Assembly: GCF_028369105.1 (NCBI RefSeq)
Contig: NZ_JAQNDO010000001.1
Span: forward strand, 11,812,501-11,876,500
Direction of reading: 5' to 3'
Length of the DNA: 64,000 nucleotides
Origin: Polyangium mundeleinium
GTDB lineage: Bacteria > Myxococcota_A > Polyangia > Polyangiales > Polyangiaceae
The position numbers and the translations under genes are program-made. Positions 1 to 64,000 of the stretch are shown here, in pieces; position 1 is the first letter of the stretch, and the number at the start of each line of letters is the position of its first letter. The notes beneath the pieces are model-generated. The model made no database searches. It saw only the letters and a program-made list of their open reading frames with translations, and was not told where the DNA came from.

Positions 1-237
1 CGCGTCCGGGTCCTGTGCGGCGGAGGCCGCGACGTGACCGCCGCGCGGCGGGGTCGGCTGGACTGGCGCCGGCGAGGCCTCGGTCGCCGGCGCGGTCGCC
101 CCGGGATCGAAGGAGACGAGATCGGGCGGCAGCGGCTCGACGGCGGGCGGCTTCTTCTTGCCCTTCTCTTCCCCCGAGAGCGAGGTCGCAGCCGCAATCG
201 CGTTCGTCAGGTCAAACGAGGAGCGGGATCGGGCCAT
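1..237 (-). CDS. hypothetical protein, N-terminal part only
   Basis: The first 79 residues of a protein that continues past the left edge. It opens with ATG at 237 as MARSRSSFDLTNAIAA, followed by a short Lys-rich stretch and then a Pro/Ala-rich, probably disordered stretch. Its start lies inside the end of the ParA-like gene (26-base overlap on the same strand), which suggests translational coupling and a shared role. A DNA-binding partner such as ParB would fit the position, but no ParB motif is visible in this part, so the function is unassigned. Confidence 0.55.
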   Translation of the reverse strand, partial: MARSRSSFDLTNAIAAATSLSGEEKGKKKPPAVEPLPPDLVSFDPGATAPATEASPAPVQPTPPRGGHVAASAAQDPDA

Positions 238-1027
238 CGTCCTCCTCCGTGGCGCCGCCCTGGCTGTCGAGGCGATCGAGCACGTCGTTCGCGAGTTGAT
301 CGAAGACACGCGCGAGCGGCGGCGGGCGCTTCTGCATGAGCAGGAGCGGCGAGCCGCGCAGCGACGCTTCGAGGAACACCTCGTCGCGAGGGATCACGCT
401 GTCGAGGATGATGCCGCCCGGGAAACGCGTCCACAACGTCTCGGCGACCTCGAGCGAGGCCGGCGTCTGCCGATCGAACATCGACAGTACGATGCCGATC
501 AACGTGAGGCGCGGGTTTTTCTCGGCGCGGACGCGGTCGATGAGCGCGAGGAGCTGGCCGACGGAGCGCAGCGCGAGGGGCTCGGCCTGGAGCGGCGAGA
601 GCACGTGCGTCGCGGCCTCGAGCGCGCGGCTCGTCACCTTGCCGAGGCCCGCGGGGCAATCGAGGAGCACGATGTCGAACTCGCTCTCGAGCTTGCTCAG
701 CATCCCGGTGAGCATGCCGGTGCGCGTGAGCGCCTCTTCGAAGCCGGCGACGGTCGTGGGATCGACGCGACCGACGCTGAGCACGTGGAGCTGCGGGTCG
801 CGGGTCCGGAGGAGGACGTTGCCGATGTGCTCGGCGCCCGTGAGCACCTCTGCGATGCCTGGCCGCGCGCGGTCGGGAAGCCCGAGCGAGAGGCAGAGGC
901 TGCCTTGCGCGTCGAGCTCCATGAGCAGCGTGCGGTTGCCGGCCCGGGCGAGGGCGAGACCTAGATTGAGCGAGATCGTGGTCTTACCGACGCCTCCCTT
1001 TTGGCTGGCCACGCAGATGACGTGCAT
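212..1027 (-). CDS. ParA/MinD-family ATPase
   Basis: A 271-residue member of the ParA/Soj/MinD P-loop ATPases, which bind DNA or membrane as ATP dimers and position plasmids, chromosomes or protein complexes. The deviant Walker A motif KGGVGKTT is at residues 10-17, and a Walker B-like DIVLLDCPAG follows near the middle. The ATG at 1027 was preferred to an upstream in-frame codon because it starts directly before the first beta strand (MHVICVASQKGG). The gene follows the 1086-1511 gene by 58 bases and overlaps the gene at the left edge, so the three probably form one operon. Whether the cargo is chromosomal or a protein assembly cannot be told from sequence. Confidence 0.9.
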   Translation of the reverse strand: MHVICVASQKGGVGKTTISLNLGLALARAGNRTLLMELDAQGSLCLSLGLPDRARPGIAEVLTGAEHIGNVLLRTRDPQLHVLSVGRVDPTTVAGFEEALTRTGMLTGMLSKLESEFDIVLLDCPAGLGKVTSRALEAATHVLSPLQAEPLALRSVGQLLALIDRVRAEKNPRLTLIGIVLSMFDRQTPASLEVAETLWTRFPGGIILDSVIPRDEVFLEASLRGSPLLLMQKRPPPLARVFDQLANDVLDRLDSQGGATEEDDGPIPLLV

Positions 1028-1085
1028 GCTTCTCGCGCCATCGTAGCAGGACACCACGCGAAAAGGTGGGTCGCGCGGCGACGAA

Positions 1086-1511
1086 CTAGATCAGGCTGAT
1101 CCGCTTCATCAACGAACCGCACAGATCCGACTGCGGATTTTTTTGACGCTCGATCGCGAGCCCAGCCCGGAAGATCGCGCTCGCGCTCTCGATGTTGCCG
1201 ATCACGACGTGACAGATGCCGAGCATCTCGTGATCTGCCGGATCGCCGTGCGCCGTCACGATGTCCGTGAGGGGTGACACAGCGGCGCGATGCGCCTCGA
1301 TCATCAAAGGCGTGGCCCGCTCGGGGTTCGGCGCGCCCTTCGCCAGGATCATGAGCTTGAACGCGCTCCTCTGGTCCTCCGGCCGATGCTCCGCGAAGTC
1401 CGGCCTCGAGAAGAGGTCGCGGTAGCCCGCGTACGCCTCGTCGAGCTGGCCATCCCGCCAGTGCTTCGCGATGACCTTGACCGTCTGGACCAGTTCCTCC
1501 TTGTTCGCCAT
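1086..1511 (-). CDS. small helical (TPR-like) hypothetical protein
   Basis: A 141-residue protein starting MANKEELVQTVK. It is predicted largely helical, with Ala/Leu/Glu-rich pairs reminiscent of TPR units (DEAYAGYRDLF, GNIESASAIFRAGLAIE). No signal peptide, membrane segment or catalytic motif is visible. The ATG at 1511 was chosen; another in-frame start lies five codons upstream, and still longer versions read into low-complexity Arg/Pro sequence. It is the first gene of a likely three-gene minus-strand operon with the ParA-like ATPase. I cannot name a function. Confidence 0.7.
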   Translation of the reverse strand: MANKEELVQTVKVIAKHWRDGQLDEAYAGYRDLFSRPDFAEHRPEDQRSAFKLMILAKGAPNPERATPLMIEAHRAAVSPLTDIVTAHGDPADHEMLGICHVVIGNIESASAIFRAGLAIERQKNPQSDLCGSLMKRISLI

Positions 1512-1627
1512 TCTGCGAACCATACACAAGTGCACGCGCGGAGGGGAGCCGCGAGCGCATCCCGGACGCGAGAGAGACGTCCGGAACGGGGAGCGGAGGA
1601 CGAGGAAGAGGCTAAGCTCTCCCCAGG

Positions 1628-2806
1628 ATGTTCCTCGATTTCCTGTACGAGCTACGGGGCAGGCAGGTGCCGGTCGGGACGCAGGAGGCCGTGGCGCTCG
1701 GTCGCGCCCTCGCCGCAGGGCTGCACGACTCGTCGCTGGAGGGTTTTTACCACGTGGCGCGGGCCCTCTGCGTGCACTCCGAGGCCCACCTCGACGACTT
1801 CGACCTCGCCTTCGCCAAGCATTTCCGCGGCGTACACGTGGAGGCAAAGAAGATCGCCGAGGAGCTCAAGGCATGGCTCCAGGATCCGAAGCAGCTCCGA
1901 CAGCTCAGCGAGGAAGAGAAGGCGATGATCGAGGCGCTCGACCTCGAAGAGGTGCTGCGCCAATTCGAGGAGCGGCTGCGCGAGCAGAAGGAGCGTCACG
2001 ACGGAGGCAACCGGTGGATCGGCACGGGCGGGACGTCGCCGTTCGGCCGCGCGGGCTTCCATCCGTCGGGGATCAGCATGGGCGGCGGCTCGGGCGGCAA
2101 GAGCGCGATCCATACGGCGGACGCGCGCAAGTACCGCTCGTACCGCAGTGACATCACGCTCGACGTGCGCACGATCGAGGTGGCGCTGCGGAAGCTCCGC
2201 GGCTTCGAGCGCGAGGGCGCCCTCGAAGAGCTCGACATCGAGGGGACGATCGACGCGACGGCACGAAACGCAGGCGAGCTCGAGGTCGTGACGCGGCCGC
2301 CGCGACGGCCGAACACGCGCGTCCTCCTGATGATGGACGTCGGCGGCTCGATGGATCCGTACGCGCACGCCGTCTCGCAGCTCTTCAGCGCGGCCAAGCG
2401 CGCGACGCACTGGAAGGAGCTCCGCACGTACTACTTCCACAACTGCGTCTACGGGAAGGTCTACAAAACCGAGGGGTTTCAGGACCCGGTGAGCGTGCGG
2501 GACCTCATCCACGAGTGCGGCAAGCACTACAAGCTGGTGATGGTCGGCGACGCGTCGATGGCGCCGTACGAGCTGCTCGGCGCGGCGAGCTGGGGCGATG
2601 ACGCAGGTACGCCGGGCGTCGCATGGCTCGCGATGTTGCGCGAACACTTCGAACGGTCCGTCTGGCTGAACCCGGATCCGCCGAGCGGCTGGTCGCACGG
2701 CACGGTGCAGGTCGTGAAGGACGTGTTCCCGATGTACCAGCTCACGCTCGAAGGGCTCGGCGAGGCCGTGGCACAGCTCGTCCGCGGCGGGCGCACGCGG
2801 CGCTAG
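1628..2806 (+). CDS. VWA domain protein, CoxE-like
   Basis: A 392-residue cytoplasmic protein of the CoxE-like von Willebrand A family. These proteins usually work with MoxR-type AAA+ ATPases in metal-cofactor insertion or complex maturation. The N-terminal half is helical and charged. A Gly-rich linker around residues 125-160 leads to the VWA domain, whose MIDAS motif DVGGS is at residues 237-241, followed by the conserved TYYFHN strand. The C-terminal RSVWLNPDPPSGW segment is typical of the family. No MoxR ATPase is next to it in this window. Its stop codon overlaps the stop of the convergent histidine kinase. Confidence 0.85.
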   Translation: MFLDFLYELRGRQVPVGTQEAVALGRALAAGLHDSSLEGFYHVARALCVHSEAHLDDFDLAFAKHFRGVHVEAKKIAEELKAWLQDPKQLRQLSEEEKAMIEALDLEEVLRQFEERLREQKERHDGGNRWIGTGGTSPFGRAGFHPSGISMGGGSGGKSAIHTADARKYRSYRSDITLDVRTIEVALRKLRGFEREGALEELDIEGTIDATARNAGELEVVTRPPRRPNTRVLLMMDVGGSMDPYAHAVSQLFSAAKRATHWKELRTYYFHNCVYGKVYKTEGFQDPVSVRDLIHECGKHYKLVMVGDASMAPYELLGAASWGDDAGTPGVAWLAMLREHFERSVWLNPDPPSGWSHGTVQVVKDVFPMYQLTLEGLGEAVAQLVRGGRTRR

Positions 2807-3504
2807 TCCGCGCTTTTTGCGGGCAACGTGAGCCGGAAGAGCGCGCCGCCCGAGGGCGCGCCGAGCGCCTCGATCGTGCCGCCGTGTGCATGCGCGATGA
2901 TGCGGCACAAGGCGAGCCCGAGCCCCGTGCCCGTCGGCTTGCTGGTGACGGAAGGCTCAAAGATGCGCGGCGCGATCGCCGGATCGATCCCCGGCCCATC
3001 GTCCTCGACGTCGACCATGACGGCCTCGCCGGCGGCGAGCGCCCGCACGACGATCCGCCCCCTCGCGCGGCCTTCGAGCGCGTCACGCGCGTTCAGGAGC
3101 AGGTTCGCGATCACCCGCTCGATCAGGATCCGATCACAGACGACCTCGAGATCCGGCGGCGCCACGCGCACCTCGATCGTCGCGTTCACGTCGAAGAGCT
3201 CTCGCTCCGCACAGGCCACGATCTCCGCGACGGACGCAGGCTCCACATCAAGCGGCTCGCCTCGCGCGAGGCCGAGGACGCGGTCGATCACCGCCTGCCC
3301 CTTCCGCACCTCGTTCTCCGCGCGGGCGAGGTGCTCGCCGAGGCGCGCTCGATCCTCCGCGTGGCGCCGCGCGAGGTAGAGCGCCGACTCGATCGCGGCG
3401 AGCGTGTTCCTGAGCTCGTGGGCCACGCCTGCCCCGAGCGCGCCTGCGATCGCGAGGGCCGCCGCGCGCGCGTCTCGATCGTTCGGATCGGATGCCGTCG
3501 TCAC
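2803..3504 (-). CDS. small cytoplasmic sensor histidine kinase
   Basis: A compact histidine kinase core of 233 residues with almost no sensory part. The H box is VAHELRNTLAA near the N-terminus, followed by the N box (NLLLNARDAL), the G1 box (DDGPGID) and the G2 box (GTGLGLAL). The family autophosphorylates on the H-box His and passes phosphate to a response regulator, none of which is adjacent. I chose the GTG at 3504: the only longer in-frame start is a TTG at 3687, and it adds a low-complexity segment. Its TAG stop (2805-2803) overlaps the TAG of the convergent VWA gene by two bases. The 295 bases upstream (3505-3799) show no gene. Confidence 0.85.
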   Translation of the reverse strand: MTTASDPNDRDARAAALAIAGALGAGVAHELRNTLAAIESALYLARRHAEDRARLGEHLARAENEVRKGQAVIDRVLGLARGEPLDVEPASVAEIVACAERELFDVNATIEVRVAPPDLEVVCDRILIERVIANLLLNARDALEGRARGRIVVRALAAGEAVMVDVEDDGPGIDPAIAPRIFEPSVTSKPTGTGLGLALCRIIAHAHGGTIEALGAPSGGALFRLTLPAKSAD

Positions 3505-3799
3505 GGCGCGCGAGTCTAGCGCGAAGGCATAAGAAGCAAGGTCCCCCGGCGGCGGCGTGGTCCTCGTCGACTCGCTGCCATCACACGCCGACGCCGGGGG
3601 ACCGATCCAAGCGAAGCAAAGGAAGAGCGCTCGCGCGCTGCGACGAGACCCTTGAGCAAGAGCCGGGCCGCGCACGCTTGCCCGCAATTCCAGCGTCCGG
3701 CCCGAGGGTGCGAAGGCGCCTCCTCTGACAACGCTGTCGCATCGGTGGGTCTTGGTGTGCGCAGGGCCCCCGCCCTGCGGGTGCCAAGGGCGGAGAAGT

Positions 3800-4594
3800 T
3801 CAGCCGCCCGCGAGGATCTGGTAGGCGAGCCGCGCCGCGAGCGCGAGCGAGACGAGCAGGACGACCGAGCGAATGAGCTGCTCGCCGCCCTTCACGGCCG
3901 CGCGTGCGCCAAGGACGCCGCCCACGGCTTGCGCCACGGCCATCGGCAACGCGAGGCGAAAGTCGATCCGTCCGGCGAGCGCGAAGCTCACCATCGCGGC
4001 GAGGTTCGAGGCGAAGTTCGCGACCTTCGCGTTGGCCGTCGCGCGCGTGAGGTCGTCGCCGAACACCGTGGTGTAGAGCAGGATCAGAAACGTCCCCGTG
4101 CCCGGCCCGAAGAAGCCGTCGTAAGCGCCGATCACGAGCGCGATGACCACGGCCGTCACGAGCGGACGACGCTCGGCGATCGCCCACGGCTTGGGCACGG
4201 GGGGCGGCGCTTCGGCCTTCGGCGGCGCCTTCGGCCGTCGCCTGCCGCGTGCCGCGAAGAAGACGGCGACGCCGATCAGGAGCACGAGCACGATCGGGCG
4301 CAGCACCTCGGGGCGCGCCGCGAGCAGCGCGCGCGCGCCCGCCGCGGAGCCGAGGCCGGCGGCGAGGAACGTCGGCCAGAAGCGCTTCTTGTCGACGCGG
4401 CCCGCGCGCACGAACGAGAGGAGCGACGCGCCCGAGCCGAAGACGGCCTGCCCCTTGTTCGTGCCGAGCGCGAGGCGAGGATCGGCGATCGCCACGAGCA
4501 GCGCGGGCACCGTGAGCAGACCGCCGCCGCCGGCGATCGCGTCGATCAGACCGGCGGCAAGGGCGACCGCGCAGAGGAGCGGGAGGACGAGCAC
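3800..4594 (-). CDS. TSUP family permease (TauE/SafE-like)
   Basis: A 264-residue inner-membrane protein of the TSUP family, putative exporters of sulfite, sulfoacetate or related organosulfur anions. It has about seven or eight hydrophobic segments in two pseudo-repeats. Each repeat begins with the family pattern: AGLIDAIAGGGGLLTVPAL near residue 14, and GAYDGFFGPGTGTFLI near residue 155. A charged Lys/Pro-rich cytoplasmic loop (residues 115-140) separates the halves. Translation appears to start at GTG. The gene stands alone, 37 bases downstream of the radical SAM gene on the same strand. The substrate cannot be predicted. Confidence 0.88.
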   Translation of the reverse strand: MLVLPLLCAVALAAGLIDAIAGGGGLLTVPALLVAIADPRLALGTNKGQAVFGSGASLLSFVRAGRVDKKRFWPTFLAAGLGSAAGARALLAARPEVLRPIVLVLLIGVAVFFAARGRRRPKAPPKAEAPPPVPKPWAIAERRPLVTAVVIALVIGAYDGFFGPGTGTFLILLYTTVFGDDLTRATANAKVANFASNLAAMVSFALAGRIDFRLALPMAVAQAVGGVLGARAAVKGGEQLIRSVVLLVSLALAARLAYQILAGG

Positions 4595-4631
4595 GAACGC
4601 TGGGCGTTCCTATCCAAAAGCGGACGTGCTG

Positions 4632-7556
4632 TCACTCGGCGTCGGCCGACACGAGGACAGGCGCGCTGGCGGCGGAGGACGCCACGCGTTCCCGCCCGAG
4701 CGCGCTCTTTACCGCGGCGAGATCGAGCGGCGAGAAACGCGCGTCCGAGGCGCCGCCGAAGAGCTCCAGGCGGATGGCGCGGTGCGCCGGTGCGACGCCG
4801 CCTTCCCCGCAGATCACGGCCGCGATCTCCGACGACTTCGCCGCCCCCGAGCCCGTGATCTCCACAAACACGTCGAGCGCGACGAGATCGCCGAACAGCC
4901 CTGCACGCTCGAGCGCCGCGTGCGCCTCCGCGCCGCCCACCTCGACCTTGAGCAGGTACTTCCGCACGTCGACGACCTTGCCGATCCCCTCGATCTCACG
5001 CCGGATCGGGAGCGACGACGCCGCCATCGCCGTGCGGCACGCGGCCGCGAGCATCTCCTCGACGGTTTGCCCGGGCGGCACCACGAGCGCCGCGCGCGCG
5101 AACGCGAGCACGTACCGCGCGCCCCGGATCACACGCGAGATCGCCGCGTCCTCGGGACCGAGCAGCGCAGCGCCGCGGAACCGGAGGCCCGAGGGGCTCG
5201 CCGCGTTCATTCGCTCGACGAGCGACGCGACCTCGGCGGGGTCGAGCGCGCGTTCGAGCCGCACGTCCGCGTACTCGTCGAGGCTCGCCACGCCGAGGGA
5301 GAGCGCGGGCGAGAAGATCATGTCGGGCTTCGGGTGGAAGCCCTTCGTGTAGACCATCCGCTCGCCGACGCGCCGGAACACACGCGGAAGCTCCCGCACC
5401 ACGTCGAGGTGCCCGAGCAGCGCCATCGCGCCCGTCTTCTCGAACCGGATGCGATACAAAAATCCGCCGCGCCCCTTCATCTGCGGCGCCTTCTTCACCG
5501 GCGCGGACGCCTGCTCGATCACCTCGACCTCGTCGTCCACGGGTGCCTCGACCACGGGGGCCTCGACGACCGGCGCTGCCACCACGGCATCCGTGATCAG
5601 CGGCAGCCGCTTGTTCGCGCCGAGCTTGCGGAGGAAGTCGACCCGCTCGCTTCGCATCTGCGTCATGTCGCAGGCCACGCCGCAGTCGTAACAAACGAGC
5701 CTGCGTTGATCAGAGACCGCGTCCTCCACGTTCGTGTGGTGCACGAACGTCCCCGCGACCTTCCCGCACGGCGGGCTCAACCGGTTCTGCAGCGCCTTCC
5801 GATACTCGCGCGCCAAAAACCCTTCTTCGAGGCCGACGTCGATGTGGTCCCAAGGCAAACGGGCGGTCACGGGGATCGTGTGGAGGAACCGCGTTCGATC
5901 CGTCCCGAAGTGGGCGAAAGCCTCCTCCCACACGTCGAGCCGCAGCCGATCGTCCCACGAGTCGAAGCGCGCCCCGTTCCGGTACGCGCGCTCCAGCACG
6001 TCGCACAGGCTCCGATCACCGCGCGCAAAGATCCCTTCGAGCACGCTCGCCTCGGCGCCGTGCGTCTTGAGCTTCACGTTGCGGTGGTACTTCACGGTTT
6101 GCCGCAGGAGATCTTGCTTGCGCGCAACCTCGCCGAGCGTGTCCATCGCGGCCCACTGGAACGGCGTGTGGGGCTTCGGGACGTGCGTCGATACGCTCAC
6201 CGTCACCTCCACGTTCTTCTTGCCGATCTTCCGACCCACGCCGGCCGTGCGCACGCCCATCTCCACGATCCCGGTGACGTCCGTGTCCTCCTCGGTCGGC
6301 AGCCCGATCATCGAGTAGAGCTTCATCCGGTCCCAGCCGCGCGAGAAGATGCGCTCGGCCGTCTCGAGGAGCTGCTCCTCGGTGACGTTCTTGTTCACCA
6401 CGTCGCGCATCCGCTGCGTGCCCGCCTCCGGCGCGAACGTCAGGCCCGTCGCGCGCACGCGCTTGAGCTCGTCGAGCAGATCGGGCTCGAGGCCGTAGGC
6501 GCGCAGGGACGACACGCTCATGCTCACGCGCTCCTTCGCGAGTTTGTCCGCGACCTTCTTGATGAGCGGCGAGATGCACGACACGTCCGCCGTGCTGAGC
6601 GCCGTCAGCGACACCTCGTCGTTGCCCGACGCGCGCACCGCTTCGAGCACCGTGTTCACCACCTGCTCGGGGTCGCGCTCGCGCACGGGCCGGTAAATCA
6701 TGCCCGCCTGGCAGAAGCGGCATCCTTCCGTGCAGCCGCGCGCGATCTCGATCGACACGCGATCGAAGATCGCCTCCGGCCCGCCCGTCGGGCTCACCGC
6801 AGGGAACGGGTACTTGTCGAGGTCGACGAGCGCACGATCGATCGGCAAGGGCAAACCCTTCTCGATCGGCGCCTTCACGATCTGAAAACCCGTCTCCGGA
6901 TCGACCTCCGTCCGGTAGAGCGAGGGCACGTAGACCGCGCCGAGCTTCCCGAGCGCCACGAGCCGCTCGCGCCGCGGCACGCCCGCCTTGCGCAGCCTCG
7001 CCCAGGTCAGCGCCACCTCGGTCGCCTTCTCCTCGCCGTCGCCGATCACGACCGCGTCGATGAACGCGCTCACCGCCTCGGGGTGCGTCGCCACCGGCCC
7101 GCCGGCGATGACCAGCGGATCGTCCTCGCCGCGATCGGACGAGCGCAGCGGCACACCGCCGAGATCCAGCATGAGCAGGACGTTCGTGTAGGTCAGCTCG
7201 AACTGGAGCGAGAAGCCGACCACGTCGAAGTCCCGCAATTTTCGTTTGGTTTCCAACGAAACGAGCGGAATGTTTCGGGCTCGTAGCTCTGCCTCGACGT
7301 CCTTCCACGGCGCGTAGCAGCGCTCGGCCAGCGTGCGTGGATCGTCGTTCAAGAGCTTGTAGAGGATCTTGAACCCGAGGTGGCTCATCCCGATGTCGTA
7401 GACGTCGGGGAACGCGAGACAGACCGTCGCCTCCACGCGGGACCAGTCCTTGACGACCGAGCCGACCTCGCCGCCGGTGTAACGCGCGGGCTTCTCCACG
7501 CGATCGAGAAAAGCGGCGTACGGGTGGCCATCGAGAACTGCGGGGGCTTCTGCCAT
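4632..7556 (-). CDS. two-domain radical SAM protein (TIGR03960 plus TIGR03936/DUF2344)
   Basis: A 974-residue fusion. The N-terminal half is a B12-binding-like domain (PDVYDIGMSHLGF) followed by a radical SAM domain, with the 4Fe-4S cysteines in CTEGCRFC at residues 275-282. A Cys-containing linker (VCYDCGVACDM) and a Val/Glu-rich spacer lead to a C-terminal DUF2344 domain beginning GFLYRIRFEKTG. In many bacteria these two parts are fused or adjacent, often near RNase E/G genes; the substrate is unsettled and RNA modification is suspected. The ATG at 7556 was chosen because the longer start adds 27 residues lacking family character. No RNase G gene is nearby here. Confidence 0.9.
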   Translation of the reverse strand: MAEAPAVLDGHPYAAFLDRVEKPARYTGGEVGSVVKDWSRVEATVCLAFPDVYDIGMSHLGFKILYKLLNDDPRTLAERCYAPWKDVEAELRARNIPLVSLETKRKLRDFDVVGFSLQFELTYTNVLLMLDLGGVPLRSSDRGEDDPLVIAGGPVATHPEAVSAFIDAVVIGDGEEKATEVALTWARLRKAGVPRRERLVALGKLGAVYVPSLYRTEVDPETGFQIVKAPIEKGLPLPIDRALVDLDKYPFPAVSPTGGPEAIFDRVSIEIARGCTEGCRFCQAGMIYRPVRERDPEQVVNTVLEAVRASGNDEVSLTALSTADVSCISPLIKKVADKLAKERVSMSVSSLRAYGLEPDLLDELKRVRATGLTFAPEAGTQRMRDVVNKNVTEEQLLETAERIFSRGWDRMKLYSMIGLPTEEDTDVTGIVEMGVRTAGVGRKIGKKNVEVTVSVSTHVPKPHTPFQWAAMDTLGEVARKQDLLRQTVKYHRNVKLKTHGAEASVLEGIFARGDRSLCDVLERAYRNGARFDSWDDRLRLDVWEEAFAHFGTDRTRFLHTIPVTARLPWDHIDVGLEEGFLAREYRKALQNRLSPPCGKVAGTFVHHTNVEDAVSDQRRLVCYDCGVACDMTQMRSERVDFLRKLGANKRLPLITDAVVAAPVVEAPVVEAPVDDEVEVIEQASAPVKKAPQMKGRGGFLYRIRFEKTGAMALLGHLDVVRELPRVFRRVGERMVYTKGFHPKPDMIFSPALSLGVASLDEYADVRLERALDPAEVASLVERMNAASPSGLRFRGAALLGPEDAAISRVIRGARYVLAFARAALVVPPGQTVEEMLAAACRTAMAASSLPIRREIEGIGKVVDVRKYLLKVEVGGAEAHAALERAGLFGDLVALDVFVEITGSGAAKSSEIAAVICGEGGVAPAHRAIRLELFGGASDARFSPLDLAAVKSALGRERVASSAASAPVLVSADAE

Positions 7557-7688
7557 GGGAAAACCTCGGGCGAAGGGTCTCTCGGGTAGCACGCGAGAAC
7601 CGCAGCGAGAAGGTTCGCGTGCAGCGAACGTGCGCATGGGTGCGCCGGGTTGCGCGGGCTGCTCTTGGCGACTAGGTTGCCCGCCCTC

Positions 7689-9836
7689 GTGTCAAGGCGT
7701 TTTGAGCTCGTCTCAGGCTTCACCCCGCGTGGCGACCAACCTCGCGCGATCGAGGAAATCTGCGGGGCCTTTGGCCGATCGGAGACCTTCCAGTGCCTGC
7801 TCGGCGTCACGGGCAGCGGCAAGACGTTCACGGCGGCCAAGGTCATCGAGCGCCTCCAGCGCCCGACGCTCGTCCTCGCGCCGAACAAGACGCTGGCGGC
7901 CCAGCTCTACGGCGAGATGCGCGAGCTCTTCCCGAACAACGCCGTCCACTACTTCGTCAGCTACTACGACTACTACCAGCCCGAGGCGTACGTCCCCGCG
8001 AGCGACACCTTCATCGAGAAGGACGCGATCATCAACGACGCCATCGACCGGATGCGCCACGCCGCCACGCACGCGCTCCTGTCCCGGCCGGACGTGCTCA
8101 TCGTCGCCTCCGTAAGCTGCATCTACGGCATCGGCTCGGCCGAGAGCTACCACGGCCTGCTCATCAAGATGGAGCGCGGCCAGGAGTTCCGCCGCGACGA
8201 ACTCCTCCGGCGCCTCGTCGACATCCAGTACGATCGCAACGACATCGACTTCCACCGCGGCACCTTCCGCGTGCGGGGCGACGTCGTGGAGATCTTCCCG
8301 GCGTACGAGGAGACCGTCGCGATCCGCGTCGAGTTCTTCGGCGACGAGATCGAGGCCATCAAGGAGGTCGATCCCGTCCGCGGCAAGGTGCTCGGCACGC
8401 TCGATCGCATCGCGATCTACCCCGGCTCGCACTACGTCACCGAGCAGCAGCAGCTCCGCATCGCCATCGCTTCGATCCGCGAGGAGCTGCGCGACCGGCT
8501 CGAATTCTACGACAAAGCCGGCCGCTTCCTGGAGAAGCAGCGCATCGAGCAGCGCACGATGTACGACCTCGAAATGCTCGAGCAGATGGGCTTCTGCAAC
8601 GGCATCGAGAACTACTCGCGCCACCTCTCGGGCCGCAAGCCGGGCGAGCCGCCGCCCACGCTCATCGACTACTTCCCGAAGGATCTTCTCCTCATCATCG
8701 ACGAGTCGCACCAGACGATCCCGCAGGTCGCGGCGATGTACCGCGGCGATCGCGCGCGCAAGGAGACCCTCGTCGAGTACGGCTTCCGCTTGCCGAGCGC
8801 GCTCGACAACCGTCCCCTCAAGTTCGAGGAGTTCGAGTCGCACTACGACCGCGTCCTGCTCGTCAGCGCCACGCCCGGCGAGTACGAGATCCAGAAGACC
8901 GGCGGCGTCGTCGTCGAGCAGATCATCCGCCCGACGGGCCTCACGGATCCGCAGATCGTCGTCCGCCCCGTCGCCGGCCAGGTCGACGATCTGCTCGAAC
9001 GCATCCGCGAGCGCGTCGCACAGAACGAGCGTGTCCTCGTCACCACGCTGACGAAGCGCATGGCCGAGGATCTGACCGAGTACTACACGGAGCTCGGCGT
9101 GCGGGTCCGCTACCTGCACTCCGACATCGACACGCTCGAGCGCGTGGAGATCCTCCGTGATCTTCGGCGCGGCGAGTTCGACGTCCTCGTCGGCATCAAC
9201 CTCCTGCGCGAGGGCCTCGATCTGCCCGAGGTCTCGCTCGTGGCGATCCTCGACGCCGACAAGGAAGGCTTCCTCCGCAGCCCGCGCTCGCTCATCCAGA
9301 CGATCGGCCGCGCTGCGCGTAACGTCCGCGGCGAGGTCATCATGTACGGCGATCGCGAGACGGACGCGATGCGGTACGCGATCCAGGAGACGAACCGCCG
9401 CCGCGAGATTCAGAGCGCGTACAACGTCGAGCACGGCATCACGCCCGCGACGGTCACGAAGGCGATCCTCGATCTCTCGCCGACCTCCGGCGCGCGCGAC
9501 TACTACGCCGTCCCCAAGGGCGGCGCGGGTCGTGGGCCTTCCGGCAAGGACACCGCGCCGACGGGCGCCGATCTCGCCGAGCGCATCGAAGCGCTGCGCC
9601 TGGAGATGTTTGCCGCTGCGGAGAACCTCGAGTTCGAGAAGGCGGCGCGCCTGCGCGATCAGCTCCGGGCGCTCAAGGGTGAGCTCGAAGATTCGGGCGT
9701 GGAGATCGCGCCTCCGGCGACCAAGGCCAAGCCTCGGGCGAAGGCCAAGACGGGCGAGGCGCAGGCATCACGCGGCGGCGCGAAGAAGTCGAGCGCGCGT
9801 GGGAGCGGGAGCACGGGCCGAGGCCGCTACCGCTGA
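7689..9836 (+). CDS. uvrB: excinuclease ABC subunit UvrB
   Basis: UvrB, the damage-verifying helicase of nucleotide excision repair, which receives DNA from UvrA and recruits UvrC. From the GTG at 7689 it begins [19 protein letters not shown], the normal UvrB N-terminus. Walker A GVTGSGKT follows about 40 residues in. The damage-binding beta-hairpin is recognisable as [12 protein letters not shown] through [10 protein letters not shown]. Helicase motifs follow ([37 protein letters not shown]), and the C-terminal UVR domain that contacts UvrC is [17 protein letters not shown]. At about 715 residues it is slightly longer than typical UvrB because of a basic Lys/Gly-rich tail. It is divergent from the radical SAM gene. 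Confidence 0.97.
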
Positions 9837-9866
9837 GCGGCGGCGGCCTTCGGGCCCGGCGCGATC

Positions 9867-10679
9867 TCACTCGCTGCGGCGGCGGATTGCGGGGATGTAG
9901 CGGGCCTCGATCGGCCCCTCGGCGCCCGCCGCTTCGAGCGCTTCGATGTCGGCGTGCACGCGCGACACCTCGGCGACGAGGGCCTTCATGTCGAAGCCCG
10001 ACGTGCCTTCGGGTGCTTCGCGGAGCTGGTCGAGGGCGAGCTCCAGGAGCTGGGCTGCGCCGCTCGGGCTCTTGGCGCGATGCAGCTTGTGCATGGCCGT
10101 GGCCACGAGGATGAGGCCCTTCACGAGCTCACGCGCCGGGTCGGCTTCTGGCCGCGTGCGACGGAAGTCCTCCCACAGCTCGTGCGCGTCGTAGAACCTC
10201 TCCGCGGCGTATGCGTCGAGGGCGTTCTGGAACAACGTCTCCGGGTCTTTCGACGGCGGCGACACACGCGGCTCGAGCACGGGCCCTGCGCCCACGCTCT
10301 TCAGCGGCGGAATGAACGCGTCTTCCAGGTTCTTCTGCGCGAGCGAGAGCAGGCGCTTGATCTCGGCGAGGCACGTGCGCGTCGCGTCGCGGAACGTCGC
10401 GAGGTCGATGCCTCCGTGCACGTCGGGCAGCGCGTCGAGCTTGATCAACGCGCGTTCGAGCAGGTGTACCGATCCGCGGAGCTCTGCGTTGTGACGAACC
10501 TTGTGCATGGCGTTCGTCACTTGAATGATCGCCTGCAAAAACCGGCGATTCGTCTCGTTTTGCTCGTCCTGGTAGACCTGCGTCCAGATGTCGTAGGCGT
10601 CGAAATGGCAACCGGCGTGGTACGCCTCGAGGCCTCGATTGAAAGCAGCTTCACGATCTTCGTTCGCGTCGTCGGCCAT
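9867..10679 (-). CDS. tandem DUF309 domain protein
   Basis: A 270-residue soluble protein containing two copies of the DUF309 fold, a short helical domain of unknown function. The first copy carries FNRGLEAYHAGCHFDAYDIW near residue 12. The second carries FQNALDAYAAERFYDAHELW near residue 145; the latter matches the family HxxWE-type signature better. Each copy is followed by a helix ending in ATAMHK or TNAMHK. A Pro-rich linker joins the copies. The ATG at 10679 (MADDANEDREAAF) was chosen over an upstream start that adds low-complexity sequence. It is convergent with uvrB, 30 bases away. Confidence 0.8.
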   Translation of the reverse strand: MADDANEDREAAFNRGLEAYHAGCHFDAYDIWTQVYQDEQNETNRRFLQAIIQVTNAMHKVRHNAELRGSVHLLERALIKLDALPDVHGGIDLATFRDATRTCLAEIKRLLSLAQKNLEDAFIPPLKSVGAGPVLEPRVSPPSKDPETLFQNALDAYAAERFYDAHELWEDFRRTRPEADPARELVKGLILVATAMHKLHRAKSPSGAAQLLELALDQLREAPEGTSGFDMKALVAEVSRVHADIEALEAAGAEGPIEARYIPAIRRRSE

Positions 10680-10844
10680 GGCGGCGTGGGAGACGATACA
10701 CGACCAGGTAGGGGTTTGAAAGGGCGGGTGCATGCTTCTCGCAGATCCTCTCGTCGACCGGACGGGCTCGTGCCCACGTGCATGCGCCAACCGAGCGACA
10801 CCTCGGGTCTGTCCGAGTACATGTAGAGCGCCTATCCGATCCAT

Positions 10845-10859
10845 CTCACATTCTGTGAG
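10845..10859. promoter_or_regulatory. inverted repeat in a divergent intergenic region
   Basis: The 329-base gap 10680-11008 separates the divergent DUF309 gene and the MopE/SBBP lipoprotein gene and holds no gene I can support. Within it CTCACA-TTC-TGTGAG is a perfect 6-base dyad with a 3-base spacer, 150 bases upstream of the lipoprotein start. It could be an operator. No clear sigma-70 hexamers stand out. Confidence 0.3.
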
Positions 10860-11008
10860 TCACGAAACCGACGCTGCGGACCATCGAGCGGCGCCCTCGC
10901 TTTTTACCGCTCGCCTCTCGCCTGTGTCCCGCATCGTGGATCCATCCGCCGCGCGACGCTCTCTTGGGCGGCTCCGGATCGGACAACAACATTCTTCGGG
11001 AGACTTTC

Positions 11009-13234
11009 ATGATCGGAACGACACGAACGAGCCTGGTCCTCCTCCTTTCGGCTGCGGCGCTCGCCGGCACCGCCGGCTGTAGCGACGACGGGCCTCTCCC
11101 GCTCGGCACTTCGAGCTCGACCGGCAGCGGTGGAATGGGCGGGCTCGGCGGCATGGGCGGCTCCGGCGGGACCGGCATGGGCGGCTCCGGTGGGACCGGC
11201 ATGGGCGGCTCTGGTGGCGTCGGGGGCACGATGAGCGTCTGCGGCAACGGGATCGTCGAGGAGGAGGCCTGCGACGACGGCAATTCGACGCCGGGCGACG
11301 GCTGCAACGAGTGCATCGTCGAGGAAGGCTGGGAATGCGGCGCGCCGTGCACGCCCATCTGCGGCGACGGCCTGGTGAAGGGCGCCGAGTCCTGCGACGA
11401 TGGCAACAAGAACTCCGGGGACGGCTGCGGCGACACCTGCGCGACCGAGGCTGGCTACGAGTGCACCGGCGAGCCGAGCGCCTGCTGCGCGCCGCAGACC
11501 GAGATTTGCGACGGAATGGATAACGATTGCAATGGCGTCCCGGACGAGGGCTGCGATTGCGTCGACGGCACCACGCAGCCCTGCTACATGGGCCCGCCGG
11601 GCACGGAGAACGTCGGCATCTGCGTGGGCGGCAACCAGACGTGCGCGAACGGAACATGGGGCGCCTGCGTCGGCGAGATCGTCCCTGCGATGGAGACCTG
11701 CGACGGCCTCGACCAGGATTGCGACGGCACGCCCGACGACAGCATCGGCTGCATCTGCATGCCTGGCACCATGCTGAACTGCTACACGGGCCCGATGAAC
11801 ACCGAGAACGTCGGCCAATGCAAAGGCGGGACGCAGACCTGCGCGGCCGACGGCAAATCGTACGGCCCCTGCGTCGGCCAGATCCTCCCCGCGCCGGAGA
11901 ACTGCGCCACCCCGGTCGACGACGATTGCAATGGCGCGGCGCCGGCTTGCACCGGGGCGCACGGGGTCAGCAAGGGATTCGGCGACGCCAGTGCCCAGCA
12001 GGGCCTCGCGATCGCCGTCGATGCCATGGGCAACGTCCTCGTCGCGGGCAACTTCACCGGCACGATCGATTTCGGCGGCGGCACGCTCACGAGCGCGGCC
12101 GGCATCGACGTATTCGTCGCGAAATTCACTGCGCAGGGCAACCACGTCTGGTCCAAGGCGTACGGCGGCACCGGCGATCAGACCGCCACGGGCCTCGCCG
12201 TCGACACGCAGGGTAATGCGTTCGTCACCGGGAACTTCGCCAATACGATCACCATCGGCGCCACGACGCTCACGAGCGCGGGCGCCGACGATTTCTTCGT
12301 GGCGAAGCTCGACGCCGCGGGGAACGAGCTCTTCGCCAAGGGATTCGGCGCCACCTTCACGCAGCAGTCATCCGGCGTCGCGGTCGATAGCGCGGGCAAC
12401 GTGCTCGTCACCGGCGCATTCTCCGGCACGTTCTCCTGGGGCATGACGATGCTCACGGGCGCCGGCAACCTCGACGTCTACGTGGCGAAGATGGACAACG
12501 CGGGCAACCCGCTCTGGGCCAAGGGATTCGGCTCCGCCCAGAACCAGCAAGGCCTCGACGTCGCGACCGACGCCGCTGGTAACGTCATCATCGTCGGCGC
12601 AATGGAAAATGTCGCCGATTTCGGCGGCGGCCAATTCGTGAGCGTCGGTGGCGAGGACGTCTTCGTCGCGAAATTCGGCCCCACGGGCAATCACCTCTTC
12701 AGCCAGCGCTTCGGCGACGCCTCGGATCAGCGCGCCCTCGCGGTCGCCGCGGATCCCAGCGGCAACATGCTCGTCACGGGCCAGTATGCGGGCACGATCG
12801 ACCTCGGCGGCGGCGTGTACACGAGTGTCGGCGCCGACGACGGGTTTGTCGTGAAGTTCGATCCGAATGGCGCGCACGCCTGGAGCAAGAGCTTCGGCGC
12901 CGTGAGCCCGCAGCGCGGCAAGGACATCACGACCGATGCCTTCGGCAATGTCCTCCTCACGGGCGAATTCTACGGCGTCATCGGCTTCGGCGGCGCCACG
13001 ATCCCGGCGACCGCCATGGCCGACGCATTCGTCGCCAAGCTGAGCCCCACAGGCACGCAGGTCTGGCTCCGCGGCTTCGGCAGCACGCAAAACGACCGCG
13101 GCGAGTCCGTCGCCGTCGACGCCGCCGGCGCCCCCTGGTTCACCGGCTCGTTCGTCGGAAATGTCAATTTCGGCGGCGGCGCCCTCGCGGGCGGCGCGGC
13201 CGACAACGTCTACCTCCTCGGCCTCGCGCCGTGA
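11009..13234 (+). CDS. secreted lipoprotein with Myxo-Cys, MopE and SBBP repeats
   Basis: A 741-residue exported protein. ATG at 11009 follows a GGGAG ribosome site. A signal peptide ends in the lipobox-like AGTAGC, then a Gly/Met/Ser-rich linker. Two DUF4215 (Myxococcus cysteine-rich) repeats follow, recognised by CDDGNSTPGDGC and CDDGNKNSGDGC. Two MopE-type motifs come next (CDGMDNDCNGVPDEGC and CDGLDQDCDGTPDDSIGC), with a third partial copy. The C-terminal 420 residues are about nine beta-propeller-like SBBP repeats of about 50 residues, each with DxxGNVLVTG, GTIDFGGG and DVFVAKF-type segments. MopE motifs are associated with copper binding in methanotrophs. The protein is probably anchored at the cell surface; its ligand is unknown. 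Confidence 0.92.
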   Translation: MIGTTRTSLVLLLSAAALAGTAGCSDDGPLPLGTSSSTGSGGMGGLGGMGGSGGTGMGGSGGTGMGGSGGVGGTMSVCGNGIVEEEACDDGNSTPGDGCNECIVEEGWECGAPCTPICGDGLVKGAESCDDGNKNSGDGCGDTCATEAGYECTGEPSACCAPQTEICDGMDNDCNGVPDEGCDCVDGTTQPCYMGPPGTENVGICVGGNQTCANGTWGACVGEIVPAMETCDGLDQDCDGTPDDSIGCICMPGTMLNCYTGPMNTENVGQCKGGTQTCAADGKSYGPCVGQILPAPENCATPVDDDCNGAAPACTGAHGVSKGFGDASAQQGLAIAVDAMGNVLVAGNFTGTIDFGGGTLTSAAGIDVFVAKFTAQGNHVWSKAYGGTGDQTATGLAVDTQGNAFVTGNFANTITIGATTLTSAGADDFFVAKLDAAGNELFAKGFGATFTQQSSGVAVDSAGNVLVTGAFSGTFSWGMTMLTGAGNLDVYVAKMDNAGNPLWAKGFGSAQNQQGLDVATDAAGNVIIVGAMENVADFGGGQFVSVGGEDVFVAKFGPTGNHLFSQRFGDASDQRALAVAADPSGNMLVTGQYAGTIDLGGGVYTSVGADDGFVVKFDPNGAHAWSKSFGAVSPQRGKDITTDAFGNVLLTGEFYGVIGFGGATIPATAMADAFVAKLSPTGTQVWLRGFGSTQNDRGESVAVDAAGAPWFTGSFVGNVNFGGGALAGGAADNVYLLGLAP

Positions 13235-13355
13235 CGCGCGCCGACCCGACCCGCGCGTGATCCGGCCGCGGGGGCGAGCGAAATGACGCGCTCGCCCTCG
13301 CGGCGCCTTCGCGATGTGTGTGGACCTTCGGGCCTTTCGGGGCTACACCTCCCAC

Positions 13356-14018
13356 GTGGCGAAGGATCAAGGGAAACGCGGGGGCCGGGGTCGCAAAAAG
13401 GGCAAGGAGGCCCCCGCGAAGGGCGCGTGGGGCAGCCTCGCCGCGGCGGGAGGCGCCGTCGTGGTGCTCGGCGTCCTGCTCTACGGCTCCTTCAAGTCGG
13501 AAGATCCGACGGCCGCCGTGAGCCCCGAGCCGGTCCCCGCCGTCACGACCACGCCTCCCGCCGTCACGACCGCGCCTGCGCCCGCGCCCGGACCGCAGCC
13601 CGGAAAATCGGCGAATGGTGAGAACTGGAACGACGCGCAAATCGCCTGGCAGAGCTACGAGGCCGGCATGGCCCGCGCGAAGGCCGAGAACAAGCCGGTT
13701 TGTCTCGTCTTCTACACCGCCTGGTGCCCCCATTGCCGCAATTACGCGAACGTCTTCCAGGATCCGCGCATCGTGGCGCGCGCCAAGGATTTCGTGATGA
13801 TTCGCGTGAACCCCGACGACGAATCCGCGATTGGCGAGCGATACGCCCCCGACGGCTCGTACGTCCCGCGCACGTTCTTCCTCGCCCCGGACGGCGTGCT
13901 CATGGCCGATGTGCACGCGCCGCGGCCCAAGTTCCAGCATTTCTACGACGAAAGCAACCCGGCGTCGCTGCTCGGCGGCATGGACGCCGCCTTGCGCAAG
14001 TTCGCGCGGCCGATGTGA
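13356..14018 (+). CDS. membrane-anchored thioredoxin-fold protein
   Basis: About 220 residues: a short basic Gly/Arg/Lys N-terminus, one membrane segment (AAAGGAVVVLGVLLYGSF), a Pro/Thr/Ala-rich periplasmic linker, then a thioredoxin domain with the redox motif WCPHC. The domain ends with YVPRTFFLAPDG, which carries the cis-Pro-like segment, and a GGMDAALRKF helix. The topology puts the active site outside the inner membrane, suggesting disulfide reduction or isomerisation of exported proteins, such as the Cys-rich lipoproteins here. GTG at 13356 is preferred, though an ATG at 13314 is in frame. It is convergent with the Tol-Pal operon, seven bases from its end. Confidence 0.85.
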   Translation: MAKDQGKRGGRGRKKGKEAPAKGAWGSLAAAGGAVVVLGVLLYGSFKSEDPTAAVSPEPVPAVTTTPPAVTTAPAPAPGPQPGKSANGENWNDAQIAWQSYEAGMARAKAENKPVCLVFYTAWCPHCRNYANVFQDPRIVARAKDFVMIRVNPDDESAIGERYAPDGSYVPRTFFLAPDGVLMADVHAPRPKFQHFYDESNPASLLGGMDAALRKFARPM

Positions 14019-14025
14019 ATCTCGC

Positions 14026-14922
14026 CTATTCCTCCGGATCCAGATCCGGACGGCGCTCCCCCATTCCGATCCCCCACCCCATCGAGTACCGCGCGTTGAT
14101 CTCGCAGCGCGGATTGAACCGCAGGCTGCCTTTTTCGTCCCGCCAGCGGAACGCATCCAGCCCGAAGGGCCCGAAATAACCTGCGGCCACGAGCGCCGCG
14201 CCCGCTTGCTCCATCCCCTGCGCGAAGGCTTCCGTCTCTTCCCGGCCGATCTCCCCGGGCTTCGCGGGCCGCGTCGAGAGCCACGTCCCATCCGGCGCCG
14301 TCTCCTGCCACGTCGGCTCGCCGAACGAGAGCCGCCCCTCGCGCGACACGAACCCGTGCCACCCGAAATCGGCCACGCGCTCGACCCACGGCTCGACCAC
14401 GAGCGCGCCGAACGAGCGCAATGACGCTTCGATCCAGGACCGCGCCGCGCCGTGCACCTCGTCCTCCCGCGCCCGCCGCCGCCCGCGCCCCGCGAATCCA
14501 TGCGGCCTGCGCAAAAGCCAATTTCCCCCCGGCGACGGCGCCGCGAGCGCCTCGCGCACCTCGTCGAGCGTCGTCACAGCCCGCTGCCCTGGCAGCGTCG
14601 CCCCGAGCCCGAGCGAGAATCGCCGATCGTTCACCCGACGCAGCACCTCGTAGGACGGCGCCGCGGGCACGCGCGCCCCTGCCTGCGCGAGCGCTGCGAG
14701 CGCCCGCGGCGTCGGCAACCACGCCTTGCCCACGGCCCCTTCGGCGCGCCGCGCCTCGTCAGACCCACCCCAAAGCAATATATCGGTCGGACGCACCAAT
14801 GCACCAAGCCGCCCCACGAGCTCCGGCAGCCGCGCCCGCGCCTCCGCCCCGAGCGTCCGGCGCGCGTCCTCCAGCTCCACCTCCGCGCCGAGGTTCAGGA
14901 GCCACGCGATTCGGGCGCCCAT
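14026..14922 (-). CDS. ATP-grasp-like protein at the end of the Tol-Pal operon
   Basis: A 298-residue soluble protein resembling ATP-grasp enzymes, which join a carboxylate to an amine or thiol through an acyl phosphate. Supporting features are the Arg/Gly-rich loop near residue 145 (LLRRPHGFAGRGRRR), the VVEPWVE strand, and a C-terminal RFNPRCEINARYSMGW segment whose E-x-N-x-R pattern is the usual metal-binding signature. It overlaps the end of the DUF455 gene by 28 bases, so the two are probably translated together. The substrate is unknown. The ATG at 14922 was chosen because upstream sequence in this frame is antisense shadow of DUF455. Confidence 0.65.
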   Translation of the reverse strand: MGARIAWLLNLGAEVELEDARRTLGAEARARLPELVGRLGALVRPTDILLWGGSDEARRAEGAVGKAWLPTPRALAALAQAGARVPAAPSYEVLRRVNDRRFSLGLGATLPGQRAVTTLDEVREALAAPSPGGNWLLRRPHGFAGRGRRRAREDEVHGAARSWIEASLRSFGALVVEPWVERVADFGWHGFVSREGRLSFGEPTWQETAPDGTWLSTRPAKPGEIGREETEAFAQGMEQAGAALVAAGYFGPFGLDAFRWRDEKGSLRFNPRCEINARYSMGWGIGMGERRPDLDPEE

Positions 14923-15707
14923 TTGTCGAGTTCCTGCAGAAAACCCTCCGAAAATCCTGCCCGGATCCGATCCTCGCGATTCAGCGGCGAACCCCGCATC
15001 ACCATCGGCGAAAGAGGCTCCGGCAGATGCGCGCGCCACGCCTCGAAATCGAGCCCCTCCGTGAAACGCTGGAACCACCGCACACCGAAGCGCACGTGCG
15101 GCACCTCCTCGGCGCAGACGATCTCCTGGATACGCGCCCCCTCCTCGTCCCCGATCGCTCGAAATCGCCCTGCGAACCGCGCCGTATGGTCGAGGTTCCC
15201 CCCTTCGAGCCCCATCCCCATCACGGCCGCGAAATGCGCTGGCGACTTCGACCGCGGCACCCGCTCCCAGAACCAATCCCGCACCGGAAACTCCCCGAAT
15301 GCGTGGCCGAGCCCCTCCATGTACTGCGCGTACATCGCCATGTGACGGATCTCGTCCCCGGCAATACGCAAAAGCCCCACCTTGAACGCTCTCGGCGCCT
15401 CGGGAAACGCGAGCAGCGCCCAGGCCATCAGCTCGGCGGCCTGCAATTCGTGATGCAGGAACGTGTGCACGAGCTGCGCCCGCCGCGCCGGATCCCGGAT
15501 CGCATCCGGCCCCGGCGACTTGTGCGCGCGTTTCGCAATCTGAAGCGAGCCCGGCCTCCCGGGCCGCTCGATACGACGTACGGGCGCGGCTTCTTCCCAT
15601 CCCGCGGGCACGGGCGGCGGGGCGAGCTTGTGCCCGAGCACATCGCTCGTCACGTAATCATACGCCCAGCGCTCTGCCGTCCCTTCCGGCGGGATCGGGA
15701 TATCCAT
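14895..15707 (-). CDS. DUF455 family ferritin-like protein
   Basis: A 270-residue protein of the DUF455 family, ferritin-like four-helix bundles with a likely di-metal site. Probable metal ligands are in HHELQAAELMAWAL, GDEIRHMAMY and CAEEVPHVRFG, the repeated ExxH pattern of ferritin-like oxygenases. The ATG at 15707 (MDIPIPPEGTAERW) is 14 bases past the tolB stop. Longer starts run into tolB. It lies between tolB and the ATP-grasp-like gene, overlapping the latter. Other ferritin-like enzymes of similar shape hydroxylate tRNA or small molecules, but no substrate is known for this one. Confidence 0.85.
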   Translation of the reverse strand: MDIPIPPEGTAERWAYDYVTSDVLGHKLAPPPVPAGWEEAAPVRRIERPGRPGSLQIAKRAHKSPGPDAIRDPARRAQLVHTFLHHELQAAELMAWALLAFPEAPRAFKVGLLRIAGDEIRHMAMYAQYMEGLGHAFGEFPVRDWFWERVPRSKSPAHFAAVMGMGLEGGNLDHTARFAGRFRAIGDEEGARIQEIVCAEEVPHVRFGVRWFQRFTEGLDFEAWRAHLPEPLSPMVMRGSPLNREDRIRAGFSEGFLQELDKWAPESRGS

Positions 15708-15721
15708 CACGACCGTGCTCG

Positions 15722-17062
15722 TCAGTTGTTCTTCATCTCCACGCCACGCCCGGGCGGGAGCGGATCCCATCGTAACGAATCTCCGACGAGTGTCGAGATC
15801 CGTTTCGGCCGCCCGCCGTCGAGCCGCATCACGTAGAGCCCTGGCCCCTCGCCCGACGTCCGCGTCGAGAAAAAGGCCACGAGCCTCCCGTCGGGGCTGC
15901 ACGCCGGATACCCATTGCGCCCTTGCCCCTGCGTCAGCCGCACCATCCCTCGCCCGCGTTCGTCCGTCGACACGAGGTCCGTATCTTTGCCGACACCCAC
16001 CGCGAAGACCGCCCGCACCCCGTCGGGGTGATTGCAGAACGTCGGCGCCGACGCGAAGAGCCCATCCGGCGAGATGGGTTTGTCCTCCACATAGATTCGT
16101 TGCCCGAAGCGTCCCTCGCCGGAATACGCGAGCTTGCCGCTCGGCGTGAACGTCGGCCGGAGCGCCATCCCCACCTCGCTCGCCGGCGCAAGGCTCGCGA
16201 AATCCGGGCCCACGAACATCTTGATCGTGCCCCCATCAGCGATCGACACCGCGACGCGCGACCTGTCCCGCGAAAACGCGAGCCCGTACACCGAACCCTT
16301 CATGGGCAGATCCACCGCCTGCCCGCTCGCCGTCCGGATCCGGTATTCTCCGTTCTGCGCGCTCGCGGCCCAATAAAGCGCGTCCCCTTTTCCAAACGCC
16401 GGTGCGACCGCGATCTCCTCCGTCGGCGAGACCGGCTTCGGATCATGCCCATCCGCGTCGACCGTGAACACGCGCCTGAGTTTGCCCACCCCCGCGACGA
16501 ACGTCATCCGGCTGGCGAACCCGCCATTTTGGCCCGTCAGCGCCCCGATCACGAGATCCGAGATCCGGTGCGCCTCCTCGCGCAAATCCGAAGCCGGGAT
16601 CAAAAACCGTTTGTCAAAGACGGCCGCGGCCCCGTTGCGCACGAAATACACCCGGGCGCGGAGCTCCACCTTGTCTTGCCCCGGCACGGGCCGCGCGCGC
16701 GCCTCCACGAGCGCCTCGACCTTCTTTTTCGCCCAGATCGACACGTCGAGCGTCTCCGCGCCCCACGCCTCCTCCGGCGAATCGTCGTCCGAGAGCACTT
16801 CGAATTCGCCCGAAAGCTCGAGATCACGCCGCGCCACGCTCCGCATGATCACGTCCTCCTCGTCCCAGCTCGACGAGGGCAGGACCGCGATCCGCGGCAA
16901 GGGCCGCGTCGCCCCGGCGACGACCACGATATTGCCGAGCAGATCCTCAGGCGATGGCGGCGCGTCCGCGGGCGCGGGCTCCTCCGCGCGCGCGCCCGGC
17001 ATCATGCCGACCGCGAAGGACGAGAGGACGGTGAGGGCGAGCAGGTTCTTCTTCAATCGCAT
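15722..17062 (-). CDS. tolB: Tol-Pal system protein TolB
   Basis: A 446-residue periplasmic protein of the Tol-Pal complex, which links the inner membrane, peptidoglycan and outer membrane during division. A Sec signal peptide (KKNLLALTVLSSFAVG, cleavage near ARA) precedes the TolB N-terminal domain, which contains RIAVLPSS and RRDLELSGEFEVLS. A beta-propeller follows, with TVDADGHDPKPVSPTEE, AFSRDRSRVAVS and CSPDGRLVAFFSTR blades. It overlaps tolA upstream by 10 bases and is followed 14 bases later by DUF455. It is more divergent than proteobacterial TolB, but the context makes the call firm. Confidence 0.88.
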   Translation of the reverse strand: MRLKKNLLALTVLSSFAVGMMPGARAEEPAPADAPPSPEDLLGNIVVVAGATRPLPRIAVLPSSSWDEEDVIMRSVARRDLELSGEFEVLSDDDSPEEAWGAETLDVSIWAKKKVEALVEARARPVPGQDKVELRARVYFVRNGAAAVFDKRFLIPASDLREEAHRISDLVIGALTGQNGGFASRMTFVAGVGKLRRVFTVDADGHDPKPVSPTEEIAVAPAFGKGDALYWAASAQNGEYRIRTASGQAVDLPMKGSVYGLAFSRDRSRVAVSIADGGTIKMFVGPDFASLAPASEVGMALRPTFTPSGKLAYSGEGRFGQRIYVEDKPISPDGLFASAPTFCNHPDGVRAVFAVGVGKDTDLVSTDERGRGMVRLTQGQGRNGYPACSPDGRLVAFFSTRTSGEGPGLYVMRLDGGRPKRISTLVGDSLRWDPLPPGRGVEMKNN

Positions 17063-17886
17063 CGCTCCGGCGTGCAGGTGAAGGTGAGCGAAATCTGGCT
17101 CTGGACGATGTCCGGGTAATTCTCGGGCGGCGGCGGCAATTCCTCGCCCTTGGCGCTCTCCAGCGCGGCGCGCGCCGCGGCATCAAACGCAGCCTGGCCG
17201 CTTGAAACGATCGCGAAGCTTCCGACCGATCGCCCACCCGAGAGCGTCACCGTCGCGGCCACGCGGAACTTGGTAATCTCCTCGGGCGACAACCCCGATC
17301 CCGAGACGCGGAACCTTCGGCTGAACCAGCCCCGGATCTTCTCCCGGTAAATATCCACCGCGCGCGCCTTCAGCGGGTCCATCTCCGTCCCGCCCTTCAC
17401 GCCGTCCTCGTGGCCTTTTTCATCCACGTTCGGCGGGGGCTCGGCTTTCGCAGGCTCCTCGATCGGCGTCTCGACCACCTTCGCGACTTCGGCCTCGGGC
17501 GGCGGCACCGGCGTCTTCGCCTCGGCCACCTCGATTTCCTTCGGCGGAATGGCCTCCTCGGTCTTCTCCGCCTTCGTCGAGACGAACGCTTTTTCCTCCA
17601 CGCGACGCTTCGCGCGAGGCTTCAGCCATCGATCCGGCAGCTTCGCCGGATCCCGTTTTCCGCCAAGCTTCAAGGCCGGCGCCGCATCGAGATCGAGCAC
17701 GGGCACCACCTTCACGGGCACGCTCGGCCCCTTGTCGATCTCCGGCGCCAACGCCGGCCTATCGAGGTCCGCCGCGCGCAGCAGCAAAAGCGCCCCGCCC
17801 TGCAGCCCCACCGCGCAAATCACGGCAAACGCGATCTCGTGGACCCGAAAATCGCTCTTCGTGGACGGCGCCGCGTCCGTGCTCAC
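17053..17886 (-). CDS. tolA: TolA/TonB-type energy transducer
   Basis: A 277-residue protein with one N-terminal membrane anchor (EIAFAVICAVGLQGGALLLL), a long Lys/Glu/Pro-rich periplasmic spacer (roughly residues 70-165), and a TonB/TolA C-terminal domain. That domain holds IYREKIRGWFSRRFRV and the strand pattern AATVTLSGGRSVGSFAIVSSG. In the complex it carries proton-motive energy from TolQR to TolB and Pal. The start is GTG, overlapping the tolR stop as GTGA. Two Cys near the C-terminus (FTCTPERCD) may form a disulfide. TonB is the alternative name, but the gene order favours TolA. Confidence 0.85.
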   Translation of the reverse strand: MSTDAAPSTKSDFRVHEIAFAVICAVGLQGGALLLLRAADLDRPALAPEIDKGPSVPVKVVPVLDLDAAPALKLGGKRDPAKLPDRWLKPRAKRRVEEKAFVSTKAEKTEEAIPPKEIEVAEAKTPVPPPEAEVAKVVETPIEEPAKAEPPPNVDEKGHEDGVKGGTEMDPLKARAVDIYREKIRGWFSRRFRVSGSGLSPEEITKFRVAATVTLSGGRSVGSFAIVSSGQAAFDAAARAALESAKGEELPPPPENYPDIVQSQISLTFTCTPERCD

Positions 17887-18323
17887 CGAACCGCCTCCCG
17901 CGCCTCGTCGGGCTCCGGCTCGACCAGCAAATTGAGCCCCAGCACGCCCGCCGAGCGCGCCGCCGCGACCACGCGCGCCACCGCGGCATACCGCGCGTCC
18001 TTATCCGCACGGATGTAGAGCTCTTTTTCTTTCTGCACCCGCGGGTTCGTCGCGAGCACGTCCTCCACGCTCGTCGTCACGTCATCCTCGCCAAAGAGGA
18101 TTTTTTCCTCCTTGGTCACCGTCACGACGAGCTTCGTGTCCTTGACGGGCGCCTCCGTCGCCTCGACCTGCGGCAATTCGACCCGCAGGCCCGACGCAAG
18201 CAGCGGCGCCGTCACCATGAACACCACGAGCAGGACCAGCATCACGTCGACGAGCGGCGTGACGTTGATATCGCCGAACCCTTTTCCCCTGCCTCGCCTC
18301 GATCCGCCGGTCGACATGCCCAT
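17883..18323 (-). CDS. tolR: TolR/ExbD biopolymer transport protein
   Basis: A 146-residue ExbD/TolR protein: a short basic N-terminus, then GDINVTPLVDVMLVLLVVFM, where the membrane-embedded Asp forms the proton path, then a periplasmic domain containing ELYIRADKDARY. This last segment is the standard TolR signature. It starts nine bases after tolQ and overlaps tolA by four bases. The ATG at 18323 and a second two codons on are both possible. Confidence 0.93.
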   Translation of the reverse strand: MGMSTGGSRRGRGKGFGDINVTPLVDVMLVLLVVFMVTAPLLASGLRVELPQVEATEAPVKDTKLVVTVTKEEKILFGEDDVTTSVEDVLATNPRVQKEKELYIRADKDARYAAVARVVAAARSAGVLGLNLLVEPEPDEAREAVR

Positions 18324-18332
18324 GGCTCCTCC

Positions 18333-19019
18333 CTACCCTTGCGCGCCCGGCTTCGGCAGCGCCGCCGGCACCTCGGAGACGAGCGCCACCCAGCCCTGGC
18401 TCGCCGCCTCGATCGCCGACAAAAGCGCGTCGATCCGCTTGTTCAGCGCGTTGTACGCCACGACCGCCGGAATGGCCGCCGCGAGCCCGATCGCCGTCGC
18501 GATCAAAGCCTCGCCGATCGCCGGCGCCACGACCGGCAAGCTTGCGCTCTTCGCCTGCCCAATGCGCAAAAACGCATCCATGATCCCGTAGACCGTGCCA
18601 AACAACCCCACGAACGGCGCGGCGGCGGCGATCGTGGAGAGCGAGGCCATGAGCGATCCGGCCCGCTGCTCCTGATCCACGAGCGCGCGTTTCGCCACGG
18701 AATCGAGCAATTTCGGGCTCCCCGCGCGTTTTCCGAGCTCGAGCACGACCACGGCGCCCGGGGCGTCGGCATACCGGCTCGCGGCGGCGAACAGCGCGTC
18801 GGCCGACAAGGCCTGCTTCGCCTCTTGTTCGAAGCGCCGCTCCGCGCGGCTCAGCCGGCCGAGCTGAAGCGCCTTCAAGAATGCGATGATCCAGACCATG
18901 ATCGCCGCGGCCACGAGCAGCCAGACCACGACGAACACGGGCCCGGACGAATGCAGGATGAGCGAGACCGGATCCAGGCGGATCGGCGCCGCGGCAGGTT
19001 CGATCGGCGTATCAAGCAT
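18333..19019 (-). CDS. tolQ: TolQ/ExbB proton channel protein
   Basis: A 228-residue MotA/TolQ/ExbB-family protein with three membrane segments: residues 28-50, then a pair around 130-150 and 165-190. The family signature is visible in [18 protein letters not shown] and [22 protein letters not shown]. With TolR it makes the proton channel that drives TolA. It starts 13 bases after pal and runs into tolR nine bases later, inside a single transcript. Confidence 0.94.
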
Positions 19020-19031
19020 GGTGGTTCGACC

Positions 19032-19598
19032 TCAGTCCGCGAGATACACGTCGACCTTGCGATCCTGGGCCCAGCCTTCGTCGTCGACCCCGATCGCCTC
19101 GATTTCCCCGCGCGACGACGTCTCCACGCGCGACTTTTCGAGCCCCTTCTTGCCCAGGAAGTCCGCCACGTTGCCGGCGCGCTTCTGGCCGAGGCCGAAG
19201 TTGTATTCAGTCTCCCCGCGCGGATCGGCGTGGCCCACGAGCTTCATTCCCTTGCCGGCGAGCGGGCCCGTCGTGAAGCAGCGGGCGAGCGCTTCGAGCG
19301 CCTTCGTGGCCTCCGGCTCGAGGTCGGACGAGTCGAACGCGAAACGCGCGCGCGGAATGTCGCCGCACGCCTTCACGATACGATCCTCGATGTGCACCGA
19401 ACCGGCGGTGGGGGTCGTCTTGTCCTTCTTCACGGGCGCGGCTTGCGTGCTCGCGACCTGCGGCTGCGCTGCGGCCGCGGGGTTCGGCGCGGCGACCGCC
19501 GCGGCCGTGCTCGGCGTGGCGACGGGATCCGAACCACAACCGATCGACAGCGCGGCGAGCGTGGTGCCCAACAGGGTGATGACCGTGAGACGCGACAT
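19032..19598 (-). CDS. pal: peptidoglycan-associated lipoprotein Pal (OmpA-like)
   Basis: A 188-residue outer-membrane lipoprotein. The signal peptide MSRLTVITLLGTTLAALSIGC ends at the lipobox Cys and is followed by an Ala/Pro-rich linker. The OmpA-like peptidoglycan-binding domain has FAFDSSDLEPEATKALEALA, then GHADPRGETEYNFGLGQKRA, the classical Pal diaminopimelate-binding segment. Here it is the first gene of the Tol-Pal operon, whereas in enterobacteria pal follows tolB. The ATG at 19598 is clear; longer ORF versions are antisense noise. Confidence 0.93.
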   Translation of the reverse strand: MSRLTVITLLGTTLAALSIGCGSDPVATPSTAAAVAAPNPAAAAQPQVASTQAAPVKKDKTTPTAGSVHIEDRIVKACGDIPRARFAFDSSDLEPEATKALEALARCFTTGPLAGKGMKLVGHADPRGETEYNFGLGQKRAGNVADFLGKKGLEKSRVETSSRGEIEAIGVDDEGWAQDRKVDVYLAD

Positions 19599-19776
19599 GA
19601 TTCCTCCGGCAGGACGCCCCCCGGCGCCCTCGACCTCGCGCTTACCACGTCGCTCTGCTTCGGGCACAAATTTGGCGAAACCCGAGCCCTTGGTATACAG
19701 GCCATGATCGCAGCCCTCTTGACGTGAGGCGCGCCCAGGGCCTACGACTTCGGGGCTTCCCCGGAGGACCCCGACC

Positions 19777-20760
19777 ATGCCGATTCCCCGCATCCTCGAA
19801 GGCCGCCTCACGCTCCCCGTGATCGGCGCGCCCATGTTCATCGTTTCGGGCCCCGAGCTCGTCATTGCCCAGTGCAAGGCCGGCGTGGTCGGGTCCTTCC
19901 CGGCGCTCAACGCGCGTCCGAAGGAGCAACTCGAGGCTTGGATCACACGGATCAAAACCGAGCTCGACGAATACCGCGCCCAAAACCCCGGCGCGCGCGT
20001 CGCGCCGTTCGCCGTCAATCAGATCGCGCACCGCTCGAATGACAGGCTCGAACACGACGTCGAGGTCTGCGTCCGCCACGAGGTGCCCATCATCATCACG
20101 AGCCTGCGCCCGCCGGCCGAGGTCGTGAAGGCCGTGCATTCGTACGGCGGCATCGTGCTCCACGACGTCATCAACGTGCGTCACGCCGAAAAGGCGCTCG
20201 AAGAGGGCGTCGACGGCCTCATCCTCGTCTGCGCGGGCGCGGGCGGCCACGCCGGCGCGCTCTCGCCCTTCGCGCTCGTCGCCGAGGTCCGCAAGTTCTA
20301 TCAGGGCACGGTTTGCCTCGCCGGCGCCATCTCCACGGGCCGCGACGTCCTCACCGCGCAATCGATCGGCGCCGACCTCGCGTACGTCGGCACGCGCTTC
20401 ATCGCCACCGAAGAAGCGAACGCGGTGCCCGGCTACAAGCAAATGCTCATCGACACGACGGCGAAGGACGTCGTGTATTCGTCCCTCTTCACCGGCATCC
20501 ACGGCAATTACCTCAAGCCCTCGGTCGCGGCGGCCGGGCTCGACCCGGACAACCTGCCCGCGGCCGACAAATCCACCATGAATTTCGGCTCCGGCGGCAA
20601 TACGGCCGCGAAGGCGTGGCGCGACATCTGGAGCGCGGGCCAGGGCGTCGGGAGCATCACGGACGCCCCGCGCGTGGAGACGCTCGTCCGCCGCATGCGG
20701 TCCGAGTACGACGCCGCGCGCGAGGACCTCGTCGCCCGGTCGAATACTTTCCGCGGATAG
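19777..20760 (+). CDS. nitronate monooxygenase family flavoprotein
   Basis: A 327-residue FMN-dependent TIM-barrel enzyme of the nitronate monooxygenase / 2-nitropropane dioxygenase family, which oxidises alkyl nitronates. The N-terminal PVIGAPMFIVSGPEL binds FMN, LVCAGAGGHAGAL forms the phosphate-binding loop with the usual catalytic His region, and CLAGAISTGRDVLTAQSIGADLAYVGTRF completes the FMN site. ATG at 19777 follows a GGAGG ribosome site. It is divergent from pal. Related proteins include enoyl-ACP reductase FabK, but the GGHAG motif and length favour nitronate monooxygenase. Confidence 0.9.
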   Translation: MPIPRILEGRLTLPVIGAPMFIVSGPELVIAQCKAGVVGSFPALNARPKEQLEAWITRIKTELDEYRAQNPGARVAPFAVNQIAHRSNDRLEHDVEVCVRHEVPIIITSLRPPAEVVKAVHSYGGIVLHDVINVRHAEKALEEGVDGLILVCAGAGGHAGALSPFALVAEVRKFYQGTVCLAGAISTGRDVLTAQSIGADLAYVGTRFIATEEANAVPGYKQMLIDTTAKDVVYSSLFTGIHGNYLKPSVAAAGLDPDNLPAADKSTMNFGSGGNTAAKAWRDIWSAGQGVGSITDAPRVETLVRRMRSEYDAAREDLVARSNTFRG

Positions 20761-21165
20761 GTCTGTCTGGAAAACTTATTCAAGCGCGCGGCTTCGCCGC
20801 GACCGCGCGCTCGCCCTTGGAGAGCCCCTCGCGCGGAATCCCCATCCGCTCGCGCAGATCACCGAGCGGCATGTCGAGCAGCTCGTCGAGCGTCATCCCC
20901 TGCCGGTAGAGCGCCCTCGCCGGTTTGGCATCCTCATACGCTTGGAGCATGCGGCTCGGCGAGAGCACGAATCCCAGCGTCGCGGCCGACGCGTTCAGGA
21001 GATACACGATCCACGTCTCGCAGCCGCCCATGAGCTCCCATAGCGCGACTTCGCCCTCGCCGATGAAATTGGCCCCGTATCCCGTCGCCACGTGATGCAG
21101 ATCGTGCAGCGCGATCGCCCAGCGCCGCGGTGGCGGGTTCGGGAGCGTCACCTTGAACCGCCCCC

Positions 21166-21183
21166 TAACAGCCTGTGGACTTA
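21166..21183 (+). repeat. left terminal inverted repeat of the insertion sequence
   Basis: TAACAGCCTGTGGACTTA, matching 15 of 18 bases with the reverse complement of 22684-22701. It marks the left boundary of the element inside the COQ4-like gene. Confidence 0.8.
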
Positions 21184-21234
21184 TCCCGAAGGAGGCTCGA
21201 CAGGAACTGGCGTCGATGGTAGTTTGTCCGCGTC

Positions 21235-22686
21235 ATGTCGATGGGGCGAACACGTGAGAAGCAGGCGTCGCTCTGGGTGGCGGCGCCTTCGCTGCCGCGG
21301 TCGCCGGGGCACCGGTTCTACGAGAAGCTGAACGAGCTTCTTCGCGAGAACGGGTTTGACCGGGCCATGGAGGCGGCGTGCGCGAAGTATTTCGAGGCCG
21401 ACGGGACGGCGGGGAGGCCATCGATCCCGCCTGGGCTTTACTTCCGGATGCTGCTGGTCGGCTACTTCGAGGGGATCGAGTCCGAGCGTGGGCTCGAGTG
21501 GCGCTGCTCGGACTCGCTGTCGCTGCGGGAATACCTCGGGCTGTTGCCCGGCGAAACGGTGCCCGACCATTCGACGCTTTCCAAGATGCGCAAGCGCCTC
21601 GGCAGTGAGGTTTTCGAGGGGATGTTCGCCTTCGTGCTCGGGGTCGTGAATCGCTCCGGGCTCCTCCATGGCAAAGTCATGGGCGTGGACTCGACGTATC
21701 TCCGCGCGGACGCCTCGATGAAGGCGATCGTGCGGCGCGAGACGGGCGAGGTGTACGCGGACTACATCAAGCGGCTGGCGAAGGAGGAAGGCATCGAGAA
21801 TCCGACCATGGAGGATGCTCGGCGACTCGACCGCAAGCGCAAGGGAAAGAAGACGTCGAATACCGACTGGAAAAGCCCCACCGACGAAGATGCCCGCATC
21901 GCAAAGCTCAAGGATGGCCGCACGCGATTGGCCTACAAGACCGAGCATGTCGTCGACATGAGCACGGGCGTCGTGGTCGCCGCGGAGGTCTATTCAGCGA
22001 ACGAGGCCGACCCAGCGACGATGGCGCAAAGCCTCGAGCAGGCGCGCACGAATGTCGAGCAGGCCAAGAGCAGCGAGGAGCGCGATTCGGACGACGATCC
22101 GCCTCCGGAGGGCGGCAGCAGCGACGCGGAGCCCGAGCGCACCGTGATCGAGGTCGTGGCGGACAAGGGGTATCACAAGGCCGAGCTGCTTCTATCGTTG
22201 AAGGTGTCCGGCTATCGCACGTACGTCCCGGAGAGGATCCAGTCCGTCCGCAGATGGGTGGACAAGGGCTGGGATATGCAGCAAACGTTTTACGGGAACC
22301 GAAACCGCGTGCGTCGTCCGAAGGGGCGCGCTCTTCAACGCAAACGTGGAGAGCTCATCGAACGAACATTCGCCCACGCATGCGAGACGGGCGGAATGAG
22401 GAGGGTGCGAGTGAGAGGCCGGGAGAACGTGAGAAAACGCTACCTGGCGCATATCGCCGCGCTCAATTTGGGGCTCGTGCTACGTCAAATACTCGGCGCA
22501 GGGACCCCGCGGGCCCTGGCCGCGGCCCGGAAGGGCTCCGCCCTTGCAGTTTTGGTGATATGGGCAGCCATGGTGGCCCTGGTACGGGGCACGCCGAGGC
22601 GGTTGGCACGATTTTCCCGGGCCACGTGGCGCGGGATGTACCCGCATCAAATGCAAGATGTTGGGGTCGCGATCGGGGGCGCGTAG
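21235..22686 (+). CDS. IS1182/IS5-like transposase
   Basis: A 483-residue DDE transposase that appears full length and open. The N-terminal DUF772 domain includes PGLYFRMLLVGYFEGIESER and PDHSTLSKMRKRL. Likely catalytic acids are the Asp of MGVDSTYLRAD, the Asp of VVADKGYHKAE and the Glu of GELIERTFAHA. A Glu/Asp/Ser-rich insertion (around residues 280-310) separates the second strand from the first. The C-terminal ~50 residues are Ala/Arg-rich and of less certain value. It is the only gene of the element. Confidence 0.9.
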   Translation: MSMGRTREKQASLWVAAPSLPRSPGHRFYEKLNELLRENGFDRAMEAACAKYFEADGTAGRPSIPPGLYFRMLLVGYFEGIESERGLEWRCSDSLSLREYLGLLPGETVPDHSTLSKMRKRLGSEVFEGMFAFVLGVVNRSGLLHGKVMGVDSTYLRADASMKAIVRRETGEVYADYIKRLAKEEGIENPTMEDARRLDRKRKGKKTSNTDWKSPTDEDARIAKLKDGRTRLAYKTEHVVDMSTGVVVAAEVYSANEADPATMAQSLEQARTNVEQAKSSEERDSDDDPPPEGGSSDAEPERTVIEVVADKGYHKAELLLSLKVSGYRTYVPERIQSVRRWVDKGWDMQQTFYGNRNRVRRPKGRALQRKRGELIERTFAHACETGGMRRVRVRGRENVRKRYLAHIAALNLGLVLRQILGAGTPRALAAARKGSALAVLVIWAAMVALVRGTPRRLARFSRATWRGMYPHQMQDVGVAIGGA

Positions 22687-22701
22687 ATCCACGGGCTGTT
22701 A
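22684..22701 (-). repeat. right terminal inverted repeat of the insertion sequence
   Basis: Read from the outside inward this is TAACAGCCCGTGGATCTA. It overlaps the last codons of the transposase and is followed at once by the 5' part of the COQ4-like gene. Confidence 0.8.
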
Positions 22702-22997
22702 AAAATCATCAGCGAAAACGTCTCGGCCGCGTATTCATCCGTCGTGAACCCATTCTCCGCCAGGTACGCGTCACGCGCCGCGCGCACCGTCAGCGTGGGC
22801 GGCAGCGGGCGATCACGCGGAAAGAGCGGAGTCGGGGCGATGTCGTGCAGCGATTCTACAGTGGTCGTGGTCATCGTGATCTCCCCGGCCAGCGAGCGCC
22901 GGCCACGAGGAGACTATGGGGTCGCCCGATGCCGGACTCCACTCGCATTCAAAACCGAACGATTTCGACATGTTGAGCCCTGATCCACGATCGACCT

Positions 22998-23639
22998 TCA
23001 AGATTTCGTGCCGGCCGCGCGGGCCGCGGTCCGGTCGAGGAGCCCGAGGGTGAGATCGGCCATGTGGTCGAGCAAGCTCTCGTGTTCGAGCAGCTCCGGA
23101 CGCTCGCGGGCCACGGCTTCGAGCGCGCCCCGGACGGCGCCGACGGTGAGGAGCGCCATCGCGTCGAGGTCCGCAGAAGGCAAATCCCCCTTGTGGATCT
23201 CCAAAAACCGCCTCGTCTCACGCGCGCTTTCGCGCACCGCTCCTTGGATCGCCGGCAAGAGGCCGAGCTCGGGGAGATACCGGATCATCCAGGCATAAAG
23301 CCGCGGCCGTTTCATCGGCAGGTCGAGCACGCGGGCGAGCACGAGCCGCGCGCCCTCCCCGAAGGGCAGACCCCGCGACGCGTCCACGGCTTTGCGGATG
23401 GCTTCGAGGTCCTCCTCGATCGCGCGCTCGATGAGCGCGCCGAAGAGCGCCTCCTTGCCCGGAAAATATTGATACAACGAGCCAATGCTCACGCCTGCGA
23501 TGTGCGCGATCTGCTGCGTCGTCGCATTCGCCGGCCCCTCGGCGCCGATCGCCCGCGCGGTCGCCTCCAGAAGGGCCTCGACCGTCGAACGCGAGCGCTC
23601 CTGCCGGGGCGTCTTGCGGAACCGTTTGTCCCCGCTCAT
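22998..23639 (-). CDS. TetR-family transcriptional regulator
   Basis: A 213-residue TetR-type repressor. The N-terminal helix-turn-helix is complete: QERSRSTVEALLEATARAI, then TTQQIAHIAGVSIGSLYQYF, then PGKEALFGALIERAIEED. The C-terminal ligand-binding half is helical and poorly conserved. The ATG at 23639 overlaps the stop of the SnoaL-like gene by four bases (ATGA), so the two are co-translated. It probably controls its own operon, including the broken COQ4-like gene 123 bases downstream. The ligand is unknown. Confidence 0.92.
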   Translation of the reverse strand: MSGDKRFRKTPRQERSRSTVEALLEATARAIGAEGPANATTQQIAHIAGVSIGSLYQYFPGKEALFGALIERAIEEDLEAIRKAVDASRGLPFGEGARLVLARVLDLPMKRPRLYAWMIRYLPELGLLPAIQGAVRESARETRRFLEIHKGDLPSADLDAMALLTVGAVRGALEAVARERPELLEHESLLDHMADLTLGLLDRTAARAAGTKS

Positions 23640-24478
23640 CCCAGGTAAAGCCGCGCCGAGGTACAGAACCTCGTGTGCGGATCGAATTCGAAGAGCCCCA
23701 CGCCGCTCCGGCGCGCGCCGTGGGCCGTGAGCGTGCAACGGAAGGCCGTGAAGAACCCTGCGGAGATCGGGGCCTCGATCTCCAGCGAGGCGCCCGGGCC
23801 GAGCGCGTCGAAGACGCTCCGCGGCGAATGCCGCTTGCCCGGCTCGATCTCGATCCGCGTCTCGTCGTCCGCGAAGAGCCCCCGCAGCCCTGCGAGATCA
23901 CGCTCTCGAATCGCGCGGGCGAACTCCTCCGCCGCCGCGTGCCCGCGCTCGAACATGCCCCGCCAGAGGCCTTCGAGGTACGTCGACACATTGGAAAAAC
24001 CCTGGATCCGCAGCATACGCGCGGTGAGCCCCGTCATCGCGATCAGGCTCGTCGGCCCGCCCTTCACCGCGGACATCGTGACGCCGCGGAGCTCCCAGAA
24101 CGCCCGCATGCGTTGCACCCGCAGCGCGCCGTCCACCTCGCCGAGCTCGTAGATCAGATACGCGGGCAGCGCCACGCGCGCACCGTTCGGCGTGCGCGTC
24201 GTGATGTTCACGTCCCGCACCACCGTGAGCCCTTGCACCACGTCCGCGAGCACCTCGAAGCGCACTTCGTTCGGGGCAATGTAGACGTCGTAAAAGCGCC
24301 CGAGCTCGTCGTCGCCGTCGCGCAGATCCGCGCCCTTCCGCGCGGGCGGGCCGCCGACCGGGTCCTCGACGACCGCGCCGTCCGCGAAGAGTCCCACCCA
24401 GCCTTCTTTGTCGTGCGCGGCGACGCGGTCGGGCGAGCGCTTCACGACCGCGTGCACATCGTCTCGGCTCCATTCCAT
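23636..24478 (-). CDS. protein with two SnoaL/NTF2-like domains
   Basis: A 280-residue protein with two cone-shaped NTF2/SnoaL-type domains, the fold of ketosteroid isomerases and polyketide cyclases. The first (residues ~8-135) has GWVGLFADGAVVEDPVGGPP and the strands ARVALPAYLIYEL and RVQRMRAFWELRG. The second (residues ~170-280) has FARAIRERDLAGLRGLFADD. It begins the operon with the TetR gene, which suggests a small hydrophobic substrate sensed by that regulator. It is divergent from the PNPOx-fold gene, with about 140 bases between them. Confidence 0.75.
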   Translation of the reverse strand: MEWSRDDVHAVVKRSPDRVAAHDKEGWVGLFADGAVVEDPVGGPPARKGADLRDGDDELGRFYDVYIAPNEVRFEVLADVVQGLTVVRDVNITTRTPNGARVALPAYLIYELGEVDGALRVQRMRAFWELRGVTMSAVKGGPTSLIAMTGLTARMLRIQGFSNVSTYLEGLWRGMFERGHAAAEEFARAIRERDLAGLRGLFADDETRIEIEPGKRHSPRSVFDALGPGASLEIEAPISAGFFTAFRCTLTAHGARRSGVGLFEFDPHTRFCTSARLYLG

Positions 24479-24618
24479 GCGCCGCGTATACCACGAAACG
24501 GCCGAGCAAGGGCAGCGGGAAGGCGCTCGGCCGGCCGCGGCCGGCCTCCTCGGCAGCGCGGGGCTCGCGCGGCGCCCGCCCCGGCCTTATGCGTCTCGGT
24601 GGAGGGGAGGAGACGCGC

Positions 24619-25155
24619 ATGGCGAAAGACGGCAATGGTCACGCGGCGGCGATGCGAAAGCTGAGGCGGCTCGTGAAGGGCATTCGCGTGGCGATGATGA
24701 CCACGACCACCGGAGACGGCACCTTGCACAGCCGCCCGATGGCCACGTGCGAAGCGCTCGACGAGGACGGCGCGCTCTGGTTCTTCACGTCCTGCGAGAC
24801 CGCGAAGGTGCACGAGATCAACGCCGATCACCACGTGAACATCGCATACTCCGATCCGGAGAACGATCGATATGTCTCTCTCACGGGCATGGCTCGGGTC
24901 GTCCGCGACCGGGAGAAAATGCAGAAGCTCTGGAGCCCGATGCTGCGCGTCTGGTTCCCGCGTGGTCTCGACGAGCCGGACATCGCCCTTTTGCGAGTCG
25001 AGGTCGACCGGGCGGAATACTGGGATCCCTCGGCGGGCCTGTTCTCCGCAATCGTCAGCCGCGTGCGCTCGGCCGTGACGGGCGCCCCGGGATTCCCCGC
25101 CAGGCACGGCCGGATCGACCTCCGGCATGGCGAGGAGCAGCCACGCGCGGCCTGA
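24619..25155 (+). CDS. pyridoxamine 5'-phosphate oxidase-fold (general stress) protein
   Basis: A 178-residue split-barrel flavin-binding protein of the general stress protein 26 / PNPOx-like group. Family features are IRVAMMTTTTGDGTLHSRPM near the N-terminus, LWFFTSCETAKVHEI, HVNIAYSDPENDRYVSLTG, and the C-terminal ALLRVEVDRAEYWD strand. ATG at 24619 follows GGGAGGAG. The substrate or redox partner is not evident. The gene is monocistronic and faces the next minus-strand gene. Confidence 0.85.
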   Translation: MAKDGNGHAAAMRKLRRLVKGIRVAMMTTTTGDGTLHSRPMATCEALDEDGALWFFTSCETAKVHEINADHHVNIAYSDPENDRYVSLTGMARVVRDREKMQKLWSPMLRVWFPRGLDEPDIALLRVEVDRAEYWDPSAGLFSAIVSRVRSAVTGAPGFPARHGRIDLRHGEEQPRAA

Positions 25156-25178
25156 TCAGCTCGATTTCCAGCAGACCC

Positions 25179-27173
25179 TCAAAAGACAGGGGCGAGGAGC
25201 TCGCCGAGCTCCTCCGACGCTTTGCGAAGGAGGGTCGGATACACGTCCCCGAACAGCTTTTCCGGAATGCCGATGGCGAGGTGCATCCTCTTCGTCGACG
25301 CATCGTAGTCATCGGGATGGAAATCCGCGGAGCGCCGTGTCGTCGTGACGAACGAAGGCGTCGTGCCCGCACCAGGAATCGCTGCGTTCATCTCCAGCCG
25401 GATTCGGACATCGTTGAAGACGAGTTTGTCTTCCTTGGATACGAACGGCTCGTCCCCCGACACGAGCGTCATCGAGACCACGAGCCGAGGCGTCTCCGGT
25501 GCCTCCTTCTCCGTCCGGTTCTGGAACTGAATGGACCCGCCGAACGTGCGCCTCGCGCGCGTGACGATCGAATCGAAGACCCGCTCTTCGACGTCCTTCT
25601 CGAACTTCCAGAGGGACGACCCCACCGAGTGGTATCGGTCCCCGTGCTTGTGCATCAAGCCCATCTCCGCCTCCTGGAACGCGTTTGGCAGGACGAGATC
25701 CACGTCGAGGACGACCCGCGGATCCTCCTTCGTGTCCAGCCTGGTGAGCAGGGGATTGAAGATGGCACGAGCATCCTTGCCGGTCTGCCCGTTTCGCAGA
25801 AGGAGCTGACCAAACTGACCTGCATAAACACGGTGAATCGCCTCGCGTACCGCCTCGGCCCACTTGTCCCCGTAGCGACGCTCGAACGCTTGGAGCGCCA
25901 GCACGTCCTGCCTCTGGATGGCCTCCGCGAGATCGGCCTGGGGCAGGAGCTCCGAGCGCACCTCTTGCTCGTATTTCTTGCCGTGGGCGTCGAGGTATTG
26001 CTGGTACGCGAACAGGGTCCGCTGCCGCTTCGCCGCCGCGAACATCGCGTCGTCGACCTCGTCCCCATGCGTCCTGCCCCGCGTGTCAGCGAGGTACATG
26101 CCATAGGTCGGGACGTCATTCGCCCTCTTCACCATGTCGAAGAGCAGCTCGTCCGCCTCGGCCGCGTGTTTGCCCTCGGGGTACATCGATAGATACTCCG
26201 CGAGCGAGACCGCTCGTTTTTTCGCCCGCTCGAACGCAACGTCGTCGAACGCGCTCCGAGGGCGCAGGCCCACGTCGCCATACAGCATTTGCCTCCAGGC
26301 GAACTCGGCGTCCGAGCCACGTTCGGCCGCCTCGAGGACCTGGCCGAACATCGACGCGTCGCTCGCGCGATTGCGCGCGAACCACGACGCGGACCCGAGG
26401 AGCGCGCCCACCGCGGCCGACGCGAGGACGAGCCATCGAAATGCAGGGACCCGGCTGCCCGATTCCTTTGCGGCCGGCTCCGCGCTCGCCCAGTCGTCGG
26501 CGATGCGCAATTCGAAAAAGGGGTCGACTCGTTCGATCCCAGGCTGGTCGGCCGGTAAAACCAGGCGCGCAGCCTCGTCGATCGCCGCCTGGACCTCGCG
26601 CGCGAGCTCCGTCGCGTCGTCGGTGACGCCGAGCGGCGCCGCTTCGCCGTCGCCGAAGACAAGGAGCACCTCGTCGCGTTCTCCACCCGCGCGCCCCTCG
26701 ACGCGCCGCAGCGTCGCGAGCGAGGTGACCGTGAGAATTCGCCCGCGGACCTCGACGAGATCGAGCGGGAAGAGATAGCGGCCCGGCGGGAACGGCGCGC
26801 CCTCGTCCTTCGATCGCCGGAAGGAGACGTGCACGATCACGGCGAGCGCGAGCAGCGATGCCGCGAGGACGTGGCCGAGCACGAACGCGCGCGGCTGCAC
26901 GGCGAAGCGGCCTTCGAGGTCGCCGAAGTGCATGAACCAGAGCACGAGCCAAACGAACGCAGCGGCGATCCCCGCGCCGAGCCAGAAGCGCCGCGAGCCC
27001 GGGATCGCGCCTGTCACGTCCTCCTCGGCGCGCAAGAGCGGCGCGGGCATGCCCCCATCTGCGAGCGCGCGGACGAGCCGTTCTCGCACGATGTCCGGAA
27101 GCCGGTCGAAATCGAGGACGCGAACGATACGCGGCTCGGCGCCAGAGGAGCGGTAGTGATTGGGTGCGCCCAT
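25179..27173 (-). CDS. large membrane protein of unknown function
   Basis: A 664-residue protein I do not recognise. Visible features are an N-terminal soluble segment (residues 1-55), two close membrane helices (RFWLGAGIAAAFVWLVLWFM and a second about 30 residues later), a PH-like stretch around residues 120-200 (YLFPLDLVEVRGRILTVTSL), and a third membrane helix near 260-280. A long soluble C-terminal part begins with helices resembling TPR units spaced at about 36 residues (FERAKKRAVSLAEYLSMYP, FAAAKRQRTLFAYQQYLDAH). The last 150 residues are beta-rich. It is divergent from the RNA ligase gene. Confidence 0.7.
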   Translation of the reverse strand: MGAPNHYRSSGAEPRIVRVLDFDRLPDIVRERLVRALADGGMPAPLLRAEEDVTGAIPGSRRFWLGAGIAAAFVWLVLWFMHFGDLEGRFAVQPRAFVLGHVLAASLLALAVIVHVSFRRSKDEGAPFPPGRYLFPLDLVEVRGRILTVTSLATLRRVEGRAGGERDEVLLVFGDGEAAPLGVTDDATELAREVQAAIDEAARLVLPADQPGIERVDPFFELRIADDWASAEPAAKESGSRVPAFRWLVLASAAVGALLGSASWFARNRASDASMFGQVLEAAERGSDAEFAWRQMLYGDVGLRPRSAFDDVAFERAKKRAVSLAEYLSMYPEGKHAAEADELLFDMVKRANDVPTYGMYLADTRGRTHGDEVDDAMFAAAKRQRTLFAYQQYLDAHGKKYEQEVRSELLPQADLAEAIQRQDVLALQAFERRYGDKWAEAVREAIHRVYAGQFGQLLLRNGQTGKDARAIFNPLLTRLDTKEDPRVVLDVDLVLPNAFQEAEMGLMHKHGDRYHSVGSSLWKFEKDVEERVFDSIVTRARRTFGGSIQFQNRTEKEAPETPRLVVSMTLVSGDEPFVSKEDKLVFNDVRIRLEMNAAIPGAGTTPSFVTTTRRSADFHPDDYDASTKRMHLAIGIPEKLFGDVYPTLLRKASEELGELLAPVF

Positions 27174-27362
27174 GGATCCGGGGAGAAATGCAATCACGTT
27201 CTCGCTTGACGCGCCACGGAAAATCCGCTAGTCGTGGATCCTGGCGGGCCGCTCGGGCTCCTTCGGCCTCCTTTTCGTCCGCCACATCGCGCCGTTCGCA
27301 GCGGTCCACAGGCTCGGTTTCGAGCTTGGCCGGATACGTGCGCGCGGTGTCCGGAGGACGTC

Positions 27363-28361
27363 GTGGAACGCAAGCTCGTATCGATTCAGGTGGTGGAGAG
27401 CCTCGCGCCGATCGAAGGCGCGGATCAAATTGAACAGGCCCGGGTGATGGGCTGGACCGTGGTCGTCAAGAAAGGGGAGTTTCGCCCCGGCGACCGCTGC
27501 GTGTTCTTCGAAATCGACAGCGTGCTCCCTTCGAGCGCGCCGTGGGCGGAGTTCATGCGGTCACGCGGGTTCCGCGTGCGGACCATCAAGCTCCGGGGCG
27601 TGCTCTCGCAGGGTCTTGCATTGCCGACTGCGATCCTCGACGGCGAGGTCCCGGAGGTCGGGACGGACGTGCGGGATCGGCTCGGCGTCACCAAATACGA
27701 GGCCATCTTGCCGGACGCGCGCGAGGTCGCCGGTGGGTTTCCGGCGCTCGTGCCGAAGACGGACGAGATCCGTCTGCAATCGGCGCTCGGCGTGCTCGAC
27801 GAGATGCGCGGCCAGGCGTTTTACGTCTCGACGAAGCTCGACGGCTCGTCCGCCACGTTCTTCCGCGCGCCCGAAGGCGAGTTTTTCGCGTGCTCACGCA
27901 ACTGGGCCCTCGCGCCCGGCCCGAATCCGATCTGGAGGGCGGCGGAGCGATACGATCTTGCCAAGCGTCTCCCCCCGGGTATCGCGGTGCAGGGCGAGCT
28001 TTGCGGCCCGGGCATTCAAAAGAACCGGCTCGGGCTCTCGGAGGTCGACGTCTTCATGTTCGGCGTGTACGACACGCGCGCGGGCCGTTACCTCGATTTC
28101 GCCGATTTCATCGGCTTCTGCAAGGAGTACGGCCTGCGCACCGTGCCCATCGAGCGCGAGGTCCGCGGCGACGAGGCGCTGCACTTCGAGCACACGCTCG
28201 ATCGCTGGCTCGAAGCGGCGCGAGGCATTTATCCCGGGACGAAAAACCGCAAGGAAGGCATCGTGATCCGTCCCCTCGTCGAGGCGCGCTCCGCGACGCT
28301 CGGCGGCCGGCTCTCGTTCAAGGTGATCAACAACGACTTTTTGCTGAAAGACGAGGACTGA
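27363..28361 (+). CDS. RNA ligase, DRB0094 family
   Basis: A 332-residue ATP-dependent RNA ligase of the DRB0094 group, typified by the Deinococcus enzyme that joins nicked RNA on bridging DNA strands. The N-terminal module (residues 1-120) begins RKLVSIQVVESLAPIEGADQ. The nucleotidyl transferase domain carries motif I STKLDGSSATF with adenylated Lys158, the GELCGPGIQKN motif, motif IV RKEGIVIRP, and motif V SFKVINNDFLLK at the C-terminus. GTG at 27363 follows GGAGG with five-base spacing. RNA repair or end-healing is the likely role; no partner kinase or phosphatase lies nearby. Confidence 0.9.
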   Translation: MERKLVSIQVVESLAPIEGADQIEQARVMGWTVVVKKGEFRPGDRCVFFEIDSVLPSSAPWAEFMRSRGFRVRTIKLRGVLSQGLALPTAILDGEVPEVGTDVRDRLGVTKYEAILPDAREVAGGFPALVPKTDEIRLQSALGVLDEMRGQAFYVSTKLDGSSATFFRAPEGEFFACSRNWALAPGPNPIWRAAERYDLAKRLPPGIAVQGELCGPGIQKNRLGLSEVDVFMFGVYDTRAGRYLDFADFIGFCKEYGLRTVPIEREVRGDEALHFEHTLDRWLEAARGIYPGTKNRKEGIVIRPLVEARSATLGGRLSFKVINNDFLLKDED

Positions 28362-28364
28362 ACG

Positions 28365-31124
28365 TCAGGAGACGAGGCGGATCCCCACGGGCAAACCTTC
28401 TCCGTAAAACGCCGCCCGGTCCGCCTCCTCCACCGCGACGACCTCCCGCACGGCCCGCACCCATTCCTCGCGCGCGCCCGAGGCGACGAGCTTCCGCTCG
28501 ACATCACGCCGCACCCGCTCCGAGACGTCACGCGCGCGGTCGCCCGTGAGCCGTGCCATGTCCATCGCCGCCCGTGGCGCCGTGGGCATCTCGGCCCATT
28601 TCTCCCGCAAGAGGTGGTCGAGCCAGCGCTCGGCCACGTTCGGCGCAAGGACGTGGTGCGCGCTCGCATAGGCGGGCACACGCGCACCAATCCGCCCGAT
28701 CGCCGCCCAGTTCCGCGGATCACGGTCGGTCCAGGTCCGTTCGAGCAAATACCCGCCGAGCTCGGTGCGCCGCGCCGGCGGCACGCGCTCCAAGGACGAA
28801 GCGAGGTCCACGACGTCCGCGTCGGGCTCGGCGCGAATGCCCTTGGGCTTCTTCAATCGTTTCTCCGACGGCGCGAGGAAGGGATCGACGAGGTCCCGGA
28901 TCGCCACCTGCGCCGCCTCTTCGAGCCCGCCCGCGATGCGACGCCAGGCGATCCAGAAATGCTGCCACGTCCGCGCCTCCTGCGCGAACACCACGCGCTC
29001 GTGAAACAACGAAAAGAGATTCGCCGCGCGCTCCTCGTCGAGCGCATGGCCGAAGCCGGGCCGGAGCGTATACCCCGCGAGTTGCCAGAAGACCCGCTCG
29101 TGATCGGCCGAGCGCCGCCGGCCCTTGTGCCCCGGCCAGAGCACGTCGAAAAGCGCGCGGTTCGTCTCGGCCGTCCACGTGGGCCGCTCGCCGAGGATCC
29201 GTTCGAGCTCGCGCACGAGATCCTTCACCTCGCGCGGCGTGACGTCCGCCCGCCCCTTGCCATAGATGCGTGAAATGGCCTCGCGCGCGTCCTCGAGCCG
29301 TTTGCCGCCGGCCGTCACACCCGGCCGCATCGTTTTGCCCGAAGAAACGCCGCCCTCGGTCTCGACCGCGGTGTCGGGGCTCGTCTCGCGCAGATCCCAC
29401 GTCAATCGGAAGCGGCGGCCGGCCTCGGCGGCGACTTCGACACATGCGAGCTCCAGCGTGCCGATCGCGCTGAGCTCGCCCGCGAGCGAGACGGTCACCT
29501 CGCCGGGACGCGCGCCCGGTTCGAAGGCCGAGGAGACGGGCGGCAACGCGGAGAACCGCTCGATGTCCGGCGTGACGACCGTGCCCGGCAGGTCGAGCGC
29601 CTCGTCGGAGGCATACAGGGGAAATCGGACCGGGCGGCCCACCGTGAGTGAAAACGTTCGTCCGGGCACGTCGTAACGAATGCCCTCACGCGCGCCACGC
29701 GGCACCACACAGACGGCCTGTCGCTGCCCGGAGGGCCCCGCCGACAAGCCGAGGTAATACCCGCGCGCCGCGCCGCCCCCGATCCGCACGCCCCGGCCGA
29801 GGAGAGACAAGCCATACACGACGGCGCCGCGCGCGACGGCGAGATCGGGATGCGGATGCGGCAGGATCTCCGGGCGAACGGCGTTCCACGCTCCGATCGC
29901 ATCGGCGAGTCGATCGACGATCTGCTTGGCTCGAAAAACACCGCCGTTCAGAAGCAACGCGTGGGGCGCGGGCGCGCCGGGCGCGTGACGGGCGAAGAAA
30001 TGGGCGACGTGGCGGGTGATGGCGACGTCCCGCTCGTAGGGCAGGCCAAACGCGACGAGCGCGCTGCCGCCGCGGCGCGGGCGATCGGCGAGGGTGGCCG
30101 GCGGCAAAAAGCCGTCGAGCACGACCCGCTCGGCCTCCTCGCGGGAGAGGCGCGTGGAGAGCGCGGAGCCGATGAGGCGCGCGCCCTTTCCGAGCACCGT
30201 GACTGCAACGTCACTCGGCGGATCGTCGCCGAGGAGCCGCTCCTTGGCGGCGCGGCAAGCGAGCACGAGCTGACCAAAGCGCGCCGGGGGCAATCGGTCC
30301 GGCGCTTCGATGAGGCGGCTCTCGCAGAGGTGCGCGAGCGCGAGATCCATGTTGTCGCCGCCGAGAAGCAGATGTTTTCCCACGGCGACACGCTCGACTT
30401 CGGTGGACCCGCGTTGTTCGCCTGGACGAACTCTTATCAAGGACAGATCCGTCGTCCCGCCGCCGACATCACAAACGAGGACGAGCGCCTCGCCGCCGCT
30501 CCGCCGGCAGAGCGCCGCGAGCTCGCCCTCGCCGGCCCGGGACATGTAATCGTAAAAGGCCGCCTGCGGCTCTTCGAGCAGCCGCACGTCGAATCCGGCG
30601 CGCCGCGCGGCCTCGACCGTGAGCTCGCGCGCGTCCTCGTCGAACGACGCGGGCACGGTCAAGACGACGTCCTGCGCTTCGAGTGGATACGCGAGGAACG
30701 CTTCGTTCCACGCGCGCTTGACGTGCAAGAGCAATCGCGCGGCCGCGTCGACGGGCGAGAGGCGCGGCAGGTCCTCGGCGTCCTCGCCCGCGCCCCACGG
30801 CAAAATGGGCGCGGTTCGATCCACGGCCGCGTGCGCGAGCCAGCTCTTCGACGAGGCGACGAGCCTGCCCGCGACCTCGCCCCCGCGCCGCCGCGCGTGC
30901 ACGCCGAGCACCCAGGGCGTATCGCCGAACGGATCGGGCAGCGCCTCGCCCGGAATGGGCGCATAAAGAAACGACGGAAAGAGCGGCTGGGGCTCGATCT
31001 CGCCGGCGCTCACGAGCTGGGGGATCGGAAAGACCTCGGGCGGCCGGCTGCTCGCCGGGTCGGCCCAGGCGACCACGGTATGCGTCGTGCCGAGATCGAT
31101 CCCGACAATGCGGCGCGCGCTCAT
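28365..31124 (-). CDS. Hsp70-like protein with C-terminal DUF3731
   Basis: A 919-residue divergent Hsp70. The ATPase domain begins RIVGIDLGTTHTVVAWADP, with the phosphate-2 motif VCDVGGGTTDLSLI near residue 230 and a C-terminal adenosine motif around HALLLNGGVFRAKQI. After a beta-rich substrate-like region (residues ~470-590), the C-terminal 300 residues are a helical DUF3731 domain (AETNRALFDVLWPGHKGRRR). It is third in an operon after DUF2760 and a shorter Hsp70, 10 bases beyond the latter. The Hsp70 pair with DUF2760 recurs in proteobacteria; its client is unknown. Confidence 0.92.
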   Translation of the reverse strand: MSARRIVGIDLGTTHTVVAWADPASSRPPEVFPIPQLVSAGEIEPQPLFPSFLYAPIPGEALPDPFGDTPWVLGVHARRRGGEVAGRLVASSKSWLAHAAVDRTAPILPWGAGEDAEDLPRLSPVDAAARLLLHVKRAWNEAFLAYPLEAQDVVLTVPASFDEDARELTVEAARRAGFDVRLLEEPQAAFYDYMSRAGEGELAALCRRSGGEALVLVCDVGGGTTDLSLIRVRPGEQRGSTEVERVAVGKHLLLGGDNMDLALAHLCESRLIEAPDRLPPARFGQLVLACRAAKERLLGDDPPSDVAVTVLGKGARLIGSALSTRLSREEAERVVLDGFLPPATLADRPRRGGSALVAFGLPYERDVAITRHVAHFFARHAPGAPAPHALLLNGGVFRAKQIVDRLADAIGAWNAVRPEILPHPHPDLAVARGAVVYGLSLLGRGVRIGGGAARGYYLGLSAGPSGQRQAVCVVPRGAREGIRYDVPGRTFSLTVGRPVRFPLYASDEALDLPGTVVTPDIERFSALPPVSSAFEPGARPGEVTVSLAGELSAIGTLELACVEVAAEAGRRFRLTWDLRETSPDTAVETEGGVSSGKTMRPGVTAGGKRLEDAREAISRIYGKGRADVTPREVKDLVRELERILGERPTWTAETNRALFDVLWPGHKGRRRSADHERVFWQLAGYTLRPGFGHALDEERAANLFSLFHERVVFAQEARTWQHFWIAWRRIAGGLEEAAQVAIRDLVDPFLAPSEKRLKKPKGIRAEPDADVVDLASSLERVPPARRTELGGYLLERTWTDRDPRNWAAIGRIGARVPAYASAHHVLAPNVAERWLDHLLREKWAEMPTAPRAAMDMARLTGDRARDVSERVRRDVERKLVASGAREEWVRAVREVVAVEEADRAAFYGEGLPVGIRLVS

Positions 31125-31134
31125 GAAAAAACTC

Positions 31135-32982
31135 CTAGCCTTCCACGGCGACCTCGCCGCCGTGCGCGCGTACGCCGAGCTCCACCTTCCACTTTTCCCC
31201 CGACTTTTGCGGCTCGATCGGCACGGCCTCGACGAGCAACGTCCCGACCTCGGTGATGCTCGATCGCAGCCGCACGGGCACGACGTCGCCCTCGCGACGC
31301 CCGTCCGCCGGCAAGGTCACTTCAATAGGCGCAAGCTCGTCGAGCTCGCCCTCGCCCCACGATTCCAGCTCGACTCCAGCCGCGTCGTCCCGACGAACCG
31401 ACGAGCCGAAGAACCGGAATCGCACGGGCTCGCCGACCACGACGCCGAGCTCCTGCGGCGGCAAGGCAGCCTCCGTGCCCTCCTCCATCCCAAACGGCGC
31501 CACGCACAGCGCGCTGATCGGCGGTTCGAGGCCGGGCACGGCCGGCACTGCGCTCTCGATGCCCACGTAATACGCCCGCGCCGTGCCGCCACGAATGCGC
31601 AGGCCCCGGCCCTTGCGCACGAGCCCGTACGTGGCCGCGCCCCGCGCGACCGCGAGGTCGAGATCGGCCGCGGGCAAGACGCGCACCGGCGCGCCGCCGT
31701 CCGCCTGGAGCCATGCATCGAGGGTCGAGACGATGCGCTGGGCGAGCACCTTGCCCTTCATGACGCCGCCATTGAAGAGCAGGACCGTCGGGTGCAGGAG
31801 CGTCCGGCCCTCGCGCTTCGGAAAACCTTCGATCCGATCGAGCGCGCGCGCATGACGGCCGAGGAACGCCGCGAGGTGACGCGTGACGCCCGCGTCCTGC
31901 GCATACGGCAAGCCGAGCTGCGTGAGGCCGCCGCGGGCGCGCTGCGCGGGGCGAGCGTTTGCTCCGACGACCGGGAAAAACCCGTCGACGAGGATCTTTG
32001 CGACCTCGGATTGCAAAAGCTCGGTCCGCAAAGACGATCCGAGGAGCTTCGCCCCGCGGCTCGGGACGACCATCGGCATGCTCTCGATCGAGGCGTCCGA
32101 GAGGAGCCGCTCCTTGGCCACACGCGCCGCATGCGTGAGCGCGATCATTTGCCATCGATCGAGCTCTTTGCCCTCCGCGACGAACTTCTGCCGCGCCACG
32201 TGCGCGAGCGCGAGGTCCATGTTGTCGCCGCCGAGCAGGATGTGATCCCCCACGGCCACACGCTCGAGCACGAGCGAGCCATTCACCTCGGTCGCGGCGA
32301 TGGCCGAAAAATCGGTCGTGCCGCCGCCGACGTCGACCACGAGGATCACGTCGCCCGGGTGAATGTATTTGCGCCAATCCTCGCCCGCGGCGTCGATCCA
32401 GGCATACAGCGCGGCCTGCGGCTCTTCGAGCAACGTGAGATCCTCGAACCCGGCGAGCCCTGCGGCCTCGACCGTGAGGTCCCGCGCCGCCGCGTCGAAC
32501 GAGGCCGGCACCGTGAGCACGATCTCCTGCGCCGAGAGCGATTGCTCCTTTCCTTGCCGATGCACCCACGCCTCGGCCAGGTGCTCCAGGTATCGCCACG
32601 AAGCCTCGACGGGCGAAATCTTCTCGACGTCCTCGGGCGCGCCGAGCGGCAACAGCGCCGAGCGCCGGTCCACGCCCGCATGCGAGAGCCAGCTCTTCGC
32701 GCTCGACACGAGCCGGATCGGCGCGTCGATGCCGCGCGTGCGTGCATATTCACCCACGACGAACGTACGCTCGGCGTCCCAAGGTAAACCCTGCGCGCCT
32801 TCGCTCTCGTGCGCGGCGTAATAGAAGGACGGCAAGAGCGTCCGCTCCTCCAGCGTGCCGCGGGCGACGAGCTGGAGAATGGGCAGGACCTCGGAACGTG
32901 GTTTTTCCGCGGCGCTCTCGGCGAATGCGAGGGCCGAATGGGTGGTGCCGAGATCGATACCAACGACGAAACGTGCGGTCAC
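31135..32982 (-). CDS. Hsp70-like chaperone
   Basis: A 615-residue Hsp70 homologue paralogous to the next gene: DLGTTHSALAFAES at residue ~10, VVDVGGGTTDFSAIA near 210, GDHILLGGDNMDLAL, and VLLFNGGVMKGKVL near 410. Beyond the ATPase domain only a short beta-rich region follows and there is no lid of normal size, so it is not an ordinary DnaK. The GTG start at 32982 overlaps the DUF2760 stop as GTGA, and the next Hsp70 starts 10 bases after its stop. The two Hsp70s may form a heteromer. Confidence 0.92.
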   Translation of the reverse strand: MTARFVVGIDLGTTHSALAFAESAAEKPRSEVLPILQLVARGTLEERTLLPSFYYAAHESEGAQGLPWDAERTFVVGEYARTRGIDAPIRLVSSAKSWLSHAGVDRRSALLPLGAPEDVEKISPVEASWRYLEHLAEAWVHRQGKEQSLSAQEIVLTVPASFDAAARDLTVEAAGLAGFEDLTLLEEPQAALYAWIDAAGEDWRKYIHPGDVILVVDVGGGTTDFSAIAATEVNGSLVLERVAVGDHILLGGDNMDLALAHVARQKFVAEGKELDRWQMIALTHAARVAKERLLSDASIESMPMVVPSRGAKLLGSSLRTELLQSEVAKILVDGFFPVVGANARPAQRARGGLTQLGLPYAQDAGVTRHLAAFLGRHARALDRIEGFPKREGRTLLHPTVLLFNGGVMKGKVLAQRIVSTLDAWLQADGGAPVRVLPAADLDLAVARGAATYGLVRKGRGLRIRGGTARAYYVGIESAVPAVPGLEPPISALCVAPFGMEEGTEAALPPQELGVVVGEPVRFRFFGSSVRRDDAAGVELESWGEGELDELAPIEVTLPADGRREGDVVPVRLRSSITEVGTLLVEAVPIEPQKSGEKWKVELGVRAHGGEVAVEG

Positions 32983-33554
32983 AGCTCCACCTCCGCGGGC
33001 GCGAGGATCTTCGGATCGTGTCCGGCCGTGGGCGTGGGCAAGCTGAGCTCCGTCACCCTCCAGCCCCGATGCTGGATCGTCCCTCGATAAGGAGGTTTGC
33101 CCTGCACGTTGCCCGTGAGCTTCACCTCGGCCGGCGAGAACCCGGCTTCCAGCGTCACCTTGTGCCCCTCCTCCTCGCTCCTCACAGGGACGATCGTCAG
33201 GTGGTCGTGCAACGCCTTGCGGCATCCCTCGTGGACGACGCGGACGGCGGCGCCGATCTCGGCGTCCGGGAACGTGGCGATGTCCTGCTCCAGGAAGTCG
33301 ACGAGCCTGCCCTCCCGCTGGAGGAGCGCGAGGAGCGACAGGGCCGGGGAGAGGTCGGGCTCCGCGGGCTTTTCGGGCGCAGGTTTCTTGGCCTTTTCAG
33401 GCAGCTTGGCGGGCTCGGGCTCGGGGGGCGGGAGGGCCGGAACGGCGGCCTTGAACACGCGAGCCGCGAATTGGCCGTCGAACAGAACCCGAACCAGGCA
33501 GGCCCAGGCAAACCAGAGCCGTGTGGCGAGAGGGAGCGGGGTTTCTTCGGACAC
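32979..33554 (-). CDS. DUF2760 protein
   Basis: A 191-residue DUF2760 protein, first gene of the Hsp70 operon. A short hydrophobic N-terminal helix (TRLWFAWACLVRVLF) may associate with membrane. A Pro/Glu/Lys linker follows, then the conserved domain with SLLALLQREGRLVDFLEQDI, VHEGCRKALHDHLTIVPV and PPYRGTIQHRGWRV. The start is GTG. Its constant pairing with this Hsp70 type suggests a co-chaperone or client adaptor, but this is inference. Confidence 0.88.
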   Translation of the reverse strand: MSEETPLPLATRLWFAWACLVRVLFDGQFAARVFKAAVPALPPPEPEPAKLPEKAKKPAPEKPAEPDLSPALSLLALLQREGRLVDFLEQDIATFPDAEIGAAVRVVHEGCRKALHDHLTIVPVRSEEEGHKVTLEAGFSPAEVKLTGNVQGKPPYRGTIQHRGWRVTELSLPTPTAGHDPKILAPAEVEL

Positions 33555-33653
33555 GCGGGAAGGGTAACGCGTGCCGCGCGAAGGTGGGAGTTTCCGGCGA
33601 GTGCCTTTCGTTCGGGGGTGAAGCCTGGGCCGCTGGCAAGCAGGCGGGGCGGC

Positions 33654-34172
33654 TCAGAACACGCGTCCGAGCTCGTTCCTCGCCACCATCGCCTCGAACT
33701 GCTGCCCGAGCGTCCGGGCGAAGCGAGCGTCCCGCACGAGCACGCCGGCCTCGATGTTGTCGTTCTGGGCGGCCTCGCTGAAGTTCGCCGACGACACCAG
33801 CGCCACCTCGTCGTCGACGCTCACGCACTTCGCGTGGAGCTTGGGCGCGTGGTCCCCCTCGAGCGCGCGCGGGTCGTAGAAGACGGCGGGCAGGCGGGCG
33901 TCTCGCCAGTGCCTCTCCACGAACGAGCGGCGGAACGCGGCCACCGGGTCCTCCCCCCGCTGCATCTTGCCCTCCATCAGCTTGCGGCTGACGTTCACGA
34001 AGATCCGCACCTCGAAGCTCCCGTCACGTCGCATCTTCTCCACGAGCGGCGCGAAGAGCTTCTCCGACGCGCCGACGTTGCCTCGGTTCTCCACGGCCGG
34101 CAGCCAATCCTTGTCGAGCGACAATCGCCCCTGCTTCACCCCGCGATCGAGCCTCGGGTCCGCCTCGCGCAC
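33654..34172 (-). pseudogene. C-terminal remnant of a DrmC-like phospholipase D protein
   Basis: A 172-residue ORF holding only the second half of a PLD-family protein. The HKD-type motif is KLHAKCVSVDDEVALVSSANF, and NDNIEAGVLVRD follows. HWRDARLPAVFYDPRAL upstream of it matches the layout of DrmC, the PLD protein of DISARM anti-phage loci. The N-terminal half with the first HKD motif is absent, and the sequence before it (to about 34300) is open only in another frame without recognisable homology. With the drmMI-like and drmD-like pieces at 40-41 kb it looks like a relic. The ORF itself could still be translated from GTG at 34172. Confidence 0.6.
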
Positions 34173-34299
34173 GGACCTGGAACACGAACGCCGCGTCGCG
34201 GGGCTCCTCGGAGGCGCGGCGATTGACGAGGAACAATGTATTACGACGACGAAGGGGGCGGGCGAGAGAGGGACGTCCCCTCACAGATTCTGTCCGTTG

Positions 34300-34318
34300 C
34301 AACGAAAGTTCGTTGACA
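34300..34318 (+). promoter_or_regulatory. dyad overlapping a -35-like hexamer
   Basis: CAACGAA-AG-TTCGTTG (34300-34315) is a perfect 7-base inverted repeat. It overlaps TTGACA at 34313-34318, a perfect -35 hexamer. A hexamer at 17-base spacing (TTAGCC) is a poor -10. The site lies about 140 bases before the secreted protein gene at 34459 and could be its promoter with an operator. Confidence 0.4.
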
Positions 34319-34458
34319 ACACGTGGCCCACACTGTTAGCCATGCTTACATAAGATTCTTTTGTCCCGTGGCATTGGCTGGCGTGCCCCTGTTTGGTCTC
34401 GCCCATGCAGCCGCGCCTCGCGGACGGTGAGAGTTGCACACTTTCGCAGGGAGTATCG

Positions 34459-36708
34459 ATGTCCACGTCCAGAATCATCGATGGTCGTCCAAGAGCGGCG
34501 GCATCCGCCGTGCAACCCGATCTCTCGAAGCGCCGGAGGCGCGGGCGGGCATTCAGGATCGCCGCCGCAGGGCTCGGCGCATGGGCCTCGATGGGTGGTC
34601 CTTGGCTCGCCGGCGACGCATCGGCGGCCGATCCCATCAAGGTCACGATCACGTCGGGCGGGCCCGATCGCGCATACCCGCTGGGGCAGGAGTTCCGCGT
34701 GGAGGGGAAGCCGGCGAAGGTCCCCGAGCAGGTCGACCTCGTCATCGTCCGGGCGGCGCAGACCATCCTGGGAGTTGGCGACCCGTCCGGCAAGACATGC
34801 TCCGACGTGAAGGAGAGGATCCTCGACGGCAAGGGGAACGTGCGTGAGTTCGAAAGGAACGCGCCGGTCGGCGCAACGAGGTTTGATGCGTTATGGGGCA
34901 CGGTCGACAAAGGCATAAACGAGCTCTCGGCGTACCGGGCGAGCCCGTGGAAGCGCGAGTCCGAAAAGGACACGACGTATTCGCTGTTCGTGCCGAACGA
35001 CAGCATGTTCATGCCGGGCGCCAGTTATTGCGTCTTCCTGCTCCAGACCGACAAGTCGCCGCTCGTCATGAAAGGGATACTCGAGGCCGTCACCAAGTTC
35101 GCGGAGGGATGGGGCGTGTGCGACGGGGCCCCCAGCCCGAACGACTGCACCACCGTGAGCAACACCTACGATCAAGCAATCAAAGATGCGCTCGAGGCCT
35201 CGAACCTGGACGCCAAGGGAAAGGCCGACGTCCAGAAGCAGCTCGATGGATTGAGGAGCGCTCTCGACACGGTGCGCTTGACGTACAAGCGTTGGGGGGA
35301 ATTCGTCACCCACTGGGACCGCGCGGTCTACAAGCGTGGTGATAGCAAGGGCGTCAAGAGGCCGAATCTCATCGACATTCAGGTCGATCTTTCGGAAGAC
35401 CCGCCGGCCTCGCTCCCCAAGCTGATCGCCGATCTGCTCGTGGCGCACGGGGAGCTCGTAGCCGTCCCGACGAAGGTCAAGCTTCCCGCCAAGGGCACGG
35501 AGAGAGAGGTATGGCGGGTCCAGTATCTGGCGCCGGAGGGGATGCGCCCCATCACCCACATCACGATCGACGGCGATGGGGAGGTGATCCGGGTCCGCAA
35601 CGCGAGTGATTCCAAGGCGCCCACGGCGCTGAAGACCAAGACCTCCGGCCTTTCCCTGCCGGGCTCGAAGATCACCCTGCGCGACCTCCTGGAGCTCTCG
35701 CTCGGCAAACTCAAGTTCGGCTCGCAGTATCTGACCCTCTCGGAGGGACAGATGAAGGAACTAAACACGGTCCTCGACAAGAGCGGGCTCAACATCTCTA
35801 CCAAGAAGCTCGAGACCACCGTCGATCCCTTCCTCGATTGGCTGGGGGAGCTCGACCTCGCGGTGACACGCGCGTGGCAGGCGGGGGCTCCCGTGGCGGA
35901 GCCCGTGCCCTTCGTGCTCACCTGGACGCCACTCTACGCGTCCCTTGGCGCGTGGCTCAAAGAGGCGGTGCTGAACCCTTGTGACAAGTTCAAGGTCCTT
36001 CCGAAGGGCCTCGACCTAGGTTCATGCGTCCCGGATCAGGGCAAACCGACGGAGGCCGCCTGGCCGGGCTTCCAGGATAACCGGAAAAACCCGATCTGGA
36101 GCTTGCGGGATAGTCTCAACAATCTTCGCAACAGCGCGGTGCAGGCCCAGACGTACAAGACCGACCTCGAGGGCCGAACGCAGCTCTCCAGCACGAAGCT
36201 CGCCTCCACGATCAACGTCGCCAACAGGATCGATCGGAACGCCTGGTTCGGGCAACACGTCGTGACGACCGTCGGGGTCGCCAATGTCATCAACAGCGCG
36301 GCCCCGCTCTGGGTCAATTATTACGGGTTCAAGCTCTACTTCTGGGCCAACCCCGTCGACCAGCCCCGATGGGTGGGGAGCCCCATGTGGTACCGCAACC
36401 TGTCCCTGGAGTTCGCGATCGTGCCGAACCTGGATACCTTTGGATCCTCCGGGCGATACCAGGGCCTTTCCAAGGGCGACATCCCGCCGCTCATGGTGGG
36501 CGCCGCAATTCAGCCCGTGCCTTACATCACGCTCTCCGCCGGTGCCATCTTCATGGAGAGCCGGCAGACCGTGCTCCCTCAAGAGAGGGCGAGCACCTTC
36601 ATCAGCCCCTATGTCGCGTTCGCGGCCGACCTCAACCTGCTCGACTTCGTGGCTGCCGCCCTGAGCCAGGGGCGCACGACCACCATCAGCGCGCTCGTGA
36701 AGCCGTGA
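34459..36708 (+). CDS. large secreted protein of unknown function
   Basis: A 749-residue exported protein with no family I can name. ATG at 34459 follows AGGGAG. A long n-region with RRRRGRAFR leads to a hydrophobic stretch and a signal-peptidase-like site (DASAAD), which may suit Tat or Sec export. An Ig-like beta segment (DPIKVTITSGGPDRAYPLG) follows, then helical domains with paired Cys (GVCDGAPSPNDC). The C-terminal 150 residues have amphipathic strands (NYYGFKLYFWANPV, ISPYVAFAADLNLLD) that look like an outer-membrane barrel or an autotransporter-like end. It heads a cluster with the two following genes. Confidence 0.75.
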   Translation: MSTSRIIDGRPRAAASAVQPDLSKRRRRGRAFRIAAAGLGAWASMGGPWLAGDASAADPIKVTITSGGPDRAYPLGQEFRVEGKPAKVPEQVDLVIVRAAQTILGVGDPSGKTCSDVKERILDGKGNVREFERNAPVGATRFDALWGTVDKGINELSAYRASPWKRESEKDTTYSLFVPNDSMFMPGASYCVFLLQTDKSPLVMKGILEAVTKFAEGWGVCDGAPSPNDCTTVSNTYDQAIKDALEASNLDAKGKADVQKQLDGLRSALDTVRLTYKRWGEFVTHWDRAVYKRGDSKGVKRPNLIDIQVDLSEDPPASLPKLIADLLVAHGELVAVPTKVKLPAKGTEREVWRVQYLAPEGMRPITHITIDGDGEVIRVRNASDSKAPTALKTKTSGLSLPGSKITLRDLLELSLGKLKFGSQYLTLSEGQMKELNTVLDKSGLNISTKKLETTVDPFLDWLGELDLAVTRAWQAGAPVAEPVPFVLTWTPLYASLGAWLKEAVLNPCDKFKVLPKGLDLGSCVPDQGKPTEAAWPGFQDNRKNPIWSLRDSLNNLRNSAVQAQTYKTDLEGRTQLSSTKLASTINVANRIDRNAWFGQHVVTTVGVANVINSAAPLWVNYYGFKLYFWANPVDQPRWVGSPMWYRNLSLEFAIVPNLDTFGSSGRYQGLSKGDIPPLMVGAAIQPVPYITLSAGAIFMESRQTVLPQERASTFISPYVAFAADLNLLDFVAAALSQGRTTTISALVKP

Positions 36709-36720
36709 GGGGAAATTGCC

Positions 36721-38409
36721 ATGTGGAACGACACAAATGACTCGAATGGAGGAGAAACGAATGGAGATTTACGACCTTCGCGTGGAGGGCCCGGTGGTGA
36801 ACGGGAAGCCGCACGAGCTGGAGATCGAGTACACGGCGCCCGAGGGAGACGTGATTACGCTCGAATTGTATCCCAGCTCGTTCCAGTTCAAGGAGAAGGA
36901 CGACAAGCTGGTCGACACGGTGAATGTGAAGCTGCCACCGTCGGGCGTACGGACGACCCACCGCGAGAAGGTGATTATCACCGGCAGCATTTCGAGCGTG
37001 ACGATCTTCGTGAGCACGAAGCCCCACATCAGGCGCACACGCACGTTCCAGCCCTCGTCCTGATCCTCGCCGCGGCGCTCGCGGGGGGCTGCTCGGACGA
37101 CGCCCCGCTCGTGACCACGCGTATGCGTGTCGACAAGCTCGACCTTGCGGCGGGATGTTATCGGCCCTGCGAGGGGTCGGCGACGGTCACCGAATACGAG
37201 GAGGGGCTCTGCCCCGACGGGAGCAAGGCGGCCTGCGGCTTCGAGGCCGGGCTCGGGCAATTGCGGGTCGTCGTCCCGGTCGAGGTGGACCTCGAGACGA
37301 AGGAGACGCTCGCTCCGCCGACGCTCACCCTCCTCGTCGACGACGAGCCGACGACGATCACGGACGGGCGGATCGTGGAGCATCCCCTCGGCAACAAAGC
37401 GGTGTTCTCGGCCGTCGTCGACGTGCCCACGCAACAGGCCGCCAGCTTCCTGCTCCAGTTCAAGGTGGTGGAGGGGTACGAGGCGGCGTCGACGAACTTC
37501 ACCATCGCCGCGCCCGCGCTCACGACGAATCTCCACGCGGGCGCATCCACGCTGCCCGCGGGCTTCGGCAATGTCTCCGTCGGGGTCCGCACGCCCGCCG
37601 GATTGCAGGGCGGGAAGCTCCGTCAATGGATCGGAGACGAGCCGCTGCAAGAGCTCGACATGGCCCCGAAGAGCACCGACCCGGGTTACTCCGAGTGGCA
37701 GGTCTCGGTCGCCACGCCCTCCAAGGTCGGCACCTGGAAGCTGCAAGCCTACGTGGGAGGCCACGCGGCCACGCCCGTCTCGGTGACGGTCGAGGACCCG
37801 AAGCACCACCTGGAAATCGTGGGCTGCGTCGACGATTCTTGCGAAAAGAGGGCCGGCGTCGGCAAGGCCGACGTCGAGGTGGAGACGCTCACGACCGTCC
37901 AGGAGGCGAGCCTGCTCCAGTGGATCGACGGCGTGCAGCAGCTCCCGGTCGCCTTCACGAAGGGGCCCATTATCGACGGCAAGCAGCGCTGGACGTTCAG
38001 CGCGAACACGCTGATCCAGGAAGGCGCGACCTGGCGCTTTCAGGCGGTGGCCGGCGGGTTCTCGTCGAATTCGCGAATCGTGACGATCGTGAGACCCGGC
38101 ATCGAGGTCGGCATCCTGCCCTGCACGCCGGGGCTTGCGTGCGCCCTCGAAAAGGGGAGCGAGGCCATCCTGGTGGTGACCGCGCCGCGCGACATCACGC
38201 CGGCCAAGGCCAGCGTCAAGGTGACCTTGAACGGCATCCCCGTCCCGAACATCGATTACCCGGTGAGCCTGGACGAGGTGATAGGCGACAAGCGCGTGGG
38301 GTATTTCACGACCACGGTGCCGGACGCTCCGGAGAAGGTCTGGCGGGCTCGCGCCGTGATCAACCAGAGCTCCTCGGACGCGAGCCAGCCAGTCGAAATC
38401 CTACCTTAA
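36721..38409 (+). CDS. lipoprotein with repeated Ig-like domains; start unresolved
   Basis: The supported product begins near 37042 with HVPALVLILAAALAGGC, a textbook lipoprotein signal core and lipobox. Four to five beta-sandwich units of about 90 residues follow (KLRQWIGDEPLQELDM, SLLQWIDGVQQLPVAF). The repeats TWKLQAYVGG and TWRFQAVAGG show the duplication, and paired Cys sit in DDSCEK and PCTPGLAC. No ATG, GTG or TTG lies in frame close before the signal. The only upstream start is ATG at 36721, which has an AGGGGA site but puts about 107 Arg-rich residues ahead of it, antiphase to the better-supported 36761 gene. A frameshift joining the two frames is likely. Confidence 0.7.
   Translation: MWNDTNDSNGGETNGDLRPSRGGPGGEREAARAGDRVHGARGRRDYARIVSQLVPVQGEGRQAGRHGECEAATVGRTDDPPREGDYHRQHFERDDLREHEAPHQAHTHVPALVLILAAALAGGCSDDAPLVTTRMRVDKLDLAAGCYRPCEGSATVTEYEEGLCPDGSKAACGFEAGLGQLRVVVPVEVDLETKETLAPPTLTLLVDDEPTTITDGRIVEHPLGNKAVFSAVVDVPTQQAASFLLQFKVVEGYEAASTNFTIAAPALTTNLHAGASTLPAGFGNVSVGVRTPAGLQGGKLRQWIGDEPLQELDMAPKSTDPGYSEWQVSVATPSKVGTWKLQAYVGGHAATPVSVTVEDPKHHLEIVGCVDDSCEKRAGVGKADVEVETLTTVQEASLLQWIDGVQQLPVAFTKGPIIDGKQRWTFSANTLIQEGATWRFQAVAGGFSSNSRIVTIVRPGIEVGILPCTPGLACALEKGSEAILVVTAPRDITPAKASVKVTLNGIPVPNIDYPVSLDEVIGDKRVGYFTTTVPDAPEKVWRARAVINQSSSDASQPVEILP
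36761..37063 (+). CDS. small beta-rich protein
   Basis: A 100-residue protein starting MEIYDLRVEGPVV behind GGAGGA. Alternating strands (ELEIEYTAPEGDVITLELYP, REKVIITGSISSVTIFVSTK) suggest a single beta-sandwich. The codon usage is strongly GC3-biased, supporting real coding. Its frame and that of the downstream lipoprotein overlap, with the lipoprotein signal peptide beginning inside its last codons. There is no signal peptide, so if it is exported it needs another route. It could be the upstream part of a frameshifted lipoprotein gene. Confidence 0.6.
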   Translation: MEIYDLRVEGPVVNGKPHELEIEYTAPEGDVITLELYPSSFQFKEKDDKLVDTVNVKLPPSGVRTTHREKVIITGSISSVTIFVSTKPHIRRTRTFQPSS

Positions 38410-38415
38410 ATGAAA

Positions 38416-38450
38416 GGGGGGCGAGCCCGACGCGTGGGCTCCCCTCCCCC
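38416..38450. terminator. bidirectional terminator-like hairpin
   Basis: Between the convergent genes ending at 38409 and 38457, GAGCCC (38423-38428) pairs with GGGCTC (38436-38441) over a 7-base loop. The stem is flanked by a G run before and a C run after that can extend the pairing. No T tract is obvious. Confidence 0.5.
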
Positions 38451-38456
38451 CATTCC

Positions 38457-39083
38457 TCACCCCTCCGCGCCGTCGTCCTCCGCCGCGCCGCTCGCGCGCA
38501 GGTGGATGCGCTTGTATTCTTTCGACGCCGGCCCGTGCGCGGCGCGCACCACGCGCTTGAAGGCGAGGTACTTCTCGTAGGCCGGACCGTAGGCCGCCGC
38601 GCGCGCTTGCTTGGCGTTCGCCAGGTCCTTGTTTGCGTCGATTGATTCGTTGATTTCCTTCACCACCTGCGGCGCGAGCTTGCCGAATTCGCCGTTCACG
38701 ATGTCGTCGGCCCAGGCGCTCCCCACGTGATCGTCGATCGCGTCGAGCAGGGCCTCGATGGCCGTCATCTTGTCGGTATCGGTCGGCTGCCTTTTCAGGG
38801 TATCGGGCACCCGGAGCGTCGGCACGTAGGCCAATGCGACGGCGCGCGCCTCGCGATAAGGTCGATCGATCGATTCGAGCGCGGCCGCCGCCTCCGTGCC
38901 CTCCTTGCCCGCGGCGCTCTCGCCCGCCACGACCGACTTGTGCGCGCCGAGGAACGCCGCGGCCGCCGCCTTCAAGACGTCCGCATACACGCGCGACACG
39001 ACCTGCCGCGCATCCGGAGCCACGCCGAGCTCCTCACTTCGCGTGAGCACCCGATGAAAGCGCTTGTAGTCGATCCCACTCAT
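38457..39083 (-). CDS. hypothetical helical protein
   Basis: A 208-residue soluble protein I do not recognise. It is predicted to be almost wholly helical and starts MSGIDYKRFHRVLTRSEEL behind GGGAG. Ala-rich helices (YADVLKAAAAAFLGAHKSV, AKQARAAAYGPAYEKYLAFK) alternate with short linkers, and the tail is acidic. No Cys, membrane segment or catalytic motif is visible. A 21-bp tandem repeat array begins about 220 bases upstream of its start and might belong to its control region. Confidence 0.7.
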   Translation of the reverse strand: MSGIDYKRFHRVLTRSEELGVAPDARQVVSRVYADVLKAAAAAFLGAHKSVVAGESAAGKEGTEAAAALESIDRPYREARAVALAYVPTLRVPDTLKRQPTDTDKMTAIEALLDAIDDHVGSAWADDIVNGEFGKLAPQVVKEINESIDANKDLANAKQARAAAYGPAYEKYLAFKRVVRAAHGPASKEYKRIHLRASGAAEDDGAEG

Positions 39084-39303
39084 CTCTCCCTGACCTCCCT
39101 GGCGCAGTGTACGCCCGTTTGGTGTGGACGGTAGCAGAAGGCTTGTGGGCGGGGGAGCAGAACCGTACGGCTGTACACGATCGATGAGGAGACGGGCCGG
39201 AGCGCGGGGCGGGGCTGCGCGAAGCGGGGCCGGGCGTGCGCGAGGAGAACGCGGCGGCGCGGAAACGAAAAGCTTTTCCGTGGGAAGCGGAGGCTCGGAC
39301 CCA

Positions 39304-39408
39304 AGGAGCGAATCGCTCGTCCGCAGGAGCGAATCGCTCGTCCGCGGGAGCGAATCGCTCTTCCGTGGGAGCGAATCGCTCGTCCGTGGGAGCGAGTCGC
39401 TCTTCCGT
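39304..39408. repeat. five 21-bp tandem repeats with an internal dyad
   Basis: Five consecutive 21-base units, each of the type RGGAGCGAATCGCTCKTCCGY, start at 39304, 39325, 39346, 39367 and 39388. Every unit contains the near-palindrome GAGCGA-A-TCGCTC (G in place of the central A in the last). The array sits in the 483-base gap 39084-39566, which otherwise holds nothing I can support. ORFs across it read simple heptapeptide repeats in either direction and are not convincing genes. Confidence 0.85.
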
Positions 39409-39566
39409 GGGAAGGTCGGCGTGTGATGTAGCTCGCTTCCCCCAACGTGCAGGAGGGAGCCGCGGGGAGACGAGGAGCGAGAGGCGGAGACGTTTGGAGC
39501 GCGGGGAGGTCGGTTTGGTTGGTTGCCTCAGGGGTGGTGGTGGAGCGGGGGCGAGGGCTCTCCGCT

Positions 39567-39875
39567 TCACTTCCCGAACGGCGGCCGCGTCGGCGTCGGG
39601 TTCGTTTCGGCGGTCTTGCACCGCTCGAAGTCGTACGGGTTGCCCTCGTTGCAGAAGATCAGGTTATCGAAGCAGCAGGCGGGGCAATAGAGCTCCTCGC
39701 CTCGTTCGATGCAGCCCTGATAGCACTTGTTGGTCGGCTCGTGACACTCTTCACGGACGCGGACGCGCCCCGCGTCGTTCGTTTTCGACGAATGCTTGCG
39801 CGGGGACTCCTCGCAAGCGGCGAGCAGCGCCAGGAGCCATGGGATCATCACGAGCGTGGTTCGATGCGTGTTCAT
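39567..39875 (-). CDS. small Cys-rich lipoprotein
   Basis: A 102-residue lipoprotein. The signal peptide TTLVMIPWLLALLAAC ends at a lipobox Cys, followed by a charged linker and a Cys-rich domain: ECHEPTNKCYQGCIERGEE, then CPACCFDNLIFC. The Cys spacing parallels the next gene's product (C-x6-C-x3-C ... CxxCC), so the two are probably paralogues stabilised by disulfides. It begins four bases after the stop of that neighbour. Confidence 0.7.
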   Translation of the reverse strand: MNTHRTTLVMIPWLLALLAACEESPRKHSSKTNDAGRVRVREECHEPTNKCYQGCIERGEELYCPACCFDNLIFCNEGNPYDFERCKTAETNPTPTRPPFGK

Positions 39876-39879
39876 GCCA

Positions 39880-40122
39880 CTAGTCTCCCTTGTCCGGGCA
39901 ACTGTAGAAGCTGTACCAACCGGCGTCGGAGCTGCAAGCAGTGGCGCTTTCGTTGCAACAATCCCTGCACGCGGAACCAGCGCCGGCTTTGGCACAACTG
40001 TTATGGCAGGCAAATGCCTTCCGCTCACAGGGTCCCATCGCAGGCGTGTCAGGGTCGTCCGAGCACCCACCCGCCACCATCACGACCCACCCCCAGAGCA
40101 CCAGCGCGCAAAACTTCCTCAT
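39880..40122 (-). CDS. small Cys-rich lipoprotein, paralogue of the next gene
   Basis: An 80-residue lipoprotein: MRKFCALVLWGWVVMVAGGC signal with lipobox Cys, then CERKAFACHNSCAKAGAGSACRDCC-like spacing and two more Cys. The ATG at 40122 follows a G run. Its 5' end overlaps the 3' part of the methyltransferase remnant by 74 bases in another frame. The disulfide-rich fold suggests an envelope or secreted role; nothing more specific can be said. Confidence 0.7.
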   Translation of the reverse strand: MRKFCALVLWGWVVMVAGGCSDDPDTPAMGPCERKAFACHNSCAKAGAGSACRDCCNESATACSSDAGWYSFYSCPDKGD

Positions 40123-40660
40123 GGCCCCCTGTATCCTCGCTCCCCTCACCGGCGCAAAATCTTGCCATCCCCCCTCGCCCCTTCTTTTTGCTCGCTCCCT
40201 TCCCTGCCTCGGCCATTGGCGCGGCGGCTTTTTCTTCGGCGGCGCGCTCCTGATTGAGGGCGAGGAGGCGGGCGAGGACCTCGTCGCGGACGTCGTCGGG
40301 GAAACGATAGCGCCAGGGCTTTTTCTTGCGGGCCTTTCCGGCGGTCTCCTCGTCGATCCCGTCGTCCTCGTCATCGAGGAGGAAGGTGCAGGTGGGCCGA
40401 AGGTCGGTCCAGCCGTAGGCGTCGAGGACGGCGCGGTCCATGGCGTCGTGGAGGTCGCGGAGTTTTTGGATCTCGGGGTCCTCTTCCTCGGGATCGTGGA
40501 ATCGGTTGTAGATGGCGGTGAGGCCCTGGTTGTTGCGGACCATCAGGGCGGCGCGATATTCGTAGGATTCGCGGCCGGCGGCTTCGAGGGCGGGATTTTG
40601 TTGCCAGTTCGGAGGGAAGGGGAAGGTTTCGCGAGGCGCTCTTCTCGATATGTACCACAC
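40049..40660 (-). pseudogene. C-terminal remnant of a DrmMI-type adenine methyltransferase
   Basis: An open frame from GTG at 40660 whose first ~150 residues look like the extreme C-terminus of Eco57I/DISARM-class adenine methyltransferases: RETFPFPPNW, ESYEYRAALMVRNNQGLTAIYNRFHDP, LHDAMDRAVLDAYGWTDL and RYRFPDDVRDEVLARLLALN. None of the catalytic parts (SAM-binding motif, NPPY) is present, so about 1,000 residues are missing at the 5' end. The last ~45 codons run over the neighbouring lipoprotein gene and are probably not original. It lies between drmD-like and drmC-like remnants on the same strand. Confidence 0.6.
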
Positions 40661-40701
40661 TCACAACAACCGCGGCGACGCCTGGCCAGCGGTACCGGCG
40701 G

Positions 40702-40944
40702 GTGACCGCACAAATGACTCCGCCATGCTCACGGATCCACTGGAGTCCCGTGGTTTGTATCACCTTGCGCAATGCTGTTCGTCGCAAGCATCTTGGTATC
40801 AGGCGCCTCTTGCCCGAGCGAGCTGCTGCGGAGGCAAAGAAGCTCGACCTCAACCTGGCACGAAAGCGCGCTCCGAGCTTCGATGCGTTCGCGAAGAGGC
40901 TGACCGAGGTCGTCGAGCGCCTCCAAAAAGCCTCCCCCGCCTGA
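40702..40944 (+). other. short open frame, possibly a gene fragment
   Basis: An 80-codon frame starting GTG. Its second half (RAAAEAKKLDLNLARKRAPS and FDAFAKRLTEVVERLQKA) reads like a genuine C-terminal helix pair, whereas the first part is not convincing. It lies between two gene remnants and may itself be the 3' end of a lost plus-strand gene. No family is recognised. Confidence 0.25.
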
Positions 40945-40945
40945 T

Positions 40946-41208
40946 CTACCCCGTCACCTTCGTAGAGGTGACGGAGTTCCAGCGGAGGCTGTCGAGGTAG
41001 GCGCCGAAGAGAGGGGCAGGACGTCGAGGGTCACGCCCGTGGCGTCGTCGTCGACACACGCGAGGCGGACGAGGATGTCCTCGACGAGCCAGCGGCGGCC
41101 ACGCACGCGGACGAACTGCCCGCGACCAGGGAGAAGGTCGGTGGTTTCCGTCGAAGGAGCGGGAGAAGAATGCAGGGGACACGCAGAGGGCGGCCGCCCC
41201 TCACGCAC
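40946..41208 (-). pseudogene. N-terminal remnant of a DrmD-like SNF2 helicase
   Basis: Two overlapping minus-strand frames hold pieces of the N-terminus of a DISARM DrmD-type helicase. Frame one reads LLPGRGQFVRVRGRRWLVED and VRLACVDDDATGVTLDVL. A shift near 41020 then gives PLFGAYLDSLRWNSVTSTK, which corresponds to the family's AAYLxTLRWNxVTxTD segment. Roughly 30 residues between these pieces are deleted, and the whole helicase domain after them is missing. It overlaps the 3' end of the Fur-family gene by eight bases. Confidence 0.55.
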
Positions 41209-41647
41209 ACCGATCGCACGTGCCGCGGAACTGGATCTCCAGCCCCTTCTTGCGCAGCGCCCGCGGGATGCCGCGCGCGGGCTTCACCTCGACGATCTCG
41301 TCGGGCAAGCACGCCACCTCGCCGCAACTGTTGCAGACGAAGTGCGGGTGCGTCCCGCTGTCGTGCTCGCCCCCTTCACGCACCAGCTCGAAACGCCAGA
41401 CGTGATCCCCCACGTCGGTGCGTCGCACGAGGCCGACCTCCGTGAGGTCGATCAGGTTGCGGTAGATCGTCGCGCGGTCCCAGCCCTCGGGCTGGAGCTC
41501 GGCGCACAGGTCGCCGTGGCTCACCGGCGTCTTCTGGGCGAGCAGCCGCCGGAGCACGGCCAGGCGGGGAGCCGTCGCGCGCAGGCCCTTGTTCCGGACG
41601 AGCGAGCGCAGCTCGTCGATGCTGGGAGGGTCCGTCGAGCGCGCCAT
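41201..41647 (-). CDS. Fur-family metalloregulator
   Basis: A 148-residue Fur/PerR/Zur-type repressor. The winged helix contains RATAPRLAVLRRLLAQKTPV and GWDRATIYRNLIDLTEVGLV. The dimerisation and metal domain has HPHFVCNSCGEVACLP and a second CxxC at the C-terminus (CDRCA), together a structural zinc site. Whether it senses Fe, Zn or peroxide cannot be settled. It is divergent from the DUF4139 lipoprotein gene across 233 bases. Confidence 0.93.
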   Translation of the reverse strand: MARSTDPPSIDELRSLVRNKGLRATAPRLAVLRRLLAQKTPVSHGDLCAELQPEGWDRATIYRNLIDLTEVGLVRRTDVGDHVWRFELVREGGEHDSGTHPHFVCNSCGEVACLPDEIVEVKPARGIPRALRKKGLEIQFRGTCDRCA

Positions 41648-41880
41648 GTCTGTTCCCTACCCCGACCACGGTCGGGTCGCAATGGGGACAGAGGAGAAGC
41701 CGCAACGCGGATGCTGTTGCAGATGTCCACCCTGTGTAAGGAGATGGCCCCACCGGCGTTCTTTCTGTCTCGAAGCAGCGGGACAAGGTTTACCATCTGC
41801 AGATCGTTGGGGCGGGTCGTTCGTCGAAGGGCCTTCGGCGCGCCGCGCCTTCTGCTGGCTCGCACGTAGAGGTCTTCCCG

Positions 41881-44151
41881 ATGAGAAAGATTCTGGCACC
41901 GATCGCGCTCCTCTGGCTTGCCGGATGCGCCAAGACGACGACCTTCGTCAAGAGCGACACCACGCTCGGCCGCGTCGTCGTCTACCGCAACGGCATCGCC
42001 TACTTCGAGCGCTACGCCGAGATCGACGGTGACTCGCTCCGGCTCAGCGTGCCGGGGGACAAGATCGACGATTTCTTGAAGTCGCTCACGGTCATCGACG
42101 CGACCACGGGCAAACCCGCGCCCGTCGCATACCCGACCTCCGGCTCGGCGTTCGTCGGACAAGAGAACAACCAGCAGAACAACCAGAACCAGCAGTACGG
42201 CGGTTCGAGCCTCGTCAACATGGAGATCCAGCTCCAGGGGCCGAAGCCGCACAAGCTCCTGCTCTCGTACGTGACCGAGGCCCCGTCGTGGAAGCCGAGC
42301 TACCGCGTCTCCGTCGGCAAGGACGGCAAGATGAAGGTCGAGGCGTGGGCCATCGTGGACAACACCTCAGGCGAGGACTGGAACAAGGTGAAGCTCGGCG
42401 TCGGGTCGAGCTCGGCGCTCTCGTTTCGCTTCGATCTGCGCTCGGTCCGCATGGTCCAGCGCGAAACTTTGCAGTCGAACGATCTCTTCGCGCAGGCGCC
42501 GCCCATGGGCGGCTCGACGTACGAAGGGGTGCCTGCGCTTCCGGGCGCAAAACCGGGCGGGGGCAAACGCGTGGTCGCGGAGCTCGACGACACGCGGCTC
42601 GCGAACGCGACGACCGTGGCGCGTGAAGAGCTGGAGCGCGCGCCCGTGGGCAAGGCCTCCGCGGCCGACAAGAAGAGCCACGGCGGCCCGACGACGGGCG
42701 CGCTCGGGGGCTTCGGCGGCGGAGGCGGCGGTACGCGCGCGCAGAGCGTACCGAAGCAAGAGCCAGCGCGCCGGCCAGCCCAGCCGTGGGCCGACGCCGC
42801 CGAGAACAAACCGAGGGACGACTCCGGCCTCGATCGGCTGGCCGCGCAGTACAAGAACTCGCGGCGGCAGGTGGTCGTGGAGGGGTATGCCGACGGGCGC
42901 GACGGCGACAAGTACGGCGCTTCGCTCGAACGAGCGAACCGCGCCCGCGAGCAGCTCATCCGCTCCGGGCTCGATCCCTCGCAGGTCGTGGCGGTGGGCA
43001 ACGGCATGCAAGCCGGCCGCTCGGGCGGCGTCCGGATCGTCGAGGCGCCGGAGGAGGCGCAACAAGGGCAGATGCAGAACACGGCGACGCTCGATCCGAA
43101 CGCGCCGGCGCCCGCGAGCGCCGAGCCGATCGGGACGTCGCACTTCGAGTCGCCCACGCCGATGACCGTGCCGCGCCTGACGAGCGCGATGGTGTCGATC
43201 CTGAGCACGGAGACCGAGGGCGGCTTCGTGTATTTCTACGATCCGGAGAGCGCGCGCGGAAACACGTCGTTCCCGTTCCGCGCGGTGCGCCTCAAGAACC
43301 CCACCGAGTCGGTGCTGGAGAGCGGGCCCGTGACCGTGTTCGGCGAGGGTCGGTTCATCGGCGAGGGCATGAGTGATCCGATCCCGGCGCGCTCGTTCGC
43401 GTTCGTGCCGTTCGCGCTCGATCGGCAGATCGTGGTGGAGCGCAAGGACGACACGCGCGACGCGATCGCCCGCATCCTCAGCGTGCAGCGCGGCGTGTTC
43501 TCCACGGAGGTCCGGCACACGCGCAAGAAGACGCTCGCCATGACGAACCGCCTTCAGGACAAGGCGACGGTGTACGTGCGGCACACGGTCTCGCCCGGGT
43601 TCAAGCTGTCGAAGGCGCCGCCGTCGCAGGAGCGGTTCGGCGAGTCGTACCTCTTCAAGATCGAGATCCCGGCGGGCGCGAAGGTCGAGGTCGACATCGA
43701 AGAGGAGACGCCGCTCTTCAAGAGCACCGACATCCGCAGCACGGTGGGGATGGAGATGGTGCGCGTGCACCTCTCCAGCGCGGCGGCGTCGGGGCCGTTG
43801 AAGGAGTCGGTCACGAAGCTGCTCGATCTCCAGAAGGAGATGGCGAACCTCGAACAGCGGATCACCACGTCACGCGAGCAGATGGCCGAATACCGGCAGC
43901 GCCTCGACGAGCTTCACGCGCAGATCGTGACGCTGAAGGTCGTGAAGAGCGGCGGGCCGCTCATGCAGAGCCTCGAAAAGAAGATGCAAGAGGTGAGCGA
44001 TCGGATCTCGAAGGCCACGATCGATCTCGTGGCGCTGCAGGAGAAGCTCATGCTCGCGCGCATCCGCTTCCAGGACGGCGTCTCCGAGCTCTCGCTGGAG
44101 AAGGAGACGGCGGGTACGGACGGGAAAGACAGTTCGACGACGAAGATCTAG
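41881..44151 (+). CDS. DUF4139 lipoprotein with embedded OmpA-like segment
   Basis: A 756-residue lipoprotein: MRKILAPIALLWLAGC signal and lipobox, then a DUF4139-type beta-rich region (TLGRVVVYRNGIAYFER, SYVTEAPSWKPSYRVSV, VEAWAIVDNTSGEDWNKVKL). A Gly-rich linker (residues ~265-290) leads to an unusual insertion resembling an OmpA C-terminal domain (VVVEGYADGRDGDKYGASLERANRAREQL). The second half of DUF4139 resumes, and the protein ends in a long coiled coil (residues ~640-735). The OmpA-like piece could contact peptidoglycan. Confidence 0.85.
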   Translation: MRKILAPIALLWLAGCAKTTTFVKSDTTLGRVVVYRNGIAYFERYAEIDGDSLRLSVPGDKIDDFLKSLTVIDATTGKPAPVAYPTSGSAFVGQENNQQNNQNQQYGGSSLVNMEIQLQGPKPHKLLLSYVTEAPSWKPSYRVSVGKDGKMKVEAWAIVDNTSGEDWNKVKLGVGSSSALSFRFDLRSVRMVQRETLQSNDLFAQAPPMGGSTYEGVPALPGAKPGGGKRVVAELDDTRLANATTVAREELERAPVGKASAADKKSHGGPTTGALGGFGGGGGGTRAQSVPKQEPARRPAQPWADAAENKPRDDSGLDRLAAQYKNSRRQVVVEGYADGRDGDKYGASLERANRAREQLIRSGLDPSQVVAVGNGMQAGRSGGVRIVEAPEEAQQGQMQNTATLDPNAPAPASAEPIGTSHFESPTPMTVPRLTSAMVSILSTETEGGFVYFYDPESARGNTSFPFRAVRLKNPTESVLESGPVTVFGEGRFIGEGMSDPIPARSFAFVPFALDRQIVVERKDDTRDAIARILSVQRGVFSTEVRHTRKKTLAMTNRLQDKATVYVRHTVSPGFKLSKAPPSQERFGESYLFKIEIPAGAKVEVDIEEETPLFKSTDIRSTVGMEMVRVHLSSAAASGPLKESVTKLLDLQKEMANLEQRITTSREQMAEYRQRLDELHAQIVTLKVVKSGGPLMQSLEKKMQEVSDRISKATIDLVALQEKLMLARIRFQDGVSELSLEKETAGTDGKDSSTTKI

Positions 44152-44236
44152 CGCCGCCAGGCGCGAAGCCATCTTTACACCCTCTCCCGGAGGGCTGTAC
44201 GCTCGCCCCTGACTTGCAACCAGGGACGGTGCACGG

Positions 44237-45238
44237 ATGAACCCAGGCGGTTACGGTGGCGGCGGGGGATACCCGCCCGGCGGTGGTTATCCTCCCGGCG
44301 GTGGTTATCCGCCCGGCGGTGGAATGCCGCCGTCTGGCGGAGGTGGCGGCTGGGGGCCGCCTCCGGGCGGTGCGCCGCCTCCGGGTGGGGGTGGTGGCTG
44401 GGGACAACCTCCGGCCGGCGCCCCGGGCATGGGGGCGTATGCACCTCCGCAAGGTGGGTATGGCCCGCCGCCCGGCCCGCCGATGGGCATGATGGGCGCG
44501 GGCGTGCCGGGTATTGGGCAGCGCGTCGTGTTCAATGGCGACGGCGGCAAGCTCTTCGGCACGTACCTGCTCTTCGCGATCGTGCCGGTCATCGTCGTCT
44601 ACTTCATCCTCGGCATTTTCTTTGGTATCGGGACGGCGATCGAGAGCGCCGTGCGCGCGGGCGGCGCGATCCTCGCGATCTTCGGGGCCATCGGCGGCCT
44701 CATCGGCCTCGCCGGTATCCTCGTCGCGTCGGTGTTGTTCGCGAACAAGTACTACGCGTTCTATTACGAGGCGCTGCAGCTCGACGGTCAGCCCTGCCAG
44801 TACACGGGCACGCCGCAGGAGCTCGCGAAGGTGCTGATCGTCAACACGCTCCTCACGAGCGTCACCTGCGGCGTCTACACGCCATGGGCGATCGTGCGCA
44901 TGAGGGAGTTCATCGACAGCAAGGTCCTCGTCGCCGGGCAGCCGGGGCGGCTCACGTTCCACGGCGATCCGGCGTCGCTGCTCGGCACGTACATCCTCGG
45001 CATGATCCTCGTGTATTGCACGTTCGGGATCTACGGCCCCTGGTTCGCGAACAACATCTTCGCGTTCATGTGGGAGAACACGAAGCTCGACGGCCGGGCC
45101 TACCAGTTCCGCAAGGATCCGGGCGGGTTCTTCGGGACGTACCTGCTCACGATCATCCTGTCGTCGATCACCTGCAACATCTATTACCCCTGGGGCATCT
45201 GCAACATCCTCAAGTGGGAAGCGGAGCGCGTCGCCTGA
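44237..45238 (+). CDS. DUF898 (YjgN-like) membrane protein with Gly/Pro-rich N-terminus
   Basis: A 333-residue inner-membrane protein. The first ~90 residues are low-complexity with repeated YPPGGG units. The rest is a DUF898/YjgN domain with about six membrane helices, including FGTYLLFAIVPVIVVYFILG, CGVYTPWAIVRMREF and the repeated LLGTYILGMILVYCTFGIYGPWF motif near the end. The function of the family is unknown. The DUF2752 gene follows 13 bases later, probably in the same transcript. Confidence 0.88.
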   Translation: MNPGGYGGGGGYPPGGGYPPGGGYPPGGGMPPSGGGGGWGPPPGGAPPPGGGGGWGQPPAGAPGMGAYAPPQGGYGPPPGPPMGMMGAGVPGIGQRVVFNGDGGKLFGTYLLFAIVPVIVVYFILGIFFGIGTAIESAVRAGGAILAIFGAIGGLIGLAGILVASVLFANKYYAFYYEALQLDGQPCQYTGTPQELAKVLIVNTLLTSVTCGVYTPWAIVRMREFIDSKVLVAGQPGRLTFHGDPASLLGTYILGMILVYCTFGIYGPWFANNIFAFMWENTKLDGRAYQFRKDPGGFFGTYLLTIILSSITCNIYYPWGICNILKWEAERVA

Positions 45239-45251
45239 CGCGTCCGAGCAC

Positions 45252-45617
45252 ATGCGTGAGAGCGCCGCAAAGCGGCTCCGCTTCGCCCTGCCGGCGCTCT
45301 CGATAGCCTCCCTCCTCGCCCTCCTCCCGCAAAGCACCTGCATCCTCCGCCTCGCGCTGGGGCTCCCCTGCCCCGCGTGTGGCCTCACGCGCGCGGCGCT
45401 CGCGCTCCTGCGCCTCGATCTCGCGACTGCAACCACCTTCCATCCGCTCGCGCTGCCGCTCGCGCTCGTCGCGATCACCACGGTCTTCGCCGCACTTTTC
45501 CTCGACGACGCGCGATGGAAACGGTTTGGCAGGGACGTCTCCGGCGGCAGCGCGGTCGCGATCATGGTCGTGTGGGCGCTTCGGTTTCTCGGCCTGTTCG
45601 GGGGGCCCGTGCCCTGA
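45252..45617 (+). CDS. DUF2752 membrane protein
   Basis: A 121-residue protein with three hydrophobic helices and the DUF2752 signature LGLPCPACGLTRAALALLRLD, in which the two Cys and the TRA motif are conserved. It follows the DUF898 gene closely. The function of the family is not established. Confidence 0.88.
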   Translation: MRESAAKRLRFALPALSIASLLALLPQSTCILRLALGLPCPACGLTRAALALLRLDLATATTFHPLALPLALVAITTVFAALFLDDARWKRFGRDVSGGSAVAIMVVWALRFLGLFGGPVP

Positions 45618-45738
45618 GATCACGCGGCGCGGCAAAGGATTCCACGGAAAAATCCGCTCGGGTGCACCACGCGTAGATGCAGAAACCAGGGAAAAGCCCC
45701 TTGTTTTCGGCTCTGACACGCGTGGTAGGATTACATTT

Positions 45739-47961
45739 ATGCCCATCCTCGAGCTCAAGGTAGCTTCAGGCGCGGATCTCTCCGTTCGACGCTTCACGGT
45801 GGAGGAGAGCGTCTCGACCCTCTCCACGATCGCCGTGTGGGCCCGCTGCGAAGATCCGGACGTCGATCTCGAGGGCATCATCGGCAAGGACGCGTCGCTG
45901 AAGATCGTGCACGGCGTGCGCTTCGTCGCCGGGCTCGGATCACGCTCGTGGAAGGGCGTCGTGACGCACGTCGAGCAGGTCCACGGCGTCGCGCCGATCC
46001 CGGGGCAGAAGGCCGAGTCGACCTACTTCCTCCGGATCGCGCCGAAGGCCTGGCTGCTCACGCAGCGACGTGGTCACCGCATCTACCAGCACCTCTCGAT
46101 CCCCGACATCATCGACAAACTCCTCGGCGAGTGGAGCATCACGCCCGTCTGGAAGATCGATCGCGGCACGTACCCGAAGCTCGAATACAAGGTCCAGTAC
46201 GGCGAGAGCGACTACGCGTTCATGAGCCGCCTCGTGGAGGAGGCGGGTATCGCGTTCACGTTCCCCGACGAGGCGGGCACGAACATCACGTTCCACGACA
46301 AGCTGGAGAAGGGGCCGAAGCGCGGGGGTTTGCCCGTCCCGTACATCGAGGAGCCCAACCAGGAGTCGGAGAAGGAGTTCGTCACGAACGTGCGGCTCTC
46401 GCACGAGGTGCGGCCGGGCCTCGTGACGATGCAGGACTACAACTTCCGCAAACCCTCGTACACCCTGCGCACGCAGAGCCCGCGCGCCGCGGCGCCCGAG
46501 GATCGCTACGAGCAATACCACTACCAGCCGGGCGCGTTCCTCGTCGAGCCGGGCAAGGCCGACGACAACACGCCGGTCGCGGACGACAAGGGCATCGCGC
46601 GGCACGACGAGCCGTTCGGCAAGGGGCGCGCCGAGCGAGCGCTCCTCGCGCGGCGCATGGGCCGCGGGCAGGTCGCGTTCGACACGAACTGCCCCGACGT
46701 CGCGCCCGGCGCGATCTTCAACATCGGTCATCACCCGCATCCCGACATCACGGACGGGACGAACCTGCTCGTGATCGATCTGCGGATCGAGGGTTCGCCG
46801 CAAGACGAGTGGAACATCTCGGGGCGGGCGGTGTTCGCCGACGTCGTGTTCCGCCCGCCGCTGCGGACGCCGAAGCCGAAGCTCAACAACGTGCAGAGCG
46901 CGACCGTGGTGGGCCCCGCGGGGCAGGAGATCCACGTCGACGAGTTCGGCCGCGTGCGCGTGCAGTTCCCCTGGGATCGCGAGGGCAAATTCGACGACGG
47001 TAGCTCCTGCTGGATCCGCGTGAGCCAGGGCTGGGCCGGCACGGGCTACGGCATGATCGTGATCCCGCGCATCGGCCAGGAGGTGCTCGTCGGCTTCCTC
47101 GACGGCGATCCGGACATGCCGATCATCACGGGCCGCGTCTTCAACGCGACGCAGCTCGTGCCGTACGAGCTGCCCAAGTACAAGACGCGCAGCGCGTGGA
47201 AGAGCAACTCGTCGCTCGGCGGCAATGGCTTCAACGAGATCATGTTCGAGGATCTCAAGACGAAAGAGCTCGTGTGGATGCAGGCGGAGAAGAACCTGCG
47301 CAAGCTCGTGAAGAACGACGAGATCATCACGATCGGGCACGACCGGCAGAAGTACGTCGTGCGCACGGAGCTCGAGACGACGAGCGGCACGCGTATCGAG
47401 GTGACCGGCGTGAACCGCACGGAGATCACCGACCAGGATCGCAGCCTGTTCGTCGGAGACAACAGCCTCAAGATGGTGAAGGGCGACGAGCACGAGAAGA
47501 CGGAAGGGAACATGAAGCTCCTGATCGAGAAGGATCAGGACGTCGTCGTCCGGCAGATGAAGCGCGAGCGCGTCGAGAAGGACATGAGCCTCTACGTCGT
47601 CGGCAACCGCAACGAGCGCGTGGACGGCACGCTCTCGCTCACCGTCGACAAGAACCACTACGAGAAGATCGCGAAGAACGCGGCGCTCGAAGTGACGAAG
47701 GAGCTGCACCTCAAGGCGGGCACGTCGATCGTGATCGAGGCGGCCAAGGACCTCACGATCAAGGGGCCGGGCGGTTTCATTCGTATCGATTCGAGCGGCG
47801 TGACGATCCGCGGCACGCTCGTGCGCATCAACAGCGGCGGCAGCGCGGGCTCGGGCGCGGGGGCGAATCCCATCCTGCCTGACGAGGCGCTGCTCGCCGT
47901 GGTGGAGGAGCCGGATCGCCCGAAGCCGATCGACCTGCGCGTCGACGGGATCGGCCAGTAA
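45739..47961 (+). CDS. vgrG: type VI secretion spike protein VgrG
   Basis: A 740-residue VgrG, the trimeric spike at the tip of the type VI needle. The gp27-like part (residues ~1-370) has RRFTVEESVSTLSTIAVWAR, HRIYQHLSIPDIIDKLL and YVQYGESDYAFMSRLVEEAGI-like elements. The gp5-like OB fold follows with HVDEFGRVRVQFPWDREG and GYGMIVIPRIGQEVLV. The C-terminal beta-helix runs to about residue 700, followed only by a short tail, so it carries no toxin domain. ATG at 45739 follows TAGGA. It opens a tightly packed effector operon. Confidence 0.95.
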   Translation: MPILELKVASGADLSVRRFTVEESVSTLSTIAVWARCEDPDVDLEGIIGKDASLKIVHGVRFVAGLGSRSWKGVVTHVEQVHGVAPIPGQKAESTYFLRIAPKAWLLTQRRGHRIYQHLSIPDIIDKLLGEWSITPVWKIDRGTYPKLEYKVQYGESDYAFMSRLVEEAGIAFTFPDEAGTNITFHDKLEKGPKRGGLPVPYIEEPNQESEKEFVTNVRLSHEVRPGLVTMQDYNFRKPSYTLRTQSPRAAAPEDRYEQYHYQPGAFLVEPGKADDNTPVADDKGIARHDEPFGKGRAERALLARRMGRGQVAFDTNCPDVAPGAIFNIGHHPHPDITDGTNLLVIDLRIEGSPQDEWNISGRAVFADVVFRPPLRTPKPKLNNVQSATVVGPAGQEIHVDEFGRVRVQFPWDREGKFDDGSSCWIRVSQGWAGTGYGMIVIPRIGQEVLVGFLDGDPDMPIITGRVFNATQLVPYELPKYKTRSAWKSNSSLGGNGFNEIMFEDLKTKELVWMQAEKNLRKLVKNDEIITIGHDRQKYVVRTELETTSGTRIEVTGVNRTEITDQDRSLFVGDNSLKMVKGDEHEKTEGNMKLLIEKDQDVVVRQMKRERVEKDMSLYVVGNRNERVDGTLSLTVDKNHYEKIAKNAALEVTKELHLKAGTSIVIEAAKDLTIKGPGGFIRIDSSGVTIRGTLVRINSGGSAGSGAGANPILPDEALLAVVEEPDRPKPIDLRVDGIGQ

Positions 47962-47976
47962 CGAGAGGAGCGGGAC

Positions 47977-48363
47977 ATGCCTGCAGCAGCACGCGTGACG
48001 GACATGCATACCTGCCCCATGTGCGAGGGACCGAAGCCCCACGTGGGGGGCCCGATCATCTCGGGGGAAATGACCGTGCTCATCGGGTTCATGCCGGCGG
48101 CACGGATCAGCGACAAGGCGATCTGCATCGGGCCGATCGACTCGGTCTCGCAAGGCGAGTCGACCGTGCTCATCGGCAACCAGCCGGCGTCGCGCATGGG
48201 CGACTCGACGGCGCACGGCGGCAAGATCGTGATCGGTTGCCCGACGGTGAACATCGGCTCGTCGCCGCAGGCGGAGACGCTGCGCACGGACGAACCCTTC
48301 TGCGAGGAGTGCGAGCGCGCGAAGAAGAAGCGGGAGGCGGCTCGAAAGAACCGGGAGGCGTAG
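47977..48363 (+). CDS. PAAR-domain spike tip protein
   Basis: A 128-residue PAAR protein that would sharpen the VgrG tip. Pro-Ala-Ala-Arg-type motifs are seen in the order AAARVTDMHTC, FMPAARISDKA and NQPASRMGDSTAHGG, the last with Asp/His for metal. A short Lys/Glu-rich tail with CEEC follows. It begins 15 bases after vgrG behind GAGAGGAG. There is no effector extension. Confidence 0.93.
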   Translation: MPAAARVTDMHTCPMCEGPKPHVGGPIISGEMTVLIGFMPAARISDKAICIGPIDSVSQGESTVLIGNQPASRMGDSTAHGGKIVIGCPTVNIGSSPQAETLRTDEPFCEECERAKKKREAARKNREA

Positions 48364-48366
48364 GCC

Positions 48367-49284
48367 ATGCAGCGGGCGATCGTCGAGCTGCGCTGGGGCG
48401 CGGAGGCGGGCACGAAGCGGATCCTGTCGGCGGGGGATCGGCTGCGGGTCGGTCGCAAGCCGAAGGCGCAATGGGTCGTGCCGGACGACACGATGTCCGG
48501 GGTCCATTTCGAGGTCACGTACGACGGGTCGCGTTGCGAGGTGCGGGACCTGAAGAGCGCGGTGGGGACGCTCGTCGGGGGGCAGAAAATCGACGCGCCG
48601 AGGGAGGTCGGCCATGGCGGCTGGATCCGCGCGGGCGGCAGCGATTTCATGGTCTATTACGAGGCCGCGACGCCGCCCGAGGACGACCCGGCCGACGTGA
48701 TGCTCGACGCGGAGGAGGGTGATCTCGAGCCGCTCGAAGCGTGCTGGGTCGAGGAGAACCGGCCGCGGCTCGAACGCGAGCGCGCGGGGCGGCAGGCGCG
48801 CAAGCAGGCGGCGCTCGACGTGCTCCGGCAGATCGACGGGCCCCTCTTCGCCGTGGTCGACGCTGCGCGGAGCGATCGCATCCTCACGTTGCTGCGCGAA
48901 TCCGTCGAGGGATATCGCTCGCTTTACGAGGGGCTCGAAGGCGAGACGCTCGCGCACGTCGCGCCGTACCTCGTGGAGCTTCCGCGTGGCTCGGGGCTCC
49001 TCGACAGGCTCGTCCGGGAGGGATTCCAGAAGCGGTGGGGGATCTTCATCGAGTATCCGCGGAGCTTCAAGGAGCTGCGGTCGCACCTGCGCCGCTTCTT
49101 GATGGTGGCGGACGCGGACACGCGGAAGAAGTTTTATTTCCGCTTCTATGACCCCGGGGTTTTGCGGGTCTTCTTGCCGACGACGACGCCCAAGCAACGG
49201 GCGGAGCTCTTCGGTGAGATCACTGCGTTCCGCGTCGAAGACGAGCACGGCCGCCTCGCGCGGCACGTGCCGGTGGAGGCCTGA
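48367..49284 (+). CDS. FHA-DUF4123 fusion, effector adaptor
   Basis: A 305-residue fusion. The N-terminal FHA domain (residues ~5-100) has RLRVGRKPKAQWVVPDD and the phosphothreonine-binding SGVHFEV. A Glu/Arg-rich linker follows, then a DUF4123 domain (residues ~155-300) with GPLFAVVDAARSDRILTLL and RSFKELRSHLRRFLMV. DUF4123 proteins (Tap/TEC) load effectors onto VgrG. The FHA part suggests that loading is linked to a Thr kinase signal. It lies three bases after PAAR and overlaps the next gene as TGATG. Confidence 0.9.
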   Translation: MQRAIVELRWGAEAGTKRILSAGDRLRVGRKPKAQWVVPDDTMSGVHFEVTYDGSRCEVRDLKSAVGTLVGGQKIDAPREVGHGGWIRAGGSDFMVYYEAATPPEDDPADVMLDAEEGDLEPLEACWVEENRPRLERERAGRQARKQAALDVLRQIDGPLFAVVDAARSDRILTLLRESVEGYRSLYEGLEGETLAHVAPYLVELPRGSGLLDRLVREGFQKRWGIFIEYPRSFKELRSHLRRFLMVADADTRKKFYFRFYDPGVLRVFLPTTTPKQRAELFGEITAFRVEDEHGRLARHVPVEA

Positions 49285-49688
49285 TGCTGCTCATCACCCG
49301 CGATCAACGCGAACGAGCCGGCGATCCCGCGTTCGTGACGCGCGTCGTGCGTCACCTCAAGCTCTATTATTTCGAGGAGCTTTGCCTCCTCAAGGACGAG
49401 GTCCTGCGCAACCGCGTGGTTCATTGCATCGCGCGGGCGCGGAAGCACGGGCTCACGTACGAGATGTGCCTGACCCTGTTCACGGCGAACATGCTCCGCA
49501 TCAACCCGGCCTACGACGAGCATCCGGCGCTCGCGGCGATCCTCGCCGATACGTCGCGGCCGGAGGAGAAGCGCATGGAGGCCCTCATCTTCGAGGCGAC
49601 TCCGGAGGACTGGGACGAGGCCGAGCGGCAGTGTGATGCCGAGGCGTACTGGAAAGACGTGGATGCTGCCGTGATGGAGGAGAACTGA
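49284..49688 (+). CDS. small hypothetical protein of the type VI island
   Basis: A 134-residue helical protein (FVTRVVRHLKLYYFEELCLL, NRVVHCIARARKHGLTYEM, acidic tail) with no recognised domain. Position between the DUF4123 adaptor and the lipase effector, coupled to both (one-base overlap upstream, three-base gap downstream), makes it a candidate accessory chaperone or immunity protein for the lipase. No signal peptide is seen, which argues against periplasmic immunity. Confidence 0.75.
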   Translation: MLLITRDQRERAGDPAFVTRVVRHLKLYYFEELCLLKDEVLRNRVVHCIARARKHGLTYEMCLTLFTANMLRINPAYDEHPALAAILADTSRPEEKRMEALIFEATPEDWDEAERQCDAEAYWKDVDAAVMEEN

Positions 49689-49691
49689 GCC

Positions 49692-51326
49692 ATGGCTTCG
49701 GCGATCCAACGAGCGCTCGAAAACCTCGCGAATGCGCAATCCATGCCGCTCAAGCCGCCGAGCGGGACGAAAGAGTGCCCGGACGGCCGCGTCCGCATCG
49801 GCGTCTTCTTCGACGGCACGGGCAACAACAAGTGGCGCGACTGGGGCAACGGCGCGAGCAACAGGAAGCTCGACTTCGAGGCCACCGATTTCCTCAACGA
49901 CGCCGAGCGCCAGAAGCCGAACGGCAAGGGCAAGCGGGTCGGGATGAACGGACCGACCAACGTCGCGAAGCTCTTCGAATGTTACAAGCCGTCGGACATC
50001 CCGAAGCTGCACAAGGTCTATCACCACGGCGTCGGCTCGGACTTCGATTACGACGATAAAACGGCCAAGGACACGCCGGGCGGGGTCACGAAACGGTATG
50101 GCAACGGCATGGCGGGCGGCGGGCTCGGCTTCGGGGGCAAGGAGCGCATCCGCTGGGGGCTGAACCAGCTCGCCGAATTCTATACCCGGCACGGCAACCT
50201 GATCGTCCCGCACAAGCTCTTCGACGTCTTCGGCTTCAGCCGCGGCGCGGCGCTCGCGCGTGATTTCGTGAACGAGGTCAAGACCACGGGCGTGCGGAAC
50301 CTGGAGGTCCCGGTGAAGACCGAATACATCCGGGTCCCCGCCGGCCGCGGCGGGACGGTGCTCGTGCCGCGCGAGGTCTTCGAGCGCATTCCGGACAACC
50401 AGATCACGCCCAAGTTCATGGGGGTCTTCGACACCGTGAACATGTTCAACACGGGCGACAGCTTCCTGCTCCAGGTCGATCACTCGTACGTCGAGTATTG
50501 CGTGCATCTCGTGGCCGAGGACGAGTTCCGCATGCTCTTCCCGCTCACGTCGATCTTCATGGATCCGAACGACCAGAAGGGCTGGCGCCAATCGACGCGG
50601 GACAAGTACCAGAAGCCCATTCGCTACAAGAAATGGATGCTCGAGCTCTGGTACCCCGGCTGCCACAGCGACGTCGGAGGGTCGTACCTCGATCGCGGCG
50701 ACAAGCCTCCCGTGCCTCCGCGGACAGTTCGGCAGGTCGACCAGTTCGGCGTCCCGTTCGAATACACGATACCGGGCCAGCCGTCGGTGCCCGGAAAGAA
50801 GAAAGAGCTCGCGCACATCCCGCTGCTCGACATGCATACCGCCTGCAAGAAGGCGCTCGTCCCCATCAACCCGCTCAGCATCCTGCCGGCCCACATGTAC
50901 GTGATCCCGGATCGGCTCGCCACGATCTACGCGCAATACGTCGCGTTCCGCAAGGGCACCGATTACGCGCAGCACACGGAGAAGGGCGAAGGCGACCAGC
51001 CGCGGTACATCCACGCGTACGAGGACAGCGAGTTCCGCAAGCGGTTCTACACGGAGACACGCTACAAGGATTGGCTCCAGCCGTGGAACTGGCACCGCGA
51101 CGACCCCAACGCGCGCGAATCCCAGCCCTTCGTGCAGGAGCTCACGCGCGATTACATCCACGATTCGTCCGCCGAATTCTCGCTCACGGGCTGGGCCGAG
51201 AAGAACGTCGTGCAAACGCGCCTCCAGCGAACGATCGTGTATGCCGACGCGCAGCCCTCCGTGGGCGCCCCGGGGAAGATCGGCAACGAAGCAGGCGTGC
51301 GCGAAGACAACCTGCCGAAAGATTGA
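49692..51326 (+). CDS. DUF2235 (Tle1-type) phospholipase effector
   Basis: A 544-residue alpha/beta hydrolase of the DUF2235 group, whose characterised members are type VI lipase effectors that degrade target-cell phospholipids. Features in order: VRIGVFFDGTGNN at residue ~35, the nucleophile elbow FGFSRGAA with Ser183, FMGVFDTVNMF near 245, and PGCHSDVGGSY with likely catalytic His325. It follows the adaptor pair and precedes the second VgrG by three bases, so it could be loaded on either spike. Its dedicated periplasmic immunity protein is not obvious. Confidence 0.92.
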   Translation: MASAIQRALENLANAQSMPLKPPSGTKECPDGRVRIGVFFDGTGNNKWRDWGNGASNRKLDFEATDFLNDAERQKPNGKGKRVGMNGPTNVAKLFECYKPSDIPKLHKVYHHGVGSDFDYDDKTAKDTPGGVTKRYGNGMAGGGLGFGGKERIRWGLNQLAEFYTRHGNLIVPHKLFDVFGFSRGAALARDFVNEVKTTGVRNLEVPVKTEYIRVPAGRGGTVLVPREVFERIPDNQITPKFMGVFDTVNMFNTGDSFLLQVDHSYVEYCVHLVAEDEFRMLFPLTSIFMDPNDQKGWRQSTRDKYQKPIRYKKWMLELWYPGCHSDVGGSYLDRGDKPPVPPRTVRQVDQFGVPFEYTIPGQPSVPGKKKELAHIPLLDMHTACKKALVPINPLSILPAHMYVIPDRLATIYAQYVAFRKGTDYAQHTEKGEGDQPRYIHAYEDSEFRKRFYTETRYKDWLQPWNWHRDDPNARESQPFVQELTRDYIHDSSAEFSLTGWAEKNVVQTRLQRTIVYADAQPSVGAPGKIGNEAGVREDNLPKD

Positions 51327-51329
51327 GCC

Positions 51330-54101
51330 ATGGCGACCCTCGAATTGAGCTTCGAATGCGGTGAGTCCTCGCTCTCGGTGCGCCGGTTCTCGATCCACGA
51401 GGCGGTCTCGACGCCGTTCACCGTCTCGATCTGGGCCCGCTCGGAGAGCCCCACGGTCGACGTCGCGGCCATCGCGGGCTACCCGGCGATCTTCAAGGTG
51501 CGCTCGGGCTACAAGAACCTCACGAGCGCCGACCTCCGCGTCTGGAGCGGCTACGTGAGCTTCATGGAGCAGACGCACGCCGAGCGCCGGCAGACGAAGG
51601 TGCACTCGACGTACCATTTCCGGATCGTGCCGCACCTCTGGCTCACCGACCAGCGGCGCAATCACCGGATCTTCCAGCACCTCTCGATCCCCGACATCGT
51701 GGACAAGATCCTCGACGAGTGGGGCATCAAGCGCGCGTGGAAGATCGACCGCGGCAAATACCCGAAGCACGAATTCAGGGTCCAGTACGGGGAGACCGAA
51801 TTCACGTTCATCAGCCGGCTCCTCGAAGAGGCCGGCATCGCCTACACGTTCCCCGACGTGGACGATTCGGGCTCGCTGCTCACGCTCAGCGACGCGTTGC
51901 ACACGAACGCGCCGCGCCCGGGGGCGCCCGTGCCGTACGAGCACAACCCGACGATGGAAGCCGAGCGGGAGTTCATCTCGCGCATCGCGCTCGTGCGCGA
52001 GGTGCGCCCCGGCGCGCTCGTGATCCGCGATTACGACTTCCGGCGGCCCGATTACAAGCTCATCGGCGAGGCGCCGAAGGCCGGCGACGAGGCGCGGTTC
52101 GAGCAGTACCATTACATCGCGGGCGGCATGTTCGTCGAGGCGGGGCGGGGCGGTGGCACCCCCGTGGCCGACGACAAGGGCGTCGCGCGGCACGACGACG
52201 CGACGGGCACGGCGCGCGCGACGCGGGCGCTCGAGGCGGCGCGCGCGGATCGCGGCGGGATTGCTTTCGAGAGCAACCTGAACGACCTCACGCCGGGCGT
52301 CGTGTTCCGCATCGACAACCACCCGCACGCGGACGTCGCGCGGCCCATGCTGACGACGGACACGATCTTCGAGGGGACGGCGGAGGGGGAATGGCAGATC
52401 GTCGGGCACGCCGTCTTCGCGGACGTCGCCTACAGGCCGCCGCTCGCCACGCCGCGGCCGGAGGTGCTCGGCGTGCAATCCGTGCGGGTCGTCGGGCCTC
52501 AAACGGGGGACGATGTCGACCAGGCGATCCACGTCGACGAATTCGGCCGCATTCGCGTGCAGTTCCCCTGGGACCGGCATGGCGAGAGCGACGAAAACAG
52601 CTCCTGCTGGATCCGCGTCGAGGAGGGCTGGGGCGGCACGGGATATGGCTGGCTCAACCTGCCGCGCGTGGGGCAGGAGGTCCTCGTGACGTTCATCGAG
52701 GGCGATCCGGACCGGCCCGTCATCGCGGGCAGGCTCTACAACCCGGAAAAACCCGTCCCTTACGCGCTGCCCGAGCACAAGACGGTCAGCACGTGGAAGA
52801 GCCAGTCGATCCCGAGCCAGAATGGCTTCAACGAGATCAAGTACGAGGACCAGAAGGGCGAGGAGCTCTTCTTCATGCAGGCGGAGAAGAACCTGCGCAA
52901 GCTCGTCAAGAACGACGAGATCGACACCGTCGGCAATGTCCGCGACAAACACGTGACGGGCATGTTGCTGGAGACCGTGGGCAAGGACCGGGTGCAGGTG
53001 ACGAACGAGAAGCGCCTCGAAATGACGGGGCGCCTGCACCACATCCGGATCGGGCGCCACCGCTTCCAGCTCATCCGCAAGGACGAGACCGAATACAACT
53101 TCAGCCACCGCCGCCTGCTCGTCTTCAAGAACAAGGACGTCGTCGTCCGCGGGCACAAGCGCGAGCGCAACGAGTGGGACCTGCACGTCCGCGTGAAAGA
53201 GGACCGCAAGGACCGGACGGGCAAGGATCACTCGCTCATGGTCTACCAGGAGCGGCACGAGAAGGTCGGCAGCGATTACGCGCGCGAGACGGGCAAGGAG
53301 CTCCATTTCAAGGTCGGCGAGGAGCTCGTCGGCGAGACGAAGGACGCCACCCTGAAGGGGCCGGGCGGATTCGTGCGGATCGACATGACCGGGGTCGTGA
53401 TCTCGGGGACGAAGGTCGATATCAACGTGAGCGGCCGAGCCGGGCATGGGCATGGCTCGCACCCGAAAGAGATCGCGAAGGCCAAGGAGGCGAAGACGGA
53501 GACCGGCTTCACCCACGTGCCCGAGAAATCGCCGGCGTTCGCGACGGTCTCGGCGCTCGCGGAGACGCTCAAGCCCAAGATTCCGCGCAAGGGGCCCGCG
53601 GCCGTTCGTTATGCGGCGCTCATGAGCATCGCGCTCGAAGGCAACGTGACCACGCCGCCGAGCGGCGCCGTGTTCTGGTCGGGCGGCGGCGACAAGGCGG
53701 GGTACGTGGCCGAGCAGCTCGCGAGAGAACGCTCGGCGGGCGGCACGCCGAGCGCGCGCCTCGAAATGACCCCGGGCGGCGACGCGCTCGTGAAGGCCGC
53801 GGACGGCGACGCGTGGGAGGTCCAGGACAAGGCCTGGCGCGCGATCTCGGGCAGGCTCGCGGACGGCGCGAGCGGCGAGATCAACGTGGTCGTCTCCTAC
53901 ATGCCGCTCGGCATGTCGGCGATCTTCCGCGAGGAGGTGCAAGTCCTCCTCGACAATGAGAAATACACGTCGATCAACGTCCTTTTGATGCAAGAGAGCG
54001 CGACGGGCAAATACACGGACAAGGCCGGAAAAACCTACGACCTCGTCCCCGTGCCGCTCGAGGACGTGCTGGCGGTGCCCCCGCCGAAGAAGGCATCATG
54101 A
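51330..54101 (+). CDS. VgrG with a C-terminal CD38-like (ADP-ribosyl cyclase) toxin domain
   Basis: A 923-residue evolved VgrG. Residues 1-700 are a standard spike (RRFSIHEAVSTPFTVSIWAR, HVDEFGRIRVQFPWDRHG, beta-helix). An Ala/Lys linker follows, then a C-terminal domain of about 150 residues. This domain shows the order FWSGG (Trp783), RLEMTPGG (Glu812), AWRAISGRLADGASGEINVVV (Trp836) and FREEVQVLLDN (Glu868/869). These match the catalytic pattern of ADP-ribosyl cyclase/CD38: active-site Trp, Glu of TLEDT, second Trp, then catalytic Glu. I infer an NAD-destroying effector. The following gene overlaps it by four bases. Confidence 0.85.
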   Translation: MATLELSFECGESSLSVRRFSIHEAVSTPFTVSIWARSESPTVDVAAIAGYPAIFKVRSGYKNLTSADLRVWSGYVSFMEQTHAERRQTKVHSTYHFRIVPHLWLTDQRRNHRIFQHLSIPDIVDKILDEWGIKRAWKIDRGKYPKHEFRVQYGETEFTFISRLLEEAGIAYTFPDVDDSGSLLTLSDALHTNAPRPGAPVPYEHNPTMEAEREFISRIALVREVRPGALVIRDYDFRRPDYKLIGEAPKAGDEARFEQYHYIAGGMFVEAGRGGGTPVADDKGVARHDDATGTARATRALEAARADRGGIAFESNLNDLTPGVVFRIDNHPHADVARPMLTTDTIFEGTAEGEWQIVGHAVFADVAYRPPLATPRPEVLGVQSVRVVGPQTGDDVDQAIHVDEFGRIRVQFPWDRHGESDENSSCWIRVEEGWGGTGYGWLNLPRVGQEVLVTFIEGDPDRPVIAGRLYNPEKPVPYALPEHKTVSTWKSQSIPSQNGFNEIKYEDQKGEELFFMQAEKNLRKLVKNDEIDTVGNVRDKHVTGMLLETVGKDRVQVTNEKRLEMTGRLHHIRIGRHRFQLIRKDETEYNFSHRRLLVFKNKDVVVRGHKRERNEWDLHVRVKEDRKDRTGKDHSLMVYQERHEKVGSDYARETGKELHFKVGEELVGETKDATLKGPGGFVRIDMTGVVISGTKVDINVSGRAGHGHGSHPKEIAKAKEAKTETGFTHVPEKSPAFATVSALAETLKPKIPRKGPAAVRYAALMSIALEGNVTTPPSGAVFWSGGGDKAGYVAEQLARERSAGGTPSARLEMTPGGDALVKAADGDAWEVQDKAWRAISGRLADGASGEINVVVSYMPLGMSAIFREEVQVLLDNEKYTSINVLLMQESATGKYTDKAGKTYDLVPVPLEDVLAVPPPKKAS

Positions 54102-54724
54102 GCACCGAACAGCGATCCCAGGCATTCAAGCGTTTCGTCGACAGCGTCGAGAAGCCCGGTGAAGACTTCCGGGAGTCGGTCGACGTGGAGACGCTCCTCT
54201 CCCTCGAAAAAGAGGAGCGGCGCCCGGCCGAGGAGCTGCTCATGGAGCGGCTCTTGGTCGACGATTGGCGCGCGCCGGCCGCACTCGCCGCCGCAAAGAC
54301 GCGCGGCGCCGTCATGCCCATGCAAAGGGCCTTGCCCGACGCGAGCGGGCGCATGAAGGTGGCCATCGCGCGCGCGCTCGAAGACCTCGACGCGATTCCC
54401 AAGGCCGACCCGATCGTCGCGGAGGTGATTCGCGAGGGCGACGAGGACAGCGGTCCGCCGGCGGTGGTCGCGGCCGGGCAGATGAAATCACCGGAGATTC
54501 GCGACGCGCTCGCCTGGGCCTGCATTCATCACCCGTCGCGCGTGGTCCGTGTCAGCGCGGGCGCGACGCTTCTTTATATGGCAGGCCTCGCCAAAAGCCC
54601 GCTCGCGCTCGAGTTCCGCCCCCTCATTCGGGGCCTGCGCGAGGACGACGAGGCGACGCGGCGCGCCACGTTTGCGCAGATTTGCCACCTCGTCGGCATG
54701 CCGCCCGAGCTCGCCGATACCTGA
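54098..54724 (+). CDS. HEAT-repeat-like protein, candidate immunity protein
   Basis: A 208-residue cytoplasmic protein of repeated helix pairs like HEAT repeats (RAPAALAAAKTRGAVMPMQ, PPAVVAAGQMKSPEIRDALA, RVVRVSAGATLLYMAGLA). It starts inside the stop of the VgrG-toxin gene (ATGA), the usual place for an immunity gene. A cytoplasmic location would fit protection against an NAD-consuming toxin. The pairing is inferred from position only; it could also be an adaptor. Confidence 0.75.
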   Translation: MSTEQRSQAFKRFVDSVEKPGEDFRESVDVETLLSLEKEERRPAEELLMERLLVDDWRAPAALAAAKTRGAVMPMQRALPDASGRMKVAIARALEDLDAIPKADPIVAEVIREGDEDSGPPAVVAAGQMKSPEIRDALAWACIHHPSRVVRVSAGATLLYMAGLAKSPLALEFRPLIRGLREDDEATRRATFAQICHLVGMPPELADT

Positions 54725-54745
54725 TCTCACGCGGAGGAGCGCACC

Positions 54746-55432
54746 ATGTATCGTCTCACGGGTTCGGTCGGCCAGGGCGGGCGCAACGCGCACGACGACG
54801 TGCTTCTCGTCCAGAAACAGCTCAACAAGAACGCGCACATTGCGTCCGCGATCGGCACGTTGCCCGAGACCGGAATCATGGACGAGGCGACGCTGCGCGC
54901 GATCCTCGCGTTCCAGCGTTCCGTCGTGCGGCTCGGCTCGCCCGACGGGCGCGTCGATCCCCACGGACGAACCTGGCGCATGTTGCTCGGGGATCAGCCC
55001 CAGGCGACGAACGTGGCGTTCGTGCAGCTCTCGGGGGAAAACGGCAATTTTTATCTGTACGAGGCGCAGGACCGGGTCTGGGGCACGGCGTCGACCATTC
55101 AATCGATCCGGAACGTCGCCGCGGTGTTGAAGCCGCACGGGTTCGAGATCGCGATCGGGGACATCAGCTTCCAGCAAGGCGGCCGGATGGCGCCGCACGG
55201 CTCGCACCGGCGCGGCACGGATGTCGACATTCGGCCGGTGCGCGCGGACGGGCGACGGGCGCCGGTGACGATCACGGATCCGAATTACAGCCACGCGCGG
55301 ACGAAGCTGCTCGTGGAGGCGCTGCACGCAGAGCCGAACCTGAAGCTCATCCTGTTCAACGATTCGAAGATGGCCGGCGTGCGCTTCTGGGAAGGGCACC
55401 ACAACCATCTGCACGTGCGCTTCGAGGAGTAA
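54746..55432 (+). CDS. peptidoglycan-binding / MepA-like murein endopeptidase
   Basis: A 228-residue protein. An N-terminal peptidoglycan-binding repeat (residues ~1-85: DDVLLVQKQLNKN, ILAFQRSVV) is followed by an LAS-type metallopeptidase domain. The zinc ligands are visible as HGSHRRGTDVDI (His and Asp) and HHNHLHVRF (HxH), as in the penicillin-insensitive endopeptidase MepA. There is no signal peptide, so delivery by the adjacent type VI spikes into a target periplasm fits better than a housekeeping role. ATG at 54746 follows GGAGG. Confidence 0.85.
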   Translation: MYRLTGSVGQGGRNAHDDVLLVQKQLNKNAHIASAIGTLPETGIMDEATLRAILAFQRSVVRLGSPDGRVDPHGRTWRMLLGDQPQATNVAFVQLSGENGNFYLYEAQDRVWGTASTIQSIRNVAAVLKPHGFEIAIGDISFQQGGRMAPHGSHRRGTDVDIRPVRADGRRAPVTITDPNYSHARTKLLVEALHAEPNLKLILFNDSKMAGVRFWEGHHNHLHVRFEE

Positions 55433-55586
55433 CGAGCCGCCTCACGCGTGGTCCTCGGCCGGCTCGCCCGTTCGCGCGAGGGCAGGGATTGCACATCCGC
55501 GCAGGCACGCTCGGGGCGCGAGCATTGCTTCGCCTTCGAGGCACGGTTCGCGTCGATGGTCCACAGGCGCGCCTCGGAGGTACACC

Positions 55587-56009
55587 ATGGGTTACGTTCT
55601 GCGATCCCTGTTCGCGATGCTGCCCGTCCTGTCGATGGTCGCCCCTGCGGCGGCGAACGAGGCGAACATCCTGGCGAATACGCGATGGGAGCTCGAATCC
55701 CTGATCGAGGGAAGGACGATGTGGGAGCCCTCCGGGAGGACCGAGGTCACGCTGGAGTTCCAGGCGGACGGGACCGCGACTGGCAGAGCCCCCTGCAACT
55801 ACTACTTCGCCTCCTACACGGTCGAGGGTGACACGCTCTCGATGTCCTCCGCGGGGAGCACGAGAATGTTCTGCGAGGGCGTGATGGAACAGGAGGGCCG
55901 GTACCTCCGAGCGCTGGCGCAGGCCAACACCTTCCAGCTCGTGGGAGATGAACTGAGAATCGAGTACGGCAATGGGCAGGGCACGCTCATCTTCGAGAAA
56001 GATGACTGA
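55587..56009 (+). CDS. secreted META-domain protein
   Basis: A 140-residue exported protein with a Sec signal (MGYVLRSLFAMLPVLSMV, cleavage near PAAANE). It has a META/HslJ-like domain: NTRWELESLIEGR, VTLEFQADGTATGRAPCNYYFASY, then the YLRALAQANTFQLVGDELRI pattern. GGAGG precedes the ATG. Following the murein endopeptidase by about 150 bases, and located in the periplasm, it is a candidate immunity protein, though META proteins are also general envelope stress proteins. Confidence 0.8.
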   Translation: MGYVLRSLFAMLPVLSMVAPAAANEANILANTRWELESLIEGRTMWEPSGRTEVTLEFQADGTATGRAPCNYYFASYTVEGDTLSMSSAGSTRMFCEGVMEQEGRYLRALAQANTFQLVGDELRIEYGNGQGTLIFEKDD

Positions 56010-56027
56010 TGGCGAGACCTGCCCGCG

Positions 56028-58676
56028 TCAGCGCCGGTCGTGCGATGATTGCACCCGGCCGATGGCGAGCGCCTTGAGCGCGGCCGGGTGCGGCTCGTAC
56101 TGGTCTTCCTGGAAGTAGAGCTCGACGAGCAAGCGCGCGCGGAACTTCTGGAAGAGCGGGAGCTTTTTCGTGATGTCGTCCGGCAGGTAAACGGGCGCGG
56201 GGCGCGCGCCGGTGCCGGTGCTCGTATGCAAGTGGGCGCGGATCGCCGTCATGCCGAGGACCTGGCGCTTCTGGTAATGGCGCCCCTCGATGAGCGCGCG
56301 CTCCATTTGCATATCGAGCGCGTCGGGGCCGAGGGCGCGGCGGCCGCGCTGGTAGGCCTCGCGAATACGCGCCGTGTATCCCTCGACGATCGGCGCAGGG
56401 CAGAGCTGTTCGGGCGAGGTCAAGAATTCGCGGGCCTCGCGCAGCGCCGTCTTGAGCCCCTCGTCGGCGCCCGCGATGGGCGTCGCCACGGCCATGGCGG
56501 CTTCGAGGGTCTTCCGTTCGTCGAAGGGGAAAGAAAGCTCGCCGGCGAGCAGGAGCAAGGACGGGACGAACTTGTTGCCCGGTCGAACGGCCGCGCCGAG
56601 CTCGGCTTCGAGCTGATCGACGTCCTGGGAGGCGCCGCGCGAGAGGATCTCGAAGATGTCGCGCGTATCCTCGACGATGATCGGGTCCTTCGTCGGGGCC
56701 GGATCGTTCAGCGACTCGTCGGCGGCCTCGTCCTCCATTTCGTCGAGAATGGCGCGCCAGACGGGCACGCGGCAGATGCGCGCGACGCTCTCGGGGTTGT
56801 ACCAGATCAAATGCAGGACGTCGCGCGCGTCGAGCCGACCCGAGGGGCGGACGCCCGCGCCGAAGGCCGTGGCCGGGAGGCGGCCGTCGTCCCGTTTGCC
56901 CGCGGTCGTCGTTGCATTCGAGGGGCCCGCCGCCGCATTGCTGGCGCCGAGGACGCCGGCGCTCGCATCCTGCGGGGACGCTTGTGCCGCGGCGGCCGAG
57001 GCGGCGACGACGACCTGGCCAATGGATTGCCCGGCCGGGGCCTCCCCACGGCTGATGCCTGCACCCCACACGCTATCGTCGGCAGGACGGGACGCGCCGC
57101 CCGGCTGCGAGCCGCGCGGGACGGGCGGCGGCGGCTGCACGGGCGCGGGCGGCGGCGGGGCCACGACGGGCGGCGGCGGGGCCACGACGGGCGACGGCGG
57201 CGCCGCGGGCGGCTGCCCGGGCATACTCTGCGCACTCCAGCCCGACGACGAGCTCCGCGCCGGGGGCGGAGGCGGCGCCTTCGGCGCTTGCGGCGCTTGC
57301 GGTGCTTGCGGCGCTTGCGGTGCTTGCGGCGCGGGGGTCGCGGTGGGCCAGGGGTTTGCGGCCTGGCTTGGCTTGGCAAACGGGAGCCCGCCCGAGGGCG
57401 TCGTCCGCTCGTCCCATATCGCCCGCGGCTGCGCCGGCTGCGCGCTCGTGGCGGCGAAGGGAAGCCCGCCCGATTGCGTCGTGCGTTCGTCGGTGATGTT
57501 GTGGGCGGGCGCGGCGGCCCTCACGAACGGGAGCGCGCCTTTCTGCCGCGGCGCCGGACCCCCGTGCAGATCCGTGGGAATGACGGTATCGATCCCCTCG
57601 TCGTCGGCCGCGATCATCGTCATCGTCGCGGCGCGCGGCTTCGGCGGCGGAGGAATGACCGGCTCCGGGCTCACGGGCCTCCCGGGGACGGCCGGCGCGA
57701 TGGCGACGACATTCGTGGCCTCTTCGAGCGTCACCACGATGCGGCCCGGCTCTTCGAGGCGTTCGAGCTGAATACGGCCGCGGAACGTCAACGTCGCGAG
57801 CTGGCGATCGGTGTCGATCCAGAGCGTATCGCAGGCCAAGGCAAGGACCTGCGTGCCGCCCCGACCTTCGAGCACGGCGCGGGGGCGGAGCCCCGGCAGG
57901 TTCGTGACGAGGCGGGGGATTTGCGGGTGCATGTTTTCGAGGACGATGCGCGCGTCCTCGGCGAGCTCGCCGAGCTGCTGGTCGCCGGGCGCGACATTGA
58001 AATACGAACGATCGAGGTCCTCGGGCAAAGGGGCCGCAATGAGGGAATGCGGGGTGAAGCTCGCGGCATACCGGCCGAGCTTTCCGTGGCGGAGCGGCCA
58101 GCCCGGGGCGACCGGGCCAAACCCGACGGGCGCGATGGGGGTGCTGGCGGAGCTGACGAGGAGGCCCGGCGGCTGGAGGTTCGGCAGCTTGATGCGGCCG
58201 AAGGAGTCGCGGACGTCCACACGCACGCCGACGGGGTTCGAGGTATCGGGGCCGCCCGCGGCGCGCTCGTACGCGAGCGACATGCGGGCGAATCGCTGGC
58301 CCTCGACGAGGGCGCCCTCGGCGGTGAAGGTGCGGTCCTGGTGGACCTCGATCGATTTGTCGAGGTCGCCGACGATGAGACGCGCGAAGAGGGAGCGGAC
58401 GGGTTGTCCTTGCGGCGCGAACGCGGAGCCGACGAGCGTGACGTCGATGCGCGGCTTGAGGGGGGCGAGGTCGCTCGCGGCGAAGAGGCTCCGGGCGTCG
58501 TCGTCGTCCCAGTGGGAGTCCTCCTCGTGCACCGGCTCCTGGGCCGGGGCGAGGGGCGATTTTCCGGGCTGGATCTGGCACGTCGCCTTGGCGACGAACG
58601 TGAGGGTCCAGGCGCCGGGTCCGGACTGCCAGATCATCGACGCGACCGGCAGCGGGGAGAGGGATACGACCTCCAT
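56028..58676 (-). CDS. DUF2169 protein of the type VI system
   Basis: An 882-residue DUF2169 protein, a family found with type VI effector loci. The N-terminal domain begins MEVVSLSPLPVASMIWQSGP and includes TFVAKATCQIQPG, KPRIDVTLVGSAFAPQGQPV and FNVAPGDQQLGELAEDARIVLENMHP. The middle (residues ~340-540) is low-complexity, with AQP, a run of QAP triplets and many Pro. The C-terminal ~300 residues contain RVPVWRAILDEMEDEA, then helices. It faces the effector operon. The family may act in effector loading. Confidence 0.85.
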   Translation of the reverse strand: MEVVSLSPLPVASMIWQSGPGAWTLTFVAKATCQIQPGKSPLAPAQEPVHEEDSHWDDDDARSLFAASDLAPLKPRIDVTLVGSAFAPQGQPVRSLFARLIVGDLDKSIEVHQDRTFTAEGALVEGQRFARMSLAYERAAGGPDTSNPVGVRVDVRDSFGRIKLPNLQPPGLLVSSASTPIAPVGFGPVAPGWPLRHGKLGRYAASFTPHSLIAAPLPEDLDRSYFNVAPGDQQLGELAEDARIVLENMHPQIPRLVTNLPGLRPRAVLEGRGGTQVLALACDTLWIDTDRQLATLTFRGRIQLERLEEPGRIVVTLEEATNVVAIAPAVPGRPVSPEPVIPPPPKPRAATMTMIAADDEGIDTVIPTDLHGGPAPRQKGALPFVRAAAPAHNITDERTTQSGGLPFAATSAQPAQPRAIWDERTTPSGGLPFAKPSQAANPWPTATPAPQAPQAPQAPQAPQAPKAPPPPPARSSSSGWSAQSMPGQPPAAPPSPVVAPPPPVVAPPPPAPVQPPPPVPRGSQPGGASRPADDSVWGAGISRGEAPAGQSIGQVVVAASAAAAQASPQDASAGVLGASNAAAGPSNATTTAGKRDDGRLPATAFGAGVRPSGRLDARDVLHLIWYNPESVARICRVPVWRAILDEMEDEAADESLNDPAPTKDPIIVEDTRDIFEILSRGASQDVDQLEAELGAAVRPGNKFVPSLLLLAGELSFPFDERKTLEAAMAVATPIAGADEGLKTALREAREFLTSPEQLCPAPIVEGYTARIREAYQRGRRALGPDALDMQMERALIEGRHYQKRQVLGMTAIRAHLHTSTGTGARPAPVYLPDDITKKLPLFQKFRARLLVELYFQEDQYEPHPAALKALAIGRVQSSHDRR

Positions 58677-58714
58677 TCGGCGAGGTTAAACCATCGGACT
58701 CCCCCGTTACCAGG

Positions 58715-59530
58715 TCATTGCATCGAAGCGCCGCCGTTCGGATCCGGCGGCAGCGGAGGCCTCCGCGCGAGCAGGTCGAGGGCGGCGGAGCGAAGCACGG
58801 CGGGGACCTGGGTCGACGCTGCGACGTCGGCGAGCTCGTGGCGGAGGAGCTGCGAGAGGACGGGCACGGAGAGCTCGGGCGGCGTGCCGGGATTCAGGAC
58901 GAACGCCATGCGCACGCGGGCGCGGGCCATCCAGCGCGCGGAGCGAGCGACCTCGGAGGCGATTTCGGGCTTTTGCGGCCGCTTGGCGGCGATACGGACG
59001 ACGTCGTCCTCGGTGAGGCGCGGATTGGCGAGCAGGTTCTCGATGACGCGCGGATGCGGGTCGGCGAGGAGTTTGTCGAGGATCCCGCGCGAGGGCTTGC
59101 GCGCGAGGGCACGGCGCTCGCCGAGGGAGAGCGGCCGGCCGCCGGGTTCGAGGGCGATGCCGCGGTGCTCGATCGGCGAGACGGCGTGGGGTTCGGCGTG
59201 TTTGACTTTGCGGCGGAGGAGGCGGGCGAGGGCGAGGAGCGAGGTGTCCTTGGCGACGACGCGGAGGGCGCCGACGAAGCCGGCGTGCAGGGGGTCGCCG
59301 AGGAGCGGGAGCAAGGCGGCGAGGACCTCGCGGGCGGGGGCTTCCGTCTGTTCGGCGCGGGTGGCGATCTCGTCGAGGGCGCGGGCCGCGACGGACGCGC
59401 CGGCGTCTTCGAGGGTGCGCAGGACGAGCGCGGTGCGCATGCCGAGGTCGGCGAGCGCGGGGACGACCTTGCAGAGGCGCGCGGCGAGGGCCGCGGAGGG
59501 ATCGTCGGAGGCGGTGGAGCCGGGCTTCAA
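58715..59530 (-). CDS. helical-repeat hypothetical protein
   Basis: A 271-residue protein of short helical repeats (LGMRTALVLRTLEDAG, PREVLAALLPLLGDPLHAGF-like units, KLLADPHPRVIENLLANPRL). The last resembles DUF2336 or HEAT repeats. The longest version starts at TTG (59530) without a clear ribosome site; ATG near 59440 is an alternative. It lies 38 bases upstream of the DUF2169 gene on the same strand and probably belongs to that operon. A 43-bp repeat array lies directly upstream. Confidence 0.7.
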   Translation of the reverse strand: MKPGSTASDDPSAALAARLCKVVPALADLGMRTALVLRTLEDAGASVAARALDEIATRAEQTEAPAREVLAALLPLLGDPLHAGFVGALRVVAKDTSLLALARLLRRKVKHAEPHAVSPIEHRGIALEPGGRPLSLGERRALARKPSRGILDKLLADPHPRVIENLLANPRLTEDDVVRIAAKRPQKPEIASEVARSARWMARARVRMAFVLNPGTPPELSVPVLSQLLRHELADVAASTQVPAVLRSAALDLLARRPPLPPDPNGGASMQ

Positions 59531-59589
59531 GGGGAAGCGGACACCGTAGCAGGAACGAGGGGGTGGCAGGGTCGATCGATGTCGCGGAC

Positions 59590-59932
59590 GGGCTCGGCGA
59601 TGTCGTCGGGCCGAGTGGACGATCTCGTCGGGTCGGGTCGACGATCGCGCGGGTGCCGTCGACGATGGCGCGGGCCGGGGCGACGATCTCGTCGGGCCGG
59701 GTCGACGATCACGCGGGCGCCGTCGACGATGTCGCGGGCCGGGTCGACGATGTCCTCGGGCCGGGTCGACGATCGCGCGGGCGCCGTCGACGATGTCCTC
59801 GGGCCGGGTCGACGATCGCGCGGGCGCCGTCGACGATGTCCTCGGGCCGGGTCGACGATCGCGCGGGCGCCGTCGACGATGTCCTCGGGCGCGCTCGACG
59901 ATTTCGCGGGCGCGCTCGATGACCTCTGGTCA
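59590..59932. repeat. tandem array of 43-bp units built on GTCGACGAT
   Basis: The octamer TCGACGAT occurs twelve times here, eleven of them as GTCGACGAT. The cleanest part repeats with a 43-base period: GATGTCCTCG begins at 59749, 59792, 59835 and 59878. Each period holds two halves of about 21 and 22 bases, one with CGGGCCGG and one with GGGCGCC before GTCGACGAT. Degenerate copies extend left to about 59590. Because 43 is not a multiple of three, the array is not a protein repeat. The rest of the 783-base gap 59531-60313 shows no supported gene. Confidence 0.85.
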
Positions 59933-60313
59933 AGCCGTCTCGCGGGCAAGGAAGCGGACCTCGCAAGCGAGGTCGACGATGGTCGCGCGAGGCGACGGGC
60001 AAAGGTCGGCGGCAAGGTCGCCGTTCATGCCTGCGGCTGGACGTGACGAGCGCAGATACGCCCGGGGGATGCAAACGAATCGTCTCGGCGAATGGATTGC
60101 GTGCCCGTGAGAATACGCGGACCTCGTGGCGGCACACGCCATGCGCTCGTACGCGCGGATGGCTCGACGCTCCACGGCCGGCCCCCGTCGTTTCCGTATC
60201 TGGCACGGACATCGCAATGGAGTGTGGCCAGCCGTCGGCGTGGGGCTCTCCCCACGTGCAAAGCGGATCACGCTCGGACACCTCGCTCGCGATGAGGAAG
60301 GAAGGGACTTGGC

Positions 60314-61435
60314 ATGACGACCTCGAACAGGGCCATCAAGACATTTCTCCAGGCGAACAGCGCCGCTCCCTCGCTCAGGTCCGGCGGCGTCGATCGCGCC
60401 GCGCGGAGCTTCCTCGTGGCAGACGAGGAAATCGAGCGCATCGAGGCAATGGTCGTCGCGAAACAGCCGGACCTCCCCCTCCTCCTCCTGCGCGCGGACG
60501 CGACGTATGAACCGATCGCCGAGGAGATCCGCCATCATCGCGCCTACCAGCACGTGCCCCGCAGCCTGGTGGGGCCGTCCGGCGAGCTCCAGGGGCTGCT
60601 CGCCCTGCAGGCCCTCGTCCCGCAGATCCAGAAGGAGAACGAGCCGACGTGGCGTCCGGAGCTCGTCGAGGAGCTCTCCGGGGCGGCGAAGCAGCTCCTC
60701 GACATCGAGGTGCCGGCGGACCTCGTCGAGGTCTACCGCTTGGCGCGGAAGACACGCGGGGACGCCGTGAAGGCGCTGCTCGACGCGGATCTCTTCCCAC
60801 GCGAAGGTCCGAGGAGCGACCCGCGCATCGATACGGTCAAGAAGGGGCTCCCGGGGCGAGATGACCGGGGCTCCGAATGGGCGGACTCGGTCGTCCAGGT
60901 CACGGCGAACGGATTGAAGCCGAAGGTGGGCTCGGGCGTGTTCCTCGGTTCGTACCTGGTCCTGACCGCGGCGCACGTGGTCGTGGGCGCCCACTCCGTG
61001 ACGGTCGGCTCACCGAGGCTCGGCCGTTCGTTCAGGGTTCGCGATGTGAAGGTGCATCCCGGGTTCTCGCAGGGCCGCGTGGATTGCGACTATGCGCTCA
61101 TCGAGGTCGAACACGCGCCCGGCCTCGGGGTCTGGCGCAAGCGCGACTTCGGCGCCTCGGGCGGGCGCCATTCCGTGGTGCGGTATGGCTTCCCGACGAG
61201 CGGCTCGCGCTTCGGCGAGGGCTCGGTGGAGCGGATCGGGAACGGCCGCGCCTTTTTCTCGGACGATCTGACCGTGCCCCCGGGCGCCAGCGGCGGCGGT
61301 CTTTTTCATGCATCGGGGGACAAGGTCTACCTCGTGGGAATCACGACCAATGACGACACACCAACGGGGCCCAACAAATCATACGTGGGGCTCGCATTGA
61401 GCGGCATGTACGAATTACTCCCGGAGAAGCAATGA
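60314..61435 (+). CDS. trypsin-like serine protease with helical N-terminal domain
   Basis: A 373-residue protein. Residues 1-170 are helical with no named domain (ERIEAMVVAKQPDLPLLLLR, SGELQGLLALQALVPQI). The S1-type protease domain runs from ~190 to 365: VLTAAHVVVG with His221, VDCDYALIEV with Asp259, and PPGASGGGLF with Ser326. The usual GDSGG is GASGG here, but the triad is complete. There is no signal peptide, so it is predicted cytoplasmic, where the N-terminal part may act as a sensor or docking domain. Its stop overlaps the next start (ATGA), which indicates a two-gene unit. Confidence 0.85.
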   Translation: MTTSNRAIKTFLQANSAAPSLRSGGVDRAARSFLVADEEIERIEAMVVAKQPDLPLLLLRADATYEPIAEEIRHHRAYQHVPRSLVGPSGELQGLLALQALVPQIQKENEPTWRPELVEELSGAAKQLLDIEVPADLVEVYRLARKTRGDAVKALLDADLFPREGPRSDPRIDTVKKGLPGRDDRGSEWADSVVQVTANGLKPKVGSGVFLGSYLVLTAAHVVVGAHSVTVGSPRLGRSFRVRDVKVHPGFSQGRVDCDYALIEVEHAPGLGVWRKRDFGASGGRHSVVRYGFPTSGSRFGEGSVERIGNGRAFFSDDLTVPPGASGGGLFHASGDKVYLVGITTNDDTPTGPNKSYVGLALSGMYELLPEKQ

Positions 61436-64000
61436 GAACACATCGAGCACATTCCTTTGGTTCGGCCATGGCCGTCCTTCTTGCGGCCCTGTCGCCCACG
61501 CTCCCGGCGCCCGACGCGGCGGCGCAGAGCAAGCCCGCCAAGCCCGCCGCGGCGAGCGACACGAAGAAGCCGGCGAACAAGGGCAACGCAGCGGCGAAGG
61601 CCGGCGCGGCCAATGCAGCAGCAGGCGAGGAGGCTCCGGCGAAGCCGCGCGATCCCGATGCCCCCGAGCCGCCGATCGATGACGGGCGCGCCTCCGGGCA
61701 AACCAGGAGCACGGCGCCCGCGATGCGCGTATTCGAGCTGAAATGGCCCAATCTGGAGGACATGACGCGGCGGATCTGCGGCGATGGCGCCGAGTCGGGT
61801 GCGGTGAAGGGAACGCTCTCGTGCACGGGTGGCGGATATCAGGCCTGGTTCCGTATCCAGGAGGGATCGAGCTACAGGTCGTCCCCTCCGCGGACGAGCA
61901 TGGAGACGGCATGCGCCGCGGCGGAAAAGGTGGCGAAGTTGGTGGATTTCGACAAGCCCGGCGCGGCGCCGACGAAAGACCTCCTGAAGGCATGCGGGAA
62001 GCGGGAGGACCCGGCTCGCCTCGTGGCCCAGCTATGCAAGACGCTCCCGGACAAGTCGTCCATGCGCACGGCGCTGGAATGCACCGACAGCGCAGGCTGG
62101 ACGTCCCAGGCCACGAGCCGCGCTTCGTCCTGGGAAGCAAAGGACGTCAAGACGCCTAGCCAAAAAAAAGAGACACTGTGCGATGTCGTGCTCAACACCC
62201 CGGGCGCCGACGGACTGCGGACGATCCCTGAATACGACGAGCTCCACGAGCTCTGCAAGCCGCGCACCAAGCGGGCAGGCGCCGGGATCGCGCTCGCTGC
62301 GTTCGTCGCCCCGATGCTCCAGGGCGCCGGCGACTTCTTGAAGGAGCGCGCCCAAGAGGAGCTGCTCGCGTTCGCCGTGGAGAACATCGGCGAGAAATTC
62401 TGCGGCGCGGGCGAGGATTATGGCTTCGAGGACCTGCAGACGTTCGCGAAGCACAAGCTCACGATCAAGTACGAAAAAGACAAGACGGGAACGCTCGCCG
62501 ATGTGGAAGGCTTCGCGCTCGGCACCAGCAAACCCATTGCATGGCTCGATTCCACGGAGCTCACGGGCCTGCGCTGGTCCGATCCCATCCTCGCGGCTCG
62601 CTCGGCGGCGACCCTCCCGAACGGGGTGGCGGTCGGGTACTGGGCGCTCGGCTCCGTGGACAACAAGAAAGCACGCGAGCTCCGGACGAACGCGATGTCG
62701 AACCGAGACCTGGCCTCGGGCTCCATGTTCTTCCCGGAGACGTGCGCCACGTTCCTCCCCCGCGGGCTCCGCGGGCATGCGGACGTCGACGCCATCTACA
62801 GCGGCCGGCTGCAACGCGTGCTCGCGGGCGAGGTCATGACCCTGCCGATCCGCCTGCTCTCGCTCGAGGGTCTGCCGCTCTCCAAGGCCACCGCGACCGC
62901 CACGGAAGAGAAGCAACTCCGGATCATGGCGTACACGCTGGCCACGCAGCTCCTGGGCACCGTGCAGACCAAGAAGCCTGCGCTCGAGTTCCTCGAAGGT
63001 CTCGAGCCGGCCATCCGGAAGGCGCTCGAAGCCGAGAAGGACGAGAAGGGCACGAGCGCCTTGCCGACGGATTGCAAGTTCCAGAAAGGCACCGCGCCCT
63101 CGTTGCCCTGCGTCCTCGGGCTGTTCTTCACGATGGCCTCGAAGACCCAGATCATGCTGGAGCAGCTCGACGCCGAGAAGTTCCCTCCCGAGCAGCTCGG
63201 ATTCAAGTGGATCGAGGAGGGCACGAAGAGCTTCTGCGAGGGGTACGGAGGCGAGACGGACGGGAACAAGTGTGTCTTCGGCGGGCTCGCCGAGACCGAG
63301 GTCGCCGTATGGAACGAGCTCCAGGCGATGGTGCAGGCGATCGCCGACTTCCACGACGCGGTCAGCGCCGTCGAGGCGCAATACAAGGCGGCGCTCGCAT
63401 CGAAGCCGCCCATGGTGGCCGGCGCCGAGGCGGCGGAGGGCGTCGCGGCGGCCCTCGACGCGCTGACCGGCTCCATGCTGAGCCTCGGCGAGGCCATCGC
63501 GAAACACGTGGGGACCACGCAAGGGTCGTCGAACGGATTGGGGAACGGGCTGAACAAGCTCCAGCAGTTGAAGCAGGTGACGGGCCTGGTCCACGAGGGG
63601 CTGAAGGCGACGACCGCGGCGACGCGGCAGGACTATCGCGCCGTCGCGGCGAGCCTCCACGTCATGCTCAACAGCCCGCTCGTGGCACCGTACATCCACG
63701 AGAAGACGAAGAAGGGCCTCACGTTCGTATTCGCGCTCGGCCAGGCGAAGACGAGGGACGACGTCCGCAAGCTCCTCGATGAGCACGCCGCGCCCCTCGG
63801 CAGCTACCGGGCGAAATACGTCGGGACGAACCGGTGGTTCATCAACGGATTCGTCGGGCTCGGCGGCTCCTACAACTTCTGGACAATGCGCAGGCGCGAG
63901 AAGAACAGCGTGATCCAGAGGCCGGACGACTTCAGCTTCGTCCCCTTGTCCGCCCCCATCGGGATCGACTGGACGATCGTCTCGCGGAAGACGCAGAACG
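61432..64000 (+). CDS. very large secreted protein, 3' end outside the window
   Basis: At least 856 residues, running off the right edge. The N-terminus has a signal (RTHRAHSFGSAMAVLLAALS, cleavage near DAAAQ), then an Ala/Lys/Pro-rich linker of about 80 residues, then helical domains with several Cys (RRICGDGAESG, CDVVLNTPGADG, ENIGEKFCGAGED, ETCATFLPRGL). The last visible part (GFVGLGGSYNFW, SAPIGIDWTIVSRK) alternates like outer-membrane strands. Translation is coupled to the protease gene. No family is recognised. The layout (signal, linker, Cys-containing helices, barrel-like end) recalls the protein at 34459-36708. Confidence 0.75.
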   Translation, partial: MRTHRAHSFGSAMAVLLAALSPTLPAPDAAAQSKPAKPAAASDTKKPANKGNAAAKAGAANAAAGEEAPAKPRDPDAPEPPIDDGRASGQTRSTAPAMRVFELKWPNLEDMTRRICGDGAESGAVKGTLSCTGGGYQAWFRIQEGSSYRSSPPRTSMETACAAAEKVAKLVDFDKPGAAPTKDLLKACGKREDPARLVAQLCKTLPDKSSMRTALECTDSAGWTSQATSRASSWEAKDVKTPSQKKETLCDVVLNTPGADGLRTIPEYDELHELCKPRTKRAGAGIALAAFVAPMLQGAGDFLKERAQEELLAFAVENIGEKFCGAGEDYGFEDLQTFAKHKLTIKYEKDKTGTLADVEGFALGTSKPIAWLDSTELTGLRWSDPILAARSAATLPNGVAVGYWALGSVDNKKARELRTNAMSNRDLASGSMFFPETCATFLPRGLRGHADVDAIYSGRLQRVLAGEVMTLPIRLLSLEGLPLSKATATATEEKQLRIMAYTLATQLLGTVQTKKPALEFLEGLEPAIRKALEAEKDEKGTSALPTDCKFQKGTAPSLPCVLGLFFTMASKTQIMLEQLDAEKFPPEQLGFKWIEEGTKSFCEGYGGETDGNKCVFGGLAETEVAVWNELQAMVQAIADFHDAVSAVEAQYKAALASKPPMVAGAEAAEGVAAALDALTGSMLSLGEAIAKHVGTTQGSSNGLGNGLNKLQQLKQVTGLVHEGLKATTAATRQDYRAVAASLHVMLNSPLVAPYIHEKTKKGLTFVFALGQAKTRDDVRKLLDEHAAPLGSYRAKYVGTNRWFINGFVGLGGSYNFWTMRRREKNSVIQRPDDFSFVPLSAPIGIDWTIVSRKTQN

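Follow-up and report, generated by a model that had tools for sequence, protein, structure and literature searches.

Where does translation of a lipoprotein begin when its gene has no start codon near the signal peptide? This question is raised by an open reading frame (ORF) in a window of 64,000 nucleotides of the Polyangium mundeleinium genome (11812501–11876500 of contig 1; the genome comprises 13.25 Mb in 2 contigs). The frame, at 36721–38409 on the + strand (562 aa), carries HVPALVLILAAALAGGC, and the codon for its lipobox cysteine is at 37090–37092. Like other bacterial lipoproteins, which are substrates of signal peptidase II, the product has a hydrophobic core, then AGGC, which we take to be a lipobox-like pattern, and a mature sequence beginning with Cys-Ser-Asp-Asp. 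Unlike them, it has neither an assignable start codon nor a charged n-region, and no lysine or arginine codon occurs in the lipoprotein frame between 37024 and the cysteine. ATG 36721 is the only ATG, GTG or TTG upstream of the cysteine in this frame, and the next in-frame starts (GTG 37111 and ATG 37123) lie behind it. The initial annotation was thus right that the signal has no nearby start, none being present in frame between 36721 and 37111.

The lipoprotein is encoded by the last of three + strand genes. The first (34459–36708) specifies a protein of about 749 aa that has homologues in seven other genomes and an N terminus that reads as a putative signal-like region. The second, small gene (36761–37063, 100 aa) begins with an ATG that has AGGAG 6 nt upstream; it ends in VSTKPHIRRTRTFQPSS followed by TGA at 37061–37063, exactly as had been described beforehand. 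The third gene is delimited by codon use and by a family profile as a mature lipoprotein of 439 aa, running from the lipobox cysteine to the stop at 38409 (37090–38409). The part coding for the signal peptide, VPALVLILAAALAGGC, occupies 37045–37092. The small gene runs into it: its stop codon falls within the hydrophobic core, and 26 bases separate this stop from the lipobox cysteine codon. Judged by the signal-peptide lengths of the relatives described below, the start would be expected within 37024–37065 (+ strand). Here the lipoprotein frame lacks ATG, GTG and TTG but contains the near-cognate codons ACG 37039, GTT 37045, CTG 37060 and ATC 37063. No Rfam family reached threshold over 34000–38600, and a scan for promoters and terminators gave counts near shuffle level (0 versus 0.4 and 5 versus 3.0 (s.d. 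1.7), respectively). Another lipoprotein of the window did not match this one on comparison. The signal peptides suggest that the module may act at the cell surface.

The simplest interpretation of the long ORF is that it is translated as it stands from ATG 36721, which has GAGG 10 nt upstream and is followed by an open frame. Codon use does not bear this out. Segmentation by codon use assigns 36744–37028 to the 36761 frame and 37052–38386 to the lipoprotein frame, leaving 23 bases between them without assignment. Codon use favours the 36761 frame to about 37030 and does not turn in favour of the 36721 frame until about 37050, and the score of the 36721 frame is strongly negative across most of 36721–37050. 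In the lipoprotein frame this stretch has a GC content by codon position of 0.81/0.53/0.39 and does not look coding. A start at ATG 36721 would moreover place 123 codons ahead of the lipobox cysteine.

Homologues of the module are confined to distant relatives. Single-sequence searches recovered only the organism's own genome for the lipoprotein (in 59 genomes, and in genome contigs and plasmids), for the large protein (in 59 genomes and in genome contigs) and for the small protein (among 108 genomes of the family). Across 377 genomes of the phylum, the large protein found two others besides its own, G321 (E 1.8e-18) and G285 (E 1.6e-7); weaker matches (G389 at E 2.7e-4, G420, G348 and G176) were used only in tblastn. 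The lipoprotein gave weak matches only in the same 377 genomes, the best of which (G187, E 0.0015) falls inside an ORF that we take to be sulfatase-like and was dropped. A three-member profile of the large protein (own, G321 and G285) matches 7 of 317 genomes of the class, own included, and a lipoprotein profile matches the same seven among 306 class genomes; in 363 phylum genomes the lipoprotein profile has three matches, again own, G321 and G285. The large protein lies directly upstream of the lipoprotein, with a tblastn match of E 7e-20 to L052. Large protein and lipoprotein occur together in the eight genomes found (window 34459–38409, L052, L053, L070, L071, L072, L073 and L074), the large gene of G498 being cut by a contig end.

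Homology of the lipoproteins themselves was assessed with a profile of the seven relatives' sequences made without the window. It scores 164 bits on the mature lipoprotein of the window (E 2.3e-49), whereas the best of 1000 shuffles reaches 7.5 bits. Identity to the relatives is 15–30%, the highest value being that to G122, a member of the same family. By eye the lipoproteins look like strings of ~90-residue beta domains; a structure model of the mature window protein is too poor for use (pLDDT 47).

A gene for a protein of about 100 aa lies between the large protein and the lipoprotein in five of the seven relatives, at the same position and with a similar size. G494 and G498 have no small gene, and the lipoprotein directly follows the large gene. 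The small proteins of some relatives are evidently alike (G490–G489, Z 15.5; G122–G490, Z 5.7) and those of others are not (G321–G285, Z −0.7). The window protein does not align significantly with that of G122 (Z 1.7, matched by 30 of 500 shuffles) and gives Z values of 1.6, 0.6, 0.4 and −0.2 with G321, G285, G489 and G490, respectively; it was also absent among the matches listed for a profile of the five small proteins, among which some 40 shuffles were listed. A single-sequence structure model of it is all-beta (pLDDT 70). Compared with the PDB, this model matches no entry at E ≤ 0.001; an immunoglobulin-like protein (3n6y) and complement chains are among its weak matches. Position, size and the predicted all-beta fold are the grounds on which we tentatively assign the small gene to the module.

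The relatives reveal how the lipoprotein gene normally begins. With starts that we chose from the sequence, each of the seven has a canonical ATG or GTG that overlaps the upstream stop or follows shortly after it, and the two genes share 0–4 bases. One junction is a GTGA overlap (G122, VKRRTLLLALPAVAAAIGPGC), one is ATGA directly after the large gene (G494, MKRLGLLLLPLCAC), and three are TGATG, of which two follow a small gene (G490, MTRNATLLLILVAAC; G489, MRGTPFALACALAGC) and one directly follows the large gene in the absence of a small gene (G498, MTSTTARPLAILSVVGALAAC). In the remaining two the ATG stands 10 bases after the small-gene stop (G321, MTPQSLFIAALVGTAC) or 51 bases after the stop (G285, where a GTG 18 bases after it is the other candidate). 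All these homologues have complete lipoprotein-like signal peptides. ATGA and TGATG overlaps are described as present in many prokaryotes in an account of such gene pairs (PMC6728339). Five of the seven relatives resemble such coupled pairs in having GTGA, ATGA or TGATG, whereas the window has CTGA/TGATC at the stop and its upstream gene extends into the signal-peptide codons. A termination–reinitiation pair would be expected to have a canonical start close to the upstream stop, a few bases away at most; the window has only the near-cognate CTG and ATC there. The distance from stop to cysteine is also short in the window, at 26 bases versus 29, 41, 41, 55, 56, 59 and 150 in the relatives (the first value, that of G494, becomes 35 if the second cysteine is the lipidated one).

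The same comparison weighs further against translation from ATG 36721. In four of the seven relatives (G490, G489, G321 and G285) a stop within ~75 bases upstream of the lipoprotein start leaves no room for a counterpart of the region read from 36721. In G122, G494 and G498 the open frame reaches further upstream, but a canonical start is available where the two genes meet. A conserved N-terminal extension, which the initial annotation named as evidence against its own proposal, is thus not seen in the seven relatives, and we regard the long ORF as a hardly credible protein.

No such comparison is available within the genus. Five sister genomes align with the window as far as about 33601 (33617 in G004), and their match resumes at about 38417–38457, so that a genome-specific segment extends from 33602 to 38416, with approximate borders. 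Between these flanks, four of the sisters have ~1.9–4.1 kb of other DNA on one contig; in G001 the flanks of the site are on different contigs. Neither the single sequences of lipoprotein and large protein nor the two profiles matched any of the five sisters at E 0.001. Homologues in sister strains, which had been put forward as a check, are thus found in none of the five species, and the ancestral junction cannot be read from them. The site appears to be variable. At the same site, G003 (L036 6924–8849) and G005 (L037 7236–11053) carry other genes, in both cases an ORF of 351–355 aa that we read as lipoprotein-like next to an ORF of 260–275 aa, and the G005 site also holds an ORF that we label ATPase-like on our own reading.

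Two further features were noted around the segment. At its left edge, a 172-aa ORF (33654–34172, − strand) matches the C-terminal part of the DISARM protein DrmC, covering profile positions 129–264 of 267 (PADLOC E 8.5e-42; NCBIfam 94.9 bits versus a cut-off of 133), and looks like a truncated defence gene. To the right of the segment, at 39080–39430, a pattern of short peptide repeats (ERFAP-like and SESLVRG-like) runs across several overlapping ORFs. Similar repeats adjoin the same gene in G003 and G005, and the pattern suggests a short intergenic tandem DNA repeat.

We somewhat favour the reading that the lipoprotein has lost its stop–start junction with the small gene by mutation and that its product is now absent or made at a low level. 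The weights that we give to this and the other readings are judgements and were not computed. In the ancestor, the small gene would have ended at or just before the lipoprotein start codon, as it does in the relatives. A mutation would then have taken out both the stop and the start, either by deleting a short piece or by substituting a few bases. The codons that precede the hydrophobic core, the part in which the relatives have their start, now include no start in the lipoprotein frame and no stop in the small-gene frame. The small gene would thereafter read on into the signal-peptide codons and stop at a chance TGA within CTGATC, and the lipoprotein frame would be left without a canonical start, with the protein either not made or made at a low level. 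One such event would account for both the missing start and the overlap. We infer loss as the direction of change, a single causal event and lowered expression.

As the cassette was found in none of the five sisters, weak selection on it is plausible. The 439-codon mature part is open, has good codon use and shows no internal stops or further decay, so any loss would be recent or incomplete, perhaps with some function retained; at 68% GC stops are rare, and an open mature frame is accordingly less telling. The gene thus resembles a start-loss pseudogene in its open downstream frame, its missing start and its start-bearing homologues, and differs from one in showing no further decay such as internal stops. 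Against loss stands the fact that no close relative carries the cassette, the nearest homologue being 30% identical, and that the small protein of the window lacks significant similarity to those of the relatives.

The intact frame and normal codon use of the lipoprotein would equally be expected if the gene were still translated from a non-canonical codon by ribosomes that have just finished the small gene. We consider such termination–reinitiation possible, at well below even chances. CTG 37060 and ATC 37063 occupy the −4 and −1 overlap positions that five of the seven relatives use, the window presenting CTGA/TGATC where those relatives show GTGA or ATGA and TGATG. Rare non-canonical starts in overlaps have been raised for coupled gene pairs in PMC10666635, which also quotes, from an experiment on all 64 codons, an efficiency of ~0.3% for an ATT start. 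With a near-cognate start coupled to the small-gene stop, output of the lipoprotein might be no more than a low, constant proportion of that of the small protein. Translation from CTG or ATC would, however, leave only 10 or 9 residues before the cysteine, none of them lysine or arginine, compared with 11–33 residues in the relatives. GTT 37045 and ACG 37039 would give signal peptides of ordinary length (15 and 17 residues), but the best Shine–Dalgarno-like matches upstream of them comprise only three bases (AGG and AAG) at poor spacing. Nor does any of the seven relatives need a non-canonical start.

A different solution had been offered by the initial annotation, in which a one-base shift near 37040 would join VSTKPHIRRTR to the hydrophobic core and so create a perfect signal peptide. 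The VSTKPHIRRTRTFQ reading is that of the small-gene frame, in which GTG 36998 and GTG 37010 are ordinary codons. As this n-region lies in the small-gene frame, the shift would remove the stop of the small gene and fuse the small protein to the lipoprotein; the two genes are separate in all five relatives that have a small gene. KPHIRRTRT aligns with the C-terminal tails of the small proteins of four relatives (for example EASVARART of G122), which suggests, if only weakly, that the apparent perfection of the signal peptide is probably accidental. The third forward frame has stops at 36999 and 37011 and no start from 36981 to 37130, and working through the list of frames by hand we found that inserting or deleting one base here never gives two separate genes with a canonical start. 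A model with two indels, in which GTGA at 36998 or 37010 is the true junction, was rejected: it needs two compensating changes within ~60 bases and also removes the end of the small protein.

Could the ribosome rather than the DNA make the shift? Two coding frames that abut and differ by −1 are what programmed −1 frameshifting from the small protein into the lipoprotein would require, and a heptamer of the right form (X_XXY_YYZ) and phase is present at 36787. This heptamer is the only one in 36761–37063 and lies ~270 bases upstream of the point where codon use switches; there is no slippery heptamer at the junction. A frameshift product would carry its signal peptide buried inside the fusion, and relatives manage without fusion, keeping small gene and lipoprotein apart wherever both occur. 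We therefore consider a programmed frameshift, one of the causes that had been suggested, extremely improbable.

A sequencing error had been suggested as well, and the organism might indeed have a normal junction that was lost from the assembled sequence through an indel or a small misassembly. To gauge how unusual the locus is, we surveyed 464 kb of the same genome (the window and 20 stretches of 20 kb) with the crude criterion that no start codon occurs from −75 to +45 of a coding onset. Fourteen of 349 onsets, including that in the window, are start-less, which makes a missing start uncommon in this genome but not unique. Seven of the 14 were inspected, the window's among them, and two were compared with the sisters. 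Three of the inspected onsets (L088, L093 and L101) look like in-frame read-on of low-complexity sequence. The onset in L100 shows no length difference from the nearest sister and is thus not a change of this genome alone. In L092, near 12064 (C1:5212064), the onset belongs to a conserved gene of which all five sisters carry intact copies; its length departs from theirs by a single base, and the difference sits exactly where the coding frame switches. This may be either a real frameshift or an assembly error, and it indicates that such events, errors or mutations, do occur.

Two observations speak against an error. The nearest sister, G003, is 95% identical to the window over 52.9 kb aligned, and comparison with it, covering 44.4 kb of listed genes, left no frame-breaking indel uncompensated within coding segments of the window. 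The indels that were flagged are compensated pairs in G003 and fall outside coding segments in G004 and G005. As no single-base indel in this stretch yields two separate genes with a canonical start, the only nearby GTGs belonging to the small-gene frame, we judge an assembly error to be unlikely, although less so than frameshifting or translation of the long ORF. Among the three causes that the initial annotation listed, a mutation is hence the best reading, in the form of a lost junction, and the specific one-base shift has found no support.

The libraries searched contain no counterpart of the module. Pfam has no family for any of the eight lipoproteins, nor for the large and small proteins of the window. 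In NCBIfam the window lipoprotein scores 17 bits versus a cut-off of 140, which we take as chance, and the large and small proteins have no match. PADLOC matches none of the three module proteins, and the lipoprotein profile has no match among PDB sequences. The module thus appears to be without a match in Pfam, NCBIfam (above cut-off), PADLOC and the sequences of the PDB.

The homologous loci outline a small gene module. If the window lipoprotein is silent, an annotation that begins at 36721 would describe a non-existent protein, and the locus illustrates how a lost start can mimic a frameshift. If the lipoprotein is expressed, the locus would instead offer a tractable case in which coupling to the gene upstream rescues a near-cognate start.
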